A stretch of DNA of 64,000 nucleotides, taken from assembly GCA_030698405.1 (NCBI GenBank), contig JAUYMU010000050.1:1-64000 (forward strand), written 5' to 3'. The stretch is from Bacteroidota bacterium (GTDB taxonomy: Bacteria > Bacteroidota > Bacteroidia > Bacteroidales > Prolixibacteraceae). The position numbers were made by a program, and so were the translations under genes. Below, piece after piece: positions 1-64,000 of the stretch (position 1 is the stretch's first letter; the number at the start of each line of letters is the position of its first letter). The notes below the pieces were generated by a model. It was not told where the DNA came from. It made no database searches and saw only the letters and a program-made list of their open reading frames with translations.

Positions 1-57
1 ACACTATACTGTAAAGCAGTAAGGTGGAGGTTAAGGCCTCCCTGACTCTTATCGTGA

Positions 58-399
58 ACAAAAATAGCCGGAAAGATATTTTTCTCAGCATACTCTAACG
101 ATCTAATTTACAAGAATATTATTTTCGAGCCGAATTGCTGGAAAGACCGCGAATTGGTTGAAAGTATCCGGAAAGAAATAGAAGCCACTTTACTTGGAAA
201 AACTCAGCCATCTGATTATTCAATCATTTTAGCGGTGATGGCCGGCAAAACCAATTTAATGAGTCGCATTTTTCCTGAAAGAACTCAGAGAAAGGAAGCA
301 GCCAGCAACCTGAAAAAACTTCCTGAAACGCCAATATCAAAAGCAGTTCAGGAAGCCATACAGATGATGCATGCCGCTGTTGTTGCAGCTGCGACGTAA
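58..399 (+). pseudogene. GPP34 (GOLPH3-like) C-terminal fragment
   Basis: The frame open from 58 encodes about 113 residues that resemble the C-terminal part of bacterial GPP34 (Golgi phosphoprotein 3-like) proteins, which bind acidic phospholipids and have an unclear role in bacteria. The recognisable part is the helix pair around LLGKTQPSDYSIILAV and SRIFPERTQRKEAA and the tail PISKAVQEAIQ followed by an Ala/Val-rich end. The homology seems to start before the first possible start codon (TTG at 154), and a TGA at 55-57 closes the frame upstream, so the N-terminal two thirds would lie in another frame or be missing. Bases 1-57 are closed in at least two frames and hold a small hairpin (GGAGG ttaagg CCTCC, near 26-41). 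Only the left edge is visible, so pseudogene status is inferred. Confidence 0.5.
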
Positions 400-402
400 G
401 TT

Positions 403-480
403 TGGGACGAAAAGGCGAGTGGGCGACAAGGCGATAAGGAGACGAGGAGAGTGGGAGACGAGGCGAGTGGGCGATGGGTG
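403..480. repeat. GA-rich degenerate tandem repeat
   Basis: A purine-rich tract built from variants of gagtgggcgac and gacgaggagagt. It opens the 343-bp non-coding stretch 400-751, which otherwise holds AT-rich sequence and the composite repeat at 576-700. A similar GA-rich tract is at 8757-8822. Confidence 0.5.
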
Positions 481-575
481 AAAATGGAATGATTCGGTAA
501 TTTGAAGATTTGAAAATTTATTGGCTGATAAATAAAAGAAAGCAAATATATCCCTTTGAATTGTTCATTCACAGC

Positions 576-700
576 GACCCTGCAAGGGTCAAATCTGAAT
601 AACCACGGGTGCAGCGAAGCGGAACCCGTGGTAAAAACATCCATATCAAACAAGGCGCATCAAATAATCTGGTTTGAAACTTAAATGCACTATGCGCCGC
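576..700 (+). repeat. Composite hairpin repeat, copy 1 (tail type B1)
   Basis: Hairpin 1 is GACCC-tgcaa-GGGTC (576-590). A linker CAAATCTGAATAA follows, then hairpin 2, CCACGGGT (603-610) pairing with ACCCGTGG (624-631). The tail (654-698) is bounded by the inverted repeat GGCGCAT/ATGCGCC. The same order of parts recurs at 27784, 27993, 32450 and 35151. Confidence 0.75.
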
Positions 701-751
701 ACTCAATAAAATTGAGTCTTTGAAAACTTTTAAATAATACTTTTGGCTCTC

Positions 752-2050
752 ATGGAAAAAGTAAACATATTTTGGTTTCGGCGCGATTTGCGGACAGACG
801 ACAATCACGGGTTATTTCAAGCTTTGAATTCCGGTTTGCCGGTAGTGCCCGTGTTTATTTTTGATCCTGCAATTCTGGCTCAGTTTCCCAATCCGAATGA
901 TGCACGTCTCACGTTTATTCATCGCTGTCTGACCGATTTAAACCGTGAATTTGAAAAACACGGCAGCAGTTTGCAAGTTTACTTTTCTTCTCCTGAAGTG
1001 GTTTTCAGGCAACTTGCAGCCAAATATTCCATCCAGAATGTTTTCACAAATACTGATTACGAACCTGCTGCAATTGAACGCGATCAAAAAGTTGAAAAGC
1101 TGCTTCAGTCGCTTGAAATTGGATTTCAGACTTTTAAAGATCAGCTTATTTTTCATCACAACGAAGTGGTAAAAGCCGACGGAACTCCATATACTGTATT
1201 TACACCGTACAGCCGCAAGTGGAAAGAAAAACTTGCCGGCGGGGAAATACAGTTTTATGAAAGCGAAAGACTTTTGCTTCAGCTAAAACACATGGTTTCA
1301 GGTTATTTTCCTGAATTGACTGAAATTGGCTACCAACCGCAATCCGTAAAGTTTCCTGATAAGAATTTCAATCAGCAACTAATTGAAAATTACGCTAAAA
1401 TGCGCGATTTTCCTGCCGAAAACGGAACAAGCCGACTGGGAGTCCACCTGCGTTTCGGGACAATTTCAATACGGAAACTTACTTCGTTTGCTCTAATACA
1501 TTCCGAAGTATTCCTGAATGAGCTGATCTGGCGGAATTTTTACATGGATATTCTGTGGCATTTTCCACACGCAGCAGGGAAATCGTTTAAACCAAAATAT
1601 GATTTTATTCCCTGGCGAAACAATGAAACTGAATTTGAGTGCTGGTGCAACGGTGAAACTGGTTATCCAATTGTGGATGCAGGAATGCGGGAACTGAACC
1701 AAACCGGCTTTATGCACAATCGGGTCAGAATGGTAGTTGCCAGCTTTTTGACCAAACATTTGCTGATCGACTGGCGGTGGGGCGAAGCCTATTTTGCCGA
1801 AAAATTACTGGATTACGAATTGGCCTCCAACAACGGTGGCTGGCAGTGGGCGAGTGGTTCGGGTTGCGATGCCGCTCCGTATTTCCGGGTTTTTAGTCCC
1901 GATTTGCAAACCAAAAAGTTCGATCCCCAACTGAAATACATTCGGAAATGGGTTCCCGAATTTGAGTCTTTTGCTTACCCGAAACCCATTGTGGATCATG
2001 CTTTTGCGAGGAATAGAGCGATTGAAACGTATCGGAAAGCGTTGAAATAG
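752..2050 (+). CDS. phr: Deoxyribodipyrimidine photolyase (class I)
   Basis: A 432-residue DNA photolyase, which uses reduced FAD and blue light to split cyclobutane pyrimidine dimers. The N-terminal antenna domain opens with NIFWFRRDLRTDDNHGL, and the FAD-binding domain has LNELIWRNFYMDIL, GYPIVDAGMREL and NNGGWQWASGSGCD, all hallmarks of class I CPD photolyases. Length is normal for the family. I chose the ATG at 752; the TTG at 743 adds only three residues. A TAnnTTTG box (TACTTTTG, 738-745) touches the start, which would give an almost leaderless transcript, but no well-spaced -33 box is visible. A cryptochrome role is possible but less likely. The gene ends at a terminator-like repeat shared with the next cassette. 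Confidence 0.93.
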   Translation: MEKVNIFWFRRDLRTDDNHGLFQALNSGLPVVPVFIFDPAILAQFPNPNDARLTFIHRCLTDLNREFEKHGSSLQVYFSSPEVVFRQLAAKYSIQNVFTNTDYEPAAIERDQKVEKLLQSLEIGFQTFKDQLIFHHNEVVKADGTPYTVFTPYSRKWKEKLAGGEIQFYESERLLLQLKHMVSGYFPELTEIGYQPQSVKFPDKNFNQQLIENYAKMRDFPAENGTSRLGVHLRFGTISIRKLTSFALIHSEVFLNELIWRNFYMDILWHFPHAAGKSFKPKYDFIPWRNNETEFECWCNGETGYPIVDAGMRELNQTGFMHNRVRMVVASFLTKHLLIDWRWGEAYFAEKLLDYELASNNGGWQWASGSGCDAAPYFRVFSPDLQTKKFDPQLKYIRKWVPEFESFAYPKPIVDHAFARNRAIETYRKALK

Positions 2051-2054
2051 TTCA

Positions 2055-2094
2055 AAATAAAAAAGCGGTCCTCTTTTGAAACCCGCTTTAAATT
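2055..2094. repeat. Direct repeat R1 and terminator-like hairpin
   Basis: The stem AAAGCGG/CCGCTTT (2062-2068 with 2083-2089) sits just after the photolyase stop. The 40-bp block matches 2811-2851 with four mismatches and one indel by eye. The two copies bracket the toxin-antitoxin pair. Confidence 0.7.
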
Positions 2095-2160
2095 GTCCTT
2101 AAATTTTGCTGATATTTTTTCTTTTGTATTTTTACTAATTTTGGTCAAAAACTATATCTT

Positions 2161-2391
2161 ATGATTGCAGTTAGCGGAGTTTACGAAAATGGGGTGATAA
2201 CCCTTGAAAGGAAAGTAAGATCAAAGAGAAGTATGAAAGTCATTGTTACATTTCTTGATGAAGAAATTCAGCATGATCCCAAAAGATTGACGACTCTGGA
2301 TTTTTCATTCAAACGATCCAGAGAAAAATCCAAAGGATATGATGGTTCTTTATCAGATGCTGTTGTTGATGATAGAAAATCAGAATTATGA
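2161..2391 (+). CDS. Putative antitoxin of a PIN-domain TA pair
   Basis: A 76-residue protein whose start, AVSGVYENGVITLERKV followed by VIVTFLDEE, is typical of the small antitoxin families (DUF2281/DUF104-like) found next to PIN toxins. The N-terminal half would form a short beta-rich fold. The C-terminal half is charged (RSREKSKGYDG) and probably wraps the toxin. It overlaps the downstream toxin by the ATGA tetranucleotide, the usual layout of a translationally coupled antitoxin-toxin operon. Assignment rests on the start motif, size and neighbour. DNA-binding autoregulation is expected for the family, but I saw no operator with confidence. Confidence 0.75.
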   Translation: MIAVSGVYENGVITLERKVRSKRSMKVIVTFLDEEIQHDPKRLTTLDFSFKRSREKSKGYDGSLSDAVVDDRKSEL

Positions 2392-2816
2392 AGATTTTTC
2401 TTGATACCTCTTCTTTGATAAAACTATATCATACTGAGCCTGGGACAGATGATCTGGATAGATTATTGGACGAAAATTCGGTAGAGGAAATATTTTTGGC
2501 AGAAATAGCGAAAATTGAATTCAATTCTGCGGTTTGGAAAAAAGTCAGGACAAAAGACTTAACAAAAGAAGAAGCTGTCGAAATAATAGATTCGTTTCAA
2601 TCTGATTACCCGAATTATTCCTTTATATCTACTGACCATCAATTGCTAGTTGCAGCCCGTGATTTAATCGCAAAGTATGGATTTGCAGGATTGCGAACCT
2701 TGGATTCAATTCAGTTGGCTTCAATTCTTTCCATTAAGGAAGAGTTGTCTTTAGCAGCTACTGCTGATGAATTACTGAGAAGTCTGATTGAAAAAGAGGG
2801 AGTAAAATCCAAATAA
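2388..2816 (+). CDS. PIN-domain toxin (VapC-like ribonuclease)
   Basis: A 142-residue PIN-domain protein. The expected acidic residues are visible: Asp6 in IFLDTSSLIKLY, a Glu in AEIAKIEF (Glu39 or Glu44), Asp106 in LRTLDSIQLA and Asp127 in AATADELL. These coordinate Mg2+/Mn2+ in the family, which cuts RNA and is blocked by the partner antitoxin. The start ATG overlaps the antitoxin stop. The pair lies between two 40-bp direct repeats (2055-2094 and 2811-2851), suggesting it arrived or was duplicated as a unit between photolyase and glutathione peroxidase. The RNA target cannot be told from the sequence. Confidence 0.85.
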   Translation: MKIFLDTSSLIKLYHTEPGTDDLDRLLDENSVEEIFLAEIAKIEFNSAVWKKVRTKDLTKEEAVEIIDSFQSDYPNYSFISTDHQLLVAARDLIAKYGFAGLRTLDSIQLASILSIKEELSLAATADELLRSLIEKEGVKSK

Positions 2817-2851
2817 AAAAAGCAGCCCTCTTTCGAAAACCGCTTTAAATT
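2811..2851. terminator. Direct repeat R2 / convergent terminator
   Basis: Second copy of the 40-bp repeat. The AAAGC...GCTTT stem is followed on the minus strand by a T-rich run (CTTTTTTTATTT), so it suits the glutathione peroxidase gene that converges on it from 2872. On the plus strand it can end the TA operon. Confidence 0.65.
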
Positions 2852-2871
2852 AATTTCAGCAGACTGTTTGT

Positions 2872-3408
2872 CTATTTCTTTATCCAGCCTAATATTTTGT
2901 CATCATCGGGTTTTACTTTGGGTGCAACCATGTCAACCAAATTGCCTTTTTCGTCAATCAGGTATTTCTGAAAATTCCATGCAACTTCAGAATCCATCAC
3001 TCCGTTTTCACTTTTGCTGGTCAACCATTTGTACAAAGGATGAATGTCGTCGCCTTTCACCGAAATTTTCGACATCATCTGGAAAGTTACTCCGTAATTC
3101 TTTTCACAGAATTCGGCAATTTCTTCTTCGGTTCCGGGTTCCTGTTTCATGAAATTATTTGCAGGAAAGCCAATAATGGTGAATTTCTCGCCACCATACA
3201 TTTCAAATATGGACTGAAGTTGTTTATACTGAGGGGTTAATCCGCATTTCGAAGCGGTATTTACCACCAGTACTTTTTTCCCTTTCAGGCTTGAAAGATT
3301 AAATTCTTTGCCTTCAATATCCTTTACCTTAAAGTCATAAAATGATTTTTGACCAAAAGCAATTGTTGAAATAATAAGCAGACTAAAAATTAATGTGATT
3401 GTTTTCAT
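2872..3408 (-). CDS. Exported glutathione peroxidase-family protein
   Basis: A 178-residue thiol peroxidase of the GPx family with an N-terminal signal peptide (hydrophobic LIFSLLIISTIAFGQ), so it is probably exported. The peroxidatic Cys55 is in NTASKCGLTPQY, and the conserved WNF (144-146) is present. The family motif FPCNQF reads FPANNF here: the resolving-type Cys is Ala83, while Cys101 (EFCEKNYG) is another possible partner. Family members reduce hydroperoxides, usually with thioredoxin when the active residue is Cys rather than selenocysteine. It is transcribed divergently from dnaX. Confidence 0.9.
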   Translation of the reverse strand: MKTITLIFSLLIISTIAFGQKSFYDFKVKDIEGKEFNLSSLKGKKVLVVNTASKCGLTPQYKQLQSIFEMYGGEKFTIIGFPANNFMKQEPGTEEEIAEFCEKNYGVTFQMMSKISVKGDDIHPLYKWLTSKSENGVMDSEVAWNFQKYLIDEKGNLVDMVAPKVKPDDDKILGWIKK

Positions 3409-3440
3409 CTTTAATTTATTGATTTGATTTCACGATGAAA

Positions 3441-3448
3441 CAAATTTA
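3441..3448 (-). promoter_or_regulatory. -7 box for the GPx gene
   Basis: On the minus strand this reads TAAATTTG, matching the Bacteroidota -7 consensus TAnnTTTG, 33 bp before the start codon. No convincing -33 box at the usual spacing. Confidence 0.4.
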
Positions 3449-3536
3449 GTTCCAAAAAGTTTTATCAGCTTTGCAAATGTTACTGTATGCAGCGATGATT
3501 TAAATTCATCGCTGATTTTGTTAATAAATTTCGCCC

Positions 3537-3565
3537 TTGCCGTAAGGCCAGAATTTGTATATTTG
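3537..3565 (+). promoter_or_regulatory. Promoter of dnaX
   Basis: TTG (3537-3539) as -33 box, an 18-bp spacer and TATATTTG (3558-3565) as -7 box fit the Bacteroidota promoter model. Transcription would start near 3571, about 17 nt before the dnaX ATG. Confidence 0.55.
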
Positions 3566-3587
3566 GGCGTTCAATGAAGAGAATTTT

Positions 3588-4691
3588 ATGGAGAATTTTA
3601 TTGTTTCAGCGCGGAAATACAGACCCGATACGTTTCAAACTGTTGTTGGTCAGGCATCAATTACATCGACATTAAAAAATGCGATCAAAAACAATCAGCT
3701 TGCCCATGCCTATTTGTTTTGCGGCCCTCGCGGAGTCGGAAAAACTACCTGCGCGCGTATTTTTGCCAAAACCATTAACTGTCAAAACCTTTCGGCGGAA
3801 ATTGAGCCATGCAACCAATGCGAGTCGTGCATGGCCTTCAACGGAAACCGCTCCTACAATATTCATGAGCTGGATGCCGCTTCGAACAATTCGGTTGACG
3901 ACATCCGCAACCTGACTGATCAGGTTCGGATTCCGCCGCAAATCGGGAAATACAGTGTTTATATCATCGATGAGGTTCACATGTTGTCGTCGAGTGCATT
4001 CAATGCATTCCTGAAAACACTTGAAGAACCGCCACGCCATGCTATTTTCATTTTAGCCACTACCGAAAAGCACAAGATTATTCCAACCATTTTGTCACGT
4101 TGTCAGATTTTTGATTTTAACCGTATCAAAATTAGTGACATATCCGGTTATTTGTCGCATGTTGCCAAAGGTGAATCTGTTTCGATTGAGAGTGAAGCGC
4201 TGAACGTGATTGCTCAAAAAGCCGATGGCGCCATGCGTGATGCATTGTCGATTTTCGACCAGATTGTTAGCTTTTCAGGAAGAAATATTTCCTACAAAGA
4301 TGTTATCTCAAACCTGAACGTGCTCGACTACGATTATTATTTCAGGTTGGTTGATTTGTTCCTGAAAAATGACATCTCCGGAAGTTTGCTGCTTTTTAAC
4401 GAAATTCTCGACCATGGTTTCGATGGTCACCATTTTATTACCGGGCTTAGTTCGCATTTCAGGGATGTAATGGTTTGCAAAGATTCTGTAACCATACAAT
4501 TGCTCGAAGTTGGAGGCGAAATCAAGGAAAAATACAAAATTCAGGCAACACACTGCGACAATGATTTTCTGATTGGCGCCCTGCAGATTGCCAACGAATG
4601 CGATCTTCAGTACAAAGCAAGTCAGAATAAAAGATTGCTGGTTGAATTGGCGATTATCAAAATTACGCAGCTTACCTTAAAAAAAAAATAG
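3588..4691 (+). CDS. dnaX: DNA polymerase III gamma subunit (DnaX, short form)
   Basis: This 367-residue product holds the three clamp-loader domains of DnaX, the ATPase that loads the beta sliding clamp. Walker A is GPRGVGKT (46-53), Walker B is DEVH (128-131), the zinc-binding cysteines are CQNLSAEIEPCNQCESC (65-81) and the sensor region has LATTE. The ATG at 3588 is preferred to an in-frame TTG at 3555 because it gives the standard start and fits the promoter. The frame ends at TAG 4689-4691, right after an A10 run (4679-4688). The C-terminal tau region continues open in the -1 frame to 5332, so this product corresponds to a gamma-type protein. Confidence 0.92.
   Translation: MENFIVSARKYRPDTFQTVVGQASITSTLKNAIKNNQLAHAYLFCGPRGVGKTTCARIFAKTINCQNLSAEIEPCNQCESCMAFNGNRSYNIHELDAASNNSVDDIRNLTDQVRIPPQIGKYSVYIIDEVHMLSSSAFNAFLKTLEEPPRHAIFILATTEKHKIIPTILSRCQIFDFNRIKISDISGYLSHVAKGESVSIESEALNVIAQKADGAMRDALSIFDQIVSFSGRNISYKDVISNLNVLDYDYYFRLVDLFLKNDISGSLLLFNEILDHGFDGHHFITGLSSHFRDVMVCKDSVTIQLLEVGGEIKEKYKIQATHCDNDFLIGALQIANECDLQYKASQNKRLLVELAIIKITQLTLKKK
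4679..4688 (+). promoter_or_regulatory. Candidate A10 slippage site in dnaX
   Basis: Ten consecutive A residues encode the last lysines before the gamma stop (4689-4691). One extra A in the mRNA, or a -1 ribosomal shift, joins the frame that stays open to 5332. A small hairpin, CGGC-gattct-GCCG (4710-4723), lies 21 nt downstream. Slippage at A-runs makes gamma and tau in some bacteria; the same pattern could also come from a homopolymer sequencing error. Confidence 0.6.
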
Positions 4692-5332
4692 TTGACGAAA
4701 CCGGTGAAGCGGCGATTCTGCCGATCTTTAACCTGACTGATGCATTACCACAACAGGCTGTTGTTTCAGTATCACAACCTGAAATCAGTGCTTCTGTTGT
4801 AGCAAACAATCTCGCACCAATTGAAAAACCTTCAACAATGAAGGTCATCCGAAAAATGGGTAGCTCGTTTAGCCCGTCAATCAAAGATGCACTTTCAGGA
4901 AGCAGCCAGGAAAAAAAAGTACAGGATGATCCCCAGAAAAGCATATTTAGTCAGTACCAGAAAAATGATTTTGAACCATTTACCCAGGATGAACTGACGG
5001 CAAAATGGATAGAATTTTTGGATAAAATGGCCGACCGTCCAAGTCTTTGTTCCGCACTTTCAAATGTTCCGGAAATAACTGATGGAAATAAATTGTTGCT
5101 CAAAATCGGAAATTCAGTTCAGGAAGAAGATGTCAGACAGATAAAGCCGGAACTTGTTTCGTGGCTGCGCAAAGAACTCCGAAATTTGGGAATTGAAATA
5201 ATTACCAAACTCGAAAAAAACGAATCAGAACGGGTTATTTTTTCTGATTCGGAAAAATTACAGATGATGATGCAAAAGAATCCGGTACTGAATGAATTTA
5301 AACAAAAGTTCAACCTCGATTTTCATGACTGA
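4688..5332 (+). CDS. dnaX: DnaX tau-specific C-terminal segment (-1 frame)
   Basis: Reading on from the A10 run in the -1 frame gives about 214 further residues with no stop: IVDETGEAAILPIFNL, a low-complexity linker, then an acidic alpha/beta segment that contains FTQDELTAKWIEFLDKMAD and ends FKQKFNLDFHD. Joined to the upstream part this makes a protein of about 581 residues, the usual length of Bacteroidota DnaX. In tau the extra domains bind the polymerase alpha subunit and the helicase. An independent start at the ATG 4838 is possible but would leave the open 150 bp before it unexplained. Translation through the shift is inference. Confidence 0.75.
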   Translation: MVDETGEAAILPIFNLTDALPQQAVVSVSQPEISASVVANNLAPIEKPSTMKVIRKMGSSFSPSIKDALSGSSQEKKVQDDPQKSIFSQYQKNDFEPFTQDELTAKWIEFLDKMADRPSLCSALSNVPEITDGNKLLLKIGNSVQEEDVRQIKPELVSWLRKELRNLGIEIITKLEKNESERVIFSDSEKLQMMMQKNPVLNEFKQKFNLDFHD

Positions 5333-5401
5333 TTGTTATCATTTCTGAAACTTTTCAGGTATTTTCTTGTTCAAATTTAAATTTAAGTTCGGGGCTAAGC
5401 T

Positions 5402-5409
5402 TAATTTTG
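5402..5409 (+). promoter_or_regulatory. -7 box for ferritin
   Basis: TAATTTTG matches TAnnTTTG, 32 bp before the ferritin ATG. No well-spaced -33 box was found. Confidence 0.35.
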
Positions 5410-5441
5410 TATTTTTATTGAAAATTGAAAAACATAGAGCT

Positions 5442-5954
5442 ATGATAAAAAAAGAAGTATTAGATGCAATAAATGCACAGATCAATGCTGAAAGTTATTC
5501 GGCATATCTTTATCTTTCGATGGCTGCCTACTTTGAAGACATGGGGCTTTCAGGTTTTGCCAACTGGATGAAAGTTCAGTATCAGGAAGAAGCGGCACAT
5601 GCGCTGAAATTTTTCAACTATCTGACCGAACGCAATGGCAAAGTAGTTTTGAAAGCGATTGAACAGGTGCCAGTTGATTTTGGTGGAATTGTTGACGTAT
5701 TCGAAAAGACTCAGGTACACGAAGCCCATGTTACCGACCTGATTAATAATTTGATGAATGTCGCAATGACAGCCAACGACCATGCTTCACAAAGTTTCCT
5801 GAAGTGGTTTATTGATGAGCAGGTTGAAGAAGAAGCCAACGTTCAAAAGATTCTGGACACACTTAAACTTATCGACGGACAAGGTAATGGTATTTTTATG
5901 ATGGATCGTGAATTTGGACAGCGAGTCTTTGTTGATCCAAATGCGGCAGTATAA
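5442..5954 (+). CDS. Ferritin (non-heme)
   Basis: A 170-residue ferritin that stores iron as ferric mineral in a 24-subunit cytoplasmic shell. The four-helix bundle starts IKKEVLDAINAQINAES, and the di-iron ferroxidase ligands are visible in the QYQEEAAHALKFFNYL helix and the EQVEEEANVQKIL helix. Length and C-terminal tail (GQRVFVDP) match the FtnA group of Bacteroidota. The start at 5442 follows a leader of about 30 nt after a TAATTTTG -7 box. The gene is monocistronic, ending in a strong terminator at 5976. No Fur box was recognised. Confidence 0.95.
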   Translation: MIKKEVLDAINAQINAESYSAYLYLSMAAYFEDMGLSGFANWMKVQYQEEAAHALKFFNYLTERNGKVVLKAIEQVPVDFGGIVDVFEKTQVHEAHVTDLINNLMNVAMTANDHASQSFLKWFIDEQVEEEANVQKILDTLKLIDGQGNGIFMMDREFGQRVFVDPNAAV

Positions 5955-5975
5955 TTTTTACAAATAATAATTTGC

Positions 5976-6005
5976 AAAAGGCTGCCATTTGGTAGCCTTT
6001 TTTTT
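5976..6005 (+). terminator. Intrinsic terminator of ferritin
   Basis: The stem AAAGGCTGCC/GGTAGCCTTT with loop attt is followed by a run of Ts (through 6005). It is a ten-pair stem with one G-U pair. Confidence 0.85.
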
Positions 6006-6021
6006 ATGTGTAATAATTTTT

Positions 6022-6044
6022 TAACCGCTATTTGTTAGCGGTTA
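6022..6044. repeat. Perfect inverted repeat upstream of the Gre-like gene
   Basis: TAACCGCTA-tttgt-TAGCGGTTA, a nine-pair stem, lies 39 bp before the Gre-like ATG. It lacks a T-run on either strand, so it may be an operator or leader hairpin rather than a terminator. Confidence 0.5.
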
Positions 6045-6083
6045 ATCAGAATAAAAAAAAACAGTAATTAAAAACAAAATGCT

Positions 6084-6494
6084 ATGGGAAATATTATTGT
6101 AAATAGTTTGGACTATCAACGGATTCAGAGACAAATAAAAGAAGCTATGATCCAAAAAACAATTGATGTCGCAGAAGCAGAAAAACTAATCAATGAATTG
6201 AATTCTGCGACCATTTTAACTCCCCACGAAATTCCGGGTGATGTGGTAACAATGAATTCGGTTGTAAAGATTTCATTTGTTGATAGTGGTAAACAATTGG
6301 AATTTAAAATTGTATATCCAAATGAAGCTAATTTTAAGGAGAAAAGGGTTTCTATATTTTCTCCGGTTGCCACTGCCCTGATCGGGTTCAGAGTTGGCGA
6401 CTTGATTGAATGGATGGTTCCGGGAGGTCTGACAAAAATCAGAATCGACGAGATACTCTATCAACCTGAAGCTGCCGGCGATTATACTCTTTGA
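6084..6494 (+). CDS. GreA/Rnk-family transcription factor-like protein
   Basis: A 136-residue protein with the GreA/GreB C-terminal FKBP-like fold: VVTMNSVVKISFVDSGKQLEFKIVYP, then SPVATALIGFRVGDLIEWMVPGG and the closing strand LTKIRIDEILYQP. The N-terminal 45 residues form only a short helical stretch, too short for the full Gre coiled coil with its acidic tip. This fits the Rnk group and related stand-alone Gre-C proteins, which bind RNA polymerase near the secondary channel. A 70-bp gap separates it from the RelA/SpoT homologue on the same strand, so a link to stringent control is possible but unproven. Confidence 0.8.
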   Translation: MGNIIVNSLDYQRIQRQIKEAMIQKTIDVAEAEKLINELNSATILTPHEIPGDVVTMNSVVKISFVDSGKQLEFKIVYPNEANFKEKRVSIFSPVATALIGFRVGDLIEWMVPGGLTKIRIDEILYQPEAAGDYTL

Positions 6495-6571
6495 TCATTA
6501 TTTGATTTAGCTGGTTCTTTGGAAATGAAGCAGTTTTTACATACTATTATTTCAATATTGAAAATGTGAAC

Positions 6572-8740
6572 ATGATGACAGATATCGAAACATCCTTTTC
6601 AGAATTATTCGAAATATGCAAAACAAACATTCCGGAGAAAGATCATTCCAGAATTCTGGATACCTATTCTTTTGTTTGCGGGGTTTTTGGAGATAAGAGA
6701 TGGGAGTCTGGAGAAATAATTGTTGTTCACTCCATCGAAGTGGCAAAAATTGTTGTTCAGGAGATTGGCCTGAGTACCGATTCGGTAATGGCAGCATTGT
6801 TGCACAATGTTTACTACCAAAACGAGCATATTAAAGAAGTTGAAACGAGGTTTGGAAAGGCTGTAACTTCAATTCTTGAAGGAATGGCCAAAATCAACGC
6901 GTTGGGAACTGATACCGTAGAATTGCATTCTGAAAACTTTCGCAACCTGATGCTTGCCATGGCCGGCGATGTTCGGGTAATACTGGTGAAAATAGCCGAC
7001 CGTATGCAGGTAATGCGCCACCTCGATTCGCAAAGTACTGCTGTGCGGGCTAAAATATCAAGTGAAACATCCCATTTATATGCCCCGTTGGCACACAGGC
7101 TCGGATTGTACTATATCAATTCCGACTTATTGGATCTTTGCCTGAAATATCAAAATCCGGAAGCTTATAACGCAGTTGCCATTAAGTTGCAGGAAACCGA
7201 CAGGGAACGGGCAAATTTTGTAGCTGAATTTGTAAAACCAATCGAAAACAAACTGAATATCAGAGGGTTTTCTTTTGATATGAAAGCCCGAACCAAATCC
7301 ATTAATTCCATCTGGCGCAAAATGCAGACACAGAAAGTGGAGTTTGATGAAGTAATGGATTTATTTGCCATTCGTATTATTCTCAATACTGAACTGGAAA
7401 ATGAAAAATCGGATTGCTGGCAGGTGTATTCGATTGTTACAGAAGAATACCAATCGAACCCGAAACGTATGCGCGATTGGATTACCATACCCAAATCGAA
7501 TGGATACGAATCGCTTCATGCTACGGTTCTGGGACCAAACGACAAATGGGTCGAAATTCAGATCAGAACCAGACGTATGGATGAAATTGCAGAAAAAGGT
7601 TTGGCTGCGCATTGGAAATACAAAGGTGGAACCGGTACTTCTGAAATGGAAAAATGGCTGGCCAACGTGCGTGAAATTTTGGAAAACCCGGATTTGAATA
7701 TGGTCGATTTTATCGACGATTTCAAAATGAACGTTTATGCCGATGAAATATTTGTATTCACGCCAAAGGGCGATTTGCGTAAATTGTCGGCTGGCGCAAC
7801 TTTGCTCGATTTTGCCTACGAGATACATTCAGGAGTGGGCGATAGGTGTGTAGGTGGAAAAGTTAACGGACGAAATGTAACCCTGCGGCATAAGCTTAAG
7901 AATGGCGATCAAATATCGGTTGATACCGCAAACCATCAGCGACCTAAACTGGATTGGCTCGATTTTGTTGCAACCACAAAGGCTAAAAACCGGATAAAAG
8001 CCAGTTTGAATGAGGAAGTTAAGCGCGAAGCCGAGAATGGAAAGGAAATCGTTCTCAGAAAAATGAAAAACTGGAAGATCGAATACAATGATGAAAGTAT
8101 TCGGAAAATCCTGAAGAATTATAAACTGAAACTTGCGCAGGACTTGTATTACAATGTTTCGACCGGCAAAATTGATCCGCTTGAAATTAAAGAGTTGCTG
8201 GTGGGAAAAAAGGAAGAGACTGCCAGGCAACTTGTTGCAGATATCCTGCCCAAAGAAAAAATTCAGGATTTGGAATTTTCAGGCGGCGATGATTACTTAG
8301 TGATTGACAATAACCTTAAAAACGTAGTTTACAAACTGGCTCCCTGCTGTAACCCGATTTTCGGTGACCCGATTTTTGGATTTGTTACAATCAGTGAAGG
8401 TATAAAAATACACCGTTCAACTTGCCCGAATGCTCCGCAATTGCTTGAGCGATATCCATACCGCCTCATCAAAGCCAAATGGCAGGAAACAAAGAAAAAA
8501 TCATCGTTTCAGGCAACAATCCGTATTGCAGGAACCGACGAAATTGGCATTGTTGGTCAAATATCGCATGTAATCTCAAAAGATATTGGCGTGCAGATGC
8601 GTTCTATTAATATAGATACCAACAATGGCGCATTCGATGGAACTTTACGCGTTTTTGTAAATGGGCTCGATCATCTTGACTTTTTAATGAATAAACTAAA
8701 GGGTATCAACGGTGTTATAACTGTTACAAGGGCAGAATAG
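6572..8740 (+). CDS. RelA/SpoT-family (p)ppGpp synthetase
   Basis: About 722 residues with the full long-RSH layout: degenerate HD hydrolase domain (about 45-160), (p)ppGpp synthetase (about 230-365, with ARTKSINSIWRKM, FDEVMDLFAIRIIL and IPKSNGYESLHATVLG), TGS domain (about 395-455), zinc-finger/helical region and C-terminal ACT domain (about 650-722). The hydrolase motif that normally reads HDxxED is HNVYYQN here, so the metal-binding HD and ED pairs are lost, although ADR at the domain end is kept. I therefore infer a synthetase-only enzyme, and a separate hydrolase-competent homologue should exist elsewhere. The start is ATG 6572 or 6575; a GTG at 6566 adds two residues. Confidence 0.9.
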   Translation: MMTDIETSFSELFEICKTNIPEKDHSRILDTYSFVCGVFGDKRWESGEIIVVHSIEVAKIVVQEIGLSTDSVMAALLHNVYYQNEHIKEVETRFGKAVTSILEGMAKINALGTDTVELHSENFRNLMLAMAGDVRVILVKIADRMQVMRHLDSQSTAVRAKISSETSHLYAPLAHRLGLYYINSDLLDLCLKYQNPEAYNAVAIKLQETDRERANFVAEFVKPIENKLNIRGFSFDMKARTKSINSIWRKMQTQKVEFDEVMDLFAIRIILNTELENEKSDCWQVYSIVTEEYQSNPKRMRDWITIPKSNGYESLHATVLGPNDKWVEIQIRTRRMDEIAEKGLAAHWKYKGGTGTSEMEKWLANVREILENPDLNMVDFIDDFKMNVYADEIFVFTPKGDLRKLSAGATLLDFAYEIHSGVGDRCVGGKVNGRNVTLRHKLKNGDQISVDTANHQRPKLDWLDFVATTKAKNRIKASLNEEVKREAENGKEIVLRKMKNWKIEYNDESIRKILKNYKLKLAQDLYYNVSTGKIDPLEIKELLVGKKEETARQLVADILPKEKIQDLEFSGGDDYLVIDNNLKNVVYKLAPCCNPIFGDPIFGFVTISEGIKIHRSTCPNAPQLLERYPYRLIKAKWQETKKKSSFQATIRIAGTDEIGIVGQISHVISKDIGVQMRSINIDTNNGAFDGTLRVFVNGLDHLDFLMNKLKGINGVITVTRAE

Positions 8741-8756
8741 GAGATTTATTGGAAAG

Positions 8757-8822
8757 CAAAAAAGCCGGGAGACCGGAGACGGAAGTCAGAGGTAAAAGGT
8801 CGGGAGACCGAAGACAGAATTG
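8757..8822. repeat. GA-rich degenerate repeat
   Basis: Two variants of the unit gggagaccg(g/a)agac are spaced about 35 bp apart between the RelA/SpoT gene and the TPR gene. It resembles the purine tract at 403-480. Confidence 0.5.
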
Positions 8823-8836
8823 AAAAAGATAGGAAA

Positions 8837-9109
8837 ATGGATATTACTGAAGCAAAAAAACTGTTTGAGCAGAATGAACTAAATGGAGCAACTGAGATAC
8901 TGAATGAATTAATTTCAGTTAATTCCTCTGAAATTCAGGCACTCCTTCTCAGAGCTCGTATTTACTATAAGACTCAACAATGGGGAGATGCGATAAATGA
9001 TTATTGTTCGGTTTTGGAAATTGAGCCCGGAAATCAGGAAGCAAAATCAGGAATTGAAATGGCCGAAAATATTTTAGGGTATTTTACACCTGATATGTTT
9101 AATCCATAG
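8837..9109 (+). CDS. Small TPR protein
   Basis: A 90-residue, probably cytoplasmic protein with about two tetratricopeptide repeats: an N-terminal pair (ITEAKKLFEQNELNGATEILNELISV) and a clearer one (LLLRARIYYKTQQWGDAINDYCSVLEIEPGN). It ends in GYFTPDMFNP, with no signal peptide or membrane segment. TPR folds mediate protein binding and nothing visible names the partner. It follows the RelA/SpoT homologue by 96 bp of repeat-containing DNA and may be transcribed separately. Confidence 0.75.
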   Translation: MDITEAKKLFEQNELNGATEILNELISVNSSEIQALLLRARIYYKTQQWGDAINDYCSVLEIEPGNQEAKSGIEMAENILGYFTPDMFNP

Positions 9110-9217
9110 AGGTTTATAGCAATTCGTTTTAGCTATTCCGATTGCCATTCAACCAAAAAAAGATGGTTTTTTAATTTCCTGTGTTAATTAATTCTTAGGT
9201 TTTTTATTTGTAATTGC

Positions 9218-9225
9218 TATTTTTG
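9218..9225 (+). promoter_or_regulatory. -7 box for the exported TPR gene
   Basis: TATTTTTG matches TAnnTTTG, 68 bp before the start at 9294. No clear -33 box at standard distance. Confidence 0.35.
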
Positions 9226-9293
9226 GCATGAACTTAGTTAATATCAGAGAAGAAATTTAATAAAATGAATTATAAACCTTTAAAATTATAAGT

Positions 9294-9950
9294 ATGAAAC
9301 GATTTTTTTTAGCTATTGTGTTTTGTTTTGGAATTGTGGTAGGATTTGCACAGGAAGAAAAAGGTGCAATCGATTTTAAAAATGAAGGCAATGAAGCTCT
9401 ACGATCTAAAGATTACGCCGGAGCTCTGAAGTTATATGAAACTGCATTGAGCAAATGGGGAGATGAACCAAAAGATACTGCTATGGTATATAATATGGCA
9501 GTATGCGCCTATCAGTCGAAGGACTTTGCCAAAGCAATCAAACTGTTAGATGAAACGATTGCAATGGATTATAAGAAAGAAACTGCGTTACTTTATAAGA
9601 TAAATACTTATAGATTAACAAAAAATGATGAAGAATATGAAAAAACTCTTGAGATTGCATTGGCTAATTCGCCCAATGATGACAAACTTAAGGGAATGTT
9701 GGCCAATGTTTATTTGAAGGAAGCCAATGTATTTTACACTTCCGGAGCTAATATCCTGAAAGATGCTGCCGCTGATGTTGCTGCTGCAAAATACAAAACT
9801 ACTGATGATCAGTATAAAGTTGCTACGGAAAAAGCAAAGGACGAATTTAAGAAAGCACTTCCGTTAGTAGAAAAGGCACTTGTTATTGATCCTGAAAATG
9901 CCACAGGCAAACAACTTAAAGCAGCCTGCGAGCAGAATATTAAGGGATAA
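9294..9950 (+). CDS. Exported TPR-repeat protein
   Basis: A 218-residue protein with an N-terminal signal peptide (FFLAIVFCFGIVVGFAQ) followed by TPR-like helical pairs: AIDFKNEGNEALRSKDYAGALKLYETAL, DTAMVYNMAVCAYQSKDFAKAIKLLDETI and the C-terminal KKALPLVEKALVIDPENATGKQLKAACEQN. It is expected in the periplasm or facing it from a membrane. The 40 residues before the last repeat are Ala/Lys-rich, probably a long helix. Only a scaffolding role can be inferred. It is followed by a terminator, so it is monocistronic. Confidence 0.8.
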   Translation: MKRFFLAIVFCFGIVVGFAQEEKGAIDFKNEGNEALRSKDYAGALKLYETALSKWGDEPKDTAMVYNMAVCAYQSKDFAKAIKLLDETIAMDYKKETALLYKINTYRLTKNDEEYEKTLEIALANSPNDDKLKGMLANVYLKEANVFYTSGANILKDAAADVAAAKYKTTDDQYKVATEKAKDEFKKALPLVEKALVIDPENATGKQLKAACEQNIKG

Positions 9951-9975
9951 TTGTTCTCAATAAACCTTATTAAGC

Positions 9976-10008
9976 GAGGCTACCTGAAAAGGTGGCCTCA
10001 TTTTGTTT
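9976..10008 (+). terminator. Intrinsic terminator
   Basis: GAGGCTACCT-gaaa-AGGTGGCCTC stem (one T-G wobble) followed by a T-rich stretch, 26 bp after the TPR gene. Confidence 0.7.
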
Positions 10009-10114
10009 AATGAAATTTGTAAGAAAGTATTGGGGAACAAAATCATTTCAAAGTTTCTACCTTTAGCGGGAGAATTCTGTTTCTAAATTAGAAGATTAAA
10101 TCATTTAATAAAGT

Positions 10115-11110
10115 ATGATGTATCGTAATTTAATCCGGAGTTGGGGAGCCTTAAAATTTTGTCTTCTTTTATTTGTTTTAGGTTCATGTGATCATGAATA
10201 CGAATACAGGTATTTTCAATCGGGAAAAGTCAGCCGCAATTATCAAACCCAAAATGTAATTGTAGTAATAATTGACGGTCTCAGATATACGGAAGCATGG
10301 GGTGATTCCATACATAAGTTTATGCCCCGTATTTCGAACGATCTGGCTGATATTGGTGTGATTAATAACAGTTTCTACAACAAGGGCGGCACATATACTT
10401 CTGCAGGGCACACCAGCATTACGACCGGGATTTATCAGGAAATCGATAATGGAGGTGCTGAGTTGCCTGAAAATCCATCGATATTTCAGTACTGGAATCA
10501 GGCTTACGGGAATGATCCTCTAAAATCGTGGATAATAACCAGTAAGGATAAACTGGCAATCCTGGGCAATTGCATAAATCCTTATTGGACCGATAAATTC
10601 AAACCTCCGGTAAACAGCGGAGTGGATGGTTTAGGCCTGGGCAGTGGTTACCGCGAAGATAGCCTGACTTTAAAAACCGCGATTGAAATTCTAAAAGTGC
10701 ATCATCCAAATCTGGTGATAATCAATTTTCGGGACCCGGATTATTCCGCCCATTCCGGAATTTGGGAGAGTTATGTAAATGGCATTCGCAAAACCGACGA
10801 GTATGTTTTCCGTTTGTGGCAATTCATACAAACCAATAGTTATTACACAAATACTACTACAATGTTTGTAACCAGCGATCATGGACGGCATCTCGATTCC
10901 GTTGCAGATGGTTTTGCCGGACATGGCGATGGTTGTGATGGCTGCCGTCATTTGGGCTTTTTCGCCTGTGGCCCTGATTTTAAAAATGGAATAACTTTGA
11001 ACGAACCTCGCGAGCAGATCGACTTGCCCGCTACAATTGCACGGCTGATGGGTTTTGAATTACCCAATACAAAAGGAAAAGTTATGTTCGAATTGTTCAG
11101 TCGGAGGTAG
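10115..11110 (+). CDS. Phosphodiesterase/sulfatase-superfamily lipoprotein
   Basis: A 331-residue alkaline-phosphatase-superfamily hydrolase. The N-terminus ends in a lipobox-like LGSCD, so it is probably a lipoprotein. Metal-site motifs are visible: VVIIDGLRYTE for the first Asp, GHTSITTG with a candidate Thr nucleophile, FRDPDYSAHSG for the Asp/His pair and TSDHGRH for the second Asp-His. A late His occurs in AGHGDGCDGCRHLG. The order matches type I phosphodiesterase/phosphoglycerate mutase-like members rather than sulfatases, because there is no CxPSR motif. The two CDGC cysteines near the end are unusual. The substrate is unknown. Confidence 0.75.
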   Translation: MMYRNLIRSWGALKFCLLLFVLGSCDHEYEYRYFQSGKVSRNYQTQNVIVVIIDGLRYTEAWGDSIHKFMPRISNDLADIGVINNSFYNKGGTYTSAGHTSITTGIYQEIDNGGAELPENPSIFQYWNQAYGNDPLKSWIITSKDKLAILGNCINPYWTDKFKPPVNSGVDGLGLGSGYREDSLTLKTAIEILKVHHPNLVIINFRDPDYSAHSGIWESYVNGIRKTDEYVFRLWQFIQTNSYYTNTTTMFVTSDHGRHLDSVADGFAGHGDGCDGCRHLGFFACGPDFKNGITLNEPREQIDLPATIARLMGFELPNTKGKVMFELFSRR

Positions 11111-11149
11111 ATTGAATATTATTTGGTATCAATATAAAGAAAGTTTACA

Positions 11150-11734
11150 ATGAACTGGATTGATTATAGTCTTGCTGCATTAATCGTAATGCCCATTCTT
11201 GCAACTGTTGTGCTGGGTGCATTTCTGGCTAAAAATGGGAAAGATGCTATGGGAGAACCAACCATTCATCCGCTGCTGTTTTTTACTGGTAAATTTCTGC
11301 TTTTTGGAGTTTGGGCTTTGTTTGCATTTATTGCTGTTTTTCCTGAATACCGCAATTCTGTTCCTTTTTTAATTCAGGATTATACGCCGGAAGTTCAAAA
11401 ACTTTTGGCTGCAGTTTTTCTCATTCCAGCCAACCTGATTATTGTTCCGGCCTACCTTTCAATGGGTTTGATAACCAACATCGGATTGCCAACCGGGAAA
11501 CATGAATTGCGCACCAGTGGCATATACAAAATCAGCAGAAATCCGATGTATGCAAGTTTCTTTTTCATGAATACAGCTACATTCTTATTTCTTCCAAGCA
11601 TTCTTTTATTGGCGGTTATGCTTTACGGAATGATCGTTCATCACTTTATTATTTTAGGCGAAGAGAAGTTTCTCGAAAATGAATTTGGCGACGAATACCA
11701 AAAATACAAAGCCAAGGTTTCGAGGTATTTCTAA
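11150..11734 (+). CDS. ICMT/PEMT-family integral membrane methyltransferase
   Basis: A 194-residue membrane protein with about five hydrophobic segments. The C-terminal signature TSGIYKISRNPMYASFFF followed by LGEEKFLENEFGDEYQKYKAKV is that of the isoprenylcysteine carboxyl methyltransferase / phospholipid methyltransferase family. These use S-adenosylmethionine to methylate small lipophilic substrates at the membrane. The bacterial substrate is usually unknown, and it is here. The gene starts 39 bp after the phosphodiesterase gene and overlaps the end of the convergent gene on the other strand by about four bases. Confidence 0.8.
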   Translation: MNWIDYSLAALIVMPILATVVLGAFLAKNGKDAMGEPTIHPLLFFTGKFLLFGVWALFAFIAVFPEYRNSVPFLIQDYTPEVQKLLAAVFLIPANLIIVPAYLSMGLITNIGLPTGKHELRTSGIYKISRNPMYASFFFMNTATFLFLPSILLLAVMLYGMIVHHFIILGEEKFLENEFGDEYQKYKAKVSRYF

Positions 11735-13209
11735 TTCAATTTCCCCTCCAGCCAGCCAATAAAATCGAACGAGTTGAGCAGTTGCCGTTCAAATGGGTTG
11801 TCTCTCAGTTCCTGCAAGGTTTCTTTTTGTTGCTGAAGTTTGTTGCTGAACCTTTTGGTATCGGTTTCCTTCAGTATGATTAATACACTTTTCAGGATAA
11901 TTTCTTCACTTTTCAGTGGTTTTCCCCGTTTTTTTAGGTCGCGCTCAAACGATCGGATTTCTGATGTGAGGTAGTCGTGATCGTTCAGTTCACAGTGAAT
12001 CAGGATATTCAAAAACCTGACGGGTTTGGTTTGGGGTAACTGATTGAAAGGTTTTCCGGCGTTCAAAATTGGTCGGATGGCTTTCAGCGCTTGTTTATAA
12101 TTTCGGTTCCAGAAAAGAACCACCGCAGTTTGCAAGGCAATTTCGGCCTTTGTGGCAAAAGTCAGGCTGGTTTCTTTTTCTTTTATTTTATCCTGAATTT
12201 TATTCAAGTGATTCAGCGCTTCCACAAAAAGACTTTGGTCGGTCAGCATCAGGCTTTCAAAAATAAATATCAGCGGTTGAATGGTTGCCTGGGCGGTTGA
12301 AAATTCCGAGAGAAGATACTTTAATTTATCAATGAAATATGGCATTTCAGCATAATTGCCAAACCAGCGGAGGTTGTTCAAAATTCCGCGAATGTGGTTG
12401 ATGTAGAAATAGGGCGGATTTCCCCAAAGTTTCCGGTTGTTCTCGAACAATTCGTTCAGCTCGTAATAAACTTTCAGGCTCGATTTCGGATTGGTGGTCT
12501 TCATAAAATACGCCGATTGAAACAGCAGATGAAGCTTCTGTGCTTCGAATGAGTTTTTCATCTGACCCGAAACGGCTTGTAATTCGTTAAATGCCAAATC
12601 ATTCAGTTTTTCTTTTTCGGTTTCGTTTCGTATGGTTCCTTGTTTGATTTGACGAATACTGATGAGGTTGTACAAACCGGTGTGATTTTCGATGGCACGT
12701 TGCTGGCGCGATACCGATTCAATTTTTGATTGTAATTTGACGAGTTTATTCTCATCCAGATCCTTAAATTCCAGTTGATTGTAAAATCTGATTTCGAGTT
12801 TGGCAAGCAAAAGGTACGGACTAAAAAGTTCGTATTCCAGAGCTATCAGCTTGTGTTTTTCAATCAGTTGAAACGCATCGTCAAATAGATTTCGTTTGAA
12901 AAGGAATTTTGCCTGTTGATAGGCTTTTAGTGCTTGAAATTCGACTTCCTTCTCCGCATCTTTTGTGGATAATTTGTCTAATAGTAAGTTATACAGGTGA
13001 TTGCATGTAATCTCGAAACTTCCGTCCGGTTTGTACTTTTTAAATTTTGTTTTCACCAAATCGATCGACAAACCCGATTGGAGAATCAGATCGAAAAGAA
13101 TTTGGTAATCCTTTTTACCTTCATGCATCTTTGTATTGATCTGGAAATACCGTTTTTCAGTAGTATCCATCGAGTTGATTAAAATGAGCAGGCTATCAAG
13201 TTTTGTCAT
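11731..13209 (-). CDS. Conserved helical-repeat protein of unknown function
   Basis: A cytoplasmic-looking protein of about 492 residues, largely alpha-helical, with TPR-like or tetratrico-like pairs (for example FLFKRNLFDDAFQLIEKHKLIALEYELFSPYLLL, split over two helices). I do not recognise a catalytic domain. The N-terminus, MTKLDSLLILINSMDTTEKRYFQ, has the look of lineage-specific Bacteroidota proteins of this length. I prefer the ATG at 13209; an upstream ATG adds seven residues. It has its own long upstream region shared with the divergent ribokinase operon. Confidence 0.7.
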   Translation of the reverse strand: MTKLDSLLILINSMDTTEKRYFQINTKMHEGKKDYQILFDLILQSGLSIDLVKTKFKKYKPDGSFEITCNHLYNLLLDKLSTKDAEKEVEFQALKAYQQAKFLFKRNLFDDAFQLIEKHKLIALEYELFSPYLLLAKLEIRFYNQLEFKDLDENKLVKLQSKIESVSRQQRAIENHTGLYNLISIRQIKQGTIRNETEKEKLNDLAFNELQAVSGQMKNSFEAQKLHLLFQSAYFMKTTNPKSSLKVYYELNELFENNRKLWGNPPYFYINHIRGILNNLRWFGNYAEMPYFIDKLKYLLSEFSTAQATIQPLIFIFESLMLTDQSLFVEALNHLNKIQDKIKEKETSLTFATKAEIALQTAVVLFWNRNYKQALKAIRPILNAGKPFNQLPQTKPVRFLNILIHCELNDHDYLTSEIRSFERDLKKRGKPLKSEEIILKSVLIILKETDTKRFSNKLQQQKETLQELRDNPFERQLLNSFDFIGWLEGKLN

Positions 13210-13375
13210 GAAATGTTTTATAACAGGCATTAATGAAAATAATACATGAAAATATATAATAGTGATAAATTAATGTTTTGTAAATGAATTATATAAGTCT
13301 ATTTTTGTTGATATTTTATCGGTGTAAATTATAACATTTGAGCAAATGTGGTGAAAATTTAAGTTCCTGATGTTC

Positions 13376-13383
13376 TAACTTTG
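13376..13383 (+). promoter_or_regulatory. -7 box of the ribose salvage operon
   Basis: TAACTTTG matches TAnnTTTG and lies 24 bp before the ribokinase ATG. The expected -33 position has no clear TTTG. Confidence 0.4.
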
Positions 13384-13407
13384 ATCTTATTCAGAAAAAC
13401 TTAGAAT

Positions 13408-14316
13408 ATGAATGGTAAAAAGATCTTGATTGTCGGTAGTTCAAATACCGATATGGTCATCAAAACTCATAATTTTCCGGCTCCGGGTGAAACCATTTTG
13501 GGTGGTCGTTTTTTAATGAACGCCGGAGGAAAAGGCGCTAATCAGGCGGTTGCTGCTGCCCGTTTGGGTGGCATGGTCACATTTGTAGGCAAAATTGGTG
13601 ACGATATTTTCGGAAAGCAGGCAGTTCAACAACTCGAAGACGAGGGAATCAATGTTGATTTTGTGGCCGTCGATCCTGAAAATCCGAGTGGAGTAGCTTT
13701 GATCACAGTAGATAAAAAGGGCGAAAACTCCATTGTGGTGGCGCCCGGCTCAAACGGTACATTGAGTGCAGCCGATTTTGACAAGGCAATAGCCGAGCTG
13801 TACGAATCGGAGTATGTGCTGATGCAACTTGAAATTCCGATTCCAACCGTTGAGCATATTGCCCGGATGGCTGCCCTCAAGCAGAAAAAAGTAGTTTTAA
13901 ATCCGGCACCGGCTGCTGAACTGACAGACGAATTGCTTCAGAATTTATACATCATTACGCCCAACGAAACGGAAGCCGAATTGCTGACTGGAATTAAAGT
14001 GACCGATGAATCGTCCGCACTAAAGGCGGCTTCGGCACTCAATGAAAAAGGGGTTGAAATTGTAATTATTACAATGGGGTCTGCAGGTGCATTTTTGCTG
14101 GCCAATGGAAACTCAGAAATAATTAAAGCTCCCAAAGTGGAAGCTGTTGATACCACTGCTGCCGGAGATACCTTCAACGGGGCGCTGGTTGTGGCTTTGT
14201 CAGAAGGAAAAACCATTCAGGAATCGATCGTTTTTGCCAACAAAGCTGCTGCAATTTCGGTAACAAGGATCGGGGCGCAATCATCAGTTCCATTCCGTAA
14301 AGAAATATCAAACTAA
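13408..14316 (+). CDS. rbsK: Ribokinase
   Basis: A 302-residue PfkB-family sugar kinase. It opens with ILIVGSSNTDMVIK, has the substrate motif NAGGKGANQAVAAARLG (38-54) and the catalytic anion-hole motif DTTAAGDTFNGAL (about 250), typical of ribokinase, which phosphorylates ribose with ATP. The PNETEAELLTG motif is also diagnostic. It heads an operon with an ADP-ribosylglycohydrolase-like lipoprotein (16 bp away), a nucleoside hydrolase and a permease. The cytoplasmic role would be trapping ribose released outside the inner membrane. Confidence 0.93.
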   Translation: MNGKKILIVGSSNTDMVIKTHNFPAPGETILGGRFLMNAGGKGANQAVAAARLGGMVTFVGKIGDDIFGKQAVQQLEDEGINVDFVAVDPENPSGVALITVDKKGENSIVVAPGSNGTLSAADFDKAIAELYESEYVLMQLEIPIPTVEHIARMAALKQKKVVLNPAPAAELTDELLQNLYIITPNETEAELLTGIKVTDESSALKAASALNEKGVEIVIITMGSAGAFLLANGNSEIIKAPKVEAVDTTAAGDTFNGALVVALSEGKTIQESIVFANKAAAISVTRIGAQSSVPFRKEISN

Positions 14317-14332
14317 ACTTAAACCTAATACA

Positions 14333-15895
14333 ATGAAAACTAACTTATTCCTGTTTCTGATGCTTGTCATTTTTGTGGCAACTACTTCCTGCAGCAAAAA
14401 ACAATCACCAACTGCTATCAAAACAACTATCACTACAGAAGTCCTGAAAGATAAAATCAAAGGTGGCTGGGCCGGTCAGGTTATTGGCTGCACTTTTGGT
14501 GGCCCGACCGAATTTCAGTACAAAGGAACCATGATCCAGGATTATCAGCCGATTCCATGGGACAATGATCGTTGTAAATGGTACTACGAGAATTCTCCCG
14601 GTTTGTATGATGATGTTTACATGGATCTGACTTTTGTAGATGTTTTCGAAAAAGAAGGGCTTGATGCTCCGGCAATTTCACATGCAAATGCCTTTGCCAA
14701 TGCCGAATACATGCTGTGGCACGCCAATCAGGCTGCGAGATACAATATTTTGAATGGAATTACTCCGCCGGAATCAGGTCACTGGCTGAATAACCCACAT
14801 GCCGATGATATTGATTTCCAGATTGAAGCCGATTTTGCCGGACTGATGTCACCGGGAATGGTAAACACTTCAACCGAAATTTGCGATAAAGTTGGGCACA
14901 TCATGAATTACGGCGATGGTTGGTATGGTGGCGTTTATGTGGCTGCCATGTACTCGCTGGCATTTGTTTCCAACGATGTAAATTATATCGTTACTGAAGC
15001 CTTAAAGTCAATTCCGCAGGAATCGGAATTTTACAAATGTATGAGCGATGTGATCGGATGGAAAAAGGAATTTCCCGATGACTGGAAAAGAAACTGGTTC
15101 GAGTGCGAAAGGAAATGGTCATCGGACATTGGTTGTCCGGATGGTGTTTTTAACAGCTTTAACATTGATGCGAAAATCAATGCTGCATATATCATTATTG
15201 GCTTGCTGTATGGCGAAGGTGATTTTGGCAAAACCATGGAAATAAGCACACGCTGTGGGCAGGATTCGGATTGCAATCCGGCAAGCGCAGGTGGTATTTT
15301 GGGTACGATGCTGGGTTACAGCGCCATTCCTGAATATTGGAAGGCACCTGTTTATCCTGTTGAAGATATGGACTTTAAATATACCACCATGTCGCTGAAT
15401 GATGTTTATGAATTGGGTTATAAACATGCAGTAGCAGTTTTGGAGAAGAACGGTGCAACCATAAAAGGTGATGCGATTGAAATTCCGTTTCAGGAAATTG
15501 TACCGGCAAAACTGGAAGTTTGCTTTGAGGGCCATTTCCCGATTGGGCGGCAACATTTGGGTAAACAACTGAATAGTACCAATCAGGAAGTTGAGCTTGA
15601 TTTTCAGGGAAATGGATTTGTTGTGACTGGGAATGCACAGAAGTTTAACAAGGATTTGCCTGAAAGCGTGCTGGAATTTGAAGTGTATGTTGATGGACAA
15701 AAAGTGGAGCAGGTAAAAATGCCCACTTCTTTTACAACTCGCCGGCATGAAGTTGCCTGGAAATACCAGTTATCCGAAGGAAAACATCAGGTAAAACTTA
15801 AGTTGATCAATCCGATTGAAGGTTATCAGGTACGAGTTGACAATATACTTGTTTACAGTTCGGCTAAGCCTGCAAATGCCTGGAAAACAAACTAA
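14333..15895 (+). CDS. ADP-ribosylglycohydrolase-family lipoprotein
   Basis: A 520-residue exported protein. The N-terminus LVIFVATTSCSKK is a lipobox, so it should be a lipoprotein of the cell envelope. Residues about 40-370 form an ADP-ribosylglycohydrolase (ADPRH/DraG-like) domain. It starts KIKGGWAGQVIGCTFGGPTE, has YDDVYMDL and ADDIDFQIE acidic motifs and ends with TRCGQDSDCNPASAGGILG, the conserved metal-binding stretch. The C-terminal about 140 residues look like a beta-sandwich carbohydrate-binding or galactose-binding-like domain. The family removes ADP-ribose from proteins or cleaves related glycosidic bonds. In this operon it probably works on an external ribosylated compound. The true substrate is not known. 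Confidence 0.85.
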   Translation: MKTNLFLFLMLVIFVATTSCSKKQSPTAIKTTITTEVLKDKIKGGWAGQVIGCTFGGPTEFQYKGTMIQDYQPIPWDNDRCKWYYENSPGLYDDVYMDLTFVDVFEKEGLDAPAISHANAFANAEYMLWHANQAARYNILNGITPPESGHWLNNPHADDIDFQIEADFAGLMSPGMVNTSTEICDKVGHIMNYGDGWYGGVYVAAMYSLAFVSNDVNYIVTEALKSIPQESEFYKCMSDVIGWKKEFPDDWKRNWFECERKWSSDIGCPDGVFNSFNIDAKINAAYIIIGLLYGEGDFGKTMEISTRCGQDSDCNPASAGGILGTMLGYSAIPEYWKAPVYPVEDMDFKYTTMSLNDVYELGYKHAVAVLEKNGATIKGDAIEIPFQEIVPAKLEVCFEGHFPIGRQHLGKQLNSTNQEVELDFQGNGFVVTGNAQKFNKDLPESVLEFEVYVDGQKVEQVKMPTSFTTRRHEVAWKYQLSEGKHQVKLKLINPIEGYQVRVDNILVYSSAKPANAWKTN

Positions 15896-15915
15896 CCTAA
15901 ACACCAATTTAACCA

Positions 15916-16896
15916 ATGAAACGATCGTTATTTATTTTTTTGTTTCTGGTGCTGAATTCAAGCCTCGGCTGGTCAGCCCAACCAGTCAAAATTATTTTTG
16001 ATACCGACATGGGACCCGATTATGACGATGTGGGAGCCATCGCTGTCCTTCATGCACTTGCGGTCAAAGGCGAATGCGAAATACTGGCAACGATGTCGAG
16101 TTGTGGATACCCGTACATTGCTCCAACCATCGAGGTTTTCAACCGCTATTTTCAGAAACCAAATATTCCGATTGGCGTTCCCGGACCAGACGCGCCGAAA
16201 TTCTCATGCCCGAACCATTGGAACGATTCGCTGGTTGTGAAATACCTGCCAAAAATGAAGACCAATGCCGATTATCCCTCAGCAACCGATGTTTACCGGA
16301 AAGTACTTGCCGCGCAAAAAGACCAAAGTGTGGTGATCGTGACCGTCGGGTTTATTTCCAATCTGGAACCACTTTTGAAATCAGAACCAGATCAGTACAG
16401 CAAACTTTCAGGAAAAGAACTGGTGGCTAAAAAAGTAAAGAACTGGGTGGCGATGGCCGGTGGTTTTCCGGAGGGGAGCGAGTTTAATGTTAACCAACAT
16501 GCAGCTGCTTCGTATTACGTGTTCCAAAACTGGCCAACTCCGATTCTTTTCAGCGGATTCGAAATCGGGGTGAAAATCATGACCGGAAACAAAGTGGCTA
16601 AGCAAGGCACGAAAGGCAGTCCGGTTCAGTGGGCTTACGAATACTGTTTGTCGAACTACGAAAACAAAAAATCGGAGAACCGGAATTCGTGGGATCATAC
16701 AGCAGTTCTGTGTGCAGTTCGTAATCCTGAAAACTATTTTTATGTGATCGGAAACGGAACGTTTGTTTGCAATGAAAATGGTTCAAACTCGTGGAATGCC
16801 GATAATAACTCGAATCATTCCTTCCTGGTGCACAAATATCCGTATCAGAAAATCGCAGATATTCTGGACGATTTGATGATGTATGAACCGAAATGA
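15916..16896 (+). CDS. Exported nucleoside hydrolase
   Basis: A 326-residue inosine-uridine nucleoside hydrolase-family protein with a signal peptide (FIFLFLVLNSSLGWSAQ). The calcium-binding Asp cluster DTDMGPDYDDVGAIAVL directly follows it, and the C-terminal active-site His/Asp region is SENRNSWDHTAVLCAV. These enzymes split nucleosides to base and ribose. An export signal is less common than the cytoplasmic form and fits release of ribose outside the inner membrane for import by the next gene. It is 20 bp after the ADP-ribosylglycohydrolase gene. Which nucleoside it prefers cannot be read. Confidence 0.88.
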   Translation: MKRSLFIFLFLVLNSSLGWSAQPVKIIFDTDMGPDYDDVGAIAVLHALAVKGECEILATMSSCGYPYIAPTIEVFNRYFQKPNIPIGVPGPDAPKFSCPNHWNDSLVVKYLPKMKTNADYPSATDVYRKVLAAQKDQSVVIVTVGFISNLEPLLKSEPDQYSKLSGKELVAKKVKNWVAMAGGFPEGSEFNVNQHAAASYYVFQNWPTPILFSGFEIGVKIMTGNKVAKQGTKGSPVQWAYEYCLSNYENKKSENRNSWDHTAVLCAVRNPENYFYVIGNGTFVCNENGSNSWNADNNSNHSFLVHKYPYQKIADILDDLMMYEPK

Positions 16897-16962
16897 AAAA
16901 GCAAATATCCAATATCTAATAATGAATAACCAATATCCATTCAATAATCAAAACCATCAATC

Positions 16963-17958
16963 ATGTATATAGTTAATTCCTATTTTCTTGCTGTTGTCCT
17001 TTGTTTTGTAACCATGTTGTGTTGGGGTTCGTGGGCCAATACCCAAAAACTGGCACAAAAATCATGGCGTTTCGAGCTGTTTTACTGGGATTATGTAATC
17101 GGAATCCTGCTGATGTCGCTGCTATTTTCGTTTACGATGGGAAGTAACGGCGAGCAGGGACGTGGTTTTCTGGAAGATATTGGTCAGGCTGAAATGAGTA
17201 ACATCGGAAATGCCTTTCTCGGTGGGATTATTTTCAATGCTGCCAATATCCTGATTGTTGCAGCCATCGCCATTGCAGGCATGTCGGTTGCTTTCCCCGT
17301 AGGAATCGGAATTGCTTTGGTGCTTGGCGTACTCGTCAATTATATCGCCAACCCGCAGGGAAATGCAATGTGGTTGTTTATCGGGGTGACGGTGGTTACG
17401 GTTGCCATTGTGCTCGATGCATTGGCTTATAAAAAGAAATCTGCCCAATCGCAGAAAGTTCCAACCAAAGGAATTGTATTGTCAGTTGTCGGAGGTGTTA
17501 TGATGGCTTTGTTCTATCGCTTCGTAGCCAGTTCAATGGTTACCAGTTTCGAAACTCCTGAAGCTGGCTTGCTGACTCCTTACACCGCTGTGTTTATCTT
17601 TTCTGTCGGAATCCTGATCAGTAACTTTGTTTTCAATTCCATCCTGATGAAAAAACCTTTTGAAGGTGTTCCGGTTACCTATTCCCATTATTTTGCCGGA
17701 AGCCTGAAAGAACATTTCACTGGCATTCTGGGTGGAATGATCTGGTGTGTGGGAATGACGTTCAGTATAATTGCTGCCGGAAAAGCAGGGTTTGCCATTT
17801 CTTATGGATTGGGACAAGGCGCAACGCTGGTAGCAGCTTTGTGGGGAGTTTTTATCTGGAAGGAATTTAAGGGATCAAAAGGAACAACCGGATTACTGGC
17901 AACCATGTTTTTGCTGTTTTTTATCGGCATCGGAATGATTATTTATGCGGGTTTGTAG
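16963..17958 (+). CDS. GRP/RhaT-type sugar permease
   Basis: A 331-residue integral membrane protein with about ten transmembrane helices, of the DMT superfamily glucose/ribose porter (GRP) or RhaT type. Recognisable parts are the start AVVLCFVTMLCWGSWANTQK, the GIGIALVLGVLVNYI helix and AISYGLGQGATLVAALWGVF near the end. Its place after a ribokinase, an ADP-ribosylglycohydrolase and a nucleoside hydrolase makes ribose the likely cargo. The 66-bp gap before it holds degenerate repeats of the type atccaatatc. A strong terminator follows, closing the operon. Confidence 0.85.
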   Translation: MYIVNSYFLAVVLCFVTMLCWGSWANTQKLAQKSWRFELFYWDYVIGILLMSLLFSFTMGSNGEQGRGFLEDIGQAEMSNIGNAFLGGIIFNAANILIVAAIAIAGMSVAFPVGIGIALVLGVLVNYIANPQGNAMWLFIGVTVVTVAIVLDALAYKKKSAQSQKVPTKGIVLSVVGGVMMALFYRFVASSMVTSFETPEAGLLTPYTAVFIFSVGILISNFVFNSILMKKPFEGVPVTYSHYFAGSLKEHFTGILGGMIWCVGMTFSIIAAGKAGFAISYGLGQGATLVAALWGVFIWKEFKGSKGTTGLLATMFLLFFIGIGMIIYAGL

Positions 17959-17983
17959 TTTTGTTTCGGGATTGTTTTTATCC

Positions 17984-18017
17984 AAAAATCCACAGTATGT
18001 TTTGCTGTGGATTTTTT
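17984..18017 (+). terminator. Intrinsic terminator of the salvage operon
   Basis: AAATCCACAG/CTGTGGATTT stem with a nine-base loop, followed by TTTTATTTTT. Confidence 0.85.
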
Positions 18018-18117
18018 ATTTTTCCATTTCGCTCATTCAGATGCACTGATTGGTAGTTGAAACCCATGATTTAGAAAGTGGTTGGGTTTAAGGATAGGAA
18101 TTTTTCTGCCTTTGGCT

Positions 18118-18125
18118 TAGTTTTG
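18118..18125 (+). promoter_or_regulatory. -7 box for the unknown gene at 18147
   Basis: TAGTTTTG matches TAnnTTTG, 21 bp before the ATG. No well-spaced -33 element. Confidence 0.35.
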
Positions 18126-18146
18126 ATTGTTATCTAAAATTAAATC

Positions 18147-18719
18147 ATGAATTCAGCAAGCTCATTTAAGGAATTTTACGAATCCTCTTTTTTAAAGGGA
18201 GAAAATCCGATGTTGGCAAAAAAACTTTCTGAAGAGTTCTTTGCTGACTTTATTCATTATACTCCGTTAAAGTTGGAATTGCTGGAATCTTACCTTTCAG
18301 GAGGCCAGATAGAACAGTTTTACATGTTGCTGCCTGATTTGAAATATCTCATTGAGTTTTCGGATGATTTGAACAGGTATTGGCACCTTTTGCGAGCTTA
18401 TTCCGGTGCATTATCTAAATTAAAAAATGATCTTTCGGTAAAAGGGGCAAAAAATCTATATGCATATTACTTCAGTAAATATGGCGATCGAAGGTTTTTG
18501 CGCAACGAACATTGGTTTGAAAAAAAGCGATGGGAATTTCTTGATGAAATCCAAAATATTTATTCTGAAGATCAGTTGAGACAATTTATGATTCATTATC
18601 AACGAATTACGAAGGAAAACATGACAATCTATACTTCGTTTTTAATGTTGTTCATCAAAGATCTTGAAAACCTTAATATGCCACAAATTACCATTCCCTC
18701 AATAGATAAGGTGAAGTGA
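18147..18719 (+). CDS. Protein of unknown function (190 aa)
   Basis: I do not recognise this 190-residue protein. It has no signal peptide or membrane segment and appears mostly helical, with many aromatic and charged residues (ISFLMLFIKDLENL-type helices near the end, YFSKYGDRRFLRNEHWFEKKRWEF across the middle in parts). It stands alone between a terminator and the receiver-domain gene 138 bp downstream. That neighbour suggests, but does not show, a role in signalling. Codon use looks like the rest of the window. Confidence 0.65.
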   Translation: MNSASSFKEFYESSFLKGENPMLAKKLSEEFFADFIHYTPLKLELLESYLSGGQIEQFYMLLPDLKYLIEFSDDLNRYWHLLRAYSGALSKLKNDLSVKGAKNLYAYYFSKYGDRRFLRNEHWFEKKRWEFLDEIQNIYSEDQLRQFMIHYQRITKENMTIYTSFLMLFIKDLENLNMPQITIPSIDKVK

Positions 18720-18787
18720 GTATTGCTGATTTTTTTTTATTTCTCGCTTTTTTACTGCTAAAGTCTAAAACCAATTTACTTTATGCT

Positions 18788-18795
18788 TATGTTTG
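18788..18795 (+). promoter_or_regulatory. -7 box for the receiver-domain gene
   Basis: TATGTTTG matches TAnnTTTG, 62 bp before the ATG at 18858. No clear -33 box. Confidence 0.3.
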
Positions 18796-18857
18796 TCGTT
18801 GGTAAATTTTATCCAGTATAAATTAAAATTAATTGTTACTGAATTAAAAATACAATC

Positions 18858-19247
18858 ATGCGCGAACTTACTGAACTGGAAATACTTGTAGCCGAAGACA
18901 ATCGGATTAATCAACGAATTGCAATTCTGACTTTTAAACAGTTGGGAGTTTCTATTGATATTGCCTCAAATGGTCTGGAGGCATTGGAAAAGTATCGCAA
19001 AAAACAATACGATCTCATTTTGATGGATATGCAGATGCCAGAAATGGATGGATTGGAGGCTACTTCGGAAATCCGCACATTTGAACAGGAATCAAAAATG
19101 TCACACCGGGCAATTATTGTTGCTCTAACCGGAAGCGAACCCACTGAAAAAAGAGACGTTTGTCTTGAGGCTGGAATGAACGATTATATGGAAAAACCTA
19201 TTCAGGAAAAGCTTCTTCGTAGTTTAATGGCCAAATTTTTCAAATAG
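18858..19247 (+). CDS. Stand-alone response regulator receiver domain
   Basis: A 129-residue CheY-like receiver with no output domain. The acidic pocket is Glu13-Asp14 (VAEDNRINQRIA), the phospho-acceptor is Asp57 (LILMDMQMPEMDG), the switch Thr is in VALTGSE and the Lys is in YMEKP. The start AEDNRINQ is the type found as the C-terminal receiver of hybrid kinases, so this protein probably takes phosphate from a hybrid kinase or phosphotransfer protein rather than acting at DNA. No kinase lies next to it; the hybrid kinase at 36357 is the only one in the window. Confidence 0.9.
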   Translation: MRELTELEILVAEDNRINQRIAILTFKQLGVSIDIASNGLEALEKYRKKQYDLILMDMQMPEMDGLEATSEIRTFEQESKMSHRAIIVALTGSEPTEKRDVCLEAGMNDYMEKPIQEKLLRSLMAKFFK

Positions 19248-19586
19248 AGGGATAATCTGAATATTACCTTAACTGAAGAATATTGAACTAAATTGTTTCC
19301 ATACGGGTTTGAAATTTACCTGCTTGCCTCGTGTCTTTTTTTATTTCAACAAGCTGAAACTATCAATAATCACATTTCGATCAACCCTGTTATTTGAATG
19401 GAGTTAATGCTCCATAATAAGAATGATTGTTTATAACAGGTTGAAATTTATACTTATACGGTATTCATGATCATTTCTAATTTGTTAATGAATCTTACTA
19501 TTTAGAACCTTGTTAAATTCCGTATCTTCTTGTTTTACTGGCCGATCCTTAATACTTTTACCCAAATCATTTTTCAAGCTTTATAT
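19248..19586. other. Non-coding stretch upstream of the propeller cluster
   Basis: A 339-bp AT-rich region with no gene, repeat or strong hairpin that I can support. TTG near 19512 and TATCTTCT near 19525 resemble promoter boxes but are too close together for a confident call. Confidence 0.5.
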
Positions 19587-20801
19587 ATGAAACTATCATC
19601 AGTGATTGTAATTTTATTTGTCTGCCTGTCAGTCACGACAAATGCTCAGGAAGCCACCAAATGGCGTGGCGTGAATTCTTCAGGAATTTACACAGTCGAT
19701 AAACTTTTGAAACAATGGCCGGCCGATGGTCCCCAGATCATTTGGACGTTCGATAAATTGGGTCAGGGATTCTCATCTCCAGCTTTTGCCAACAACAAAA
19801 TTTACATCAACGGAATGGTTGGAGGACAAGCTGTTTTGTTTGTACTCGACCAAAACGGCAAAGAACTTCAGCAATTCAAATACGGAAAAGAGTTCGATAC
19901 CAGTTATCCGGGAACCCGCTCAACACCTACAATTGTTGGCGATCTGGCCTACTTGTTTACTGGTCACGGAAAAATCACTTGTCTGAATTTAACTTCAGGC
20001 AAAGTAGTTTGGGAAAAAGATTGTTTGGCAAATTATGACGCGACAAATATTACCTGGGGCTACACCGAAACTTTGCTTGTTGATGGCGACAAACTATTTG
20101 TTACCCCTGGCGGAAAGACCAATAACGTGATGGCCTTAAACCGCATGACCGGCGAAACCATCTGGTCGTGTCCCGGATTGGGCGAATTGTCGGCTTATTG
20201 CACTCCGCTTTTGATTAAACTTCCAAATCGTCAGTTGTTGGTTACTCACACATTTGGTAACGTATTAGGAATTGATGCTGCAACCGGAAAAATGCTTTGG
20301 AATTTCGGACATCCCAATCAGTGGGCGGTTCATCCAAATACACCAATTTATCATGAAGGTGGCTTGTTCGTTTTCAGTGGATACGGACAGGGTGGTGAAA
20401 AACTTAAACTAAGTGCCGACGGAAGTTCAGTTACTAAAGAATGGGAAATCAAAAGCTTCGATAGTCGTCAGGGAGGAGCTGTTTTGATCAACGGTTACCT
20501 TTATGGTTCGGGCGACAAGGATCGCAGCTGGCAGTGTATCGATTGGAAAACCGGCGATCAGAAATATTCGTCAACCGAAATGGGTAAAGGCGTGAGCATC
20601 GCCGCCAACGATAAATTGATTGGTTATTCTGAAAAGGGCGAACTGTTTATGGCTGAAGCAGATCCAACTGCTTTTAAAGTAATCAGCAACACAAAAGTAA
20701 CGTTGGGTGCCGAGCAGCACTGGGCTCACCCTGTAATAAATAAAGGCATTTTGTATGTTCGTCACGGTAATGTGTTGATTGCCTATAAAATTTCAGAATA
20801 A
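19587..20801 (+). CDS. Secreted PQQ-like beta-propeller protein 1
   Basis: A 404-residue exported protein: signal peptide IVILFVCLSVTTNAQ, then a WRG motif (ATKWRGVNSSGIY) and WPADGPQIIW, followed by repeated blades with the PQQ-like core (SGKVVWEK, TGETIWSC, TGKMLWNF, TGDQKYSS). This WRG/WP...GP start is typical of PQQ-binding-like propellers of unknown function. The cofactor-contacting residues of true PQQ dehydrogenases cannot be assigned, and no PQQ biosynthesis gene is in the window. It is the first of three similar secreted propellers in tandem (13 bp to the next). I chose the ATG at 19587 because it gives the signal peptide. A role in periplasmic binding or electron transfer is inference from the neighbours. 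Confidence 0.82.
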   Translation: MKLSSVIVILFVCLSVTTNAQEATKWRGVNSSGIYTVDKLLKQWPADGPQIIWTFDKLGQGFSSPAFANNKIYINGMVGGQAVLFVLDQNGKELQQFKYGKEFDTSYPGTRSTPTIVGDLAYLFTGHGKITCLNLTSGKVVWEKDCLANYDATNITWGYTETLLVDGDKLFVTPGGKTNNVMALNRMTGETIWSCPGLGELSAYCTPLLIKLPNRQLLVTHTFGNVLGIDAATGKMLWNFGHPNQWAVHPNTPIYHEGGLFVFSGYGQGGEKLKLSADGSSVTKEWEIKSFDSRQGGAVLINGYLYGSGDKDRSWQCIDWKTGDQKYSSTEMGKGVSIAANDKLIGYSEKGELFMAEADPTAFKVISNTKVTLGAEQHWAHPVINKGILYVRHGNVLIAYKISE

Positions 20802-20814
20802 ATCAACTTAAAAT

Positions 20815-22053
20815 ATGAAACAGTTAACCCTTACGTTTACACTTCTTTTACTTGTGCTAATTGTATTTGCACAACCTGTACAATGGCGCGGACTTAACCG
20901 AGACGGTAAATTTGCGGATACCGGCTTGCTTAAAAAATGGCCTGATGCAGGTCCCGAATTATTGCTGAAAGTTGAAGGAATCGGTAAAGGATATTCGTCG
21001 GTTGTAGCAACCGATCAGTATATTTTTGCCTCCGGAATGATTGATACTCTGGATTATCTTTCATGCATTACTCCTGATGGTCAGACCAAATGGAAAGTAG
21101 CGTATGGCCGTTCGTGGGCAAAATCGTTTCCGGATACCCGCAGTACTCCGACCATTGAAGATGATCGTATTTACATTATCAGCGGATCCGGAGAGCTGGT
21201 CTGCCTGAATGTAAATGACGGGGCAATCCGCTGGAAAGTGAATGTGGACAAGGATTTTGAAGCTGAATGGCACATTTGGGGTGTATCAGAATCGCCGCTC
21301 ATTGTGGATGATAAAGTGATTTGTACTCCTGGCGGTGCCAAAACTTCGGTGGTTGCATTCGATAAAATGACCGGGAAACCAGTTTGGCAAAGTGAGAGCG
21401 TGGGCGGTCCACGTTCGTATGTTTCTCCAATAATTTATAAATACAAACAATTCAGATATATTCTGGCAGTTACCGGAACTCATTTAATTGCACTCGAACC
21501 GGCAACCGGCAAAGTGGTTTGGAACTTCAAATACTGGGATGGCGAAAAATGGGACCAACCCGGCCTGATCTGGACCAATACGCCAACCATCAAAGGACGC
21601 GATATCTTTTTGTCGATGGGGTATGATTATCGTAATGCGATGGTTCAGATGAGCGAAGATGGAATGTCGGTTACCGAAAAATGGAGCAACATGACACTCG
21701 ATAACCACCACCACGGACTCATCGAACTCGACGGTTTTGTCTATGGTTCGAACTGGGAAAACAACAGCAAAGGCAAATGGGTTTGCATGAACTGGGAAAC
21801 CGGCGATGTGAAATACGAAACCGAATGGGTCAATAAAGGTTCACTGGTTTACGCCGATGGTATGTTTTATATTATGGAAGAAAAAGCAGGAACTGTTGCA
21901 TTGGTGAAACCCGATCAGAATAATTTTGAAGTTATAAGTTCATTTAAATTGAAGGGAGGAAGCGGTCCATACTGGTCGCACCCGTTTATTGCAAACGGAA
22001 AAATGTATTTGCGACACGGCGATGTTTTGTTTGTGTATAATATTAAAGCATAA
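20815..22053 (+). CDS. Secreted PQQ-like beta-propeller protein 2
   Basis: A 412-residue paralogue of the preceding gene, exported by the signal peptide LLLLVLIVFAQ and starting with PVQWRGLNRDGKF. Blades show the W-capped repeats NDGAIRWKV, TGKPVWQS, TGKVVWNFKYW and TGDVKYETEW. It ends SHPFIANGKMYLRHGDVLFVYN, nearly the same closing blade as its two neighbours. A HNWENNSK-like segment (GSNWENNSKGKWVCMNWETG in the sequence, about 310-330) is shared with protein 3. It is translated from the same operon as protein 1. The function is unknown. Confidence 0.82.
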   Translation: MKQLTLTFTLLLLVLIVFAQPVQWRGLNRDGKFADTGLLKKWPDAGPELLLKVEGIGKGYSSVVATDQYIFASGMIDTLDYLSCITPDGQTKWKVAYGRSWAKSFPDTRSTPTIEDDRIYIISGSGELVCLNVNDGAIRWKVNVDKDFEAEWHIWGVSESPLIVDDKVICTPGGAKTSVVAFDKMTGKPVWQSESVGGPRSYVSPIIYKYKQFRYILAVTGTHLIALEPATGKVVWNFKYWDGEKWDQPGLIWTNTPTIKGRDIFLSMGYDYRNAMVQMSEDGMSVTEKWSNMTLDNHHHGLIELDGFVYGSNWENNSKGKWVCMNWETGDVKYETEWVNKGSLVYADGMFYIMEEKAGTVALVKPDQNNFEVISSFKLKGGSGPYWSHPFIANGKMYLRHGDVLFVYNIKA

Positions 22054-22081
22054 TAAACTCCATTTACGATTCAATTATTTA

Positions 22082-22129
22082 CTATTTACGATTTTAATGG
22101 TGAATGGTAAATAGTTAAATCGTAAATAG
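22082..22129. repeat. Inverted repeat between propeller genes 2 and 3
   Basis: CTATTTACGATTT (22082-22094) is perfectly complementary to AAATCGTAAATAG (22117-22129), in a 90-bp gap made of degenerate atttacgatt units. It could be a hairpin in the operon transcript, but there is no T-run. Confidence 0.55.
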
Positions 22130-22143
22130 CTAAATGATCGACG

Positions 22144-23382
22144 ATGAAATTACTTTTGTTTTTACTGATCTTTTTTCTTACCGGAAGCTTGTTTGCCCAG
22201 GATCTGGTTGAATGGCGTGGACCGAATCGTTCCGGAATTTATGCTGATCAGAATCTACTGAAAAGCTGGCCTGAAAATGGTCCTACGCTCTTACTGGAAC
22301 TGAATGATATCGGGAATGGCTATTCGTCGCCTGTAGTTTATGAAAATACGATTTATGTAACCGGCAGAAAAGATACACTTGATGTGGTTTCGGCCTACGA
22401 AATGAACGGTAAAAAGAAGTGGGAAACCGCTTATGGCCTTGCCTGGGCGCGCACTTATCCTGAAACACGCTGTACTCCAACGATTGAAAATAACCGTATT
22501 TACCTGATTAGCGGAATGGGCGAAGTTGCATGTGTTGATGCAATTTCAGGAAAACCAATATGGACGGTTGATGCCAACAAAGATTACAAGGGTGAGCCGC
22601 ACCGCTGGGGAGTTGCCGAGTCGCCTGTAGTTTCAGATAAAGCTGTATTTTATGTAACTGGCGGTGACGAAACTACCGTGGTTGCACTCGATAAAACCAA
22701 TGGCAAACTGCTCTGGAAAACAAAAAGTTTGGGTGGCTCACGCGCATATGCTTCTTCTTTAATCATCGAAAAAGCAGGATTACGATTGCTGCTGGCTCAA
22801 ACGGCTAACGATTTACTGGCCGTTAACATCGATAATGGCGAAATTGTATGGACTCACAACCTGATTCAGTATCACATTAATCAGCAGGGCAAAGGTGGAA
22901 ATACGAATACGCCACTTTATTATAACAATGAAATTTTCGTAACAAGTGGATACGATCATGCGGCAGTTTTATTAAGTCTGGCTGATGATGGACGGTCGGT
23001 TTCGTTAAAATGGACCAATCCCGATTTTGACAGTCACATGGGTGGCGCGGTTAAAATTGGCAATCATTTGTTTGGGTCAAACTGGAAGAACAACAGCAAC
23101 GGCAATTGGATTTGTGTTGACTGGAACACCGGAAAAACCATGTATGATTCGCACTGGTTTAACAAAGGGCCAATCATTTCGGCTGACGGAATGCTATATT
23201 GTTACGAAGAGAAATCAGGACATTTGGCGCTTGTTAAACCCAATCCTGAAAAATTTGAAATCATCAGTTCATTCAAAATTAGCAAAGGTTCAGGTCCACA
23301 TTGGGCACATCCTGCTATTTTCGACGGAAAACTGTTTGTTCGTCACGGCGAATATTTGGCGGTATATAACCTGAAGAATTAA
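22144..23382 (+). CDS. Secreted PQQ-like beta-propeller protein 3
   Basis: A 412-residue paralogue of proteins 1 and 2, with signal peptide LLIFFLTGSLFAQ, WRG start (LVEWRGPNRSGIY), WPENGPTLLLEL and blades SGKPIWTV, NGKLLWKT, NGEIVWTHN and TGKTMYDS. It is closest to protein 2 by eye: same length, same GSNWKNNSNGNW region and the same RHGEYLAVYN end, suggesting a recent duplication. The DUF1016 nuclease gene starts only 7 bp after its stop, as if inserted in the operon. Confidence 0.82.
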   Translation: MKLLLFLLIFFLTGSLFAQDLVEWRGPNRSGIYADQNLLKSWPENGPTLLLELNDIGNGYSSPVVYENTIYVTGRKDTLDVVSAYEMNGKKKWETAYGLAWARTYPETRCTPTIENNRIYLISGMGEVACVDAISGKPIWTVDANKDYKGEPHRWGVAESPVVSDKAVFYVTGGDETTVVALDKTNGKLLWKTKSLGGSRAYASSLIIEKAGLRLLLAQTANDLLAVNIDNGEIVWTHNLIQYHINQQGKGGNTNTPLYYNNEIFVTSGYDHAAVLLSLADDGRSVSLKWTNPDFDSHMGGAVKIGNHLFGSNWKNNSNGNWICVDWNTGKTMYDSHWFNKGPIISADGMLYCYEEKSGHLALVKPNPEKFEIISSFKISKGSGPHWAHPAIFDGKLFVRHGEYLAVYNLKN

Positions 23383-23389
23383 AATTTGT

Positions 23390-24454
23390 ATGAAATATAA
23401 AATCTCAGATCCGCAATATAACAACTGGATTTTGCAGCTAAAGCAAAAGTTTCAGCAAACCCAGATTAAGGCTGCAGTACAGGTCAATCAGGAGTTGCTT
23501 AAATTCTATTGGGAATTGGGTGCAGAAATTGTCGAAAAGCAAGAACAGACCGAATGGGGAAGTAAATTTCTGAACCAGTTGAGTGATGATTTGCAAAGAG
23601 AATTTCCTGAGGTAAAGGGTTTTTCATTAACTAACATTAAATATATTCGACAGTGGTATTTGTTTTATAACCAGGATATTGTAATTGGTCAACAACTTGT
23701 TGACCAATTGCCGGATCGAAATATTGATCAGCTTTTCCAAATTCCCTGGGGTCATAATATTGCTATTTATTTAAAATGCAAAACGATTCCAGAAGCTCAA
23801 TATTACGTCTCAAATACGATTCGTTACGGGTGGAGTAGGGCGGTATTGGTACATCAAATCGAATCGAATCTTTACTTTCGCGACGGGAAATCTATTTCAA
23901 ATTTCAGTAAAACTTTGCCAGCGTATCAATCCGATTTGGCTCAGCAAACACTGAAAGACCCTTATGTTTTTGATTTTTTAACCATGCGTGCCGATTTCAA
24001 TGAACGGGAACTGGAGAAAAGCCTGATTGACCACATCACTAAATTTCTTCTTGAACTGGGTGCCGGATTTGCGTATATGGGAAATCAGGTTCCACTAAAG
24101 GTCGGTAGCCGTGATTTTTCAATTGACTTGCTATTTTATCAAACACGTCTTCATTGTTATGTGGTAATAGATTTGAAAAAAACTGATTTTGAACCGGAAC
24201 ATGCCGGAAAAATGAATTTCTACATAAAAGCAATTGATGAGCAATACAGACAAATTGGCGATGAACCAACAATCGGTTTAATACTTTGTAAAAGCAAAGA
24301 TAAAGTGGTGGCAGAGTATGCTTTAAGCGACATCAATAAACCAATGGGAATTTCTGAATATCATCTGACAAATATTTTACCCGATAACCTGAAACCAAGT
24401 TTGCCAACCATTGAAGATATTGAAGCAGAGTTTAATAAGGAAATCGACAGATAA
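23390..24454 (+). CDS. DUF1016 (YhcG-like) PD-(D/E)XK nuclease-family protein
   Basis: A 354-residue protein with the two parts of the DUF1016/YhcG family: an N-terminal helical domain (about 10-160: AAVQVNQELLKFYWELGAEI, then FPEVKGFSLTNIKYIRQWYLF) and a C-terminal PD-(D/E)XK-like nuclease domain (about 190-340). There the Asp and ExK-type residues lie in GSRDFSIDLLFYQTRLHCYVVIDLKK. The family often sits near restriction-modification or mobile DNA, and its role is not settled. It sits between propeller genes with 7-bp and 14-bp gaps, so it is co-transcribed, but nothing links it to electron transfer. I take it as an insertion into the cluster. Confidence 0.88.
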   Translation: MKYKISDPQYNNWILQLKQKFQQTQIKAAVQVNQELLKFYWELGAEIVEKQEQTEWGSKFLNQLSDDLQREFPEVKGFSLTNIKYIRQWYLFYNQDIVIGQQLVDQLPDRNIDQLFQIPWGHNIAIYLKCKTIPEAQYYVSNTIRYGWSRAVLVHQIESNLYFRDGKSISNFSKTLPAYQSDLAQQTLKDPYVFDFLTMRADFNERELEKSLIDHITKFLLELGAGFAYMGNQVPLKVGSRDFSIDLLFYQTRLHCYVVIDLKKTDFEPEHAGKMNFYIKAIDEQYRQIGDEPTIGLILCKSKDKVVAEYALSDINKPMGISEYHLTNILPDNLKPSLPTIEDIEAEFNKEIDR

Positions 24455-24468
24455 TATACTAAAAAATC

Positions 24469-25887
24469 TTGGAAAAGAATATCAAATACATTCTGTGGTC
24501 GGTTAGCGGTGTAATGCTGATCCTTTTTTTCTGGTGGCTCCTGAAAGACCCAACCAACCAGTTTGTTGAAAGCATTCCCGGAGAGGACAATAAAGGCGCC
24601 GATTCAACAATGATGGACGTTGTAAACATCGGCGAGAATTTCGAATTGTTCGGAACTTCAACATCTAATTTAAAAGGAATCTGGCCTCGTTTCCGTGGAG
24701 CTGATTACGACAATATTGTAAAAAACTCAAGCCCGCTTAAAAACTCATGGTCTGGCGATCAGCCTGAAATTTTGTGGTCGGTTGAATTGGGCGAAGGCCA
24801 TGCGGGACCTGCCATTTATGAGGGAAAAGTTTATTTGATGGATTATGATGAAACGTCACGCGAAGATGCCTTGCGCTGTTTTTCGCTTGAAGATGGCAAG
24901 GAACTTTGGAGGCGTTCGTACAAATTGAGCATCAAACGAAATCATGGAATGTCGCGCACGGTTCCCGCCATAACTCCTGAATATGTGTTGACCATTGGAC
25001 CACGCTGCCACGTGATGTGCGTGAAGCGTGAAACCGGTGATCTGGTTTGGGGGCTCGACATGGTTCAGAAATACCAGACCGAGGTACCGCTGTGGTTTAC
25101 CGGACAATGCCCGATGATCGACGGAAATAAAGCGATTCTTGCTCCTGGTGGAACTTCCGTAATGATTGCAGTTGATTTGGCCACGGGCGAAGTTTTATGG
25201 GAAACTCCAAATCCGGGCGGGATACAAATGTCGCACTCTTCAATTGTTCCCTGGACTTTTAACGGCAAGAAAATGTATGTATATAGCGCTGTTGGGGCAG
25301 TAATTGCCGTGTCAGCAGAAGGCGATGATGAAGGCAAAATCCTTTGGCAGTCAACTGCCTGGAACCATTCGGTGGTTGCTCCGGCTCCGGTTTGTTTCCC
25401 CGATGGGAAAGTATTTTTAACTGCCGGATATGGCGCCGGAAGTATGATGATTCAGGTAACTCCTTCAGGAGCAGAATATAAAGTTGATGTTTTAAAAGAA
25501 TTCAGCCCGAAGGATGGAATGGCTTGCGAACAGCAGACTCCTGTTATTTGGGACGGGATGATGTTTGGAATTCAGCCCAAAGATGCAGGCCCGCTGCGTA
25601 ACCAATTGGTATGTGTTTCTCCGGATGATGTCACCAAAATCGTCTGGACTTCAGGAAAAGAAGGCCGTTTTGGTCTGGGACCATACCTGATTGCCGATAA
25701 TAAGATGTATGTGCTAAGCGATGATGGAACGCTGACGATGATTAAACCTGACAGTAAAAAGTACGTTCAAATGGCGCAGAAAAAACTGTTCGACGGGCAC
25801 GATGCCTGGGGACCGATGGCCATTGCCGATGGGCGCTTGCTGTTGCGTGATGCGAAAACAATGTATTGTGTAAACATTAGCCAATAA
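24469..25887 (+). CDS. Membrane-anchored PQQ-like beta-propeller protein 4
   Basis: A 472-residue protein with one N-terminal transmembrane segment (about 7-24, ILWSVSGVMLILFFWWLL), a linker of about 50 residues and a PQQ-like propeller starting WPRFRGADYDNIV. Blades show DGKELWRRSY, TGDLVWGLD, TGEVLWETPN and GKILWQST. The start must be the TTG at 24469: a stop lies at 24460-24462 and no ATG or GTG occurs before the membrane segment. It is divergent from propellers 1-3, with cysteines in RCHVMCVK. Position directly before the NHL and Tat Fe-S genes suggests it is the membrane partner of that module. Confidence 0.82.
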   Translation: MEKNIKYILWSVSGVMLILFFWWLLKDPTNQFVESIPGEDNKGADSTMMDVVNIGENFELFGTSTSNLKGIWPRFRGADYDNIVKNSSPLKNSWSGDQPEILWSVELGEGHAGPAIYEGKVYLMDYDETSREDALRCFSLEDGKELWRRSYKLSIKRNHGMSRTVPAITPEYVLTIGPRCHVMCVKRETGDLVWGLDMVQKYQTEVPLWFTGQCPMIDGNKAILAPGGTSVMIAVDLATGEVLWETPNPGGIQMSHSSIVPWTFNGKKMYVYSAVGAVIAVSAEGDDEGKILWQSTAWNHSVVAPAPVCFPDGKVFLTAGYGAGSMMIQVTPSGAEYKVDVLKEFSPKDGMACEQQTPVIWDGMMFGIQPKDAGPLRNQLVCVSPDDVTKIVWTSGKEGRFGLGPYLIADNKMYVLSDDGTLTMIKPDSKKYVQMAQKKLFDGHDAWGPMAIADGRLLLRDAKTMYCVNISQ

Positions 25888-25891
25888 AACT

Positions 25892-26854
25892 ATGAACCGG
25901 AAACTGGTAAATATCGTATTGATCGTTCTTGCTGTCGCAATTGTGGTTGTTATAGGCAAAGATTTTATCGGGAAGAAAGCCGGGAAGAACATTGAAAATC
26001 CCTACGAATACAATATTGATGAATTTCGGCAGGTGGACTCGACCCAGATTTTATATACTGAAACGCTGAATTTTCCGGTCAAAGTTCACGATTGGGGCGG
26101 AATAACCGTGTCGGATTCAATGATTATTGTGGCTACAGCCAATGAGTTAATCAGGTTTGATTATTCAGGAAAAGAAATATTGCGCAAATCGTTGATTGAC
26201 AGCGCAACCTGCGTAACCATTGACGATAATCGCCAGATTTGGATTGGGATGCGCCATTATGTGGTGATGTACGACCTGAACGGAACGCTGGTGAAACGCT
26301 GGAATTCGTTTGGCGACCGGTCTGTAATTACATCGCTGGCTGTTTCCGGAGAAAATGTATATGTGGCTGATGCCGGAAACCGGATCGTTTATCAGTGCAA
26401 TACCAACGGACAAATTATGCAGAAAATAGGGGAGAAGAATGAGCAAAAAGGGATTTCTGGATTTGCAATTCCAAGCCCGTATTTTGATGTGGCTATTGAC
26501 GACGGTGGTTTTTTATGGGCGGCAAATACCGGAAAGCATACTTTCGAGAATTACAATCCGGATGGTTCGCTGCGCACATCGTGGGGAATAACCAGTTTCA
26601 AAGTTGAAGGTTTCAGCGGTTGCTGCAATCCGGCGCATATTTCAATTTTGGATGATAATTCATTCATCACCAGTGAAAAAGGAATGCCTCGAATCAAGAT
26701 ATACGATCAGCATGGACAATTCACCGGTGTGGTCGCGCCACCGGCGGCATTCAATGGTTCATTGGCACCCGATATTGCGGTGGACAAACTGCACCGGGTA
26801 ATTGCCCTCGATTTTGAACGCCAGCAGGTAAGAATTTTTGAAAAGAACGATTAA
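25892..26854 (+). CDS. Membrane-anchored NHL/six-bladed propeller protein
   Basis: A 320-residue protein with an N-terminal anchor (IVLIVLAVAIVVVIGKDFIG) and an NHL-like propeller. Blades end in VADAGNRIVYQCNTNGQIM, AANTGKHTFENYNPDGSLR and a DLNGTLVKRW strand. The segment GFSGCCNPAHI carries a vicinal Cys pair, unusual for the fold. It starts 4 bp after propeller 4 and is followed at once by the small Tat protein, so the genes are translationally tight. NHL propellers bind proteins or act as a platform; a specific function is not visible. Confidence 0.78.
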   Translation: MNRKLVNIVLIVLAVAIVVVIGKDFIGKKAGKNIENPYEYNIDEFRQVDSTQILYTETLNFPVKVHDWGGITVSDSMIIVATANELIRFDYSGKEILRKSLIDSATCVTIDDNRQIWIGMRHYVVMYDLNGTLVKRWNSFGDRSVITSLAVSGENVYVADAGNRIVYQCNTNGQIMQKIGEKNEQKGISGFAIPSPYFDVAIDDGGFLWAANTGKHTFENYNPDGSLRTSWGITSFKVEGFSGCCNPAHISILDDNSFITSEKGMPRIKIYDQHGQFTGVVAPPAAFNGSLAPDIAVDKLHRVIALDFERQQVRIFEKND

Positions 26855-26855
26855 A

Positions 26856-27068
26856 ATGAACGATCAAAAAAACAACCGGAGAGATTTTTTCAGAAAAGCT
26901 GCGCAGCTAACTTTTCTGTCAGCCATGATTGGCGGTTCGGCCTATTTGCTGGCCGAAGACCGGGTTCAGTTGGAAGGTTGCGGCGATAATCAGTTTTGCA
27001 AAAAATGCCAGAAAATAGCGACTTGTTCGTTGGATCAGGCTAATAAATACAGAAAAGATGAGCGATAA
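26856..27068 (+). CDS. 70-residue Tat-exported protein with a symmetric four-Cys motif
   Basis: A very small protein with a twin-arginine signal (NNRRDFFRKAAQLTFLSAM). After cleavage only about 35-40 residues remain, carrying four cysteines with mirror spacing, C-x5-C-x2-C-x5-C (GCGDNQFCKKCQKIATC), and a charged tail. The Tat route means it probably folds round a cofactor in the cytoplasm first, most simply an Fe-S cluster or another metal. I know no family name for it. It overlaps the Tat ferredoxin gene by 11 bp, so the two are probably co-translated and may act together. The ATG at 26856 is preferred to the upstream TTG because it gives a standard Tat leader. Confidence 0.72.
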   Translation: MNDQKNNRRDFFRKAAQLTFLSAMIGGSAYLLAEDRVQLEGCGDNQFCKKCQKIATCSLDQANKYRKDER

Positions 27069-27651
27069 AAATGAACCCAAAAGCATAGAGCGCCGTCGGT
27101 TTATCCGCAGCGGGATGCAAATGGCGCTGGCTGTTTCGCTTGGCGGTGTGGCTGGTGTTTCGTTCCTGAATGCGACTCCCAAAGATCTGGTTTGGCAGAT
27201 CGATCCTTTCAAATGTGTGCAATGCGGGCGCTGTGCCACCGAATGCGTAATGACGCCTTCAGCAGTAAAATGCGTGCATGCCTACGCTTTATGCGGCTAT
27301 TGCGACTTGTGTGGCGGATACCTGAAACCCGATGCGAATGCCCGTAGCACGGCTGCCGAAAATCAGCTTTGCCCAACAGCCGCCATCAAACGTAAATTTA
27401 TTGAAGAACCTTATTACGAGTACGAAATCATCGAAGATCTGTGCATCGGTTGTGCCAAGTGTGTGGCCGGTTGTACTGCATTCGGAAACGGGTCGTTTCA
27501 TTTGCAGATTCGTCATAACTTGTGCAAAAATTGCAACGACTGCGCCATTGCACGAGTTTGTCCGGCTGAAGCTTTTGTGCGCGTTCCGGCTGATACACCC
27601 TATTTAATTAAGGGTGATTTTACCAAAGGCGGCAAAGGGAAGAACGCTTAG
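27058..27651 (+). CDS. Tat-exported multi-[4Fe-4S] ferredoxin (NapG-like)
   Basis: A 197-residue protein with a Tat signal (IERRRFIRSGMQMALAVS) and four Cys-rich motifs: CVQCGRCATEC, CVHAYALCGYCDLC, CIGCAKCVAGC and CKNCNDCAIARVC, each linked with the lone Cys of another motif as in NapG/MauM ferredoxins that carry four [4Fe-4S] clusters. NapG-type proteins pass electrons from a NapH-type quinol-oxidising membrane protein to a periplasmic acceptor, and a NapH-like gene follows at 28756. No NapA/B nitrate reductase is nearby, so the acceptor here is different. Repeats and an ORF6N gene now separate the pair. Confidence 0.88.
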   Translation: MSDKNEPKSIERRRFIRSGMQMALAVSLGGVAGVSFLNATPKDLVWQIDPFKCVQCGRCATECVMTPSAVKCVHAYALCGYCDLCGGYLKPDANARSTAAENQLCPTAAIKRKFIEEPYYEYEIIEDLCIGCAKCVAGCTAFGNGSFHLQIRHNLCKNCNDCAIARVCPAEAFVRVPADTPYLIKGDFTKGGKGKNA

Positions 27652-27654
27652 AAG

Positions 27655-27681
27655 AGTTGGCAGTCGCAGTCACAGTTTTCA
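27655..27681. repeat. Short CAGTCN tandem repeat
   Basis: Degenerate cagtcgcagtcacag units just after the ferredoxin gene. A similar tract is at 62348-62375. The 590-bp gap 27652-28241 also holds two ORF6N fragments and two composite repeats. Confidence 0.4.
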
Positions 27682-27682
27682 G

Positions 27683-27769
27683 GAATTTCTAAGATCACAA
27701 ATTGTGACCATAGAAAAGGAGTTGAAAATTTTGAGGAGCAATTTTAGCACCTTAAACAGTAGAGGGTGA
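27683..27769 (+). pseudogene. ORF6N-domain gene fragment 1
   Basis: The frame from 27683 to the TGA at 27767 reads EFLRSQIVTIEKELKILR followed by SNFSTLNSRG. The intact ORF6N gene at 28242 has LRCNFSTLETTGRGK at the same place, and the DNA shares 17 bases (gcaattttagcacctta). It is a short remnant of the central ORF6N segment directly before composite repeat copy 2. Confidence 0.5.
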
Positions 27770-27783
27770 CCAAGTCGTTTTGA

Positions 27784-27907
27784 GACACTGAAAGTGTCAA
27801 ATATGAATAACCACGGGTAAAGCGAAGCGGAACCCGTGGATAAGATGAAGAAAACATTACCGTCCGCGCAGGAATGATCAACAGAGAAATATTCTGATTG
27901 CGGACGG
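27784..27907 (+). repeat. Composite hairpin repeat, copy 2 (tail type B2)
   Basis: Hairpin 1 is GACAC-tgaaa-GTGTC (27784-27798), the linker is CAAATATGAATAA, hairpin 2 is CCACGGGT/ACCCGTGG (27811-27818, 27832-27839) and the tail 27860-27907 is bounded by CCGTCCGC/GCGGACGG. It is almost identical to copy 3, 209 bp downstream. Confidence 0.8.
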
Positions 27908-27921
27908 GAGGAGAATATTGA

Positions 27922-27978
27922 TATTTTGAGTGGGGTCGTTTGAGGTTGCAAATTGAAACCTCAAGTAGTGGAGGATGA
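27922..27978 (+). pseudogene. ORF6N-domain gene fragment 2
   Basis: The frame reads WGRLRLQIETSSSGG then a stop, close to the LRSQxETSSWGG stretch common in the middle of ORF6N proteins. It sits just before composite repeat copy 3, as fragment 1 sits before copy 2. It is short, so the identification is tentative. Confidence 0.4.
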
Positions 27979-27992
27979 CCAAGATATTTTGA

Positions 27993-28116
27993 GACACTGA
28001 AAGTGTCAAATATGAATAACCGCGGGTAAAGCGAAGCGGAACCCGTGGATAAGATGAAGAGAATATTACCGTCCGCGCTGAAATGATCAACAGAGAAATA
28101 TTCTGATTGCGGACGG
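27993..28116 (+). repeat. Composite hairpin repeat, copy 3 (tail type B2)
   Basis: Same order as copy 2: GACAC/GTGTC (27993-28007), CCGCGGGT with ACCCGTGG (28020-28027, 28041-28048, one G-T pair) and tail CCGTCCGC/GCGGACGG (28069-28116). Few differences from copy 2 by eye, so it is a recent duplication or paired insertion. Confidence 0.8.
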
Positions 28117-28241
28117 AGTGAGAAAATCAAATAAAAGAGATAGGTTATCTCGATTTGTGATAAGCTGTAAGAATCAGGATAAGAAAAAATATAGGAATTG
28201 GATTATTAGGGCGAATTTGTAAAATGCTAAGAACCGAATAA

Positions 28242-28769
28242 ATGCAACTCGAAAAAATTCAAACGAAGATTTACGAAATCCGGGAACAGAAAGTTATGCT
28301 GGATTTTGACCTTGCTGAACTTTATGAGACTGAAACAAAATATCTAAAAAGGGCAGTAAAGGTTAATATTAAAAGGTTCCCTCCTGATTTTATGTTTGAG
28401 CTCACCAAGCTTGAATATGATTCTCTAAGGTGCAATTTTAGCACCTTAGAAACTACAGGCAGGGGAAAGTACGCTAAATATTTGCCTTTTGCCTTCACTG
28501 AGCAGGGCGTTGCAATGTTGAGTGGTATTCTTAATTCGGATAAAGCAATTGAAGTCAATATTTCAATTATGAGAGCTTTTGTTTTTGTGCGACAATATGC
28601 TTTGTCCCATAAAGATTTGACTGCAAAATTACAGGAACTTGAGAACAAATATGACAAACAATTTAATGACGTGTATGACGCCATAAACTTTCTGCTTCAA
28701 AAAGACAATCAGGAAACAGAGCAAAAACTGCGTAAACGAATAGGTTATAAAAATGATGAGACTAATTAA
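28242..28769 (+). CDS. ORF6N domain-containing protein
   Basis: A 175-residue protein with an N-terminal ORF6N domain (about 5-105: IREQKVMLDFDLAELYETETKYL, then RFPPDFMFELTKLEYDSL and LPFAFTEQGVAMLSGIL). A C-terminal coiled coil (LTAKLQELENKYDKQFND) and a basic end (KLRKRIGYKND) follow. The family is related to phage antirepressors and is common in mobile or variable regions of Bacteroidota; its role is unknown. Its last 14-17 bases overlap the start of the NapH-like gene. Upstream lie two fragments of related genes and two composite repeats, so this locus has seen repeated insertions. Confidence 0.9.
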   Translation: MQLEKIQTKIYEIREQKVMLDFDLAELYETETKYLKRAVKVNIKRFPPDFMFELTKLEYDSLRCNFSTLETTGRGKYAKYLPFAFTEQGVAMLSGILNSDKAIEVNISIMRAFVFVRQYALSHKDLTAKLQELENKYDKQFNDVYDAINFLLQKDNQETEQKLRKRIGYKNDETN

Positions 28770-30024
28770 ACGATATTTTTTACTGGTTTCGATACTGCTA
28801 TACATGGCAGTTCAATCTTTTGCTGCCGATCCGCAACAGCGGTTCCCGAAACCGGAATTTGATACTGGCTATATTCAGCCTGATACCAAAGCGCCATCAG
28901 CCCGAATGATATTTCTGGAATATTTCGATGTGCTGGTATTGTTGGTGGTACTGTCGCTGGTTACCTGGTTTGTGCTGAAAAAACGCTCCCGAAAAGGTGT
29001 TTTCTGGATTTCTGTTTTCACTTTGCTGTACTTCGGTTTTTACCGCGAAGGTTGCATTTGTTCCATTGGGGCTATTCAGAATGTGGTGTTGGGAATTGTC
29101 GATCCCACTTATGCCATCCCACTTACAGCCTTGTTGTTTTTCCTGATTCCGCTTGTTTTTACACTTTTCTTCGGAAGGACATTCTGCGCCGGGGCTTGTC
29201 CGCTTGGAGCCATTCAGGATATTGTAGTTTTGAAACCCATCGAATTGCCCAAATGGATTCAGAAAGTGTTGGGTTTAATTCCGTATTTGTACCTCGGTTT
29301 GTCGGTTTTATATGTGGCCACCAAATCCGAATTTATCATCTGCCGTTACGATCCGTTTGTCGGACTATTCCGGTTCGATGCACCATTTAATATGCTGATA
29401 TTGGGAGCTTTATTTCTGGCAGTCGGCGTTTTTGTTGCCCGTCCGTATTGCCGGTTCTTTTGTCCTTACGGAGTTTTATTGGGTTGGATGTCGAAGTTTT
29501 CGTCCAAACACATGACCATCACACCTTCAGCATGTATTCAGTGTAAATTGTGTGCAAATTCTTGTCCGTTTGGTGCCATCGACGAACCGGTAGTTGAAAC
29601 CGGAAAACGCCGCAGCAATGTGAACCGCCTGATGACATATTTTGTGCTTCTGCCTTTGTGGGTTGGAATTGGCGGGTTTGCCGGTTCGATGATGCATGTG
29701 CCTTTGTCCAGATTTAACCAGACTGTTTATCTGGCCGAACAAATTGTGGAGCATCCTGAAGTGAAGAATGATCCTAAAAATATTGATGTCCGGACCTTTA
29801 TGGGTTCCGGAAAATCGACCGAACAATTGGTGGTTGAAGCGGATGCCATTCGCAACCAATTCTATTGGGGTGGTTGGTTGCTGGGTGGTTTCATGGGATT
29901 GGTGATCGGTACAAGCCTGATCGGTTTATCGAAATTCAGGAAACGCGAAGACTGGGAACCCAACAGAACCAATTGCCTGAGTTGTGCACGCTGCATGGAT
30001 TATTGCCCGGTGAAGAAAGAATAA
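28756..30024 (+). CDS. NapH/NosR-like membrane polyferredoxin
   Basis: About 422 residues with a signal-like start and five or six transmembrane segments. Two CxxxCP motifs characteristic of the NapH/NosR group are present (GRTFCAGACPLGAIQD and YCRFFCPYGVLLGW), plus a cytoplasmic-type [4Fe-4S] motif CIQCKLCANSCPFGAI and a last Cys-rich end NCLSCARCMDYCP. An extra pair, EGCICSIGAIQN, precedes them. NapH oxidises menaquinol and passes electrons to NapG. There is no FMN-binding domain, so it is not full NosR. It is the natural partner of the Tat ferredoxin at 27058. The start at 28756 (or 28753) lies inside the ORF6N gene. Confidence 0.87.
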   Translation: MRLIKRYFLLVSILLYMAVQSFAADPQQRFPKPEFDTGYIQPDTKAPSARMIFLEYFDVLVLLVVLSLVTWFVLKKRSRKGVFWISVFTLLYFGFYREGCICSIGAIQNVVLGIVDPTYAIPLTALLFFLIPLVFTLFFGRTFCAGACPLGAIQDIVVLKPIELPKWIQKVLGLIPYLYLGLSVLYVATKSEFIICRYDPFVGLFRFDAPFNMLILGALFLAVGVFVARPYCRFFCPYGVLLGWMSKFSSKHMTITPSACIQCKLCANSCPFGAIDEPVVETGKRRSNVNRLMTYFVLLPLWVGIGGFAGSMMHVPLSRFNQTVYLAEQIVEHPEVKNDPKNIDVRTFMGSGKSTEQLVVEADAIRNQFYWGGWLLGGFMGLVIGTSLIGLSKFRKREDWEPNRTNCLSCARCMDYCPVKKE

Positions 30025-30027
30025 AAA

Positions 30028-30189
30028 GAAGCCCCCTCCAAACCTCCCCCAAAAGGGGAGACTTAAGACAATCCCTGATTTTGGAGGTATTTTGGTTGTG
30101 GAAAATTGGAAATTTCAAAATGATAATAGTTCTGAAAAAAAATGAAACACGCTTCACAAAGTCCCCCTTCGGGGGATTTAGGGGGCTTT
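30028..30189. repeat. MITE-like element with C/G-rich inverted ends
   Basis: The left end (30028-30064: AAGCCCCCTCCAAACC, CTCCCCC, AAAAGGGGAG) and the right end (30158-30189: AAAGTCCCCC, GGGGGATTTAGGGGGCTTT) are inverted versions of each other round a 93-bp AT-rich core with no gene. Single ends of the same family are at 35033-35070 and 39738-39776. Confidence 0.65.
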
Positions 30190-30202
30190 AAATATTTTAA
30201 CA

Positions 30203-32026
30203 ATGGATAAAATTAAACTGGCACAACAGGTTGCCTGGATCGCCGCAGGATTTGCCCTTGTTTTGGCCATTTTGCTGATTATCAATTATGTGCAGACAAG
30301 TTTCAACGATCCGATTGAGAACCAAACTATTCCGGCACTGGTAAAACGGCTAAGCGAAAATCCCGGAGACGAGGCTTTGAAAGCCGAAATCCGTGCCTTC
30401 GACCTGATGGCCCGGAAAGCCTATTTTACAAGTCAGTGGCAGTTGCGCACCGGAACTTACCTCATGTTTCTCGGGGTAATTATTTCTATTCTGGCCGTGC
30501 GCTTTGTATTGTCGGCCAAATCGAAACTGAATGAAATCGACAGTGTTGAAAAAGTCAGTGAACTTGATAAACTGGTGGCTCAAAAATGGGTGATTTATGT
30601 CGGTTCAGTTTTAATAGTTCTGGCGCTTGCCGCTGGATTATTATCGTCCAATTCGCTGGAAAAGTACATGGTCAACGAAAATCTGGTTGTTCAGGAAGAA
30701 CAGCCTGCAGAAATAGCTGTTGCTGAAAATGCAGAACCGGCTGTTGCTCCTGAAGATTCATCAGTTACAACCGTTGATGTTCAGGTTGCGGAAATTCCTG
30801 TTACGACTGATGTTCCGGTAACAAATATTGAAACTGTTGCCGCTCCTGCACCAGCCGGTATACCAACACTGGCGCAGTTAAAAGCCAATTATCCGTTCTT
30901 CCGCGGCGCTGAAGGAATTGGGGTGGCGGCTCAAAAAAATACGCCAACCGACTGGAATGGCGCCGGAGGTAAAAATGTAATCTGGAAAGTAAAAGTTCCA
31001 AAATCCGGCTACAGTTCACCCATCATTTGGGGGAACCAGTTGTTTGTGACCGGAGCAGATGCGCAGGTTCGCATGGTTTATTGTTACGATAAAAATACCG
31101 GAAAATTGCTTTGGGAAGCTTCGGCTGATAATATTCAAGGTTCGCCGGCTTCAGCACCCAAAGTGACTGCCGATACGGGTTTGGCAGCACCAACCATGGC
31201 AACTGACGGTCGCGCGGTATTTGCCATTTTCGGAACAGGCGATGTGATTGCCCTCGATATGAGCGGAAAACGTTTGTGGGCGCGCAATCTGGGTGTTCCT
31301 GACAATCATTATGGACATTCTTCGTCGCTGATCATTTACAAAGACAAATTGTTGATTCAATACGATACCAACCGTTCAGGAAAGCTTTTGGCTTTGGCCA
31401 CTCAAACTGGTGCAACCGTTTGGGAAACTGTCCGCGCTTCAAAAGTATCGTGGTCGTCGCCGATTCTGGTAAATACAGGAAGTCGCATGGAACTGATTTT
31501 AACGACCAACCCAAATGTAAATTCATACAATCCTGAAACCGGAAAAGAACTTTGGAACATTGCCTGTCTTTCCGGAGAAGTTGGCCCATCAGCCGGATAT
31601 GCTGACGGGATGGTGTTTGCCGCCAACGAATACGCGAAACTGGTTGGGATAAAGATTGGTGCAACTACAGAAATAGTTTGGGAAGCCGACGAATATTTGC
31701 CTGAAGTTTCGAGCCCGCTGGCAGTAAACGGATTGCTTTATATTGCAACTACTTACGGCGTTTTTACCTGTCTTGATGCCAAAACCGGTGAGAAGCACTG
31801 GGAACAGGAATATGGCGATGCCTTTTATTCGTCGCCAATTTATGCCGATGGAAAAGTTTACATCACCGACATGTCGGGCAAAACGCACATTGTAAAAGCA
31901 ACCAAAGACTATCAGTTGATCGGAACTCCTGAACTGGGCGAAAAATCAGTTTGCTCGCCTGTGTTTGCAGATGGAAAGGTGTATTTGCGCGGAATGAATA
32001 ACTTGTATTGTTTGGGGGCAAAATGA
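30203..32026 (+). CDS. Membrane PQQ-like beta-propeller protein 5
   Basis: A 607-residue protein with three transmembrane segments: about 12-30 (IAAGFALVLAILLIINYV), 85-103 (YLMFLGVIISILAVRFVL) and 132-150 (YVGSVLIVLALAAGLLSS). A Val/Glu/Pro-rich linker (about 160-225) leads to a PQQ-like propeller that begins YPFFRGAEG. Blades carry TGKLLWEA, TGATVWET, TGKELWNI and TGEKHWEQEY. Topology puts the propeller outside the inner membrane. It is the last gene of the one-strand cluster and may dock the secreted propellers to the NapH-like protein. That role is inference. Confidence 0.82.
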   Translation: MDKIKLAQQVAWIAAGFALVLAILLIINYVQTSFNDPIENQTIPALVKRLSENPGDEALKAEIRAFDLMARKAYFTSQWQLRTGTYLMFLGVIISILAVRFVLSAKSKLNEIDSVEKVSELDKLVAQKWVIYVGSVLIVLALAAGLLSSNSLEKYMVNENLVVQEEQPAEIAVAENAEPAVAPEDSSVTTVDVQVAEIPVTTDVPVTNIETVAAPAPAGIPTLAQLKANYPFFRGAEGIGVAAQKNTPTDWNGAGGKNVIWKVKVPKSGYSSPIIWGNQLFVTGADAQVRMVYCYDKNTGKLLWEASADNIQGSPASAPKVTADTGLAAPTMATDGRAVFAIFGTGDVIALDMSGKRLWARNLGVPDNHYGHSSSLIIYKDKLLIQYDTNRSGKLLALATQTGATVWETVRASKVSWSSPILVNTGSRMELILTTNPNVNSYNPETGKELWNIACLSGEVGPSAGYADGMVFAANEYAKLVGIKIGATTEIVWEADEYLPEVSSPLAVNGLLYIATTYGVFTCLDAKTGEKHWEQEYGDAFYSSPIYADGKVYITDMSGKTHIVKATKDYQLIGTPELGEKSVCSPVFADGKVYLRGMNNLYCLGAK

Positions 32027-32084
32027 TTAACGATTGAAGAATAACGATTAACGATCAACGATTTATTGCTCCGAAGTAACAAGA

Positions 32085-32118
32085 TATTAATAACCGTGGA
32101 TGAAATTCCACGGATAAG
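32085..32118 (+). repeat. Composite repeat, hairpin-2-only partial copy
   Basis: CCGTGGA-tgaaat-TCCACGG (32094-32113), preceded by AATAA as in the full copies. The stem sequence differs from the other copies but keeps pairing. Degenerate aacgatt units lie just before it (about 32030-32060). Confidence 0.5.
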
Positions 32119-32129
32119 CAAATAGCAGA

Positions 32130-32432
32130 TGGGAAAATCATTCAAAATAGGTCAAAAAGAATACAAGTTTAAAAAAGATGCAATTGCTCACTATCGAGCC
32201 ATTCTTAATTGCTGACCGATTTAAGGAGGTAAATATAATTGATTTAAAGGCTATAGAATATTCGTCAAATGAACAGAATCATATAATTTTCAAGAATGAG
32301 AATTTGACAAAAGACTTTCAGAAATACCATAAAGAAAAGGCAAGTTTACGAATAGTTAGGAAAGAATGTAATTCAAGTAGAACTGGAATGGCAAGAATTA
32401 AAAAATCCACAAAGGACTTGACAATAAGATGA
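32130..32432 (+). pseudogene. Degraded small gene (DUF3223-like start)
   Basis: The ATG at 32130 opens a frame of 28 codons (FKIGQKEYKFKKDAIAHYR, AILNC, stop) that resembles the start of DUF3223 domains. The +1 frame then stays open to 32432 and codes for a charged stretch (KDFQKYHKEKASLRIVRKE) that I do not recognise. Either two unrelated short frames lie here or one gene with a frameshift. This lies in the 645-bp gap 32027-32671, which otherwise contains two composite-repeat copies and AT-rich ataagaaat repeats. Confidence 0.3.
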
Positions 32433-32449
32433 TAAAAGCGTTGCAACAT

Positions 32450-32562
32450 GCCCTGAAGGGGCAAAATATCAATAGCCCGGGGCGAAACCCCGGGTTGAAG
32501 AAAAGGAGTAAAAACCCGTCCGCGAGAAAGTGATTTTTGTATGATAACCTTCTTTCGGACGG
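32450..32562 (+). repeat. Composite hairpin repeat, copy 4 (tail type B2)
   Basis: GCCC-tgaag-GGGC (32450-32462), linker AAAATATCAATA, hairpin 2 CCCGGGG-cgaaa-CCCCGGG (32476-32494) and tail bounded by CCGTCCG/CGGACGG (32516-32562). Both stems differ in sequence from the other copies but stay fully paired. Confidence 0.8.
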
Positions 32563-32671
32563 AAACGATAAAACGAAAAAAAAGAGTAAATAAGAAATAT
32601 CGAATAAGAAATAAGAAACAACAAAGTCCGAATCCTTATTCGAAATTTCTGTCAAATAGAAAATTAACATT

Positions 32672-35029
32672 GTGAACAACGAAACGAACATACAACAAAC
32701 GGTTGACGATATCATCGCTAAAAAAGGCGTGGAGGGGAAATCCGTCATTCCGATTTTGCAGGCGATTCAGGATACATTCAATTACCTTCCGGAGGAAGCG
32801 CTGAAATACGTTTGCGAAAAAACAGAAATTACTCCGGAACAGATTGTCGGGGTGGCTTCGTTCTATTCGCAATTCAGGATGCAGCCGGTTGGCGAACACA
32901 TTATCAAGGTTTGCGTCGGAACGGCTTGCCACGTGAAAGGTGCAGGGCAGGTTTACGATGCCTTACGTCGCCATTTTAACTTGACAGGACACGAAGAAAC
33001 CGATGTTTCCAGAAAATATACCCTTGAAAAAGTCTCGTGCCTCGGTTGCTGTACCCTGGCGCCGGTGGTTCAGATTGACGAAATAACTTATGGGCACGTC
33101 GCTTCAGATAAAGTTGGCAATGTTGTCGCCGATTTCGAAAAACATGCCGGAATTTCAGGAGCAAAAAAAGGATTGTTCCGGAATGTGGACGGACAGGAAA
33201 TTCAAGGCGAAATCCGCATTGGGCTCGGTTCGTGCTGTGTGGCTTCCGGAAGTGAGGATGTTAAAAAAGCTGTGGAAGAAACGATTGCTGACACCGGTAT
33301 TAAAATCAGCCTTAAAAATGTAGGCTGTGTGGGCATGTGCCATCAGGTTCCGCTGGTCGAAATTATTCCGCTTAACGAAAAGCCAACCCTGTATGCCAAG
33401 GTAAAACCCGAAGAAATAGAAGGAATTATTGCCAATCATTTTAAACCTCAAAGTACGTTTGGAATGCTCAAAAGCAGCGTTTACAAATTCTTCGAGAGTG
33501 TTCAGACTGACACTGTTTGGGATGGTGTTAAGCAATATTCGATCGATGCCCGCGAAAAACAGGTAACCGATTTTCTGGATCGCCAGATTCCGATAGCTAC
33601 CCAATACCGCGGAGTTATCAATCCGCTCGACATTGAAGAATACAAGAAACACGAGGGTTTTGCAGCCATGAAAACCTGTCTTACAGAATTGTCTTCCGAA
33701 GAAATTATAGAGTCCATCAAAGATAGCGGACTGCGGGGGCGGGGAGGAGCAGGTTTCCCAACTGGCCTGAAGTGGAGTTTGGTCGCTGCAAATAAATCGG
33801 CGGTAAAATATCTGATTGTCAATGGCGATGAAGGTGATCCTGGCGCATTTATGGATCGTATGTTGCTCGAATCGTATCCCTATCGGGTGATAGAAGGCAT
33901 GGTGATTGGCGCAAAAGCAGTTGGTGCAACACATGGTTATTTTTATATCCGCGCCGAATATCCACTTGCAGTGAAACGCATTCGCCAGGCGCTGATTTAT
34001 TGCCGGGAAAACAATTATCTGGGCGAAAATATCATGGGTTCAGGTTTTTCTTTTGATGTAGAAATTTATGAAGGTGCGGGCGCTTTTGTGTGTGGCGAAG
34101 AGTCGGCGCTGATGGCTTCCATTGAAGGCGAACGTGGTTTTCCCCGCATTCGTCCGCCATTTCCGGCTGTAAGCGGTTTATGGAAGCAACCCACACTAAT
34201 TAACAATACTGAAACTTTTGCGCAGGTTTCATATATCATTCGCGAAGGATCGGGCAGGTTTTCATCCATCGGATTGGGAACCAGCAAAGGGACAAAAGTT
34301 TTTGCCCTCACCGGGAAAGTTAACCGTGGCGGCTTGATTGAAGTGCCAATGGGAATTACTGTTCGCCAGATTGTGGAAGATATCGGCGGCGGTGTGCAGA
34401 ATGGCAAAAAATTCAAGGCGGTACAAATTGGCGGTCCTTCCGGAGGTTGCGTTCCGGCGCAGTTGTATGATACACCCATTGATTACGAATCATTGCTCGA
34501 AGTGGGTGCAATGATGGGTTCCGGTGGGTTGGTAGTGCTCGACGAAGACGACTGCATGGTGGACATTGCCCGCTATTTTCTTTCGTTTACCCAGAACGAA
34601 TCCTGCGGAAAATGCACCTTCTGCCGAATCGGAACCAAACGAATGCTCGACATACTGACCAAAATTACCACCGGAAAAGGGACTTTGAAAGATTTGGATG
34701 AACTGGAATACCTTGCGGGCTGGACAAAAAAAGGAAGTTTGTGCGGTTTGGGAAAATCGGCGCCAAACCCGATTCTGTCAACCTTAAAATATTTCAGGGA
34801 AGAATACATTGCGCACATCAACGGCAAATGCCCATCAGGCAAATGCCAGAGTATGATCAAATATCAGATCAACGATTTGTGCATAGGCTGCACCAAATGT
34901 GCACAAAAGTGCCCGACAGACGCTATTCTGTTCAAGCCGCACGAAAAGCACGAGGTCATCACCGACCTCTGCATCAAATGCGATGCCTGCCGTCTGGTTT
35001 GTCCGGTTGATGCGGTGGAGATTGTTTAG
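32672..35029 (+). CDS. NuoE-[2Fe-2S]-NuoF-ferredoxin fusion (NADH-oxidising flavoprotein)
   Basis: A 785-residue fusion of four modules. Residues 5-155 are NuoE-like (ligands Cys81, Cys86, Cys123, Cys127). Residues 180-255 are a second thioredoxin-like [2Fe-2S] domain (Cys188/189, Cys219, Cys223). Residues about 290-695 are NuoF-like, with GLRGRGGAGFPTGLKW and NGDEGDPGAFMDRM for NADH/FMN and SCGKCTFCRIGT for [4Fe-4S]. Residues about 725-785 are a 2x[4Fe-4S] ferredoxin (CIGCTKCAQKCP, CIKCDACRLVCP). Such subunits serve NAD(P)-linked [FeFe]-hydrogenases and bifurcating enzymes, but no hydrogenase or NuoG-like gene follows; hemF is next. The start is GTG. Its partner is unknown; it could feed electrons between NADH, ferredoxin and the membrane cluster just upstream. 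Confidence 0.88.
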   Translation: MNNETNIQQTVDDIIAKKGVEGKSVIPILQAIQDTFNYLPEEALKYVCEKTEITPEQIVGVASFYSQFRMQPVGEHIIKVCVGTACHVKGAGQVYDALRRHFNLTGHEETDVSRKYTLEKVSCLGCCTLAPVVQIDEITYGHVASDKVGNVVADFEKHAGISGAKKGLFRNVDGQEIQGEIRIGLGSCCVASGSEDVKKAVEETIADTGIKISLKNVGCVGMCHQVPLVEIIPLNEKPTLYAKVKPEEIEGIIANHFKPQSTFGMLKSSVYKFFESVQTDTVWDGVKQYSIDAREKQVTDFLDRQIPIATQYRGVINPLDIEEYKKHEGFAAMKTCLTELSSEEIIESIKDSGLRGRGGAGFPTGLKWSLVAANKSAVKYLIVNGDEGDPGAFMDRMLLESYPYRVIEGMVIGAKAVGATHGYFYIRAEYPLAVKRIRQALIYCRENNYLGENIMGSGFSFDVEIYEGAGAFVCGEESALMASIEGERGFPRIRPPFPAVSGLWKQPTLINNTETFAQVSYIIREGSGRFSSIGLGTSKGTKVFALTGKVNRGGLIEVPMGITVRQIVEDIGGGVQNGKKFKAVQIGGPSGGCVPAQLYDTPIDYESLLEVGAMMGSGGLVVLDEDDCMVDIARYFLSFTQNESCGKCTFCRIGTKRMLDILTKITTGKGTLKDLDELEYLAGWTKKGSLCGLGKSAPNPILSTLKYFREEYIAHINGKCPSGKCQSMIKYQINDLCIGCTKCAQKCPTDAILFKPHEKHEVITDLCIKCDACRLVCPVDAVEIV

Positions 35030-35032
35030 AGA

Positions 35033-35070
35033 GAAGCCTCCCCCAAACCCCCTCCGAAGGAGGGGGCTTT
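35033..35070 (+). terminator. C/G-rich repeat acting as terminator
   Basis: CCCCCTCC-gaa-GGAGGGGG (35048-35066) followed by CTTT, 18 bp after the fusion gene. It belongs to the same repeat family as the ends of 30028-30189. Confidence 0.6.
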
Positions 35071-35150
35071 AGGATACTTTAAAGGTTCATCTTTTGTATT
35101 TTGCAGTCGTTGATTTTGAAAATGGGTTATTGAATTTTGGAGATTTTTAT

Positions 35151-35265
35151 GGCTCTGAAGGAGCCAAATGTGAATAACCGCGTGTGAAACCCGTGGAAGA
35201 CTATAGAAGAAAACACAAGGCGCATCTATAAATTAAGTTTGAAACGAAAACACAGTATGCGCCGC
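35151..35265 (+). repeat. Composite hairpin repeat, copy 5 (tail type B1)
   Basis: GGCTC-tgaag-GAGCC (35151-35165), linker AAATGTGAATAA, a decayed hairpin 2 (35178-35196), and a B1 tail bounded by GGCGCAT/ATGCGCC (35219-35263). The 371-bp gap 35030-35400 otherwise shows only AT-rich DNA and the hemF leader. Confidence 0.75.
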
Positions 35266-35400
35266 ATATAAAACATTATTTCCCTCATTTTCGCAGAAAA
35301 ATTTCCAATAAACAATGAACTTTCAGTCTTCCAGTTGGTTTATTTAACGAAACGAAATAAAAATCCCACGAGGAATAAAGCAACTTCAAAATAGAAAACT

Positions 35401-36288
35401 GTGAAAGTTACCCGGACTGCCAATATTTATAAAAACATACAACAAACCATTTGCCGTGCGCTGGAAGAAGCCGACGGAAGTGGCCGGTTTACAAAAGATA
35501 CATGGGAAAAGGAGATTGGCTCAGGCCTCACCTGCGTAATGCAAAACGGATCAATTATCGAAAAAGCGGGCGTTAACTTTTCCTGTGTTCGGGGAAGTTT
35601 CAACGAGAACATGGCAAAACTGCTGGGCGAAAATGCCTCCACATTTGCTGCTACCGGCATCTCGTCAATTATTCACTCCGGAAACCCATTTGTGCCAACC
35701 ATTCACATGAACGTGCGGTATTTTAATCTAGACAACGGTTCGTCATGGTTTGGCGGCGGAATTGATTTAACCCCGTCGTATATCAATCCCGATGAAGCAC
35801 GCTGGTTTCATCAAACACTGAAAGAAATTTGTGACAAATACGATATCCGTTTTTATCCTGAATGGAAAACCTGGGCCGACGATTATTTTTACCTGCCCCA
35901 TCGTCAGGAGACCCGCGGTATTGGCGGAATTTTCTTCGATCGAATTCAACCTGCCAACGATGATGATTTTGATAAAATGCTGAACCTGACTTCCGATCTG
36001 GCAAATGTTTATCCGCAGATATACAGTCGGCTGATGAATGAAAACGGATCAAAAGCCTTTACCGAAGCTCAGAAAAGGTGGCAGAAAATTCGCCGTGGCC
36101 GTTACGTCGAATTCAACCTGATACACGATCGCGGCACCAAATTCGGGTTGGAATCTGAAGGAAACATCGAATCAATTTTGGTTAGTCTGCCAGCTGAAGT
36201 TGAATGGGTATATCAATATCAACCAGAACACGGAAGCCCTGAATCTCAAACACAGGAACTGCTAAAAAAGGGAATTGATTGGGTTTAG
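35401..36288 (+). CDS. hemF: Oxygen-dependent coproporphyrinogen III oxidase
   Basis: A 295-residue HemF, which decarboxylates coproporphyrinogen III to protoporphyrinogen IX with O2 in heme synthesis. Signature stretches are HMNVRYFNL, SSWFGGGIDLTPSYINPDE, FFDRIQP and RRGRYVEFNLIHDRGTKFGL. Length matches the family. The start is GTG at 35401, directly giving KVTRTANIYKNIQQTICRALE. An oxygen-using heme enzyme beside fermentative genes further on suggests a facultative or microaerobic organism. It stands alone, with repeats upstream and the hybrid kinase 68 bp downstream under its own promoter. Confidence 0.95.
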   Translation: MKVTRTANIYKNIQQTICRALEEADGSGRFTKDTWEKEIGSGLTCVMQNGSIIEKAGVNFSCVRGSFNENMAKLLGENASTFAATGISSIIHSGNPFVPTIHMNVRYFNLDNGSSWFGGGIDLTPSYINPDEARWFHQTLKEICDKYDIRFYPEWKTWADDYFYLPHRQETRGIGGIFFDRIQPANDDDFDKMLNLTSDLANVYPQIYSRLMNENGSKAFTEAQKRWQKIRRGRYVEFNLIHDRGTKFGLESEGNIESILVSLPAEVEWVYQYQPEHGSPESQTQELLKKGIDWV

Positions 36289-36309
36289 AAGAAGTTTTGA
36301 ATACCTTTG
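36279..36309 (+). promoter_or_regulatory. Promoter of the hybrid histidine kinase
   Basis: TTG (36279-36281), a 20-bp spacer and TACCTTTG (36302-36309) match the Bacteroidota promoter. It overlaps the last codons of hemF, and transcription would start near 36315, about 42 nt before the ATG. Confidence 0.5.
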
Positions 36310-36356
36310 CTTTCATTAATTGATCCTAAAACGATCGTTTTACTGATTACAAATAC

Positions 36357-38282
36357 ATGGATATTCCTATTCGAATCCTGATTATAGAAGACTCTGAAAC
36401 TGACAGGGAGTTGTTGTTACATGAACTCAAACGTGGGGGCTATATTGTTGAATATTTATGTGTTGAAACTGCTGAAGCTATGAATGCTGCTCTTGATCTT
36501 CAAGAATGGGACATTATCATCAGCGATTACTCATTGCCTCATTTTGATGGACTTTCCGCCCTGAAGATTGTCAAAAAAAGAAATATCGACATTCCATTTA
36601 TTTTGGTTTCAGGAACAATTGGCGAAGAACTTGCTGTTCAGGCAATGAAAGAAGGCGTAAGCGATTATATGATGAAGGGCAACCTAAATCGCATGGTTCC
36701 TGCAATTGAGCGGGAGTTAAAAGACGCAAAAATTCGCGTACAAAGTAAATTGGCTGAAGCTGCGTTGAAAGAAAGTGAAATTCGTTTCAGGGTGCTTGCA
36801 GAATCGGCTCCGGTCGGCATTTTTACAACTGATGCACATGGCTCAACAGAATACGTGAACCCACGTTGGAGCGAAATATCCAAATTGAGTTTTGGGGAAG
36901 CTTTGAAAGATGGCTGGCTGAATGCTGTTCATCCTGAAGACAGGGAAAAACTGGCTCTTAACTGGCAACAATCAACACTCAATAATACCGAATCAAAAGC
37001 CGAGTACCGTTTTGTACACCCTGACGGAACTGAGGCCTGGGTAATTGGAAATGCTGTTCCTCAGGAAGATAAAAATGGTAATATCGTTGGTTATATTGGT
37101 ACTATCACCGATATCACCGAGCGTAAAAAAATGGAAGCTGAACTGATTGTTGCAAAAGAGAATGCAGAAGAAAGCGACCGGCTTAAAACTGCTTTTCTGC
37201 AAAATATCTCGCATGAAATCAGGACGCCTTTAAATTCAATCGTAGGATTTTCCAGAATAATTGCCGATACAGAATTATCTGACGAAACATTTGATAATTA
37301 TGCAACTATCATCGAAAATAGCAGCACTCATCTGATGTCAATTATCGACGATATAATACAAATAGCCACCATTGAGGCAGGTCAGGAAAAAATTCATGGA
37401 GCCGAAATAAGTATAAATTCCCTTTGCACACTAATGTACGATCGGTTTGCTACAAACGCCCGGATTCAAAATATTTCATTGTTATGCAATACAGTTCTAG
37501 GTGAGGATGAAGCTTATATATTAACTGATGACTCCAAATTAACTCAGGTGCTAAATAATCTTATCAGAAATGCGCTGAAGTTTACGAAACATGGTTTTGT
37601 TTCATTTGGTTATCAGGTTGTTGGATCTGCTCTGAAATTTTTCGTTGAAGATACCGGCATTGGTATCGCTCCTGAAATGCATGAAAAGATATTTAAGCGT
37701 TTTCGCCAGGTTGAAAGTACTGCAACCCGAAATTTTGGTGGTTCTGGTCTGGGATTGGCCATCTCAAAATCGAACGTGGAATTACTTGGCGGTCGTATTT
37801 GGGTCGAATCGGAAATTGGAAAAGGGTCTAAATTTTATTTTACAATCCCGTACAGTCCTACCCGCGTGGAAAAACCAGAAATCATTTCTATGGAACATTT
37901 GATTGTTGATCTGCCAAACAATCTGAAAATATTGATTGTTGAAGATGAGAAGGCTGTTGATATTTACCTTTCATTGGTTCTGAAAAGCATTGGAGTAGAA
38001 ATATTACATGCAAAAAATGGTGTTGATGCTGTTGCAATTTGCAGAAAAAGGCCGGATTTCGATTTAATATTAATGGATATAAAAATTCCGGTAATGAATG
38101 GTTACGAAGCTGTAAGAGAAATCAGAAAATTCAACAGTGATGTAATTATTATTGCCCAGACGGCTTATGCACTTTCAGGAGATCGTGAAAAATCAATTGA
38201 AGCCGGATGCAATGATTATATTACAAAACCAATTAATAGAAATACACTTTATGAAATGTTAAGGAGATACTTTAGTGTATAA
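36357..38282 (+). CDS. Hybrid histidine kinase (REC-PAS-HisKA-HATPase-REC)
   Basis: A 641-residue soluble kinase. The N-terminal receiver (5-120) has Asp57 in IIISDYSLPH, the PAS domain (about 140-255) ends GYIGTITDITERKKM, and the phospho-acceptor His286 is in NISHEIRTPLNSIVGF. The ATPase domain has NNLIRNALKFT, EDTGIGI and FGGSGLGLAIS. A second receiver (about 520-641) has Asp574 in LILMDIKIPVMNG. No membrane segment is present, so it senses a cytoplasmic signal through PAS or takes phosphate through the first receiver. No DNA-binding domain follows, so output must go by another protein, for example the lone receiver at 18858. It ends 19 bp from the convergent tilS. Confidence 0.93.
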   Translation: MDIPIRILIIEDSETDRELLLHELKRGGYIVEYLCVETAEAMNAALDLQEWDIIISDYSLPHFDGLSALKIVKKRNIDIPFILVSGTIGEELAVQAMKEGVSDYMMKGNLNRMVPAIERELKDAKIRVQSKLAEAALKESEIRFRVLAESAPVGIFTTDAHGSTEYVNPRWSEISKLSFGEALKDGWLNAVHPEDREKLALNWQQSTLNNTESKAEYRFVHPDGTEAWVIGNAVPQEDKNGNIVGYIGTITDITERKKMEAELIVAKENAEESDRLKTAFLQNISHEIRTPLNSIVGFSRIIADTELSDETFDNYATIIENSSTHLMSIIDDIIQIATIEAGQEKIHGAEISINSLCTLMYDRFATNARIQNISLLCNTVLGEDEAYILTDDSKLTQVLNNLIRNALKFTKHGFVSFGYQVVGSALKFFVEDTGIGIAPEMHEKIFKRFRQVESTATRNFGGSGLGLAISKSNVELLGGRIWVESEIGKGSKFYFTIPYSPTRVEKPEIISMEHLIVDLPNNLKILIVEDEKAVDIYLSLVLKSIGVEILHAKNGVDAVAICRKRPDFDLILMDIKIPVMNGYEAVREIRKFNSDVIIIAQTAYALSGDREKSIEAGCNDYITKPINRNTLYEMLRRYFSV

Positions 38283-38301
38283 ATCCATTTTCTTCCAAAT
38301 C

Positions 38302-39627
38302 TTAGCCTGAAAATTTTATCCGCACTATCTTTTTGGTTTTAGCCGTTATTTTATACCGGTCGTCCAATCGCTTTCCGACGATCCAGACCAACTGATTGCC
38401 ACTTGCCAATATCCACGCACTTTCTTTCTCCGGAATAGAGTACTTCTCGTCAATGAAAAAATCGCTTAATTTTTTTAGTCCGGTCATGCCCAAAGGCTGA
38501 AAATACTCACCCTCTTGCCAATGCCTCAGGATGAGCGGAAAAATGAGTTTTTCCAGATCAAGATCAGCCACATTCGGAAGCGTTGAAAAACGGAAATCTT
38601 TTGTTCTTTCCATTTTTTCAATCGACAGGTGAACCGGATTACTGATTTTCGTGCAATCCTCTTCAATATAAAATACCTTGCGCTGCTTCTGGTGCCGGGT
38701 TGAAATCAATAAATATTCCCGATCCTTCACCAAACGGTAATCTTCAGAAAAAAATTTCCTGCCCGATTCCTTATTCAGCGAATCAATGATGTCGTCAGTT
38801 TGCTCGGCCTGAAAGCCAAATGGCCGTATCAGCTCAAATAAAATTGTTCGCAGCGGGCTAAGGTTCAGTAGTTTCTCGATGTGTATCATCACACCTTGTT
38901 CGTCTTCAGAATAAACTATCTCCTTAATTTCACTCATTCGTTGCTGAAAAAGTAGTCCTGTTTCGTTCAGGTTTCCGATGGTTTTCAGCGCGTTTTTCCT
39001 GAAAGCCGGATTCACATCTTCAAGCAAAGGCAGAATTTGATGCCGTATCAGGTTTCGTTTGTAAACAGTTTCAATATTGCTAGAATCTGTTCGGTAGGCA
39101 ATATTCATTCGCTCGCAATAATTCAGAATTTCAGCGCGGTTGGTAAAAAGCAACGGTCGGATAATTCTTCCTGATTTGGGCTGAATGCCGCTCAAACCCT
39201 TGATTCCACTTCCACGCGAAAGGTTGATCAGGAACGTTTCTATCACATCGTCCTGATGGTGGGCAGTTGCCAGAAAATCGAATCCGTATTGATCGAGCAA
39301 TTGGTTAAACCAGTCGTACCGAAGATCGCGGGCAGCCATTTCAATCGAAATACCTTTTTCCAGCGCAAATTCTGAAGTTTTGAAATGTTCGGTATAGCAG
39401 GCAATGTTGTGAAGGTCGCAATAATCAACAACGAATTGTTCATCGCCATCCGATTCACGTCCCCGCAATCCAAAATTGCAATGTGCCACTGCTACCGGAA
39501 AACCGTTGTTCACAAACAAATGCAGCATCAGCATCGAATCGGCTCCGCTACTCACTGCCAGCAGGATTCGTTGCGATGAATGAAAAAGATTTTCTTCGTG
39601 AATGAATTTTAAAAATTGCTCAACCAT
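38302..39627 (-). CDS. tilS: tRNA(Ile)-lysidine synthase
   Basis: A 441-residue TilS, which uses ATP to attach lysine to C34 of the CAU-anticodon tRNA(Ile), changing its codon from AUG to AUA. The PP-loop motif is LLAVSSGADSMLML, and GLRGRESDGDEQFV, FLATAHHQDDVIETFLINL and RGSGIKGLSGIQP are family signatures. The C-terminal domain (REGEY-like HWQEGEYFQPLGMTGLKKLSDFF, 375-400) is the substrate-binding part. It is the last gene of a minus-strand group with pepT, the 228-residue protein and proS, but the 158-bp gap to pepT contains repeats. Confidence 0.94.
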   Translation of the reverse strand: MVEQFLKFIHEENLFHSSQRILLAVSSGADSMLMLHLFVNNGFPVAVAHCNFGLRGRESDGDEQFVVDYCDLHNIACYTEHFKTSEFALEKGISIEMAARDLRYDWFNQLLDQYGFDFLATAHHQDDVIETFLINLSRGSGIKGLSGIQPKSGRIIRPLLFTNRAEILNYCERMNIAYRTDSSNIETVYKRNLIRHQILPLLEDVNPAFRKNALKTIGNLNETGLLFQQRMSEIKEIVYSEDEQGVMIHIEKLLNLSPLRTILFELIRPFGFQAEQTDDIIDSLNKESGRKFFSEDYRLVKDREYLLISTRHQKQRKVFYIEEDCTKISNPVHLSIEKMERTKDFRFSTLPNVADLDLEKLIFPLILRHWQEGEYFQPLGMTGLKKLSDFFIDEKYSIPEKESAWILASGNQLVWIVGKRLDDRYKITAKTKKIVRIKFSG

Positions 39628-39639
39628 GGCGCAAAAAGG

Positions 39640-39667
39640 TTCAAAGTTTCAAGTTCAAAGTTTCAAG
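39640..39667. repeat. 14-bp tandem duplication
   Basis: TTCAAAGTTTCAAG occurs twice in direct contact, just upstream of tilS. Confidence 0.7.
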
Positions 39668-39737
39668 TTCCATTTTGCGGTGACATTTATTGTAATCATT
39701 TTCAAATGGAAAAACGTTCTAAGTTTTTGTGCTCTTG

Positions 39738-39776
39738 TTCCCTTCCCTTTTGGGGAAGGGTTGGGGATGGGGCTTT
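39738..39776 (-). repeat. C/G-rich palindromic repeat, single copy
   Basis: CCTTCCC-ttttg-GGGAAGG with the flank GGTTGGGGATGGGGCTTT. The reverse complement matches the repeat ends at 30028 and 35033. On the minus strand it lies 10 bp after pepT and could act as its terminator. Confidence 0.55.
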
Positions 39777-39785
39777 CTACTGTTT

Positions 39786-41012
39786 TTACTGTTTTCCCAC
39801 CAGTTCCACAATCCGCACGATCACTTCCACCGCTTTTTGCATCGATTGTACAGGCACAAATTCGTAGGGTCCATGAAAATTATGCCCTCCGGCAAAAATA
39901 TTAGGGCATGGTAATCCTTTCCACGAAAGCTGTGCCCCATCGGTTCCGCCGCGAATAGGAATTATTTTGGGAGTTAATCCAACGTCATTCATCGCTTTTT
40001 CAGCCAGATCGACAATGTATTTCACTGGCTCAACCTTTTGTTTCATATTGAAATACTGGTCGGCCATTTCGAGCGTAACCGTTCTTTGTCCGCACTGTAA
40101 GTTGATCAGACTGCAAATCTCGCGCAACAGATTTTTTCTGGCTTCGAATTTTGCCAGATCATGGTCGCGGATGATGTATTCTATTTTTGTGTTCGAAACA
40201 TCGCCTGTGAATCCTGTCAGGTGAAAAAAGCCTTCGTATTTTTCAGTGTGCTCAGGTCGTTGAGTGGGTGGAAGTGCATGTATGATTTGGGTAGCCACCA
40301 ACATTGAGTTGATCATCGTATTTTTTGCCGATCCGGGATGAACGCTTCGCCCTTTAACAGTAATCTTTGCGCTGGCAGCATTGAAATTTTCATATTCCAG
40401 CTCGCCAATTTCGCCTCCATCCAGCGTGTAAGCGAAGTCGGCGCCGAACTGTTCTACATCAAAATGTTTGGTTCCTTTCCCAATTTCTTCGTCAGGAGTA
40501 AAGCAAATCCTGATTTTTCCGTGTTTTATTTCGGGATGACGAAATAAAAAATCCATTGCCGTTACAATTTCGGCAATTCCGGCTTTGTCATCGGCGCCCA
40601 GCAGTGTTTTGCCATCGGTGGTTATCAAATCCTGACCAATGTATTTCAGCAATTCAGGAAAATCAGCCGGACTTAAAACAATTTTCTGCTCTTCGTCGAG
40701 CACCAAATCCTGCCCCTGATAATTCTTTACCAATTGTGGGTTTACATTTGCTCCTGAAAAGTCGGGGCTGGTATCCATATGCGAAACAAAACCAACAACC
40801 TGCCGTGCATTGTTGTCGTTCGATGGCAAAGTTGCAGTCACATAACCGTACTGGTCGCGGGTGACATCCTGTAATCCAATTTCGCGCAACTCACCGGCCA
40901 GCTGATCAGCAAAAAACAATTGTCTTTCGGTGCTCGGGAATGTACTGCTTTCAGGGTCGGAAGTAGTGAATACCTTTGCATATCGTAAAAATCGTTCAGT
41001 AACTTGTTCCAT
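39786..41012 (-). CDS. pepT: Peptidase T (tripeptide aminopeptidase)
   Basis: A 408-residue M20B zinc aminopeptidase that removes the N-terminal residue of tripeptides in the cytoplasm. Metal and catalytic motifs are present: GFVSHMDTSPDFSG (His/Asp), LLGADDKAGIAE (bridging Asp), FTPDEEIGKGTKHF (catalytic Glu), YTLDGGEIGELEYENF and the C-terminal PIRGGTDGAQLSWKG with the last His in FAGGHNFHGPYEF. Length is normal. It starts 11 bp after the 228-residue conserved protein on the same strand, so the two form an operon. Confidence 0.95.
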   Translation of the reverse strand: MEQVTERFLRYAKVFTTSDPESSTFPSTERQLFFADQLAGELREIGLQDVTRDQYGYVTATLPSNDNNARQVVGFVSHMDTSPDFSGANVNPQLVKNYQGQDLVLDEEQKIVLSPADFPELLKYIGQDLITTDGKTLLGADDKAGIAEIVTAMDFLFRHPEIKHGKIRICFTPDEEIGKGTKHFDVEQFGADFAYTLDGGEIGELEYENFNAASAKITVKGRSVHPGSAKNTMINSMLVATQIIHALPPTQRPEHTEKYEGFFHLTGFTGDVSNTKIEYIIRDHDLAKFEARKNLLREICSLINLQCGQRTVTLEMADQYFNMKQKVEPVKYIVDLAEKAMNDVGLTPKIIPIRGGTDGAQLSWKGLPCPNIFAGGHNFHGPYEFVPVQSMQKAVEVIVRIVELVGKQ

Positions 41013-41023
41013 TTCTGTATATT

Positions 41024-41710
41024 TTAAATATCGTCTGAATTAAATTTAAAGCCCAATCGCTTGCCTGTCTGAATTCTGGAATGATTGATCTCAACCTGCA
41101 TCTGCTCAACAGTGGCAATTTTCACATCGTCATAAGGCGGTACCAGCAAATCAAAATCAATGGCATACTGAACAGCTGTTTCAATGATATCTTTCAGGTA
41201 AGCTTTTGTCAATTCATCAACTCCGAAATCTTTTACAACTTCGTTGGATTGACGTTTTCCTTCAACAAAAAAATGGTTTTCACGGTTCACGAAAATGCGC
41301 GCAATCAGATATCCCAAATCCTGTGTCCGATTGTATTTAAACGAGTCTGCCAAAAAATTATAGATACTAAACACCCCACAATACGAATTCATCGCATTGG
41401 CTTTTATATATTCCAGTTTCCAGATCGGATGTTCGCGGTTAAAAACAAATACGTTGGAGTGCATACTGAAAATAAGCACATCGCCCCCAAGTTTGAATTC
41501 AGCTTCAAAAGGTCCTTTTTCCTGAAAAAACGGCAATACACTTTCGTCAACTTTATCCTTCAGCTGTTCACGATATTCATCAGCCAATTCTCTCAGCACT
41601 TCTTTCAAAACTGCAAACATCGCTACAGTATTTCTATAGACTTCCTGTTTGAGGTTAGTTTTTGTAATCAGTCCATCCATCTGGGTGGCTTCATTTTTCT
41701 CTTCAGTCAT
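41024..41710 (-). CDS. Conserved protein of unknown function (228 aa)
   Basis: A cytoplasmic-looking alpha/beta protein of 228 residues that I recognise only as a type conserved in Bacteroidota. The middle holds FEAEFKLGGDVLIFSMHSNVF and YCGVFSIYNFLADSFKYNRTQDLGYLIAR, and the end is IQTGKRLGFKFNSDDI. There is no signal peptide, membrane segment or known catalytic motif. It lies 11 bp upstream of pepT and 80 bp after proS, across a terminator hairpin, so it is most likely transcribed with pepT. Confidence 0.7.
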   Translation of the reverse strand: MTEEKNEATQMDGLITKTNLKQEVYRNTVAMFAVLKEVLRELADEYREQLKDKVDESVLPFFQEKGPFEAEFKLGGDVLIFSMHSNVFVFNREHPIWKLEYIKANAMNSYCGVFSIYNFLADSFKYNRTQDLGYLIARIFVNRENHFFVEGKRQSNEVVKDFGVDELTKAYLKDIIETAVQYAIDFDLLVPPYDDVKIATVEQMQVEINHSRIQTGKRLGFKFNSDDI

Positions 41711-41741
41711 GGCTTAGCTGTTAAAATTTTGATAAAAATAA

Positions 41742-41769
41742 GAAAAGCAGCCAACTTTGACTGCTTTTC
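41742..41769 (-). terminator. Intrinsic terminator of proS
   Basis: GAAAAGCAG/CTGCTTTTC stem with a ten-base loop. Read on the minus strand it is followed by TTATTTTTATC, 22 bp after the proS stop. Confidence 0.8.
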
Positions 41770-41790
41770 CTATATCTGAATTTCTATATT

Positions 41791-43266
41791 TTAATAGGAC
41801 AAGGCGAATATTACGCGGCCTTTCGATGGTTTCCCGGAATACATACAAGTTCCTTCTTCCGGAACCTGATCAAACGGGATACAGCGAATGGTTGCTTTGG
41901 TTTCATCCTTGATCATCTGTTCTGTTTCAGAAGTTCCGTCCCAGTGGGCCAGAATAAATCCGCCCTTGTTCTGAAGTACTTCTTTAAACTCGTCATAAGT
42001 ATCAACCGGAGTGGTCATTTCCTTGCGGAATATGATTGCTTTGTTGAAAATATTATCCTGAATGTCGTTCAACAATTGCTGAACGTACAATTCTATATTT
42101 TCCATCGAAACAACTTGTTTCTCCAATGTGTCGCGACGGGCAACTTCTACAGTGCCGTTTTCGAGGTCGCGCGGTCCAATTGCGATGCGCACCGGAACAC
42201 CTTTCAACTCATATTCGGCAAATTTCCAACCCGGCTTTTTATTGTCGTTGTTGTCGTATTTTACTGAAATACCGACACTCCGCAATTTGGTTACGATGCT
42301 GTTCACTTTTTCTGAAATTGCAGCAAGTTGCTCCTCGTTTTTATAAATAGGAACAATAACCACCTGAAAAGGAGCAAGTTTTGGTGGAAGAACCAATCCG
42401 TTATCGTCTGAATGTGCCATGATCAAAGCGCCCATCAAACGGGTTGAAACGCCCCATGACGAACCCCATACAAATTCAACATTACCTTCTTTGGATGCAA
42501 ATTTTACATCAAATGCTTTCGCAAAATTTTGTCCGAGGTAATGAGAAGTTCCTGATTGCAAAGCTTTTCCGTCCTGCATCAATGCTTCGATCGTGTATGT
42601 TTCGAGTGCACCGGCAAAACGTTCGTTGGCCGATTTCGAACCTTTTATTACCGGAAGCGCCATAAACTGTTCTGCAAAATTAGCATACACATTCACCATT
42701 TGTTCTGTTTCTGCAATTGCTTCCTGGCTTGTTGCATGTGCGGTGTGTCCTTCCTGCCATAAAAACTCAGTGGTACGGAGAAACAGGCGTGTGCGCATTT
42801 CCCATCGAACCACATTGGCCCACTGATTGACCAGAATAGGTAAATCGCGGTACGACTGTATCCAGTTTTTATAAGTACTCCAAATAATGGTTTCAGATGT
42901 TGGCCTTACGATTAATTCTTCTTCCAGTTTTGCATCCGGATCAACGATAATTCCTTTTCCGTTCGGATCGTTCATCAACCGGTAATGGGTTACCACTGCA
43001 CATTCTTTGGCAAAACCTTCCACATGACTGGCTTCTTTGCTGAAAAATGATTTGGGGATAAACAAAGGGAAATAAGCATTCGAATGACCGGTTTCCTTAA
43101 ACATCCGGTCTAATTCGGCCTGCATTTTTTCCCAGATTGCATAGCCATAAGGTTTAATTACCATGCAGCCCCGTACTGCTGAATTTTCGGCGAGATCAGC
43201 CTTAACAACCAGATCGTTGTACCATTGTGAATAATTTTCGCTTCGGGGAGTCAATTCTTTTGCCAT
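41791..43266 (-). CDS. proS: Prolyl-tRNA synthetase (archaeal/eukaryotic-type)
   Basis: A 491-residue class II synthetase that charges tRNA(Pro). Motif 1/2 regions are [76 protein letters not shown] and [15 protein letters not shown]; motif 3 is [21 protein letters not shown]. The absence of the long editing insert and the zinc-binding-type C-terminus ([29 protein letters not shown], in parts) place it in the short archaeal-like ProRS group that many Bacteroidota use. It is divergent from the lipoprotein gene at 43363. Confidence 0.96.
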
Positions 43267-43349
43267 TTCTTTGCTTTTGGTATGGTATTTGAGTTTTTTC
43301 CTATTAGTTTTATAGGCTACAAAGAAAGTAAATTAATCATTCATTATAA

Positions 43350-43355
43350 AGGAGG
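43350..43355 (+). promoter_or_regulatory. Strong Shine-Dalgarno site
   Basis: AGGAGG, 7 bp before the ATG at 43363. Clear SD sites are rare in Bacteroidota and in this window, so it supports this start over upstream in-frame codons. Confidence 0.65.
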
Positions 43356-43362
43356 GTGTGCT

Positions 43363-44922
43363 ATGAAAACCAAACTTCCATACATCGCAGTTGTTGCAAT
43401 ATTAGTCAGTGCATGTACCACGGGAACATATATGACTAAAACTTACGATGATGATATCTATTTTTCCCCCGCAGATATTCCGCCCGTCACGATGGTTCAG
43501 AACAGAAATGAAAAGTCAGCCGGAACAAACAAAAGTGATGCCGGAAATCAAAGAGTTGTGATGAGCCAGATGGAAAAAAATGCCGATGGTACATCTACAC
43601 TGAACAATTACGTTTATCAACCGGACGAACAGAACCAGACTTCAAGCTATCAGGCTTACGACATGGATCAGCAAGAGCTGATAGGTTCAGATACCACTGT
43701 TTATTACAACGATGACGATGTGAAATACGTGATAAACAATTATTACGATGGCAACGATAGCGACATCGATTTTGCCTACCGTATCAACAGGTTTCATCGT
43801 CCTTACTATTACAGCCCGTTCTTTTACGATAGTTGGTATTACGGTTCCTACTATCCGTTCTATTCTCATCTTGGATGGGATCCCTGGTATTATGGCGGTT
43901 GGGGTTATCCTTATAGCTCCTATGGCTATTATTCACCATTCTCATTCGGATTTGGCGGATACTGGGGTGGAGGCTACGGAGGCTATTACAATTCCTATTA
44001 CGGAGGTTACTACAATGGATATAACCATGGGTATTACAGCGGCTACTATGGTACCGGCGGTGGTTTTTCCAGTAACCATCAGGTGGCCAGAAGAAGATCA
44101 ACCGATATGAATGTACCTGGTGGAAGAACTCAAAACAACAACATAACCAGTGGTACAAGAGGTTCTAACTTTAATGGTGCAATTCAAGGAAATTCTTCAG
44201 ATCAACAATTGCCAACAAATGGAGCAAACTCCAATACCTGGGTTGAAAATGGTCATACAAGAAGCCGTTCAATAAATCCGGCAAGTGGAACCCAGGATAC
44301 TAAAAGTGCAACGATAGTAAATAACAGAAGAACGATCACGACTGTTGACGGAAGACGGGTTACCACCACTGGAGGAACTCAGGTTCAGAATGAAAATGGC
44401 ACGAGAACTCAGGTTGCACGTCCTGCCACCGACAATCAGGGAAATGTAAGAAGATCTTATGAACCTTCCACAACCGGAAGAACATACGATCAAAACAGGG
44501 CTGTTCAGCAAGGACAGAATTACACACCAAGCTACAACAAACCAAGGATTGTGAACCAGTCGAATTACAACAATAACAGCTATACGCGTCCGAGTACGAC
44601 TGTCAGAAGTTCCACAAGTCCAACTGTTAAAAGTGCAGGTACCGGAACTGAAACTTACAGTGCCCCAAGAAGTTCTTCAACTGTAAGACAGACATATCGT
44701 TCAAGTTCAACTTATTCAAGTGGTTCCAGTTCATCGCCAAGCAGGAGTTCATCTACATACAGCAATCCTTCTTCAGGAAGTTCAAGTCCGAGTTACAGTA
44801 CTCCTTCAAGAAGTTACAGTGCACCTGCTTCCAGCGGAAGTTCTTCAGGAAGTAGCTCAGGCAGCAGCTCTGGAAGTAGTTCAGGCAGCAGCTCCGGCGG
44901 CGGTTCAGGTCACAGAAGATAA
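43363..44922 (+). CDS. Gly/Tyr- and Ser-rich lipoprotein
   Basis: A 519-residue probable lipoprotein (AVVAILVSACTTG lipobox). Residues about 25-135 are polar. About 140-240 is a Tyr/Gly/Pro/Trp-rich stretch (WYYGSYYPFYSHLGWDPWYYG, in parts). About 240-420 is Asn/Thr/Arg-rich, and the tail is almost pure Ser with Gly and Thr, ending in repeated SGSSS units and SGGGSGHRR. This composition suggests a disordered surface or envelope protein; no enzyme domain is visible. It starts after a strong Shine-Dalgarno site and is followed 53 bp later by a FadL-type porin. Confidence 0.8.
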   Translation: MKTKLPYIAVVAILVSACTTGTYMTKTYDDDIYFSPADIPPVTMVQNRNEKSAGTNKSDAGNQRVVMSQMEKNADGTSTLNNYVYQPDEQNQTSSYQAYDMDQQELIGSDTTVYYNDDDVKYVINNYYDGNDSDIDFAYRINRFHRPYYYSPFFYDSWYYGSYYPFYSHLGWDPWYYGGWGYPYSSYGYYSPFSFGFGGYWGGGYGGYYNSYYGGYYNGYNHGYYSGYYGTGGGFSSNHQVARRRSTDMNVPGGRTQNNNITSGTRGSNFNGAIQGNSSDQQLPTNGANSNTWVENGHTRSRSINPASGTQDTKSATIVNNRRTITTVDGRRVTTTGGTQVQNENGTRTQVARPATDNQGNVRRSYEPSTTGRTYDQNRAVQQGQNYTPSYNKPRIVNQSNYNNNSYTRPSTTVRSSTSPTVKSAGTGTETYSAPRSSSTVRQTYRSSSTYSSGSSSSPSRSSSTYSNPSSGSSSPSYSTPSRSYSAPASSGSSSGSSSGSSSGSSSGSSSGGGSGHRR

Positions 44923-44975
44923 TTAAACTTGACAATATCAGGAATGAATACAAACAACCATTAAATACCGAAATC

Positions 44976-46466
44976 ATGAAAAAATTAGTATATACAATCA
45001 GTATTTTACTGATCGCCTGTAGTGCATTTGCTCAGGATTTGACAGACGCATTACGATATTCGACCTATCATACAAGCGGCACGGCGCGTTCATCGGCCAT
45101 GGGAAATGCTTTTGGCGCTTTGGGTGGCGATTTCACTTCATTGGGAATCAACCCGGCAGGTGCAGCTGTCTATCGTTCCGGAGAATTTACCATTACGCCT
45201 TCCTTTGGGAAAATCAGCATTGATGGCACTTTCAGGGGTAATATGGCAAACGATTCGAAATACAACATCGGCCTCGACAACATTGGGTACGTAACTACTT
45301 TTAAAACCGGTGAAACCAGTGAGTCAGGATTAGTTAGCATTAGTTTTGGACTGGGATACAACAAGTTGAAAAGTTTTTCGATGAATAGTCTGGCAGAGGG
45401 TTCAAATGCCAATCATTCGCTTCTTACATATTTTACAGAGAATGCAAATAGATCAGGGCTCAGCTCTGATAATCTTGATTCCTATTATGAAAGATTAGCC
45501 TGGGATGCTTATCTTCTAAACTATGATGATCAAAATAAAGAATATTTCAACGATATAACAGACAATGGTTACGGCCAATCTCAACGTAAATCGATTGATC
45601 GGAGAGGTTATATCAATGAATATGTATTATCGGTTGCTGCCAATTTTAATCACAAGTTTTATGTTGGTGCCACCCTCGGAATTCAGGATGTGTATTTTAA
45701 AGAAAATGCTGATTTGTATGAATGGGATGCAAAATCCAATATTCCTTATTTCAACGATTTTAACTTTAATACCTATTTGAAAACTGCTGGAAACGGATTT
45801 AATTTTAAGCTGGGCGCTATTTTTAAACCCATCGACCAACTTCGGTTAGGAGTCGCCATTCATACCCCAACTTTTTACAAATTCAATGATGTATATGATA
45901 GTGGAATGGAATCGTCGATTACTTATGATGATGGAGTAACTGAAAACTACGATACCTATCCTGACAAAGCAGGTGTTTACGATTATGAAATTGAAACTCC
46001 GATGAGAGCCATATTTAGTGGTGCTTATGTGATTGGAAAATCAGGATTGATCAGCGTCGATTATGAGTTGGTTGACTATTCATCCTCAAAAATTAAAAAC
46101 GGAAGCGATGGTTATAACTTTGTTAACGAAAACAAAACAATTGGCAATGCATACAAAACAACAGGTAATCTGCATATTGGAGGCGAATATCGTTTGAACA
46201 AAAATTTCAGTCTAAGGGCAGGTTACGAAAACTTTCCAAGCGTTTATAAATCGAGTTACCTGAGTGAAAAAAATCTAAACAGCGATTCGAATTATTCAAC
46301 CATCGCTGGTGGCTTCGGATTTAGACAAGGGAGTTTCTTCTTTGATGCTACATACAAAACAGTAATGAGTAGCGAGTATTCTAAACTTTATCCGGGAGCC
46401 ATCGATATGGCCAAATATGAAACAAATCAAAACAGTGCTATATTCACGCTGGGTTATAAGTTTTAA
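44976..46466 (+). CDS. OmpP1/FadL-type outer membrane protein
   Basis: A 496-residue outer membrane protein with a signal peptide (ISILLIACSAFAQ) and the family start LRYSTYHTSGTARSSAMGNAFGALGGDFTSLGINPAGAAVYRSGEF (in parts). That is the hatch region of the OmpP1/FadL/TodX family, which moves hydrophobic compounds across the outer membrane. A series of amphipathic strands follows, ending in FTLGYKF with the C-terminal aromatic residue typical for barrel insertion. It follows the lipoprotein gene and closes with a strong terminator. The substrate is unknown. Confidence 0.9.
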   Translation: MKKLVYTISILLIACSAFAQDLTDALRYSTYHTSGTARSSAMGNAFGALGGDFTSLGINPAGAAVYRSGEFTITPSFGKISIDGTFRGNMANDSKYNIGLDNIGYVTTFKTGETSESGLVSISFGLGYNKLKSFSMNSLAEGSNANHSLLTYFTENANRSGLSSDNLDSYYERLAWDAYLLNYDDQNKEYFNDITDNGYGQSQRKSIDRRGYINEYVLSVAANFNHKFYVGATLGIQDVYFKENADLYEWDAKSNIPYFNDFNFNTYLKTAGNGFNFKLGAIFKPIDQLRLGVAIHTPTFYKFNDVYDSGMESSITYDDGVTENYDTYPDKAGVYDYEIETPMRAIFSGAYVIGKSGLISVDYELVDYSSSKIKNGSDGYNFVNENKTIGNAYKTTGNLHIGGEYRLNKNFSLRAGYENFPSVYKSSYLSEKNLNSDSNYSTIAGGFGFRQGSFFFDATYKTVMSSEYSKLYPGAIDMAKYETNQNSAIFTLGYKF

Positions 46467-46483
46467 ACTCAGTTAAACAGAAC

Positions 46484-46523
46484 AAAAGAAAAGCCGGTTA
46501 AGCAATTATCCGGCTTTTCTTTT
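46484..46523. terminator. Strong bidirectional-type terminator
   Basis: AAAAGAAAAGCCGG/CCGGCTTTTCTTTT, a 14-pair perfect stem with a 12-base loop, 17 bp after the FadL-type gene. The 236-bp gap 46467-46702 otherwise has only AT-rich DNA and the promoter box at 46653. Confidence 0.9.
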
Positions 46524-46652
46524 GTTATATAACCATGTGCACAAAATATTTTTGGAATCTTTCAAATTTCAGGCGAATGTATTTTTATATGAATTTGCAT
46601 TGCCATAACTTAGCTTAATTAATTTTTAACCATAAAAACTGAAAACAAGTTT

Positions 46653-46660
46653 TAAATTTG
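46653..46660 (+). promoter_or_regulatory. -7 box of the methyltransferase-DUF4954-nagB operon
   Basis: TAAATTTG matches TAnnTTTG, 42 bp before the ATG at 46703. No sure -33 box. Confidence 0.35.
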
Positions 46661-46702
46661 TGCCAAAATAGGTTGAAATTTATTTCAGGTAAATAATCAG
46701 GT

Positions 46703-47419
46703 ATGACGCAACTTTTCGACGACCCGATTGGACGGGCAGTTTACGACTATCATTTCAAATCCATCAATAAACCCATCATTGTTCATTCTGATGATTTTGA
46801 TGATGATACCATTGACACCGCTTATCTTTTCAGAACATACAAACAAATGCCGGCAATTGAGAAAAAAGCAATGGCATTGTGCAAGGGGCGGATACTTGAT
46901 GTTGGTGCATGTGCAGGCGCTCATTCGGTATATCTTCAGGAAAAAGGATTTGAGCTTACAGCAGTTGAAACATCCGAACTTTGCTGTGAAGTTCTGAAAA
47001 GCAGAAGTGTAAGGAATGTGGTTCAGCAGGATATTTTTAAATTCAGTAACCAGACATTCGATACCATTCTTTTACTGATGAACGGAACCGGAATTGCCGG
47101 AACCCTGAATGGATTGGAAGTATTGCTGCATCACCTGAAAACATTGCTCAATCCGGGAGGTCAGATATTGATCGATTCGTCAGACTTGATTTATTTATAC
47201 GAACAGGAAGATGGTTCGGCGGTAATCGACCTCAATGCAGAAAATTATTACGGTGAACTAAGCTTTCAAACTGAATACGATAACTGGATCAGCCAGCCGT
47301 TTCCGTGGTTGTATGTCGATCTGAACAATCTGGAAAATGCTGTTGAAAAAAATCAGCTTAAATTGAATAAAGTAATTAAAGGGCAACATTTTGATTATCT
47401 CGCCCAAATAACTTCATAA
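46703..47419 (+). CDS. Class I SAM-dependent methyltransferase
   Basis: A 238-residue protein with a Rossmann methyltransferase core. Motif I is GRILDVGACAGAHSVYLQ (about 60-78), followed by ELTAVETSELCCEVL for the acidic ribose-binding residue, FDTILLLMNGTGIAG as motif IV and LLNPGGQILIDSSDL as motif VI. The N-terminal 50 residues (DDPIGRAVYDYHFKSINKP) may cap the substrate site. The substrate is not evident. It starts an operon with a DUF4954 protein (11 bp away) and nagB, so a link to amino-sugar or envelope polymer metabolism is possible. Confidence 0.85.
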   Translation: MTQLFDDPIGRAVYDYHFKSINKPIIVHSDDFDDDTIDTAYLFRTYKQMPAIEKKAMALCKGRILDVGACAGAHSVYLQEKGFELTAVETSELCCEVLKSRSVRNVVQQDIFKFSNQTFDTILLLMNGTGIAGTLNGLEVLLHHLKTLLNPGGQILIDSSDLIYLYEQEDGSAVIDLNAENYYGELSFQTEYDNWISQPFPWLYVDLNNLENAVEKNQLKLNKVIKGQHFDYLAQITS

Positions 47420-47430
47420 AAACAAACAAC

Positions 47431-49452
47431 TTGGAAAACAATCAGGAATACCGGTCACTTTCCCCTATTGAAATTGAAATTTTAAAGCAACAAGGTTGCA
47501 CTTCAAATGAATGGGATCTAATTAGCGTTGGTAAAGGATTTATTCCGCAAAATGTCCGCAATGTGCAATTCTCCGGAATCATCAGGATAGGGGATAACTC
47601 CGGAACGGTGGCATTTATCGGTGGGATCACGCGCAGTTGTGGAATCTACAATGCCAGCATACACAATTGCACCATCGGCGACCATGTCTATATCCATCAC
47701 ATTTGCAACTACATCGCCAATTACGATATTGAAGACCATGTTATCCTGGAAAATATTGAACTGTGTTTCATTGAAGGTGAAACAAGTTTTGGAAATGGGA
47801 TCAAGGTTTCAACGCTTGATGAAACAGGTGGCCGCGGGGTGATGATTTACGATAAATTATCGGCTCATCTGGCTTACTTTCTGGCATGGTACAAACACCG
47901 CCATTGTCTTATTTCTGAACTTGAATCGAAAATTTCGGAGTATGCCGAATCGGTTAAAAGTACGAGGGGAACAATCGGAGAACACTCTGAAATTCGTAAT
48001 TGCCGCCAAATAAAAAATGTAAAATTCGGACCTTACAGTCAGGTCTCAGGACCAACACGGCTCGAAAATGGCTCGGTAAACAGCAACGAATTTGCCCCTG
48101 TAAAATTGGGCGCCGGAATTTTGGCCGAGAATTTTATTGTTTCTTCAGGAGCCGAAATTTCTGACGGAACAATTCTTTCTGAATGTTTTGTCGGCCAGGG
48201 TTGTATTCTTGGAAAACAATATTCGGCTGAGAAATCATTGTTTTTTGCCAATTGTCAGGGATTTCTTGGCGAGGCTTGTTCTGTTTTTGGAGGCCCTTAC
48301 ACGGTATCCCATCACAAATCGACCTTGCTGATTGCCGGAATGTTTTCTTTTTGTAATGCCGGCAGCGGTTCGAACCAAAGTAACCACATGTACAAATTGG
48401 GCCCGATTCATCACGGAATTGTAGAACGTGGATCGAAAACTACTTCTGATTCATATATTCTCTGGCCTGCCAAAATTGGTGCATTTACACTGGTAATGGG
48501 TCGTCACTACAAAAATACCGATACTTCTGATCTTCCGTTTTCGTATCTGATTGAAAATAAAGACGAAAGTTGGATTGCCCCTGGAATAAACCTTCGCAGT
48601 GTTGGAACCATCCGCGATGTATTAAAATGGCCAAAACGTGACCGACGAAAAGACCCGGAAAAACTGGATTGTATCAATTTCAATTTACTCAGTCCGTTTA
48701 CAATTCAAAAAATGCAGAAAGGATTGGAAATCCTAAACCGGCTGAGAGATATTTCAGGAGAAACAACCGAAGTATTCGCATACCGGAATACCATGATCAG
48801 CAGAAGTGCCCTCGAAAAAGGGATTGACTTGTACCAAAAGGCCATTTATAAATTTCTGGGAAATTCGGTTATTTCGCGGATCAACAAATGCAATGTTCAA
48901 ACCTGGGAAGAAATTCAGGAATGCCTGATGCCGGAACATACTATTGGTCAGGGTGAATGGAGCGATTTGTCGGGTTTGATTGCTCCGAAAACAGAAATCA
49001 GCCGGCTGATAAAAGGCATTGAGAAACATGAATTTGTAAGTCTGGAAGAAATTGAGCAGGAATTTAAAAAACTTCATACCAACTATTACGAGTACGAATG
49101 GACCTGGGCTGCGGAATTACTGATACAGCAAAAAGGCAAAAAGATTGAAGCGATGAAAATCGGAGATATTATCAGTTTGGTAAGAAAATGGAAAGATAGT
49201 GTTATCGGACTGGATCAGATGTTGTATGAAGATGCAAAAAAGGAATTCAGGTTGGATTCGATGACCGGATTTGGAATGGATGGAAATAAAACCACCCAAA
49301 AGCTTGATTTTGATAAAGTAAGGGGTAGTTTTGAAAGTAATGACTTTGTAAAAGAAATCGTGAATCACATTGAACGAAAAACCATTTTAGGTGACCGCAT
49401 GATCGAGAAATTAACAGAAATTGAGAAAACAATTCAAAAACAAAAAATATGA
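47431..49452 (+). CDS. DUF4954 left-handed beta-helix protein
   Basis: A 673-residue protein of the DUF4954 type from Bacteroidota. Residues about 60-330 contain hexapeptide-like repeats ([55 protein letters not shown]), which form a left-handed beta-helix as in acyl- and nucleotidyl-transferases. The remaining part is helical with an unassigned role. Conserved-looking motifs are [18 protein letters not shown] and [18 protein letters not shown]. The start is TTG (47431), and the stop overlaps the nagB ATG by ATGA, so the two are translationally coupled. A role in sugar-nucleotide or amino-sugar metabolism is inferred from fold and neighbour only. Confidence 0.83.
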
Positions 49453-50276
49453 GACTAATTATTCAGGCCAACCACGATTTAACCTCAAAATGGGTAGCCA
49501 ATTACATTGCCCGGAAAATTATTCTGGCTGCACCAACGGCTGAAAAGCCTTTTGTTTTAGGTCTGCCAACGGGTTCGTCGCCGCTAGGAACATACACCGA
49601 ATTGATTCAGTTGTGCAAAGCTGGCAAGGTTTCGTTCCGCAATGTGGTAACCTTTAACATGGACGAATATGTGGGCATCCCCAAAGAACACCCGCAAAGT
49701 TATCACACGTTTATGTGGACGAATTTCTTTGGCCATATTGATATTCAGGAAAAGAACGTAAATATCCTGAACGGAAATGCTCCGGATATCAAAGCTGAAT
49801 GTCAGGCGTACGAAGACAAAATTACAGCGGTGGGCGGAATCGATCTGTTCCTGGGTGGAATTGGTCCCGACGGACATTTGGCTTTCAACGAACCCGGCTC
49901 ATCACTGGCATCGCGCACCCGCGACAAGGAGCTGAATTACGATACCAAAGTGGCCAACTCTCGTTTCTTCGATAACGATGTAAACAAAGTTCCGCCGTCT
50001 TCATTAACGGTTGGAATTGCTACTGTGATGGATTCAAAAGAAGTTTTGATCATCGTGAATGGCTACAACAAATCGCGCGCATTGCAACATGCCGTTGAAG
50101 AAGGTGTAAATCACATGTGGACCATCAGCGCCCTGCAATTGCACCCGCGCGGAATGATTGTTTGCGACGAAGCCGCCACCTACGAGCTGAAAGTTGGAAC
50201 TTACAAGCATTTTAAAGACATTGAAAAGAACAACCTGAATCCGGAAAGTCTGATGAAATCGGATTTGGTTTGGTAG
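49449..50276 (+). CDS. nagB: Glucosamine-6-phosphate deaminase
   Basis: A 275-residue NagB, which turns glucosamine-6-phosphate into fructose-6-phosphate and ammonia. The phosphate loop is [12 protein letters not shown], the catalytic Asp is in [10 protein letters not shown], and the active-site stretch [17 protein letters not shown] includes the ring-opening His and Glu. Length matches the family. It overlaps the DUF4954 gene by four bases. The hairpin at 50293 ends the operon. Confidence 0.95.
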
Positions 50277-50292
50277 AGCTGAACTCATATTG

Positions 50293-50327
50293 GTCAGGGC
50301 TTCACTCAAAGTGAAGCCCTGACTTTT
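50293..50327 (+). terminator. Terminator after nagB
   Basis: GTCAGGGCTTCACT-caa-AGTGAAGCCCTGAC, a perfect 14-pair stem followed by TTTT. Its upper stem (CTTCACT/AGTGAA) recurs in the hairpin at 50788. Confidence 0.85.
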
Positions 50328-50343
50328 GGTAAAACAACAATAA

Positions 50344-50778
50344 ATGGATAAAAAGTTAATCTCTCTGAACGCAATATTAGTTCTACTTGCAGTAATCGTT
50401 GGATGGACACTGTCCAAAGCAACCGTAATCGGTAAAGTCGGAATTCATGTTTTACACAGGGAATACATGTTTTTAAACTCCTGGTGGAAAGGAGCATTGC
50501 TTGTTTGGGGCATTTGGATTGTTTTGGAAATCATTCAATACCGAATTTGGAAAAGAAACTGCCGGAACATCAACCTTGCAATACAAACCTCTTTTATATT
50601 TCTGGCCGTATTGGGGCTGTATTTTACGTATTTAGATTTCAGGACTTTTTCACATGGGTTATTGGGCGATCGTTTTCATATCGGAGGATACCTGTTTTGG
50701 ATTGGATGGGGAATTATCAGCCTCTTTTTCATCAAACTCCGGAACGATGATATCGCATCCAAAGAAAATCAGGCCTGA
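50344..50778 (+). CDS. Small four-helix membrane protein of unknown function
   Basis: A 144-residue integral membrane protein with about four transmembrane helices: LNAILVLLAVIVGWTL, WWKGALLVWGIWIVLEII, LAIQTSFIFLAVLGLYFTYL and IGGYLFWIGWGIISLFFI. I do not recognise the family. A conserved-looking loop, FRTFSHGLLGDRFHIGG, faces one side. The gene lies alone between two related hairpins (50293 and 50788). Its base composition is like the neighbours. Confidence 0.65.
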   Translation: MDKKLISLNAILVLLAVIVGWTLSKATVIGKVGIHVLHREYMFLNSWWKGALLVWGIWIVLEIIQYRIWKRNCRNINLAIQTSFIFLAVLGLYFTYLDFRTFSHGLLGDRFHIGGYLFWIGWGIISLFFIKLRNDDIASKENQA

Positions 50779-50787
50779 TAAAACAAA

Positions 50788-50825
50788 CAGTCATGACTTC
50801 ACTTTGAGTGAAACCGTGACTGTTT
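50788..50825 (+). terminator. Terminator after the small membrane protein
   Basis: CAGTCATGACTTCACT-ttg-AGTGAAACCGTGACTG followed by TTTTA, with two mismatches in the stem. The top of the stem matches the nagB terminator. Confidence 0.7.
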
Positions 50826-50858
50826 TATGACAAACCCAATGTTTATTTTTACGATCCT

Positions 50859-50993
50859 ATGATTTTAAACAAATCACCGGAAGTCTCTGAAACCTATGCA
50901 GTAATCCGATCGGTTATTGATACTGCCATAAAAAACCATCAAAATCCCTACGAAGTCACACGTCTAATTGCGATGTTACCCGCGACTGAATAG
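50859..50993 (+). CDS. Possible 44-residue protein
   Basis: The ATG at 50859 opens a frame of 44 codons ending at TAG 50991. It contains SPEVSETYAVIRSVIDTAIK and NPYEVTRLIAMLPATE, an amphipathic helix with a plausible amino-acid composition. It ends 43 bp before the next gene. No known family, signal or metal motif is seen. It could equally be a remnant or a chance frame. Confidence 0.3.
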   Translation: MILNKSPEVSETYAVIRSVIDTAIKNHQNPYEVTRLIAMLPATE

Positions 50994-51036
50994 TGACGAA
51001 AAATTCAAATAAGATAAAGAATAAAAGGAGAAAATA

Positions 51037-51444
51037 ATGATGATCGAACATGTACACAACCACATTACGTCAGAATTACAACAGAATACCCGCACAGATA
51101 TCATCTTTATCCTGACGTCGATATTTCTTAACCTTATCACGCTTGCAGTGAATTCAGGCATGTCAAAAGAATCGCGGACAGATTCTTCAACTTTGATCGT
51201 CATGTTTGTATTTGTCGTTCTCATTATTCTGGTCAACCTGGTAGTAGTCATCGGATTAATGAAAGGAAAGGAAACACGCGCGAAACTGCTGAAAGGTTTA
51301 ATCAGTATGTACAAAGACCAGAATGTGGATAAATATTACGATTCGTCGCTGCTCGAAAATTACAACCTGAGGTATAACCTGTTTATTCTGGTGGTCTTTT
51401 TTACCGGAGTGATTGCCATGATCGTACCTTTTATTTTGAGGTAA
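51037..51444 (+). CDS. Small three-helix membrane protein
   Basis: A 135-residue protein with an amphipathic N-terminus and three hydrophobic segments (DIIFILTSIFLNLITLAV, LIVMFVFVVLIILVNLVVVIGL, LFILVVFFTGVIAMIVPFIL). Between the second and third is a charged cytoplasmic-type loop (KGKETRAKLLKGLISMYKDQN). I do not recognise the family. The start is one of two adjacent ATGs (51037, 51040). It is 169 bp upstream of the prolyl oligopeptidase gene and is probably independent. Confidence 0.65.
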   Translation: MMIEHVHNHITSELQQNTRTDIIFILTSIFLNLITLAVNSGMSKESRTDSSTLIVMFVFVVLIILVNLVVVIGLMKGKETRAKLLKGLISMYKDQNVDKYYDSSLLENYNLRYNLFILVVFFTGVIAMIVPFILR

Positions 51445-51612
51445 TTGAACTTCACATCGGATCAGTTATCCATGCAACTCTCTTTAAGATGAGGTTTATC
51501 ACAAATTGATTGCCTGCGATGCAAGATCCCAATGTCGTATAATGGCAATGTTCGTTTTTTTTGTATGTTCGTCAAAACAACCAATTTATTTATATCCTTA
51601 ATTCACCAGGTT

Positions 51613-53742
51613 ATGAGAAAAACAATCCTCTTTTTAATTCTATTCTTTTATATGATGAGTTCATGCACACAATTTCAGCCGGCAAAAGCTCCGGTAGCAG
51701 ATAAAAAAAAACATTGGCGCGACATTCACGGCGACAAAGTTTTGGACAATTATTACTGGATGTACGATTTCTTTGGCAAAGGCCCCGACAGTATCAATGT
51801 GGTAAATTATCTGACAGCAGAAAATACATATCTGGACGAGGTAATGAGCAGTACAAAAACCTTTCAGGAGAATTTATTTACAGAAATGAAAGCTCGAATT
51901 AAAGAGAAAGACGAGAGTGTACCGGTTTTTAAAAACGGTTATTTCTATTATGCCCGTACCGAAGATGGCCAGCAATACTATAAATATTGCCGGAAAAAGG
52001 GATCGTTGGATGCTCCTGAAGAAGTTCTGCTCGATGTCGATCAGTTGGCTGAAGGTCATTCCTATTATTCGGCAACCGGATTTAGTATTAGCGAAGACAA
52101 TAAACTGTTGGCGTATGGGGTTGATTTAGTGAGCAGAAGGCAATATGCCATTTATGTAAAAAACCTTGAAACAGGCGAATTGTTGAAAGATGTGATTGAA
52201 AATACAGAAGGCGACCCTTGTTGGGCAAACGATAATAAGACGATCTTCTATACTGCCAAAAATCCGGTTACACTTTTGTCTGAAAAAATTCAGCGTCATA
52301 CCCTTGGAACTGATGCTGCAACAGATGTTCTGGTATATGAAGAAAAAGATAAAAGCAATTACATCGGTGTCGGTAAAAGTAAAAATAACAAATACATTTT
52401 CATCGTTTCCCAGGCAACCATGTCATCGGAATACCGGATGATTGATGCCGCTAAACCCAATGATTCATTCAAAGTTTTTCAGCCCCGGATGAAAGATGTA
52501 TTGTACAATGTAATTACCTTATCTGACAAGTTCCTGATTCGCACCAATAAAGACGATGCAAAAAACTTTAAACTAATGGAATGTCCTTTGGAAAAAACGG
52601 AGGTTTCAGGCTGGAAAGAAGTTATTCCTGTCCGTAATGACGTGTTGCTTCAAAGTGTTCAGGAATTCGAGGACTTCATCGTAATTAATGAGCGCAAGGA
52701 CGGTTTGGTAAAGCTGCGGATCAGAAGTTTGAAAGACAATTCCGAACATTTTATTGATTTTGGAGAACCAGCTTATTCCGCCAATTTTGGAGCTAATCCG
52801 GAATACAACAGCACGACTTTGCGATACAACTACACCTCGCTTACCACGCCATCATCGACATATGATTACGACATGGTTTCCAAAGTAAAAACACTGAAAA
52901 AACAGCAGGAAGTGCTGGGTGGCTATAATTCAGCCGATTATACTACCGAAAGATTTTATGCAACAGCAAACGATGGTACCAAAGTTCCTATTTCGCTGGT
53001 GTACAAAAATGGGTTTAAAAAGGATGGCAATTCACCCTTGTTGCTTTATGGTTATGGAAGTTATGGTGCCAGCATGGACGCCAGTTTTAATAGCACCGGA
53101 TTAAGTTTGCTCGACAGAGGTTTTGTATATGCAATTGCACACATACGTGGAGGTCAGGAAATGGGTCGCCAGTGGTACGAAGACGGTAAACTGATGAAAA
53201 AGATCAATACGTTTAACGACTTCATCGATTGTGGTAAATTTCTGGTTTCCGAAAAATACACATCGAACAAACATCTTTATGCGATGGGTGGAAGCGCCGG
53301 TGGATTATTAATGGGTGCAGTAATAAATATGGCTCCTGAAATGTGGAATGGCATTGTTGCGCAGGTTCCGTTTGTTGATGTGGTGAATACCATGTTGGAC
53401 GAAAGTATTCCGCTTACCACCAACGAGTTTGATGAATGGGGAAATCCAAAAGATATGGATGCTTATTTCTATATGAAAAGCTACAGCCCCTACGAAAATA
53501 TTGAAAAGAAGGACTATCCGAATATGCTGGTTACAACCGGGTTGCACGATAGTCAGGTGCAATATTTCGAACCGGCCAAATGGGTTGCCAAACTTCGGGA
53601 AATGAAAACCGACAAAAATTTACTGTTGCTTAAAACCAACATGGAATATGGTCATGGCGGCGCCAGCGGGCGATTTGATTATCTGAAAGATGTAGCCTTG
53701 AATTACGCATTCTTATTTAAGCTGGAAGGAATAACAAAATAG
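51613..53742 (+). CDS. Prolyl oligopeptidase-family lipoprotein (S9A)
   Basis: A 709-residue serine peptidase with a lipobox-like leader (FFYMMSSCTQF), so probably in the envelope. The N-terminal half is the seven-bladed propeller that limits substrates to short peptides (starting HWRDIHGDKVLDNYYWMYD). The C-terminal hydrolase domain has the catalytic Ser in MGGSAGGLLMG, Asp in TTGLHDSQVQYFEPAKW and His in MEYGHGGASGRF. The family cuts after proline in small peptides. The ATG at 51613 was chosen because it gives the leader; an earlier in-frame start adds 27 residues of unlikely sequence. Confidence 0.92.
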   Translation: MRKTILFLILFFYMMSSCTQFQPAKAPVADKKKHWRDIHGDKVLDNYYWMYDFFGKGPDSINVVNYLTAENTYLDEVMSSTKTFQENLFTEMKARIKEKDESVPVFKNGYFYYARTEDGQQYYKYCRKKGSLDAPEEVLLDVDQLAEGHSYYSATGFSISEDNKLLAYGVDLVSRRQYAIYVKNLETGELLKDVIENTEGDPCWANDNKTIFYTAKNPVTLLSEKIQRHTLGTDAATDVLVYEEKDKSNYIGVGKSKNNKYIFIVSQATMSSEYRMIDAAKPNDSFKVFQPRMKDVLYNVITLSDKFLIRTNKDDAKNFKLMECPLEKTEVSGWKEVIPVRNDVLLQSVQEFEDFIVINERKDGLVKLRIRSLKDNSEHFIDFGEPAYSANFGANPEYNSTTLRYNYTSLTTPSSTYDYDMVSKVKTLKKQQEVLGGYNSADYTTERFYATANDGTKVPISLVYKNGFKKDGNSPLLLYGYGSYGASMDASFNSTGLSLLDRGFVYAIAHIRGGQEMGRQWYEDGKLMKKINTFNDFIDCGKFLVSEKYTSNKHLYAMGGSAGGLLMGAVINMAPEMWNGIVAQVPFVDVVNTMLDESIPLTTNEFDEWGNPKDMDAYFYMKSYSPYENIEKKDYPNMLVTTGLHDSQVQYFEPAKWVAKLREMKTDKNLLLLKTNMEYGHGGASGRFDYLKDVALNYAFLFKLEGITK

Positions 53743-53757
53743 TAAAAGGACTTTTTT

Positions 53758-53785
53758 GTAGAGACGCGATTAATCGCGTCTCTAC
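53758..53785. repeat. Perfect 28-bp palindrome
   Basis: GTAGAGACGCGATT followed by its exact reverse complement, with six Ts just before it. It lies between the convergent S9A and FAD/Fe-S genes. As I recall, palindromes of this GTAGAGACG type are scattered through many Bacteroidota genomes. Confidence 0.8.
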
Positions 53786-53798
53786 ACGATAACAAATT

Positions 53799-56720
53799 TT
53801 ATTTCACCACTGCATCCCACAGCACCTCCACCGGATGCAGCACTTTTCGTCCGGTTCCATCCTCAATGTGGTGGCGGCACGAGGTTCCGGGAGCTGCAAT
53901 TATTTCTTCGGAAGTCGATTTCCTGACTGCCGGAAACAAATCGAGTTCACCAATTTGCATACTCAATTCGAAGTGTTCTTTTTCGTAACCAAACGAACCT
54001 GCCATTCCGCAACATCCGCTTTTGATTTCCTGAACGGAATAATTGGCAGGCAATTCGAGCATTTTTCGGGTGGGTAGGGTAGAGGCTACTGCTTTCTGCT
54101 GACAGTGTCCGTGAAGTTTGATGACTTTCTTTTCTGTGGTAAACTGATCCGGTTTAATGTTTCCTTTCTCCATTTCCCGAACCAGAAATTCTTCCAGCAT
54201 CAGCGCATTTTTGGCTAATTTTTTTGCTTTTTCCTGAAGTGTTGCATCAACCAATTCAGGATATTCGTCCCTGAAAGTCAGGATAGTTGACGGTTCAATC
54301 CCGACCAGCGGGGTTTCTTCCGAAATCATTCCGGAGAGCTGGCTGACATTGAAATTGGCAATCTGTTTGGCTTTTCGCAGCAATCCTTTCGAAAGAAATG
54401 TTCTTCCACTTTCCAGATGTTTTGGAATCACTACTTCGTAACCCAATTTGTTCAACAGTAAAATGGTTTTTATCCCGATATGACTTTCGTTGAAATTGGT
54501 AAACTCGTCGGCAAACAGATATACTTTCCCAATTTTTTCTTTGCCCAGCAATATTGGTTTGCGGTACCATTTTCGCAAACTTAGTTTCGATAATTCCGGT
54601 ATTTTTCTTTCCGGAGCAAAACCTATCGCTTTTTTAAACAGATTGGTTGAGGTAATCAGGTTGGTGATCGAACGAAATGTCATTCCCAGTTTGTTGATTC
54701 TCGGCAAATAAGCAATCAATAATGAACGCATCGGAAATCCATGCTGGTCGTAATATTGCTGCAAAAATTCAGCCTTGAACTTGGCCATGTCGATGTTCGA
54801 CGGGCATTCCGATTTGCAGGCTTTGCACGACAGGCAAAGATCCAATACCTGAAGCACTTCTTCCGAATCAAACACGTTCTCTTTTTTCGGTCGTGTCAGG
54901 TATTCGCGTAAAACATTGGCACGGGCGCGGGTCGTTTTATCTTCGTCGCGGGTGGCCATGTACGACGGGCACATGCTGCCGCCAATCAGGTTGCTTTTGC
55001 GGCAGTCTCCCGATCCGTTGCACATTTCCACTGAACGCAGCAAATCGCCGTGGGGCGCATAATCAAACAAAGTGCTGGCCTTGAAATACGGCTGCCCCAT
55101 CAAAATTCGCAAATCTTTGGTGATGGGCGGAGTGTCCACAATTTTACCGGGATTCAGTATATTCTGCGGATCCCAGGTGTATTTCAGTTTGCGGATCAGT
55201 TCGTAATTGTGTTGACCAAGCATCAGCGGAATAAATTCACCGCGCAACCGGCCATCCCCATGCTCACCGCTCAGCGAACCACGGAATTTTTTTACCAGCT
55301 CAGCCACCTCGCGCGCCAGAGAGTGGTAAATCTTAACATCATCCGGATCTTTTAAATTCAGCAACGGCCTAAGGTGCAGTTCGCCGGTGGCAATGTGGCC
55401 GTAATAAACGCAGGTTAGACCATACTGCGCAATGATCTGGTCAAATTCGCGGATGTATTCAGGCAAAACATCGGGCGCAACCGCTGTATCTTCAATCACT
55501 GTCACATTTCGTTTGTCGCCCGGAATGTTGGAAAGCAAACCAAGTCCGGCTTTGCGGAGTTCCCATATTTTTCGAATGCTCTCCTTGTCGGTAAAAAGCG
55601 GGAAATGATAACCGAATCCTTCATTCCGGAGCTCTTCTTCCAGTTTTTGGGCTTTTTCCTGAATTTCATCTTCTGAATCGGAAGAGAATTCAATCGTTAA
55701 AATTGCTTTTGGGTTTCCTTCAATGAAAAACCTGTTTTTGCGTTGCTCAATATTTTCGAGCGTACAATTCAGGATAATGTCGTCGGTCAGCTCAATGGCA
55801 TCGGGATGGTGCCGAAGCGCCACGATATTTCCATAGAAAGCATCTTCAAGTGTATTAAAATGAGCGCAAACCAATCCCTGAAATTTGGGCGGAAGCGGAA
55901 CCAGGTTCAGCTTGATTTTGGTTGTAAACAGCAGTGTTCCTTCCGATCCGGCCAATAATTTGCAGAAGTTAAACGGTTTGCCGTTGCGGGTAAACGGATC
56001 AGTTTCGAGCAGCACATCCAGCGCGTATCCGTTGTTTCGGCGTGTTACTTTCGGGTCAGGAAATTCATTTCTGATTTCTTGCTGATTCGCAGTATCTGCA
56101 AGTGTTTCCTGAATATTCCGGTAGATTTTTGTCTCTAACAGTTCAATATTTCCAGCGCATTTGTCCTCAAATTCTTTTGTATTCAGCGATTTAAAAGTTA
56201 CGTCCGAACCATCCGAAAGAATCCCTTCCACTTCCAGAATGTGTTCGCGGGTGCTTCCGTAAACCAGTGAATGAAGTCCGCACGAATTATTTCCCAGCAT
56301 TCCACCAATACAGCAGCGGTTGGCCGTTGAGGTTTCAGGAGCAAATTGCAATCCATGCTTTGCAAGAAACTGATTCAGTTCGGCCAAAACCACTCCGGGT
56401 TCCACTTCAATCCAGCGTTCTGCAACATTCAATTCACCAATTTTATTCAGGTATTTCGAAATATCAACCACAATACCCGAACCGACAACCTGACCAGCCA
56501 ACGATGTTCCCCCTGCACGCGGAATCACAGAAGTTCCCATCTGGCGGGCAAAGCCGATGATTTTACGAATGTCTTCCCTGTTTTTCGGGCGGGTAACAGC
56601 CTGCGGAATTTCACGGTACGACGAAGCATCGGTTGCATAAATTACTTTCTGCACCTGATCAGTAAACACATCACCTTCGAGCGATTGTTTGAGCGAAAAA
56701 AATGGATCGGTTAGTTTCAT
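53799..56720 (-). CDS. FAD- and Fe-S-binding D-2-hydroxyacid dehydrogenase (YdiJ/GlcD-like)
   Basis: A 973-residue fusion. Residues about 35-270 are a PCMH-type FAD domain (VIPRAGGTSLAGQVVGSGIVVD, CCIGGMLGNNSCGLHSLVYG). About 270-540 is the FAD-oxidase C-terminal domain (YYGHIATGELHLRPLLNL, SLSGEHGDGRLRGEFIPLML). About 560-660 holds two [4Fe-4S] motifs (CNGSGDCRKSNLIGGSMCP, CLSCKACKSECPSNIDMAKF). About 740-973 carries CCG-type motifs (HGHCQQKAVAS, SGCCGMAGSFGYEKEH). Such enzymes oxidise D-lactate, D-2-hydroxyglutarate or similar acids and pass electrons to quinone. The substrate cannot be fixed. It is divergent from pta, and a TAnnTTTG-like box (56725-56732, minus strand) nearly touches its ATG. 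Confidence 0.9.
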   Translation of the reverse strand: MKLTDPFFSLKQSLEGDVFTDQVQKVIYATDASSYREIPQAVTRPKNREDIRKIIGFARQMGTSVIPRAGGTSLAGQVVGSGIVVDISKYLNKIGELNVAERWIEVEPGVVLAELNQFLAKHGLQFAPETSTANRCCIGGMLGNNSCGLHSLVYGSTREHILEVEGILSDGSDVTFKSLNTKEFEDKCAGNIELLETKIYRNIQETLADTANQQEIRNEFPDPKVTRRNNGYALDVLLETDPFTRNGKPFNFCKLLAGSEGTLLFTTKIKLNLVPLPPKFQGLVCAHFNTLEDAFYGNIVALRHHPDAIELTDDIILNCTLENIEQRKNRFFIEGNPKAILTIEFSSDSEDEIQEKAQKLEEELRNEGFGYHFPLFTDKESIRKIWELRKAGLGLLSNIPGDKRNVTVIEDTAVAPDVLPEYIREFDQIIAQYGLTCVYYGHIATGELHLRPLLNLKDPDDVKIYHSLAREVAELVKKFRGSLSGEHGDGRLRGEFIPLMLGQHNYELIRKLKYTWDPQNILNPGKIVDTPPITKDLRILMGQPYFKASTLFDYAPHGDLLRSVEMCNGSGDCRKSNLIGGSMCPSYMATRDEDKTTRARANVLREYLTRPKKENVFDSEEVLQVLDLCLSCKACKSECPSNIDMAKFKAEFLQQYYDQHGFPMRSLLIAYLPRINKLGMTFRSITNLITSTNLFKKAIGFAPERKIPELSKLSLRKWYRKPILLGKEKIGKVYLFADEFTNFNESHIGIKTILLLNKLGYEVVIPKHLESGRTFLSKGLLRKAKQIANFNVSQLSGMISEETPLVGIEPSTILTFRDEYPELVDATLQEKAKKLAKNALMLEEFLVREMEKGNIKPDQFTTEKKVIKLHGHCQQKAVASTLPTRKMLELPANYSVQEIKSGCCGMAGSFGYEKEHFELSMQIGELDLFPAVRKSTSEEIIAAPGTSCRHHIEDGTGRKVLHPVEVLWDAVVK

Positions 56721-56875
56721 GCTTCAAAAATAGCCAAATAAACCATTCTGTAAAGTGAATGCAATCGATTGTTCCATAATTCATAAGGCAGTTTTTTGTG
56801 TCATTATATACATGTGTTTTGTCAGTTTATCCAATAAATTTCGAAAACTAAAGCTACTCCTCAGCATATTTTAAG

Positions 56876-56883
56876 TACTTTTG
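56876..56883 (+). promoter_or_regulatory. -7 box of the pta operon
   Basis: TACTTTTG matches TAnnTTTG, 41 bp before the pta ATG. No clear -33 box. Confidence 0.4.
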
Positions 56884-56924
56884 TATCGAATTTTTTACTT
56901 AAAAGTTTAAACTTTAAATCAACA

Positions 56925-57926
56925 ATGGAAATCTTAAAACGTGTCTATCAAAACGCTCAGAAATACCAGAAAAGGATAGTTTTACCTGAAGGAGCGGAAC
57001 CAAGAACTTTACGGGCAACCGAAATTGTTCTGAATCAGAAATTGGCACAAATCATTCTTTTGGGAAATCCTGAAGAAATTATTCAGGCTGCCACAGAGAT
57101 CGGAGTTAATATTGAAGGTGCGACAATTGTTAATCCTAAAACCGACCAGAGAAGGGAAGCGTATGCCGATTTAATGGTTGAAATCCGCAAATCAAAAGGT
57201 CTGACGCGTGAAGCTGCTTTAGAGTTGCTGAATGATCCGCTGTATTTTGCACCAATGATGATCAAAAGCGGCGATGCTGACGGTGAACTGGCCGGAGCCA
57301 TCAATGCAACCGGAGATGTGCTGCGTCCAGCGCTGCAATATGTAAAAACCGTGCCGGGCGTGAGTGTTGTTTCAGGAGCATTTCTGATGTTTGTGAACCC
57401 ACATTTTGGACATGAAGGAATTCTGGTTTTTGCCGATTGTGCCGTAATGCCCGATCCTGATGAACGCCAGTTGGCCGAAATTGCCGTAACCACCGCAAAA
57501 ACAGCCAAAGCAATTGTTGGAATGGATCCCCGTGTGGCCATGTTGAGTTTCTCGACCATGGGAAGCGCACAACATCCGTTGGTCGATAAAATGTCGAATG
57601 CAACCCGTATTGCCCGCGAATTGGATCCTGATTTGAAAATTGATGGTGAAATGCAGCTCGACGCCGCTTTAATTCCTGAAGTAGGAAGGTTAAAGGCGCC
57701 AGACAGCGAAGTTGCAGGACGGGCAAATATCCTCGTTTTCCCTGGACTTGAAGCTGCCAATATTGGGTATAAACTGGTTCAACGGCTTGGAAAAGCAGAA
57801 GCTGTGGGCCCGATACTTCAGGGAATGGCTGCACCAATCAACGACCTTTCAAGAGGCTGTTCTGTAATCGATATTGTGAACATGGTTGCCATTACTGCCA
57901 ATCAGGCTGCTGCTCTTTTCGATTAA
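56925..57926 (+). CDS. pta: Phosphate acetyltransferase
   Basis: A 333-residue Pta of the short type (catalytic domain only), which interconverts acetyl-CoA and acetyl phosphate. Recognisable stretches are RIVLPEGAEPRTLRATEIVL, SGDADGELAGAINATGDVLRPAL, FADCAVMPDPDERQLAEIA, PRVAMLSFSTMGSA and NILVFPGLEAANIGYKLVQR. It heads a five-gene fermentation cluster and is 15 bp upstream of a hydroxyacyl-CoA dehydrogenase-like gene. With ackA it yields ATP from acetyl-CoA. Confidence 0.95.
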   Translation: MEILKRVYQNAQKYQKRIVLPEGAEPRTLRATEIVLNQKLAQIILLGNPEEIIQAATEIGVNIEGATIVNPKTDQRREAYADLMVEIRKSKGLTREAALELLNDPLYFAPMMIKSGDADGELAGAINATGDVLRPALQYVKTVPGVSVVSGAFLMFVNPHFGHEGILVFADCAVMPDPDERQLAEIAVTTAKTAKAIVGMDPRVAMLSFSTMGSAQHPLVDKMSNATRIARELDPDLKIDGEMQLDAALIPEVGRLKAPDSEVAGRANILVFPGLEAANIGYKLVQRLGKAEAVGPILQGMAAPINDLSRGCSVIDIVNMVAITANQAAALFD

Positions 57927-57941
57927 TTAAAAAATACAATC

Positions 57942-58913
57942 ATGGCAAGTGAAGTAATATACGAACCAATCGAAGAATTTGGTCTAATTAAGAAAGATAG
58001 AAGCAAAGCGCTTTTTTCAAAAATTGGCATCGTTGGATGTGGCCTAATCGGTCAGAATCTGGCCAGAGTTGCCAGTTTCTACGGAATGGAAGTTGTTTTT
58101 ATTGAAGTCAGCGAAGAGAAAATCCTTGATTCGTATAAAAATATTGAGAAAGTACTTGATGAACGGATTGAGCACTGGGGAATAACTCCCGGAGAAAAAC
58201 GTGCGATCAAGTCCAGAATCAATGGAACCCTTGATTATAACGATCTGAAAGGGTGCGATTTTGTGATTGAAGCCATTCGTGCAGTTGATCGTGGTATAAA
58301 AATCAAGGAAAGAAAGCAAATTTTTCACCGGATAGAAGAAGTAGTTGACGATGATTGTATCATTGCAACCAATTCAACCACCATTATAATTACCGAACTT
58401 TCGTCGGATTTGAAACACCGTGAACGTTGCGTAAGCCTGCATTTTTTCGTTTCATCGCAGGAAGCCCGAATAATGGAAGTGGTAAGAAGCTTATATACTT
58501 CGGATGAATCGTATCAGAAAGTCTGCAAATTTATAACCCTGATTAACCGCAAAATCGTGCCTGTTGAAGAATCGCCGGGTTTGGTAAGCGTACGTTTATT
58601 CGTGGTGCTGCTGAACGAAGCCTGCGAAATTCTGATGGAAAACATATCGACCATCGATGATATTGACCAGACCATGAAAATTGGTTTTGGCATGAGGCTG
58701 GGGCCATTTGAAGTGGCGGATAAAATGGGATTGGAAAAAATTGTACGCTGGATGGACAATATTTATGATGAGTTTGGTGATAGACGTTACAAACCCAATC
58801 CTTACCTCCGCAAACTGGTTCGGGCTAAACATCTGGGAATAGATGCGGGACAGGGTTTTTACAAGTACGATGAAAATGGAAAAAAAATTAACCCAGCCAA
58901 TATAAATAGCTGA
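57942..58913 (+). CDS. Divergent 3-hydroxyacyl-CoA dehydrogenase-family protein
   Basis: A 323-residue HADH-family protein: Rossmann NAD domain (IGIVGCGLIGQNLARVASFYGM), substrate region, and C-terminal helical domain (GLEKIVRWMDNIYDEFGD, HLGIDAGQGFYKYD). The catalytic His is kept in LHFF and the Glu in IMEVVRS. However, HFFNP reads HFFVS and VNRL reads VSVRL, so both Asn residues that normally bind the substrate carbonyl are replaced. NHPMGPLEL reads GMRLGPFEV. It lies between pta (15 bp) and ackA (37 bp) in one operon. It may reduce a different acyl-CoA or have another role; a butyryl-pathway link through ptb-buk is tempting but unproven. Confidence 0.8.
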   Translation: MASEVIYEPIEEFGLIKKDRSKALFSKIGIVGCGLIGQNLARVASFYGMEVVFIEVSEEKILDSYKNIEKVLDERIEHWGITPGEKRAIKSRINGTLDYNDLKGCDFVIEAIRAVDRGIKIKERKQIFHRIEEVVDDDCIIATNSTTIIITELSSDLKHRERCVSLHFFVSSQEARIMEVVRSLYTSDESYQKVCKFITLINRKIVPVEESPGLVSVRLFVVLLNEACEILMENISTIDDIDQTMKIGFGMRLGPFEVADKMGLEKIVRWMDNIYDEFGDRRYKPNPYLRKLVRAKHLGIDAGQGFYKYDENGKKINPANINS

Positions 58914-58950
58914 TTTCTCCTAAAGTCGTTAATTAATTAAAATTTCAAGA

Positions 58951-60159
58951 ATGAAGGTTCTGGTTTTAAATTGCGGAAGCAGTTCAATTAAATATCAGCT
59001 TTTCTCTATGACTGATAGGTCAGTTATTGCCAAGGGAGGCATTGAAAAACTGGGAATGAAGGGCAGCTTCATGAAGCATGTCCGTCAGGATGGTCAGGTG
59101 GTTGTTTTTGAGGGTGAAATAATGGACCACAAAATTGGTGTCGAATATATTTTGGGCGTGTTGACCAGCGAAAAACATGGTTGTCTGAAAAGCCTTCAGG
59201 AATTGGATGCCATTGGCCACAGGGTGGTGCATGGTGGCGAACATTTTAATGCGAGCGTTCTTTTAACCGAGGAAGTAATAGCCGAAGTTACCAAATGCAT
59301 CGATATCGCACCACTTCACAATCCGCCCAACCTTAAAGGAATCAGGGCAATGGAAGAATTGATTCCCGGAATTCCGCAGGTGGGCGTTTTTGATACGGCT
59401 TTCCATCAAACCATGGAACCAAAAGCATACATGTACGGAATTCCCTACACACTCTATAAAAAATACGGAATTCGCAGATACGGTTTTCATGGAACCAGCC
59501 ACAGGTATGTAACCAAACGCGTTTGCGAAATACTTGGAGTTGATTACCAGACCCAAAAAATTATTTCCTGCCATTTAGGTAACGGAGCTTCTGTTGCAGC
59601 AGTTAAAAATGGAAAATCATTTGATACCTCGATGGGATTTACACCAATAGAAGGATTGATGATGGGAACCCGTTGTGGCGACCTTGATGTTGGTGTGGTT
59701 CAATATATCATGGATAAAGAAGAAATCGGAATTAAATCGGCCAATACCTTGTTTAATAAACATGCCGGTATGTTGGGAATCTCAGGAGTTTCATCAGACA
59801 TGCGCGAAATTGAAATGGCCAGTGAAAAAGGCAATGAAAGAGCAACATTGGCGCTTGAAATGTACAATTATCGTGTAAAGAAATACATCGGCGCCTATAC
59901 TGCAGCCATGGGAGGACTTGATATTCTCATTATGACCGGAGGAATTGGAGAAAATGCGTATACAACCCGGGAAGGAATTTGCGGCGATCTCGATTTTATG
60001 GGTATTTCGCTTGATCATGAAAAAAACAAAGGATTCAGGAGCGAAGGAATTATTAGTACTCCCGATTCGAAAGTAAAAATTGTTGTTGTGCCAACCGATG
60101 AGGAATTGGTGATAGCTCTGGACACAGAGGAAATAGTGTTCGGGCACAAAAAATTGTAA
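58951..60159 (+). CDS. ackA: Acetate kinase
   Basis: A 402-residue AckA that makes ATP from acetyl phosphate. ASKHA-family motifs are present: VLVLNCGSSSIKYQLF at the start, HRVVHGGEHF, HNPPNLKGI, VFDTAFHQTM, YGFHGTSHRYV, SCHLGNGASVAA, MGTRCGDLDVGVV and MTGGIGENAYTTR. Length and order are standard. It is in the pta operon and ends at a strong terminator. Confidence 0.97.
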   Translation: MKVLVLNCGSSSIKYQLFSMTDRSVIAKGGIEKLGMKGSFMKHVRQDGQVVVFEGEIMDHKIGVEYILGVLTSEKHGCLKSLQELDAIGHRVVHGGEHFNASVLLTEEVIAEVTKCIDIAPLHNPPNLKGIRAMEELIPGIPQVGVFDTAFHQTMEPKAYMYGIPYTLYKKYGIRRYGFHGTSHRYVTKRVCEILGVDYQTQKIISCHLGNGASVAAVKNGKSFDTSMGFTPIEGLMMGTRCGDLDVGVVQYIMDKEEIGIKSANTLFNKHAGMLGISGVSSDMREIEMASEKGNERATLALEMYNYRVKKYIGAYTAAMGGLDILIMTGGIGENAYTTREGICGDLDFMGISLDHEKNKGFRSEGIISTPDSKVKIVVVPTDEELVIALDTEEIVFGHKKL

Positions 60160-60219
60160 GCATTTTTCATGCTGTTTGCTATTTTTCAAAAGCAAATAAC
60201 CTTTTACGTGAATGTATTG

Positions 60220-60258
60220 AAACGTCCGGTGTTGAACAGCATCGGACGTTTTGTTTTT
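60220..60258 (+). terminator. Intrinsic terminator of pta-ackA
   Basis: AACGTCCG/CGGACGTT stem followed by TTGTTTTT. It separates the acetate genes from ptb-buk, which need their own promoter. Confidence 0.8.
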
Positions 60259-60347
60259 CAAAGGTTTAAAAACATTTTTGAAGTTGATGTTTGTTGTGTA
60301 TTTATCGATTATGAAATGGTAATTTTACCACCATAAAATTTTGAACT

Positions 60348-61253
60348 ATGAAGTTAAAAAGGCTGGCTGATCTTTTTGAAATAGTAAAGTTGTTGGATAA
60401 AAAGACTTTGATTGGCGTAAATGCCGTTGACGGACATAGTCTGGAGGCCATTGCCGAAGCGGTTAATGCCGGAATTGTGACTGCAATTGTTACCGGAAGT
60501 AGTCAGGAAGTTCTGAAACAATGCGAGGTTCATGGCATTGATCCTCATTTATTCCAGATTGTGGAAGCTGATACAGAAGAGGAGGCTGCCATGCTGGCGG
60601 TAAAGCTGGCCAAAACAACTTCAGGAAGTATTTTAATGAAAGGCTTGATAAACACCGATAAATACATGCGTGCCATTTTAAACAAAGAAGTTGGACTAAT
60701 GACTCCCGGCGGTGTTTTGAGCCATGTTTCGGTAATCGATAATCCGAATTATCATAAATTGCTGATCGTTAGTGATGTTGCAATTATTCCGTATCCAACC
60801 ATTCCGCAGAAAATCGCTATGACCCATTATTTGATGGAAATGGCCGTGACGATGGGAATTTCCAGGCCAAAAATTGCAATCATTGCGCCAACCGAACAAA
60901 TCCTACCATCGCTGATTTCATGCACCGATGCAGTTGAAATTATGAAGGCAGCCGAAAACGGGCAGTTTCAGCCGGCAATTGTTTTTGGGCCAATGGCTTT
61001 GGATGTTGCGCTCGATATCGAATCGGCACAAATAAAAAATATTACTTCGGAAGTTGCCGGTGATGCCGATTGTTTGCTTTTCCCAAATATCGATGCCGGA
61101 AATGTTTTTTACAAAACGAATACAAAATTGTGTAGCGCCGATCAGGCCGCAGTGGTGATGGGCGCAAATGTTCCGGTGGTTTTGTCGTCGAGGGGCGACA
61201 GTAAACAAACAAAACTGAACTCAATCGCGCTTGCCGCGTTGTTAAGTAAATAA
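60348..61253 (+). CDS. ptb: Phosphate butyryltransferase
   Basis: A 301-residue acyl-transferase of the Pta/Ptb family, shorter than Pta and of the Ptb type. Key stretches are GVNAVDGHSLEAIAEAVNAGI, ILMKGLINTDKYMRAILN, GLMTPGGVLSHVSV, YPTIPQKIAMTHYLMEMA and DCLLFPNIDAGNVFYK. Ptb converts butyryl-CoA (or another short acyl-CoA) to the acyl phosphate for Buk, 10 bp downstream. Branched-chain acyl groups are also used by some homologues, so the natural substrate is uncertain. Confidence 0.93.
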   Translation: MKLKRLADLFEIVKLLDKKTLIGVNAVDGHSLEAIAEAVNAGIVTAIVTGSSQEVLKQCEVHGIDPHLFQIVEADTEEEAAMLAVKLAKTTSGSILMKGLINTDKYMRAILNKEVGLMTPGGVLSHVSVIDNPNYHKLLIVSDVAIIPYPTIPQKIAMTHYLMEMAVTMGISRPKIAIIAPTEQILPSLISCTDAVEIMKAAENGQFQPAIVFGPMALDVALDIESAQIKNITSEVAGDADCLLFPNIDAGNVFYKTNTKLCSADQAAVVMGANVPVVLSSRGDSKQTKLNSIALAALLSK

Positions 61254-61262
61254 AATATTTTC

Positions 61263-62342
61263 ATGAACGATATTCGAATTCTGGCGATTAATCCGGGCTC
61301 AACTTCGACCAAATTTGCCGTTTATTTCGGAAGCGAATGTAAACTGAAAAAAACTTTGCGCCATTCGATCGAAGATCTTTCTCTTTACGAAAATATCATC
61401 GATCAGTTTGAATTCAGAAAAGGACTGATCATTGATGCGCTGGTTGAAGAAGGTTTCGATGTTGATAAAATCAAGTACATTATTGGACGGGGCGGATTAA
61501 CTTACCCTTTAAAATCAGGCGTTTATCTGGTCGATAACCGAATGCTGGAACATGCCCGCGAAGGCATTTACGGTCAACATGCCAGTAATCTCGGGCCACT
61601 TATTGCCGATTATATTGCGCTCCAGATTCCCGGAGCACACGCTTATGTAGCCGATCCTGTTGTGGTTGATGAGCTGGAAGATATTGCAAGGTTTTCAGGC
61701 CATCCAGAATTTGAGCGCCGGTCAATCTTCCATGCGTTGAACCAAAAAGCCACAGCACGCATTCATGCAAATAAAATAGGCCGAAGTTACGAGAAGCTGA
61801 ACCTGATTGTGGTTCACCTTGGAGGGGGGATTTCGGTTGGTGCACACCAAAAAGGGAAAGTGATTGATGTGAACAACGCGCTCGATGGTGAAGGTCCTTT
61901 CAGTCCTGAACGAAGCGGGACTTTGCCCGCTGGTCAGTTAATTGAACTTTGTTTCAGCAAAAGATACCAAAAAGACGAGATACGCCGCATGGTAATTGGC
62001 GAAGGTGGTTATGTTGCCTATCTTGGAACGAACGATGCGCGGGAAGTGGAAGAACGCGCCGGCAATGGCAATGAGCTTGCCCGGAATGTTCAGGATGCAC
62101 TCGGTTATCAGGTTGCAAAAGCCATTGGCGAAATGGCTGTGGTGCTGAACGGTTATGTGGATGCCATTTTGCTGACCGGAGGATTGGCTTTTAATGAATA
62201 CCTCACAAAATACATCACTTCGAAGGTTGAATTCATTGCCGGTGTTTATGTTTATCCGGGCGAAGATGAGCTGGAAGCGCTTGCTGCCAATGCACTTCGC
62301 GTTGCCACCGGCGAAATTGAACCGTTGAAATATCCAAATTGA
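61263..62342 (+). CDS. buk: Butyrate kinase
   Basis: A 359-residue ASKHA-family kinase of the Buk type: ILAINPGSTSTKFAVYFG at the start, GRGGLTYPLKSGVYLVD, HASNLGPLIADYIA, FHALNQKATARIHA, VVHLGGGISVGAHQKGKVID and LTGGLAFNEYLTKYI. It makes ATP from butyryl phosphate or a related branched acyl phosphate. Together with ptb it forms a two-gene operon next to pta-ackA. The 87 bp after it hold a CAGTCT-type tandem tract. Confidence 0.95.
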   Translation: MNDIRILAINPGSTSTKFAVYFGSECKLKKTLRHSIEDLSLYENIIDQFEFRKGLIIDALVEEGFDVDKIKYIIGRGGLTYPLKSGVYLVDNRMLEHAREGIYGQHASNLGPLIADYIALQIPGAHAYVADPVVVDELEDIARFSGHPEFERRSIFHALNQKATARIHANKIGRSYEKLNLIVVHLGGGISVGAHQKGKVIDVNNALDGEGPFSPERSGTLPAGQLIELCFSKRYQKDEIRRMVIGEGGYVAYLGTNDAREVEERAGNGNELARNVQDALGYQVAKAIGEMAVVLNGYVDAILLTGGLAFNEYLTKYITSKVEFIAGVYVYPGEDELEALAANALRVATGEIEPLKYPN

Positions 62343-62347
62343 GTTTT

Positions 62348-62375
62348 CAGTCTCAGTCTCAGTCACAGTCTCAGT
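62348..62375. repeat. CAGTCN tandem repeat
   Basis: Four or five cagtct/cagtca units in a row directly after buk, similar to 27655-27681. Confidence 0.6.
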
Positions 62376-62429
62376 TACCAGAATCGTGAATGCAGCAGAA
62401 GGCTGTTGATTTCTGTTAAGCCAACTGGG

Positions 62430-63511
62430 TTAATGTGCAACTTTTTCTCCAGAATGTTCCCCTTTAAAATATCTTTTTAAAACATACGCTGGTTGGTGTA
62501 TGTCCGGCTTTTGTTTGAAACTTTCAGGATCATATTCCATCGGCAGGATTTTATTTGCTGTTAAGGAAACAGTGTCGTTGGTCTCCCGTTGCCAGTCAAC
62601 CAATAACTTCATCATTTCATCCACCCTGGATTGAGATTCCGGCTGATTGGCCAGGTTATTTAATTCCAGTGGGTCGTTTTTCAGATTGAAAAGTTGGGTG
62701 TAATCCCGCTCCGGATAGCGGATCATTTTCCATTCATTGGTGCGTACGGCTCTTACCGTATTCCGATAGTGGATCAATGGTACTTTCATGCTATGTTCGT
62801 ATAGGTTTTGTTTGCCGAGTAGCCGGTGACTACCAATAGCCAAACCATTATCGGCAGCATATACGATGATTGTGTTTTCATAAAGCCCTTCTTTTTTCAA
62901 TGTTCCTATTAAATCACCAACACTTTTGTCAATGTGGCTAATAAGTGCATAATAATCAGCTAATGAGGCCTGAATGATTTCCGGCGTACGGGGCCAGGGA
63001 GCCAGATTTTCATCCCTGATAATCATATCATCAAACGCAAATGGATGGTATTTTTTAAAATTGCCAGGCAATGGGATACTTTCATCGCCATATATGCCGA
63101 TATAATCTTTCCTGGGCGAACGGGGATCGTGCGGGGCAGTAAAGGCTACATAACAGAAGAACGGGTTATCACGTTCATGGTATGGACTCCTTCCAATTTA
63201 TCGTAAACATGGAAAAGGCTTTTTCCGCTCATTAACATGGCCCGGCTGGGGGCACAGATTGCACCGTGATGGCCGCCCATTACATAATTATTTGCGAAGC
63301 GAACCCCCACCTTGGCAATATTGTCAATATTTGGGGTTTTGATGTAAGGGTTTCCCGAACAGCCCAAGGCATCGGCACGTTGGTCGTCGGCAAATAGAAA
63401 CAGAATATTTGGCTATGCAATTTCACTTACCCGTGAAGCTTCCGTTTTTTCCTCGTGATTTTGAAAGGAGAAAAGCATGATCCCAACTGAAATTGGAAGT
63501 AACTTGTTCAT
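62430..63511 (-). pseudogene. Sulfatase pseudogene
   Basis: The minus strand from the ATG at 63511 encodes a signal-like start (NKLLPISVGIMLFSFQ), then a TAG stop at 63415-63413. A sulfatase N-terminus (PNILFLFADDQRADALG, SGNPYIKTPNIDNIA) follows, with the formylglycine motif CAPSR in HHGAICAPSRAMLMSGKS. Near 63160 the sequence jumps frame to NPFFCYVAFTAPHDPRSPR; about 100 residues usual for the family are missing there. A second gap lies at KVPLIHYRNTVRAV, where the metal-site and substrate region should be. The C-terminal end (YTQLFNLKNDPLELNNLAN) is intact. With a stop, a frameshift and two deletions it cannot make a working arylsulfatase. Confidence 0.85.
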
Positions 63512-63541
63512 TTTGTTAGATTATGAAATTTAAAATCTTCT

Positions 63542-63742
63542 TTAGACTTTTGCCGACCTAAGTACCTGTTGCAGGGTCGCATTTTCAACCCTGATGTTCA
63601 GCTTTGTTTTTTGGGAATAAACCGAAGCCGAAACATGAATGAGTGAAACAAAAAATAGCAATACAATTAGTCGCATGGTCATCCAAATTTTACGGACTTT
63701 TTCCCTGTCAAGGGAAATGCCCCTGATTAATTTTTTTTTCAT
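63542..63742 (-). pseudogene. SusC-type TonB receptor, truncated N-terminus
   Basis: 66 codons encode the start of a SusC-like TonB-dependent receptor: KKKLIRGISLDREKVRKIW, a signal segment MTMRLIVLLFFVSLIHVSAS ending VYSQ, and the beginning of the STN domain (TKLNIRVENATLQQVLRS). A TAA follows where about 950 more residues would be expected. The sulfatase pseudogene starts 30 bp further on. It could in principle make a short peptide, but it is almost surely a relic of a polysaccharide-utilisation locus. Confidence 0.75.
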
Positions 63743-63794
63743 AAATTTGCTTTGCTTTAAATTGATGTTTTAATTTATTAAGACTCAACATTGG

Positions 63795-63828
63795 AACGGA
63801 GGATGGTGGTACATTCTCCGTTTTTGTT
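63795..63828. repeat. Inverted repeat upstream of the SusC remnant
   Basis: AACGGAG (63795-63801) pairs with CTCCGTT (63816-63822), followed on the plus strand by a T-run. No plus-strand gene lies nearby, so it is more likely part of the old susC leader than a terminator. The rest of 63743-64000 is AT-rich DNA with atattggatatt-type units and the repeat tail at 63936. Confidence 0.45.
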
Positions 63829-63935
63829 TTTCATTCTGTTAGTTTTTACCTCCTTTTTTAAGTTTTATTGGATATTGGTTATTGTAAATTCAATATTGGA
63901 TATTTTTTCTTTCAGTTTTCTTCTCTGTTTCTATT

Positions 63936-63983
63936 CCGTCCGAATAATCGGAAACGCTCTGTTCTACTTCATTTCGCGGACGG
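63936..63983 (-). repeat. Composite repeat tail B2 (partial, copy 6)
   Basis: On the minus strand CCGTCCGCG...CGGACGG bounds a 48-bp tail like those at 27860 and 32516. The preceding bases (aacatcaaggttttttA) resemble the A-rich spacer before the tail, so the hairpin part should lie just past the window end. Confidence 0.65.
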
Positions 63984-64000
63984 TAAAAAACCTTGATGTT

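Follow-up and report, generated by a model that had tools for sequence, protein, structure and literature searches.

What is a 70-residue protein with four cysteines and an export-type leader doing immediately upstream of an exported polyferredoxin in a member of the Prolixibacteraceae? The gene lies in a window of 64,000 nucleotides, by which we mean the whole stretch of DNA analysed, and it is surrounded by genes for propeller proteins, a NapH-like membrane protein and a NADH-type flavoprotein module. We propose, with a probability of roughly 0.6, that the small protein is a stable anchor and an additional, putative metal-site subunit of a periplasm-facing Fe-S electron-transfer complex, where it would most likely act as a [4Fe-4S] relay. 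The features on which the argument draws are the following.

19530..23382, + strand: three exported PQQ_2-type propellers (19530-20801, 20815-22053 and 22144-23382), members of a family that relatives keep at the cluster's upstream end too
24469..25887, + strand: membrane-anchored PQQ_2-type propeller, conserved neighbour
25892..26854, + strand: membrane-anchored propeller of the NHL type, a conserved neighbour in which a Cys-Cys pair is invariant
26856..27068, + strand: small four-Cys protein of 70 aa, probably anchored (translation, dN/dS, profile matches)
26877..26891, + strand: twin-arginine-like motif RRDFF, residues 8-12 of the small protein (sequence context NRRDFFRK)
26898..26951, + strand: hydrophobic segment AAQLTFLSAMIGGSAYLL, residues 15-32, proposed uncleaved membrane anchor
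26979..27026, + strand: C-x5-C-x2-C-x5-C, putative metal-site motif, residues 42-57
27058..27068, + strand: 11 bp shared by the small-protein and ferredoxin genes (ORF coordinates)
27058..27651, + strand: Tat-type exported polyferredoxin with which the small protein is partnered; four [4Fe-4S] clusters would account for 16 of its 17 near-invariant Cys
28753..30024, + strand: NapH-like membrane 4Fe-4S protein (NapH models)
30203..32026, + strand: membrane-anchored PQQ/BamB-type propeller, conserved neighbour
32672..35029, + strand: NuoE-NuoF-ferredoxin fusion similar to the HydBC/StnAB bifurcating module, a neighbour in 63 of 80 loci

A conserved four-cysteine gene in a conserved operon

Translation of the forward-strand frame at 26856-27068 gave MNDQKNNRRDFFRKAAQLTFLSAMIGGSAYLLAEDRVQLEGCGDNQFCKKCQKIATCSLDQANKYRKDER, with the exact pattern C42-x5-C48-x2-C51-x5-C57 within CGDNQFCKKCQKIATC, as a first-pass annotation of this DNA had described it. 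The overlap that it reported with the ferredoxin gene was also confirmed: the stop codon falls 11 bp into the gene starting at 27058. The same annotation had named beforehand two results that would speak against it, a frame that is not conserved and homologues that do not keep the cysteines, and we found the opposite of both. The frame is kept in 16 same-genus orthologues with a dN/dS of 0.05-0.15, which establishes that the ORF is coding and under strong purifying selection. All four cysteines were retained in 28 of 28 profile matches among 295 genomes of the order, and at every one of the 32 loci looked at around two deeper families (three of these loci are common to both sets). In an initial search, 19 of 22 other genomes of the genus had an orthologue, and weaker matches extended across the family and order. 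Because only R8 and the four cysteines are invariant in an alignment of 74 sequences with a mean column identity of 40%, and because the profile search behind the 28 matches made no demand for cysteine, this conservation is not due to chance.

The mirror symmetry of the cysteines pointed out in the first-pass annotation is usual but not strict. Of 132 distinct sequences, 129 have x5 as the first spacing and the other three have x4, in a count whose pattern itself required the downstream x2 and x5. At two divergent loci the same genomic place is occupied by C-x2-C-x5-C-x5-C (L189) and by H-x4-C-x2-C-x5-C plus further cysteines (L146). The C-x2-C-x5-C core looks like the rigid part of the motif. 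A phylum-wide profile search gave weak matches alone outside the order, and relatives were not found in viral contigs. Pfam and NCBIfam hold no family for the small protein or its 74 relatives, and the PDB holds no sequence relative of it. Literature searches returned no description of the protein or its operon, an absence that is not proof.

Synteny was compared across 80 loci with flanks of up to 10 kb, many of them from named organisms of the Prolixibacteraceae and relatives. The order was constant: PQQ_2 propellers, a membrane-anchored PQQ_2 propeller, an NHL-type propeller, the small protein, the ferredoxin, the NapH-like protein and a further PQQ propeller. It is found, for example, in Draconibacterium orientale, Mariniphaga, Sunxiuqinia and Maribellus. 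Downstream of the last propeller lies the NuoE-NuoF-ferredoxin protein in 63 loci and a second flavoprotein in 56; the best matches of these two are HydB/StnB- and Stn/Nfn-type subunits of electron-bifurcating enzymes, of which the Stn enzyme has been described (PMC10482914). The second flavoprotein is not adjacent in the window; a different contig of the genome carries its best homologue (L203). The protein encoded at 28753-30024 is related to NapH/MauN without being a member by cut-off (TIGR02163, 39.7 bits, E 3.8e-10; cut-off 213.05). In the NHL-type propeller at 25892-26854, a vicinal cysteine pair (GCCNP) is invariant in all aligned relatives, with or without the small protein.

In the window, an ORF6N-domain gene (28242-28769) is inserted into the operon, and between it and the ferredoxin gene are two direct copies of a 189-nt repeat (27730-28127; 86% identical, spacing 209). 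A YhcG-type PDDEXK nuclease gene (DUF1016; 23390-24454) that is absent from most relatives sits amid the propeller genes.

Co-occurrence and natural fusion with the ferredoxin

Of the 295 genomes from the order, 48 have the ferredoxin, and 28 of those have the small protein as well (25 as its own gene, three fused). The 247 genomes that lack the ferredoxin gave three weak leader-type matches to the small-protein profile and otherwise none. Among the remaining 20 ferredoxin genomes, two have variant cysteine arrangements and 18 have no small protein, which makes it an accessory to the ferredoxin complex, and one specific to it. The NHL and ferredoxin genes directly adjoin in several of these 18 genomes. 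We considered whether the small protein supplies cysteines absent from the ferredoxin and rejected this idea, as the 17 near-invariant cysteines of the ferredoxin are the same with and without it. The ferredoxin had been called NapG-like, and this holds as a resemblance alone: it scored 10.4 bits (E 0.34) against the MauM/NapG model TIGR00397, for which the cut-off is 178.85. Its structure prediction was poor (mean pLDDT 41) and was left out of the argument. At one locus (L059, 9058-10001), a short-nuclease-like gene, of DUF559/Vsr type by eye, stands between the small-protein and ferredoxin genes, so the two genes need not overlap.

In some relatives the two proteins are made as one chain. 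At L184, L188 and L190, a single frame runs from the leader through the hydrophobic segment and the four-Cys tail into the ferredoxin core, these parts taking the place of the leader that the ferredoxin otherwise has. Among the 32 loci inspected in the two families searched, 21 were fused and 11 separate; the 21 fused relatives span three families of the order, and their single ORFs measure about 211-237 aa or more. In the family of genome G546, all 11 profile matches sit in ferredoxin-length frames. Three genomes (L265, L266 and L267) carry a single ORF of 642-661 aa comprising the small protein, the ferredoxin and the NapH-like protein; these triple ORFs still contain the former NapH signal-like segment internally. 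The genomes behind all triple ORFs and most of the fused ones are fragmented and probably metagenome-assembled, and some fused ORFs have an internal ATG just upstream of the ferredoxin core. Sequencing error is possible for any single fused ORF but hardly accounts for 21 of consistent architecture. We regard natural fusion as the decisive evidence that the small protein is a partner of the exported Fe-S protein. Together with the strict co-occurrence and the synteny, it strongly supports the partnership with the Tat ferredoxin that the first-pass annotation had suggested. A permanent fusion would also place the cysteine tail on the ferredoxin side, between the membrane and the first cluster. 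In a family with fused forms, one ferredoxin (L187) has a small-protein-like leader region but no cysteine motif, which suggests secondary loss of the site.

Leader and membrane topology

The genome encodes TatC (E 6.9e-65), and the window protein and 21 of 21 fused forms have an N-terminal twin arginine ahead of a hydrophobic segment. Among 97 distinct stand-alone orthologues, the twin position was RR in 51, RK in 40 and something else in six, and, counting the rows of the ferredoxin tree to which a label could be assigned, the pair changed at least seven times. The ferredoxin leader, in contrast, is RR in essentially all loci. All 21 fused chains kept RR and had no other leader, whereas RR was found in 51 of the 97 stand-alone proteins; this is the difference expected if the ferredoxin's own RR can serve both proteins. 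The description of the small protein as Tat-exported fits the sequence in the window, but nearly half of the stand-alone orthologues have lost the pair.

The hydrophobic 18-mer is more constant, being present in 97 of 97 stand-alone proteins. An AxA-like cleavage motif between the hydrophobic core and the first cysteine was found in only 23 of them, and the linker to the first cysteine has a median length of nine residues. An AlphaFold2 model of the small protein contains a helix at residues 7-33, with a mean pLDDT of 86-90 over residues 11-30, and is of low confidence over the cysteine tail; this low-confidence model had no fold match in the PDB. On the strength of the infrequent cleavage motif, the short linker and a confident helix followed by an uncertain tail, the small protein looks like an uncleaved signal anchor in the membrane. 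A cleaved mature form of 35-40 residues, as had been supposed from the sequence of this one gene, is not supported. Rieske proteins offer a precedent for an Fe-S protein whose Tat-type signal is kept as a membrane anchor (PMC3623810). They share with the small protein the N-terminal Tat-type signal that would be retained, but the small protein is far smaller, and we do not place it among them: it has four cysteines and no conserved histidine, and it lacks the Rieske boxes C-x-H ... C-x2-H.

The cysteine site and its place in the complex

In the mechanism that we propose, the N-terminal hydrophobic segment would stay in the membrane as an uncleaved anchor, and the tail of about 38 residues would lie on the outer face, with its first cysteine about nine residues from the membrane. 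The four cysteines would form a fifth metal site beside the four [4Fe-4S] clusters of the ferredoxin. This site would most likely be a [4Fe-4S] cluster held by C-x2-C-x5-C and the upstream cysteine, and it would act as an electron relay that connects the NapH-like membrane protein with the ferredoxin or leads on to the propeller proteins. The metal or Fe-S site postulated in the first-pass annotation fits the invariance of the cysteines; the identity of the metal stays a prediction. That it is most likely [4Fe-4S] is suggested by the context and by a weak likeness of the C-x2-C-x5-C-x-L core to the N5 site of NuoG and [FeFe]-hydrogenases (PF10588). The letters of the core are similar, but N5 has His-x3 before the core where the small protein has Cys-x5, and no NuoG domain surrounds the latter. 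PF10588 gave one match among the 74 members, at E 0.077, and none was significant against the 27-bit threshold. In column shuffles, scores as high as the real one came up in 5 of 300 and 30 of 300 cases. Suggestive as the letters are, we treat the resemblance as analogy and not as homology.

The four cysteines, all within 16 residues, could instead bind Zn(II) and fold a short tail that merely docks and anchors the ferredoxin, with no part in electron transfer. Such a structural role would suit a site that 18 of the 48 sampled ferredoxin genomes do without, and whose absence leaves the cysteine set of the ferredoxin unchanged; the histidine that L146 offers in place of the first cysteine would also be compatible with zinc. 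We nevertheless consider zinc unlikely, because the site of the fused chains lies directly between the membrane and the first ferredoxin cluster, a useful spot for a relay, and because C-x2-C-x5-C is a known [4Fe-4S] spacing in the N5 region. Thiol chemistry appears less probable again. It would have the inner C-x2-C act as a redox disulfide while the outer pair closes a loop, so that electrons are passed as thiols in the periplasm. The tail probably lies there, and the neighbouring NHL propeller has an invariant Cys-Cys pair. The fusion partner, however, is a four-cluster ferredoxin and not a thioredoxin-like protein, and all four cysteines are found in every regular member; L189 relocates one of them, which is more like a metal site.

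Least probable, and in our judgement very unlikely, is an escort function, in line with the maturation partner put forward in the first-pass annotation. The small protein would then work on the ferredoxin as a transient chaperone, inserting a cluster or proof-reading Tat export. The genes overlap and are probably co-translated, and the leader resembles that of the ferredoxin (weak profile matches to ferredoxin leaders). Fixation of the fusion in the family of G546 nevertheless points to a permanent domain, the fused ferredoxin has no other leader, and a permanent fusion argues against either a transient chaperone or a free carrier. With the appearance of an uncleaved anchor added, neither the carrier nor the maturation partner first suggested is favoured.

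The NapG/NapH, NosG/NosH and MauM/MauN modules likewise encode a Tat-type exported polyferredoxin together with a membrane 4Fe-4S protein, but the present neighbours are propellers and a bifurcating NADH module, and both proteins score far below the family cut-offs. We know of no four-Cys anchored mini-subunit in those modules. The whole is a variant of NapGH-like exported ferredoxin modules, and the small protein in it is not described by any library model. Two other small families were considered and set aside. TIGR02811, the formate dehydrogenase region TAT target, is also a tiny protein with a Tat-type leader beside redox genes; five of the 74 members touched the model, none significantly (best E 0.028), and formate dehydrogenase was not among the conserved cluster neighbours. 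HiPIPs are small exported Cys4 proteins too, but the spacing here is x5-x2-x5, the small protein is probably anchored and not soluble, and none of the 74 members had a HiPIP Pfam match.

More tentatively, and we would call this possible rather than likely, the tail may be a minimal Cys4 [4Fe-4S] site, 16 residues long and about nine from a single span, and act as the relay nearest the membrane in an undescribed transmembrane conduit in Bacteroidales. Such a conduit would join a cytoplasmic Stn-type bifurcating transhydrogenase, via the NapH-like protein and the four-cluster exported ferredoxin, to periplasmic beta-propellers. The single-chain fusions are ready constructs for purification and make metal content and topology directly testable. 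The family is easily overlooked when labelled 'hypothetical' or taken for a bare Tat leader, yet it belongs to a conserved electron-transfer operon of sediment and environmental Bacteroidales, cultured strains of Draconibacterium, Sunxiuqinia, Mariniphaga and Maribellus included, and it probably adds one more metal site, likely iron-sulfur, to an undescribed electron-transfer complex of this order.
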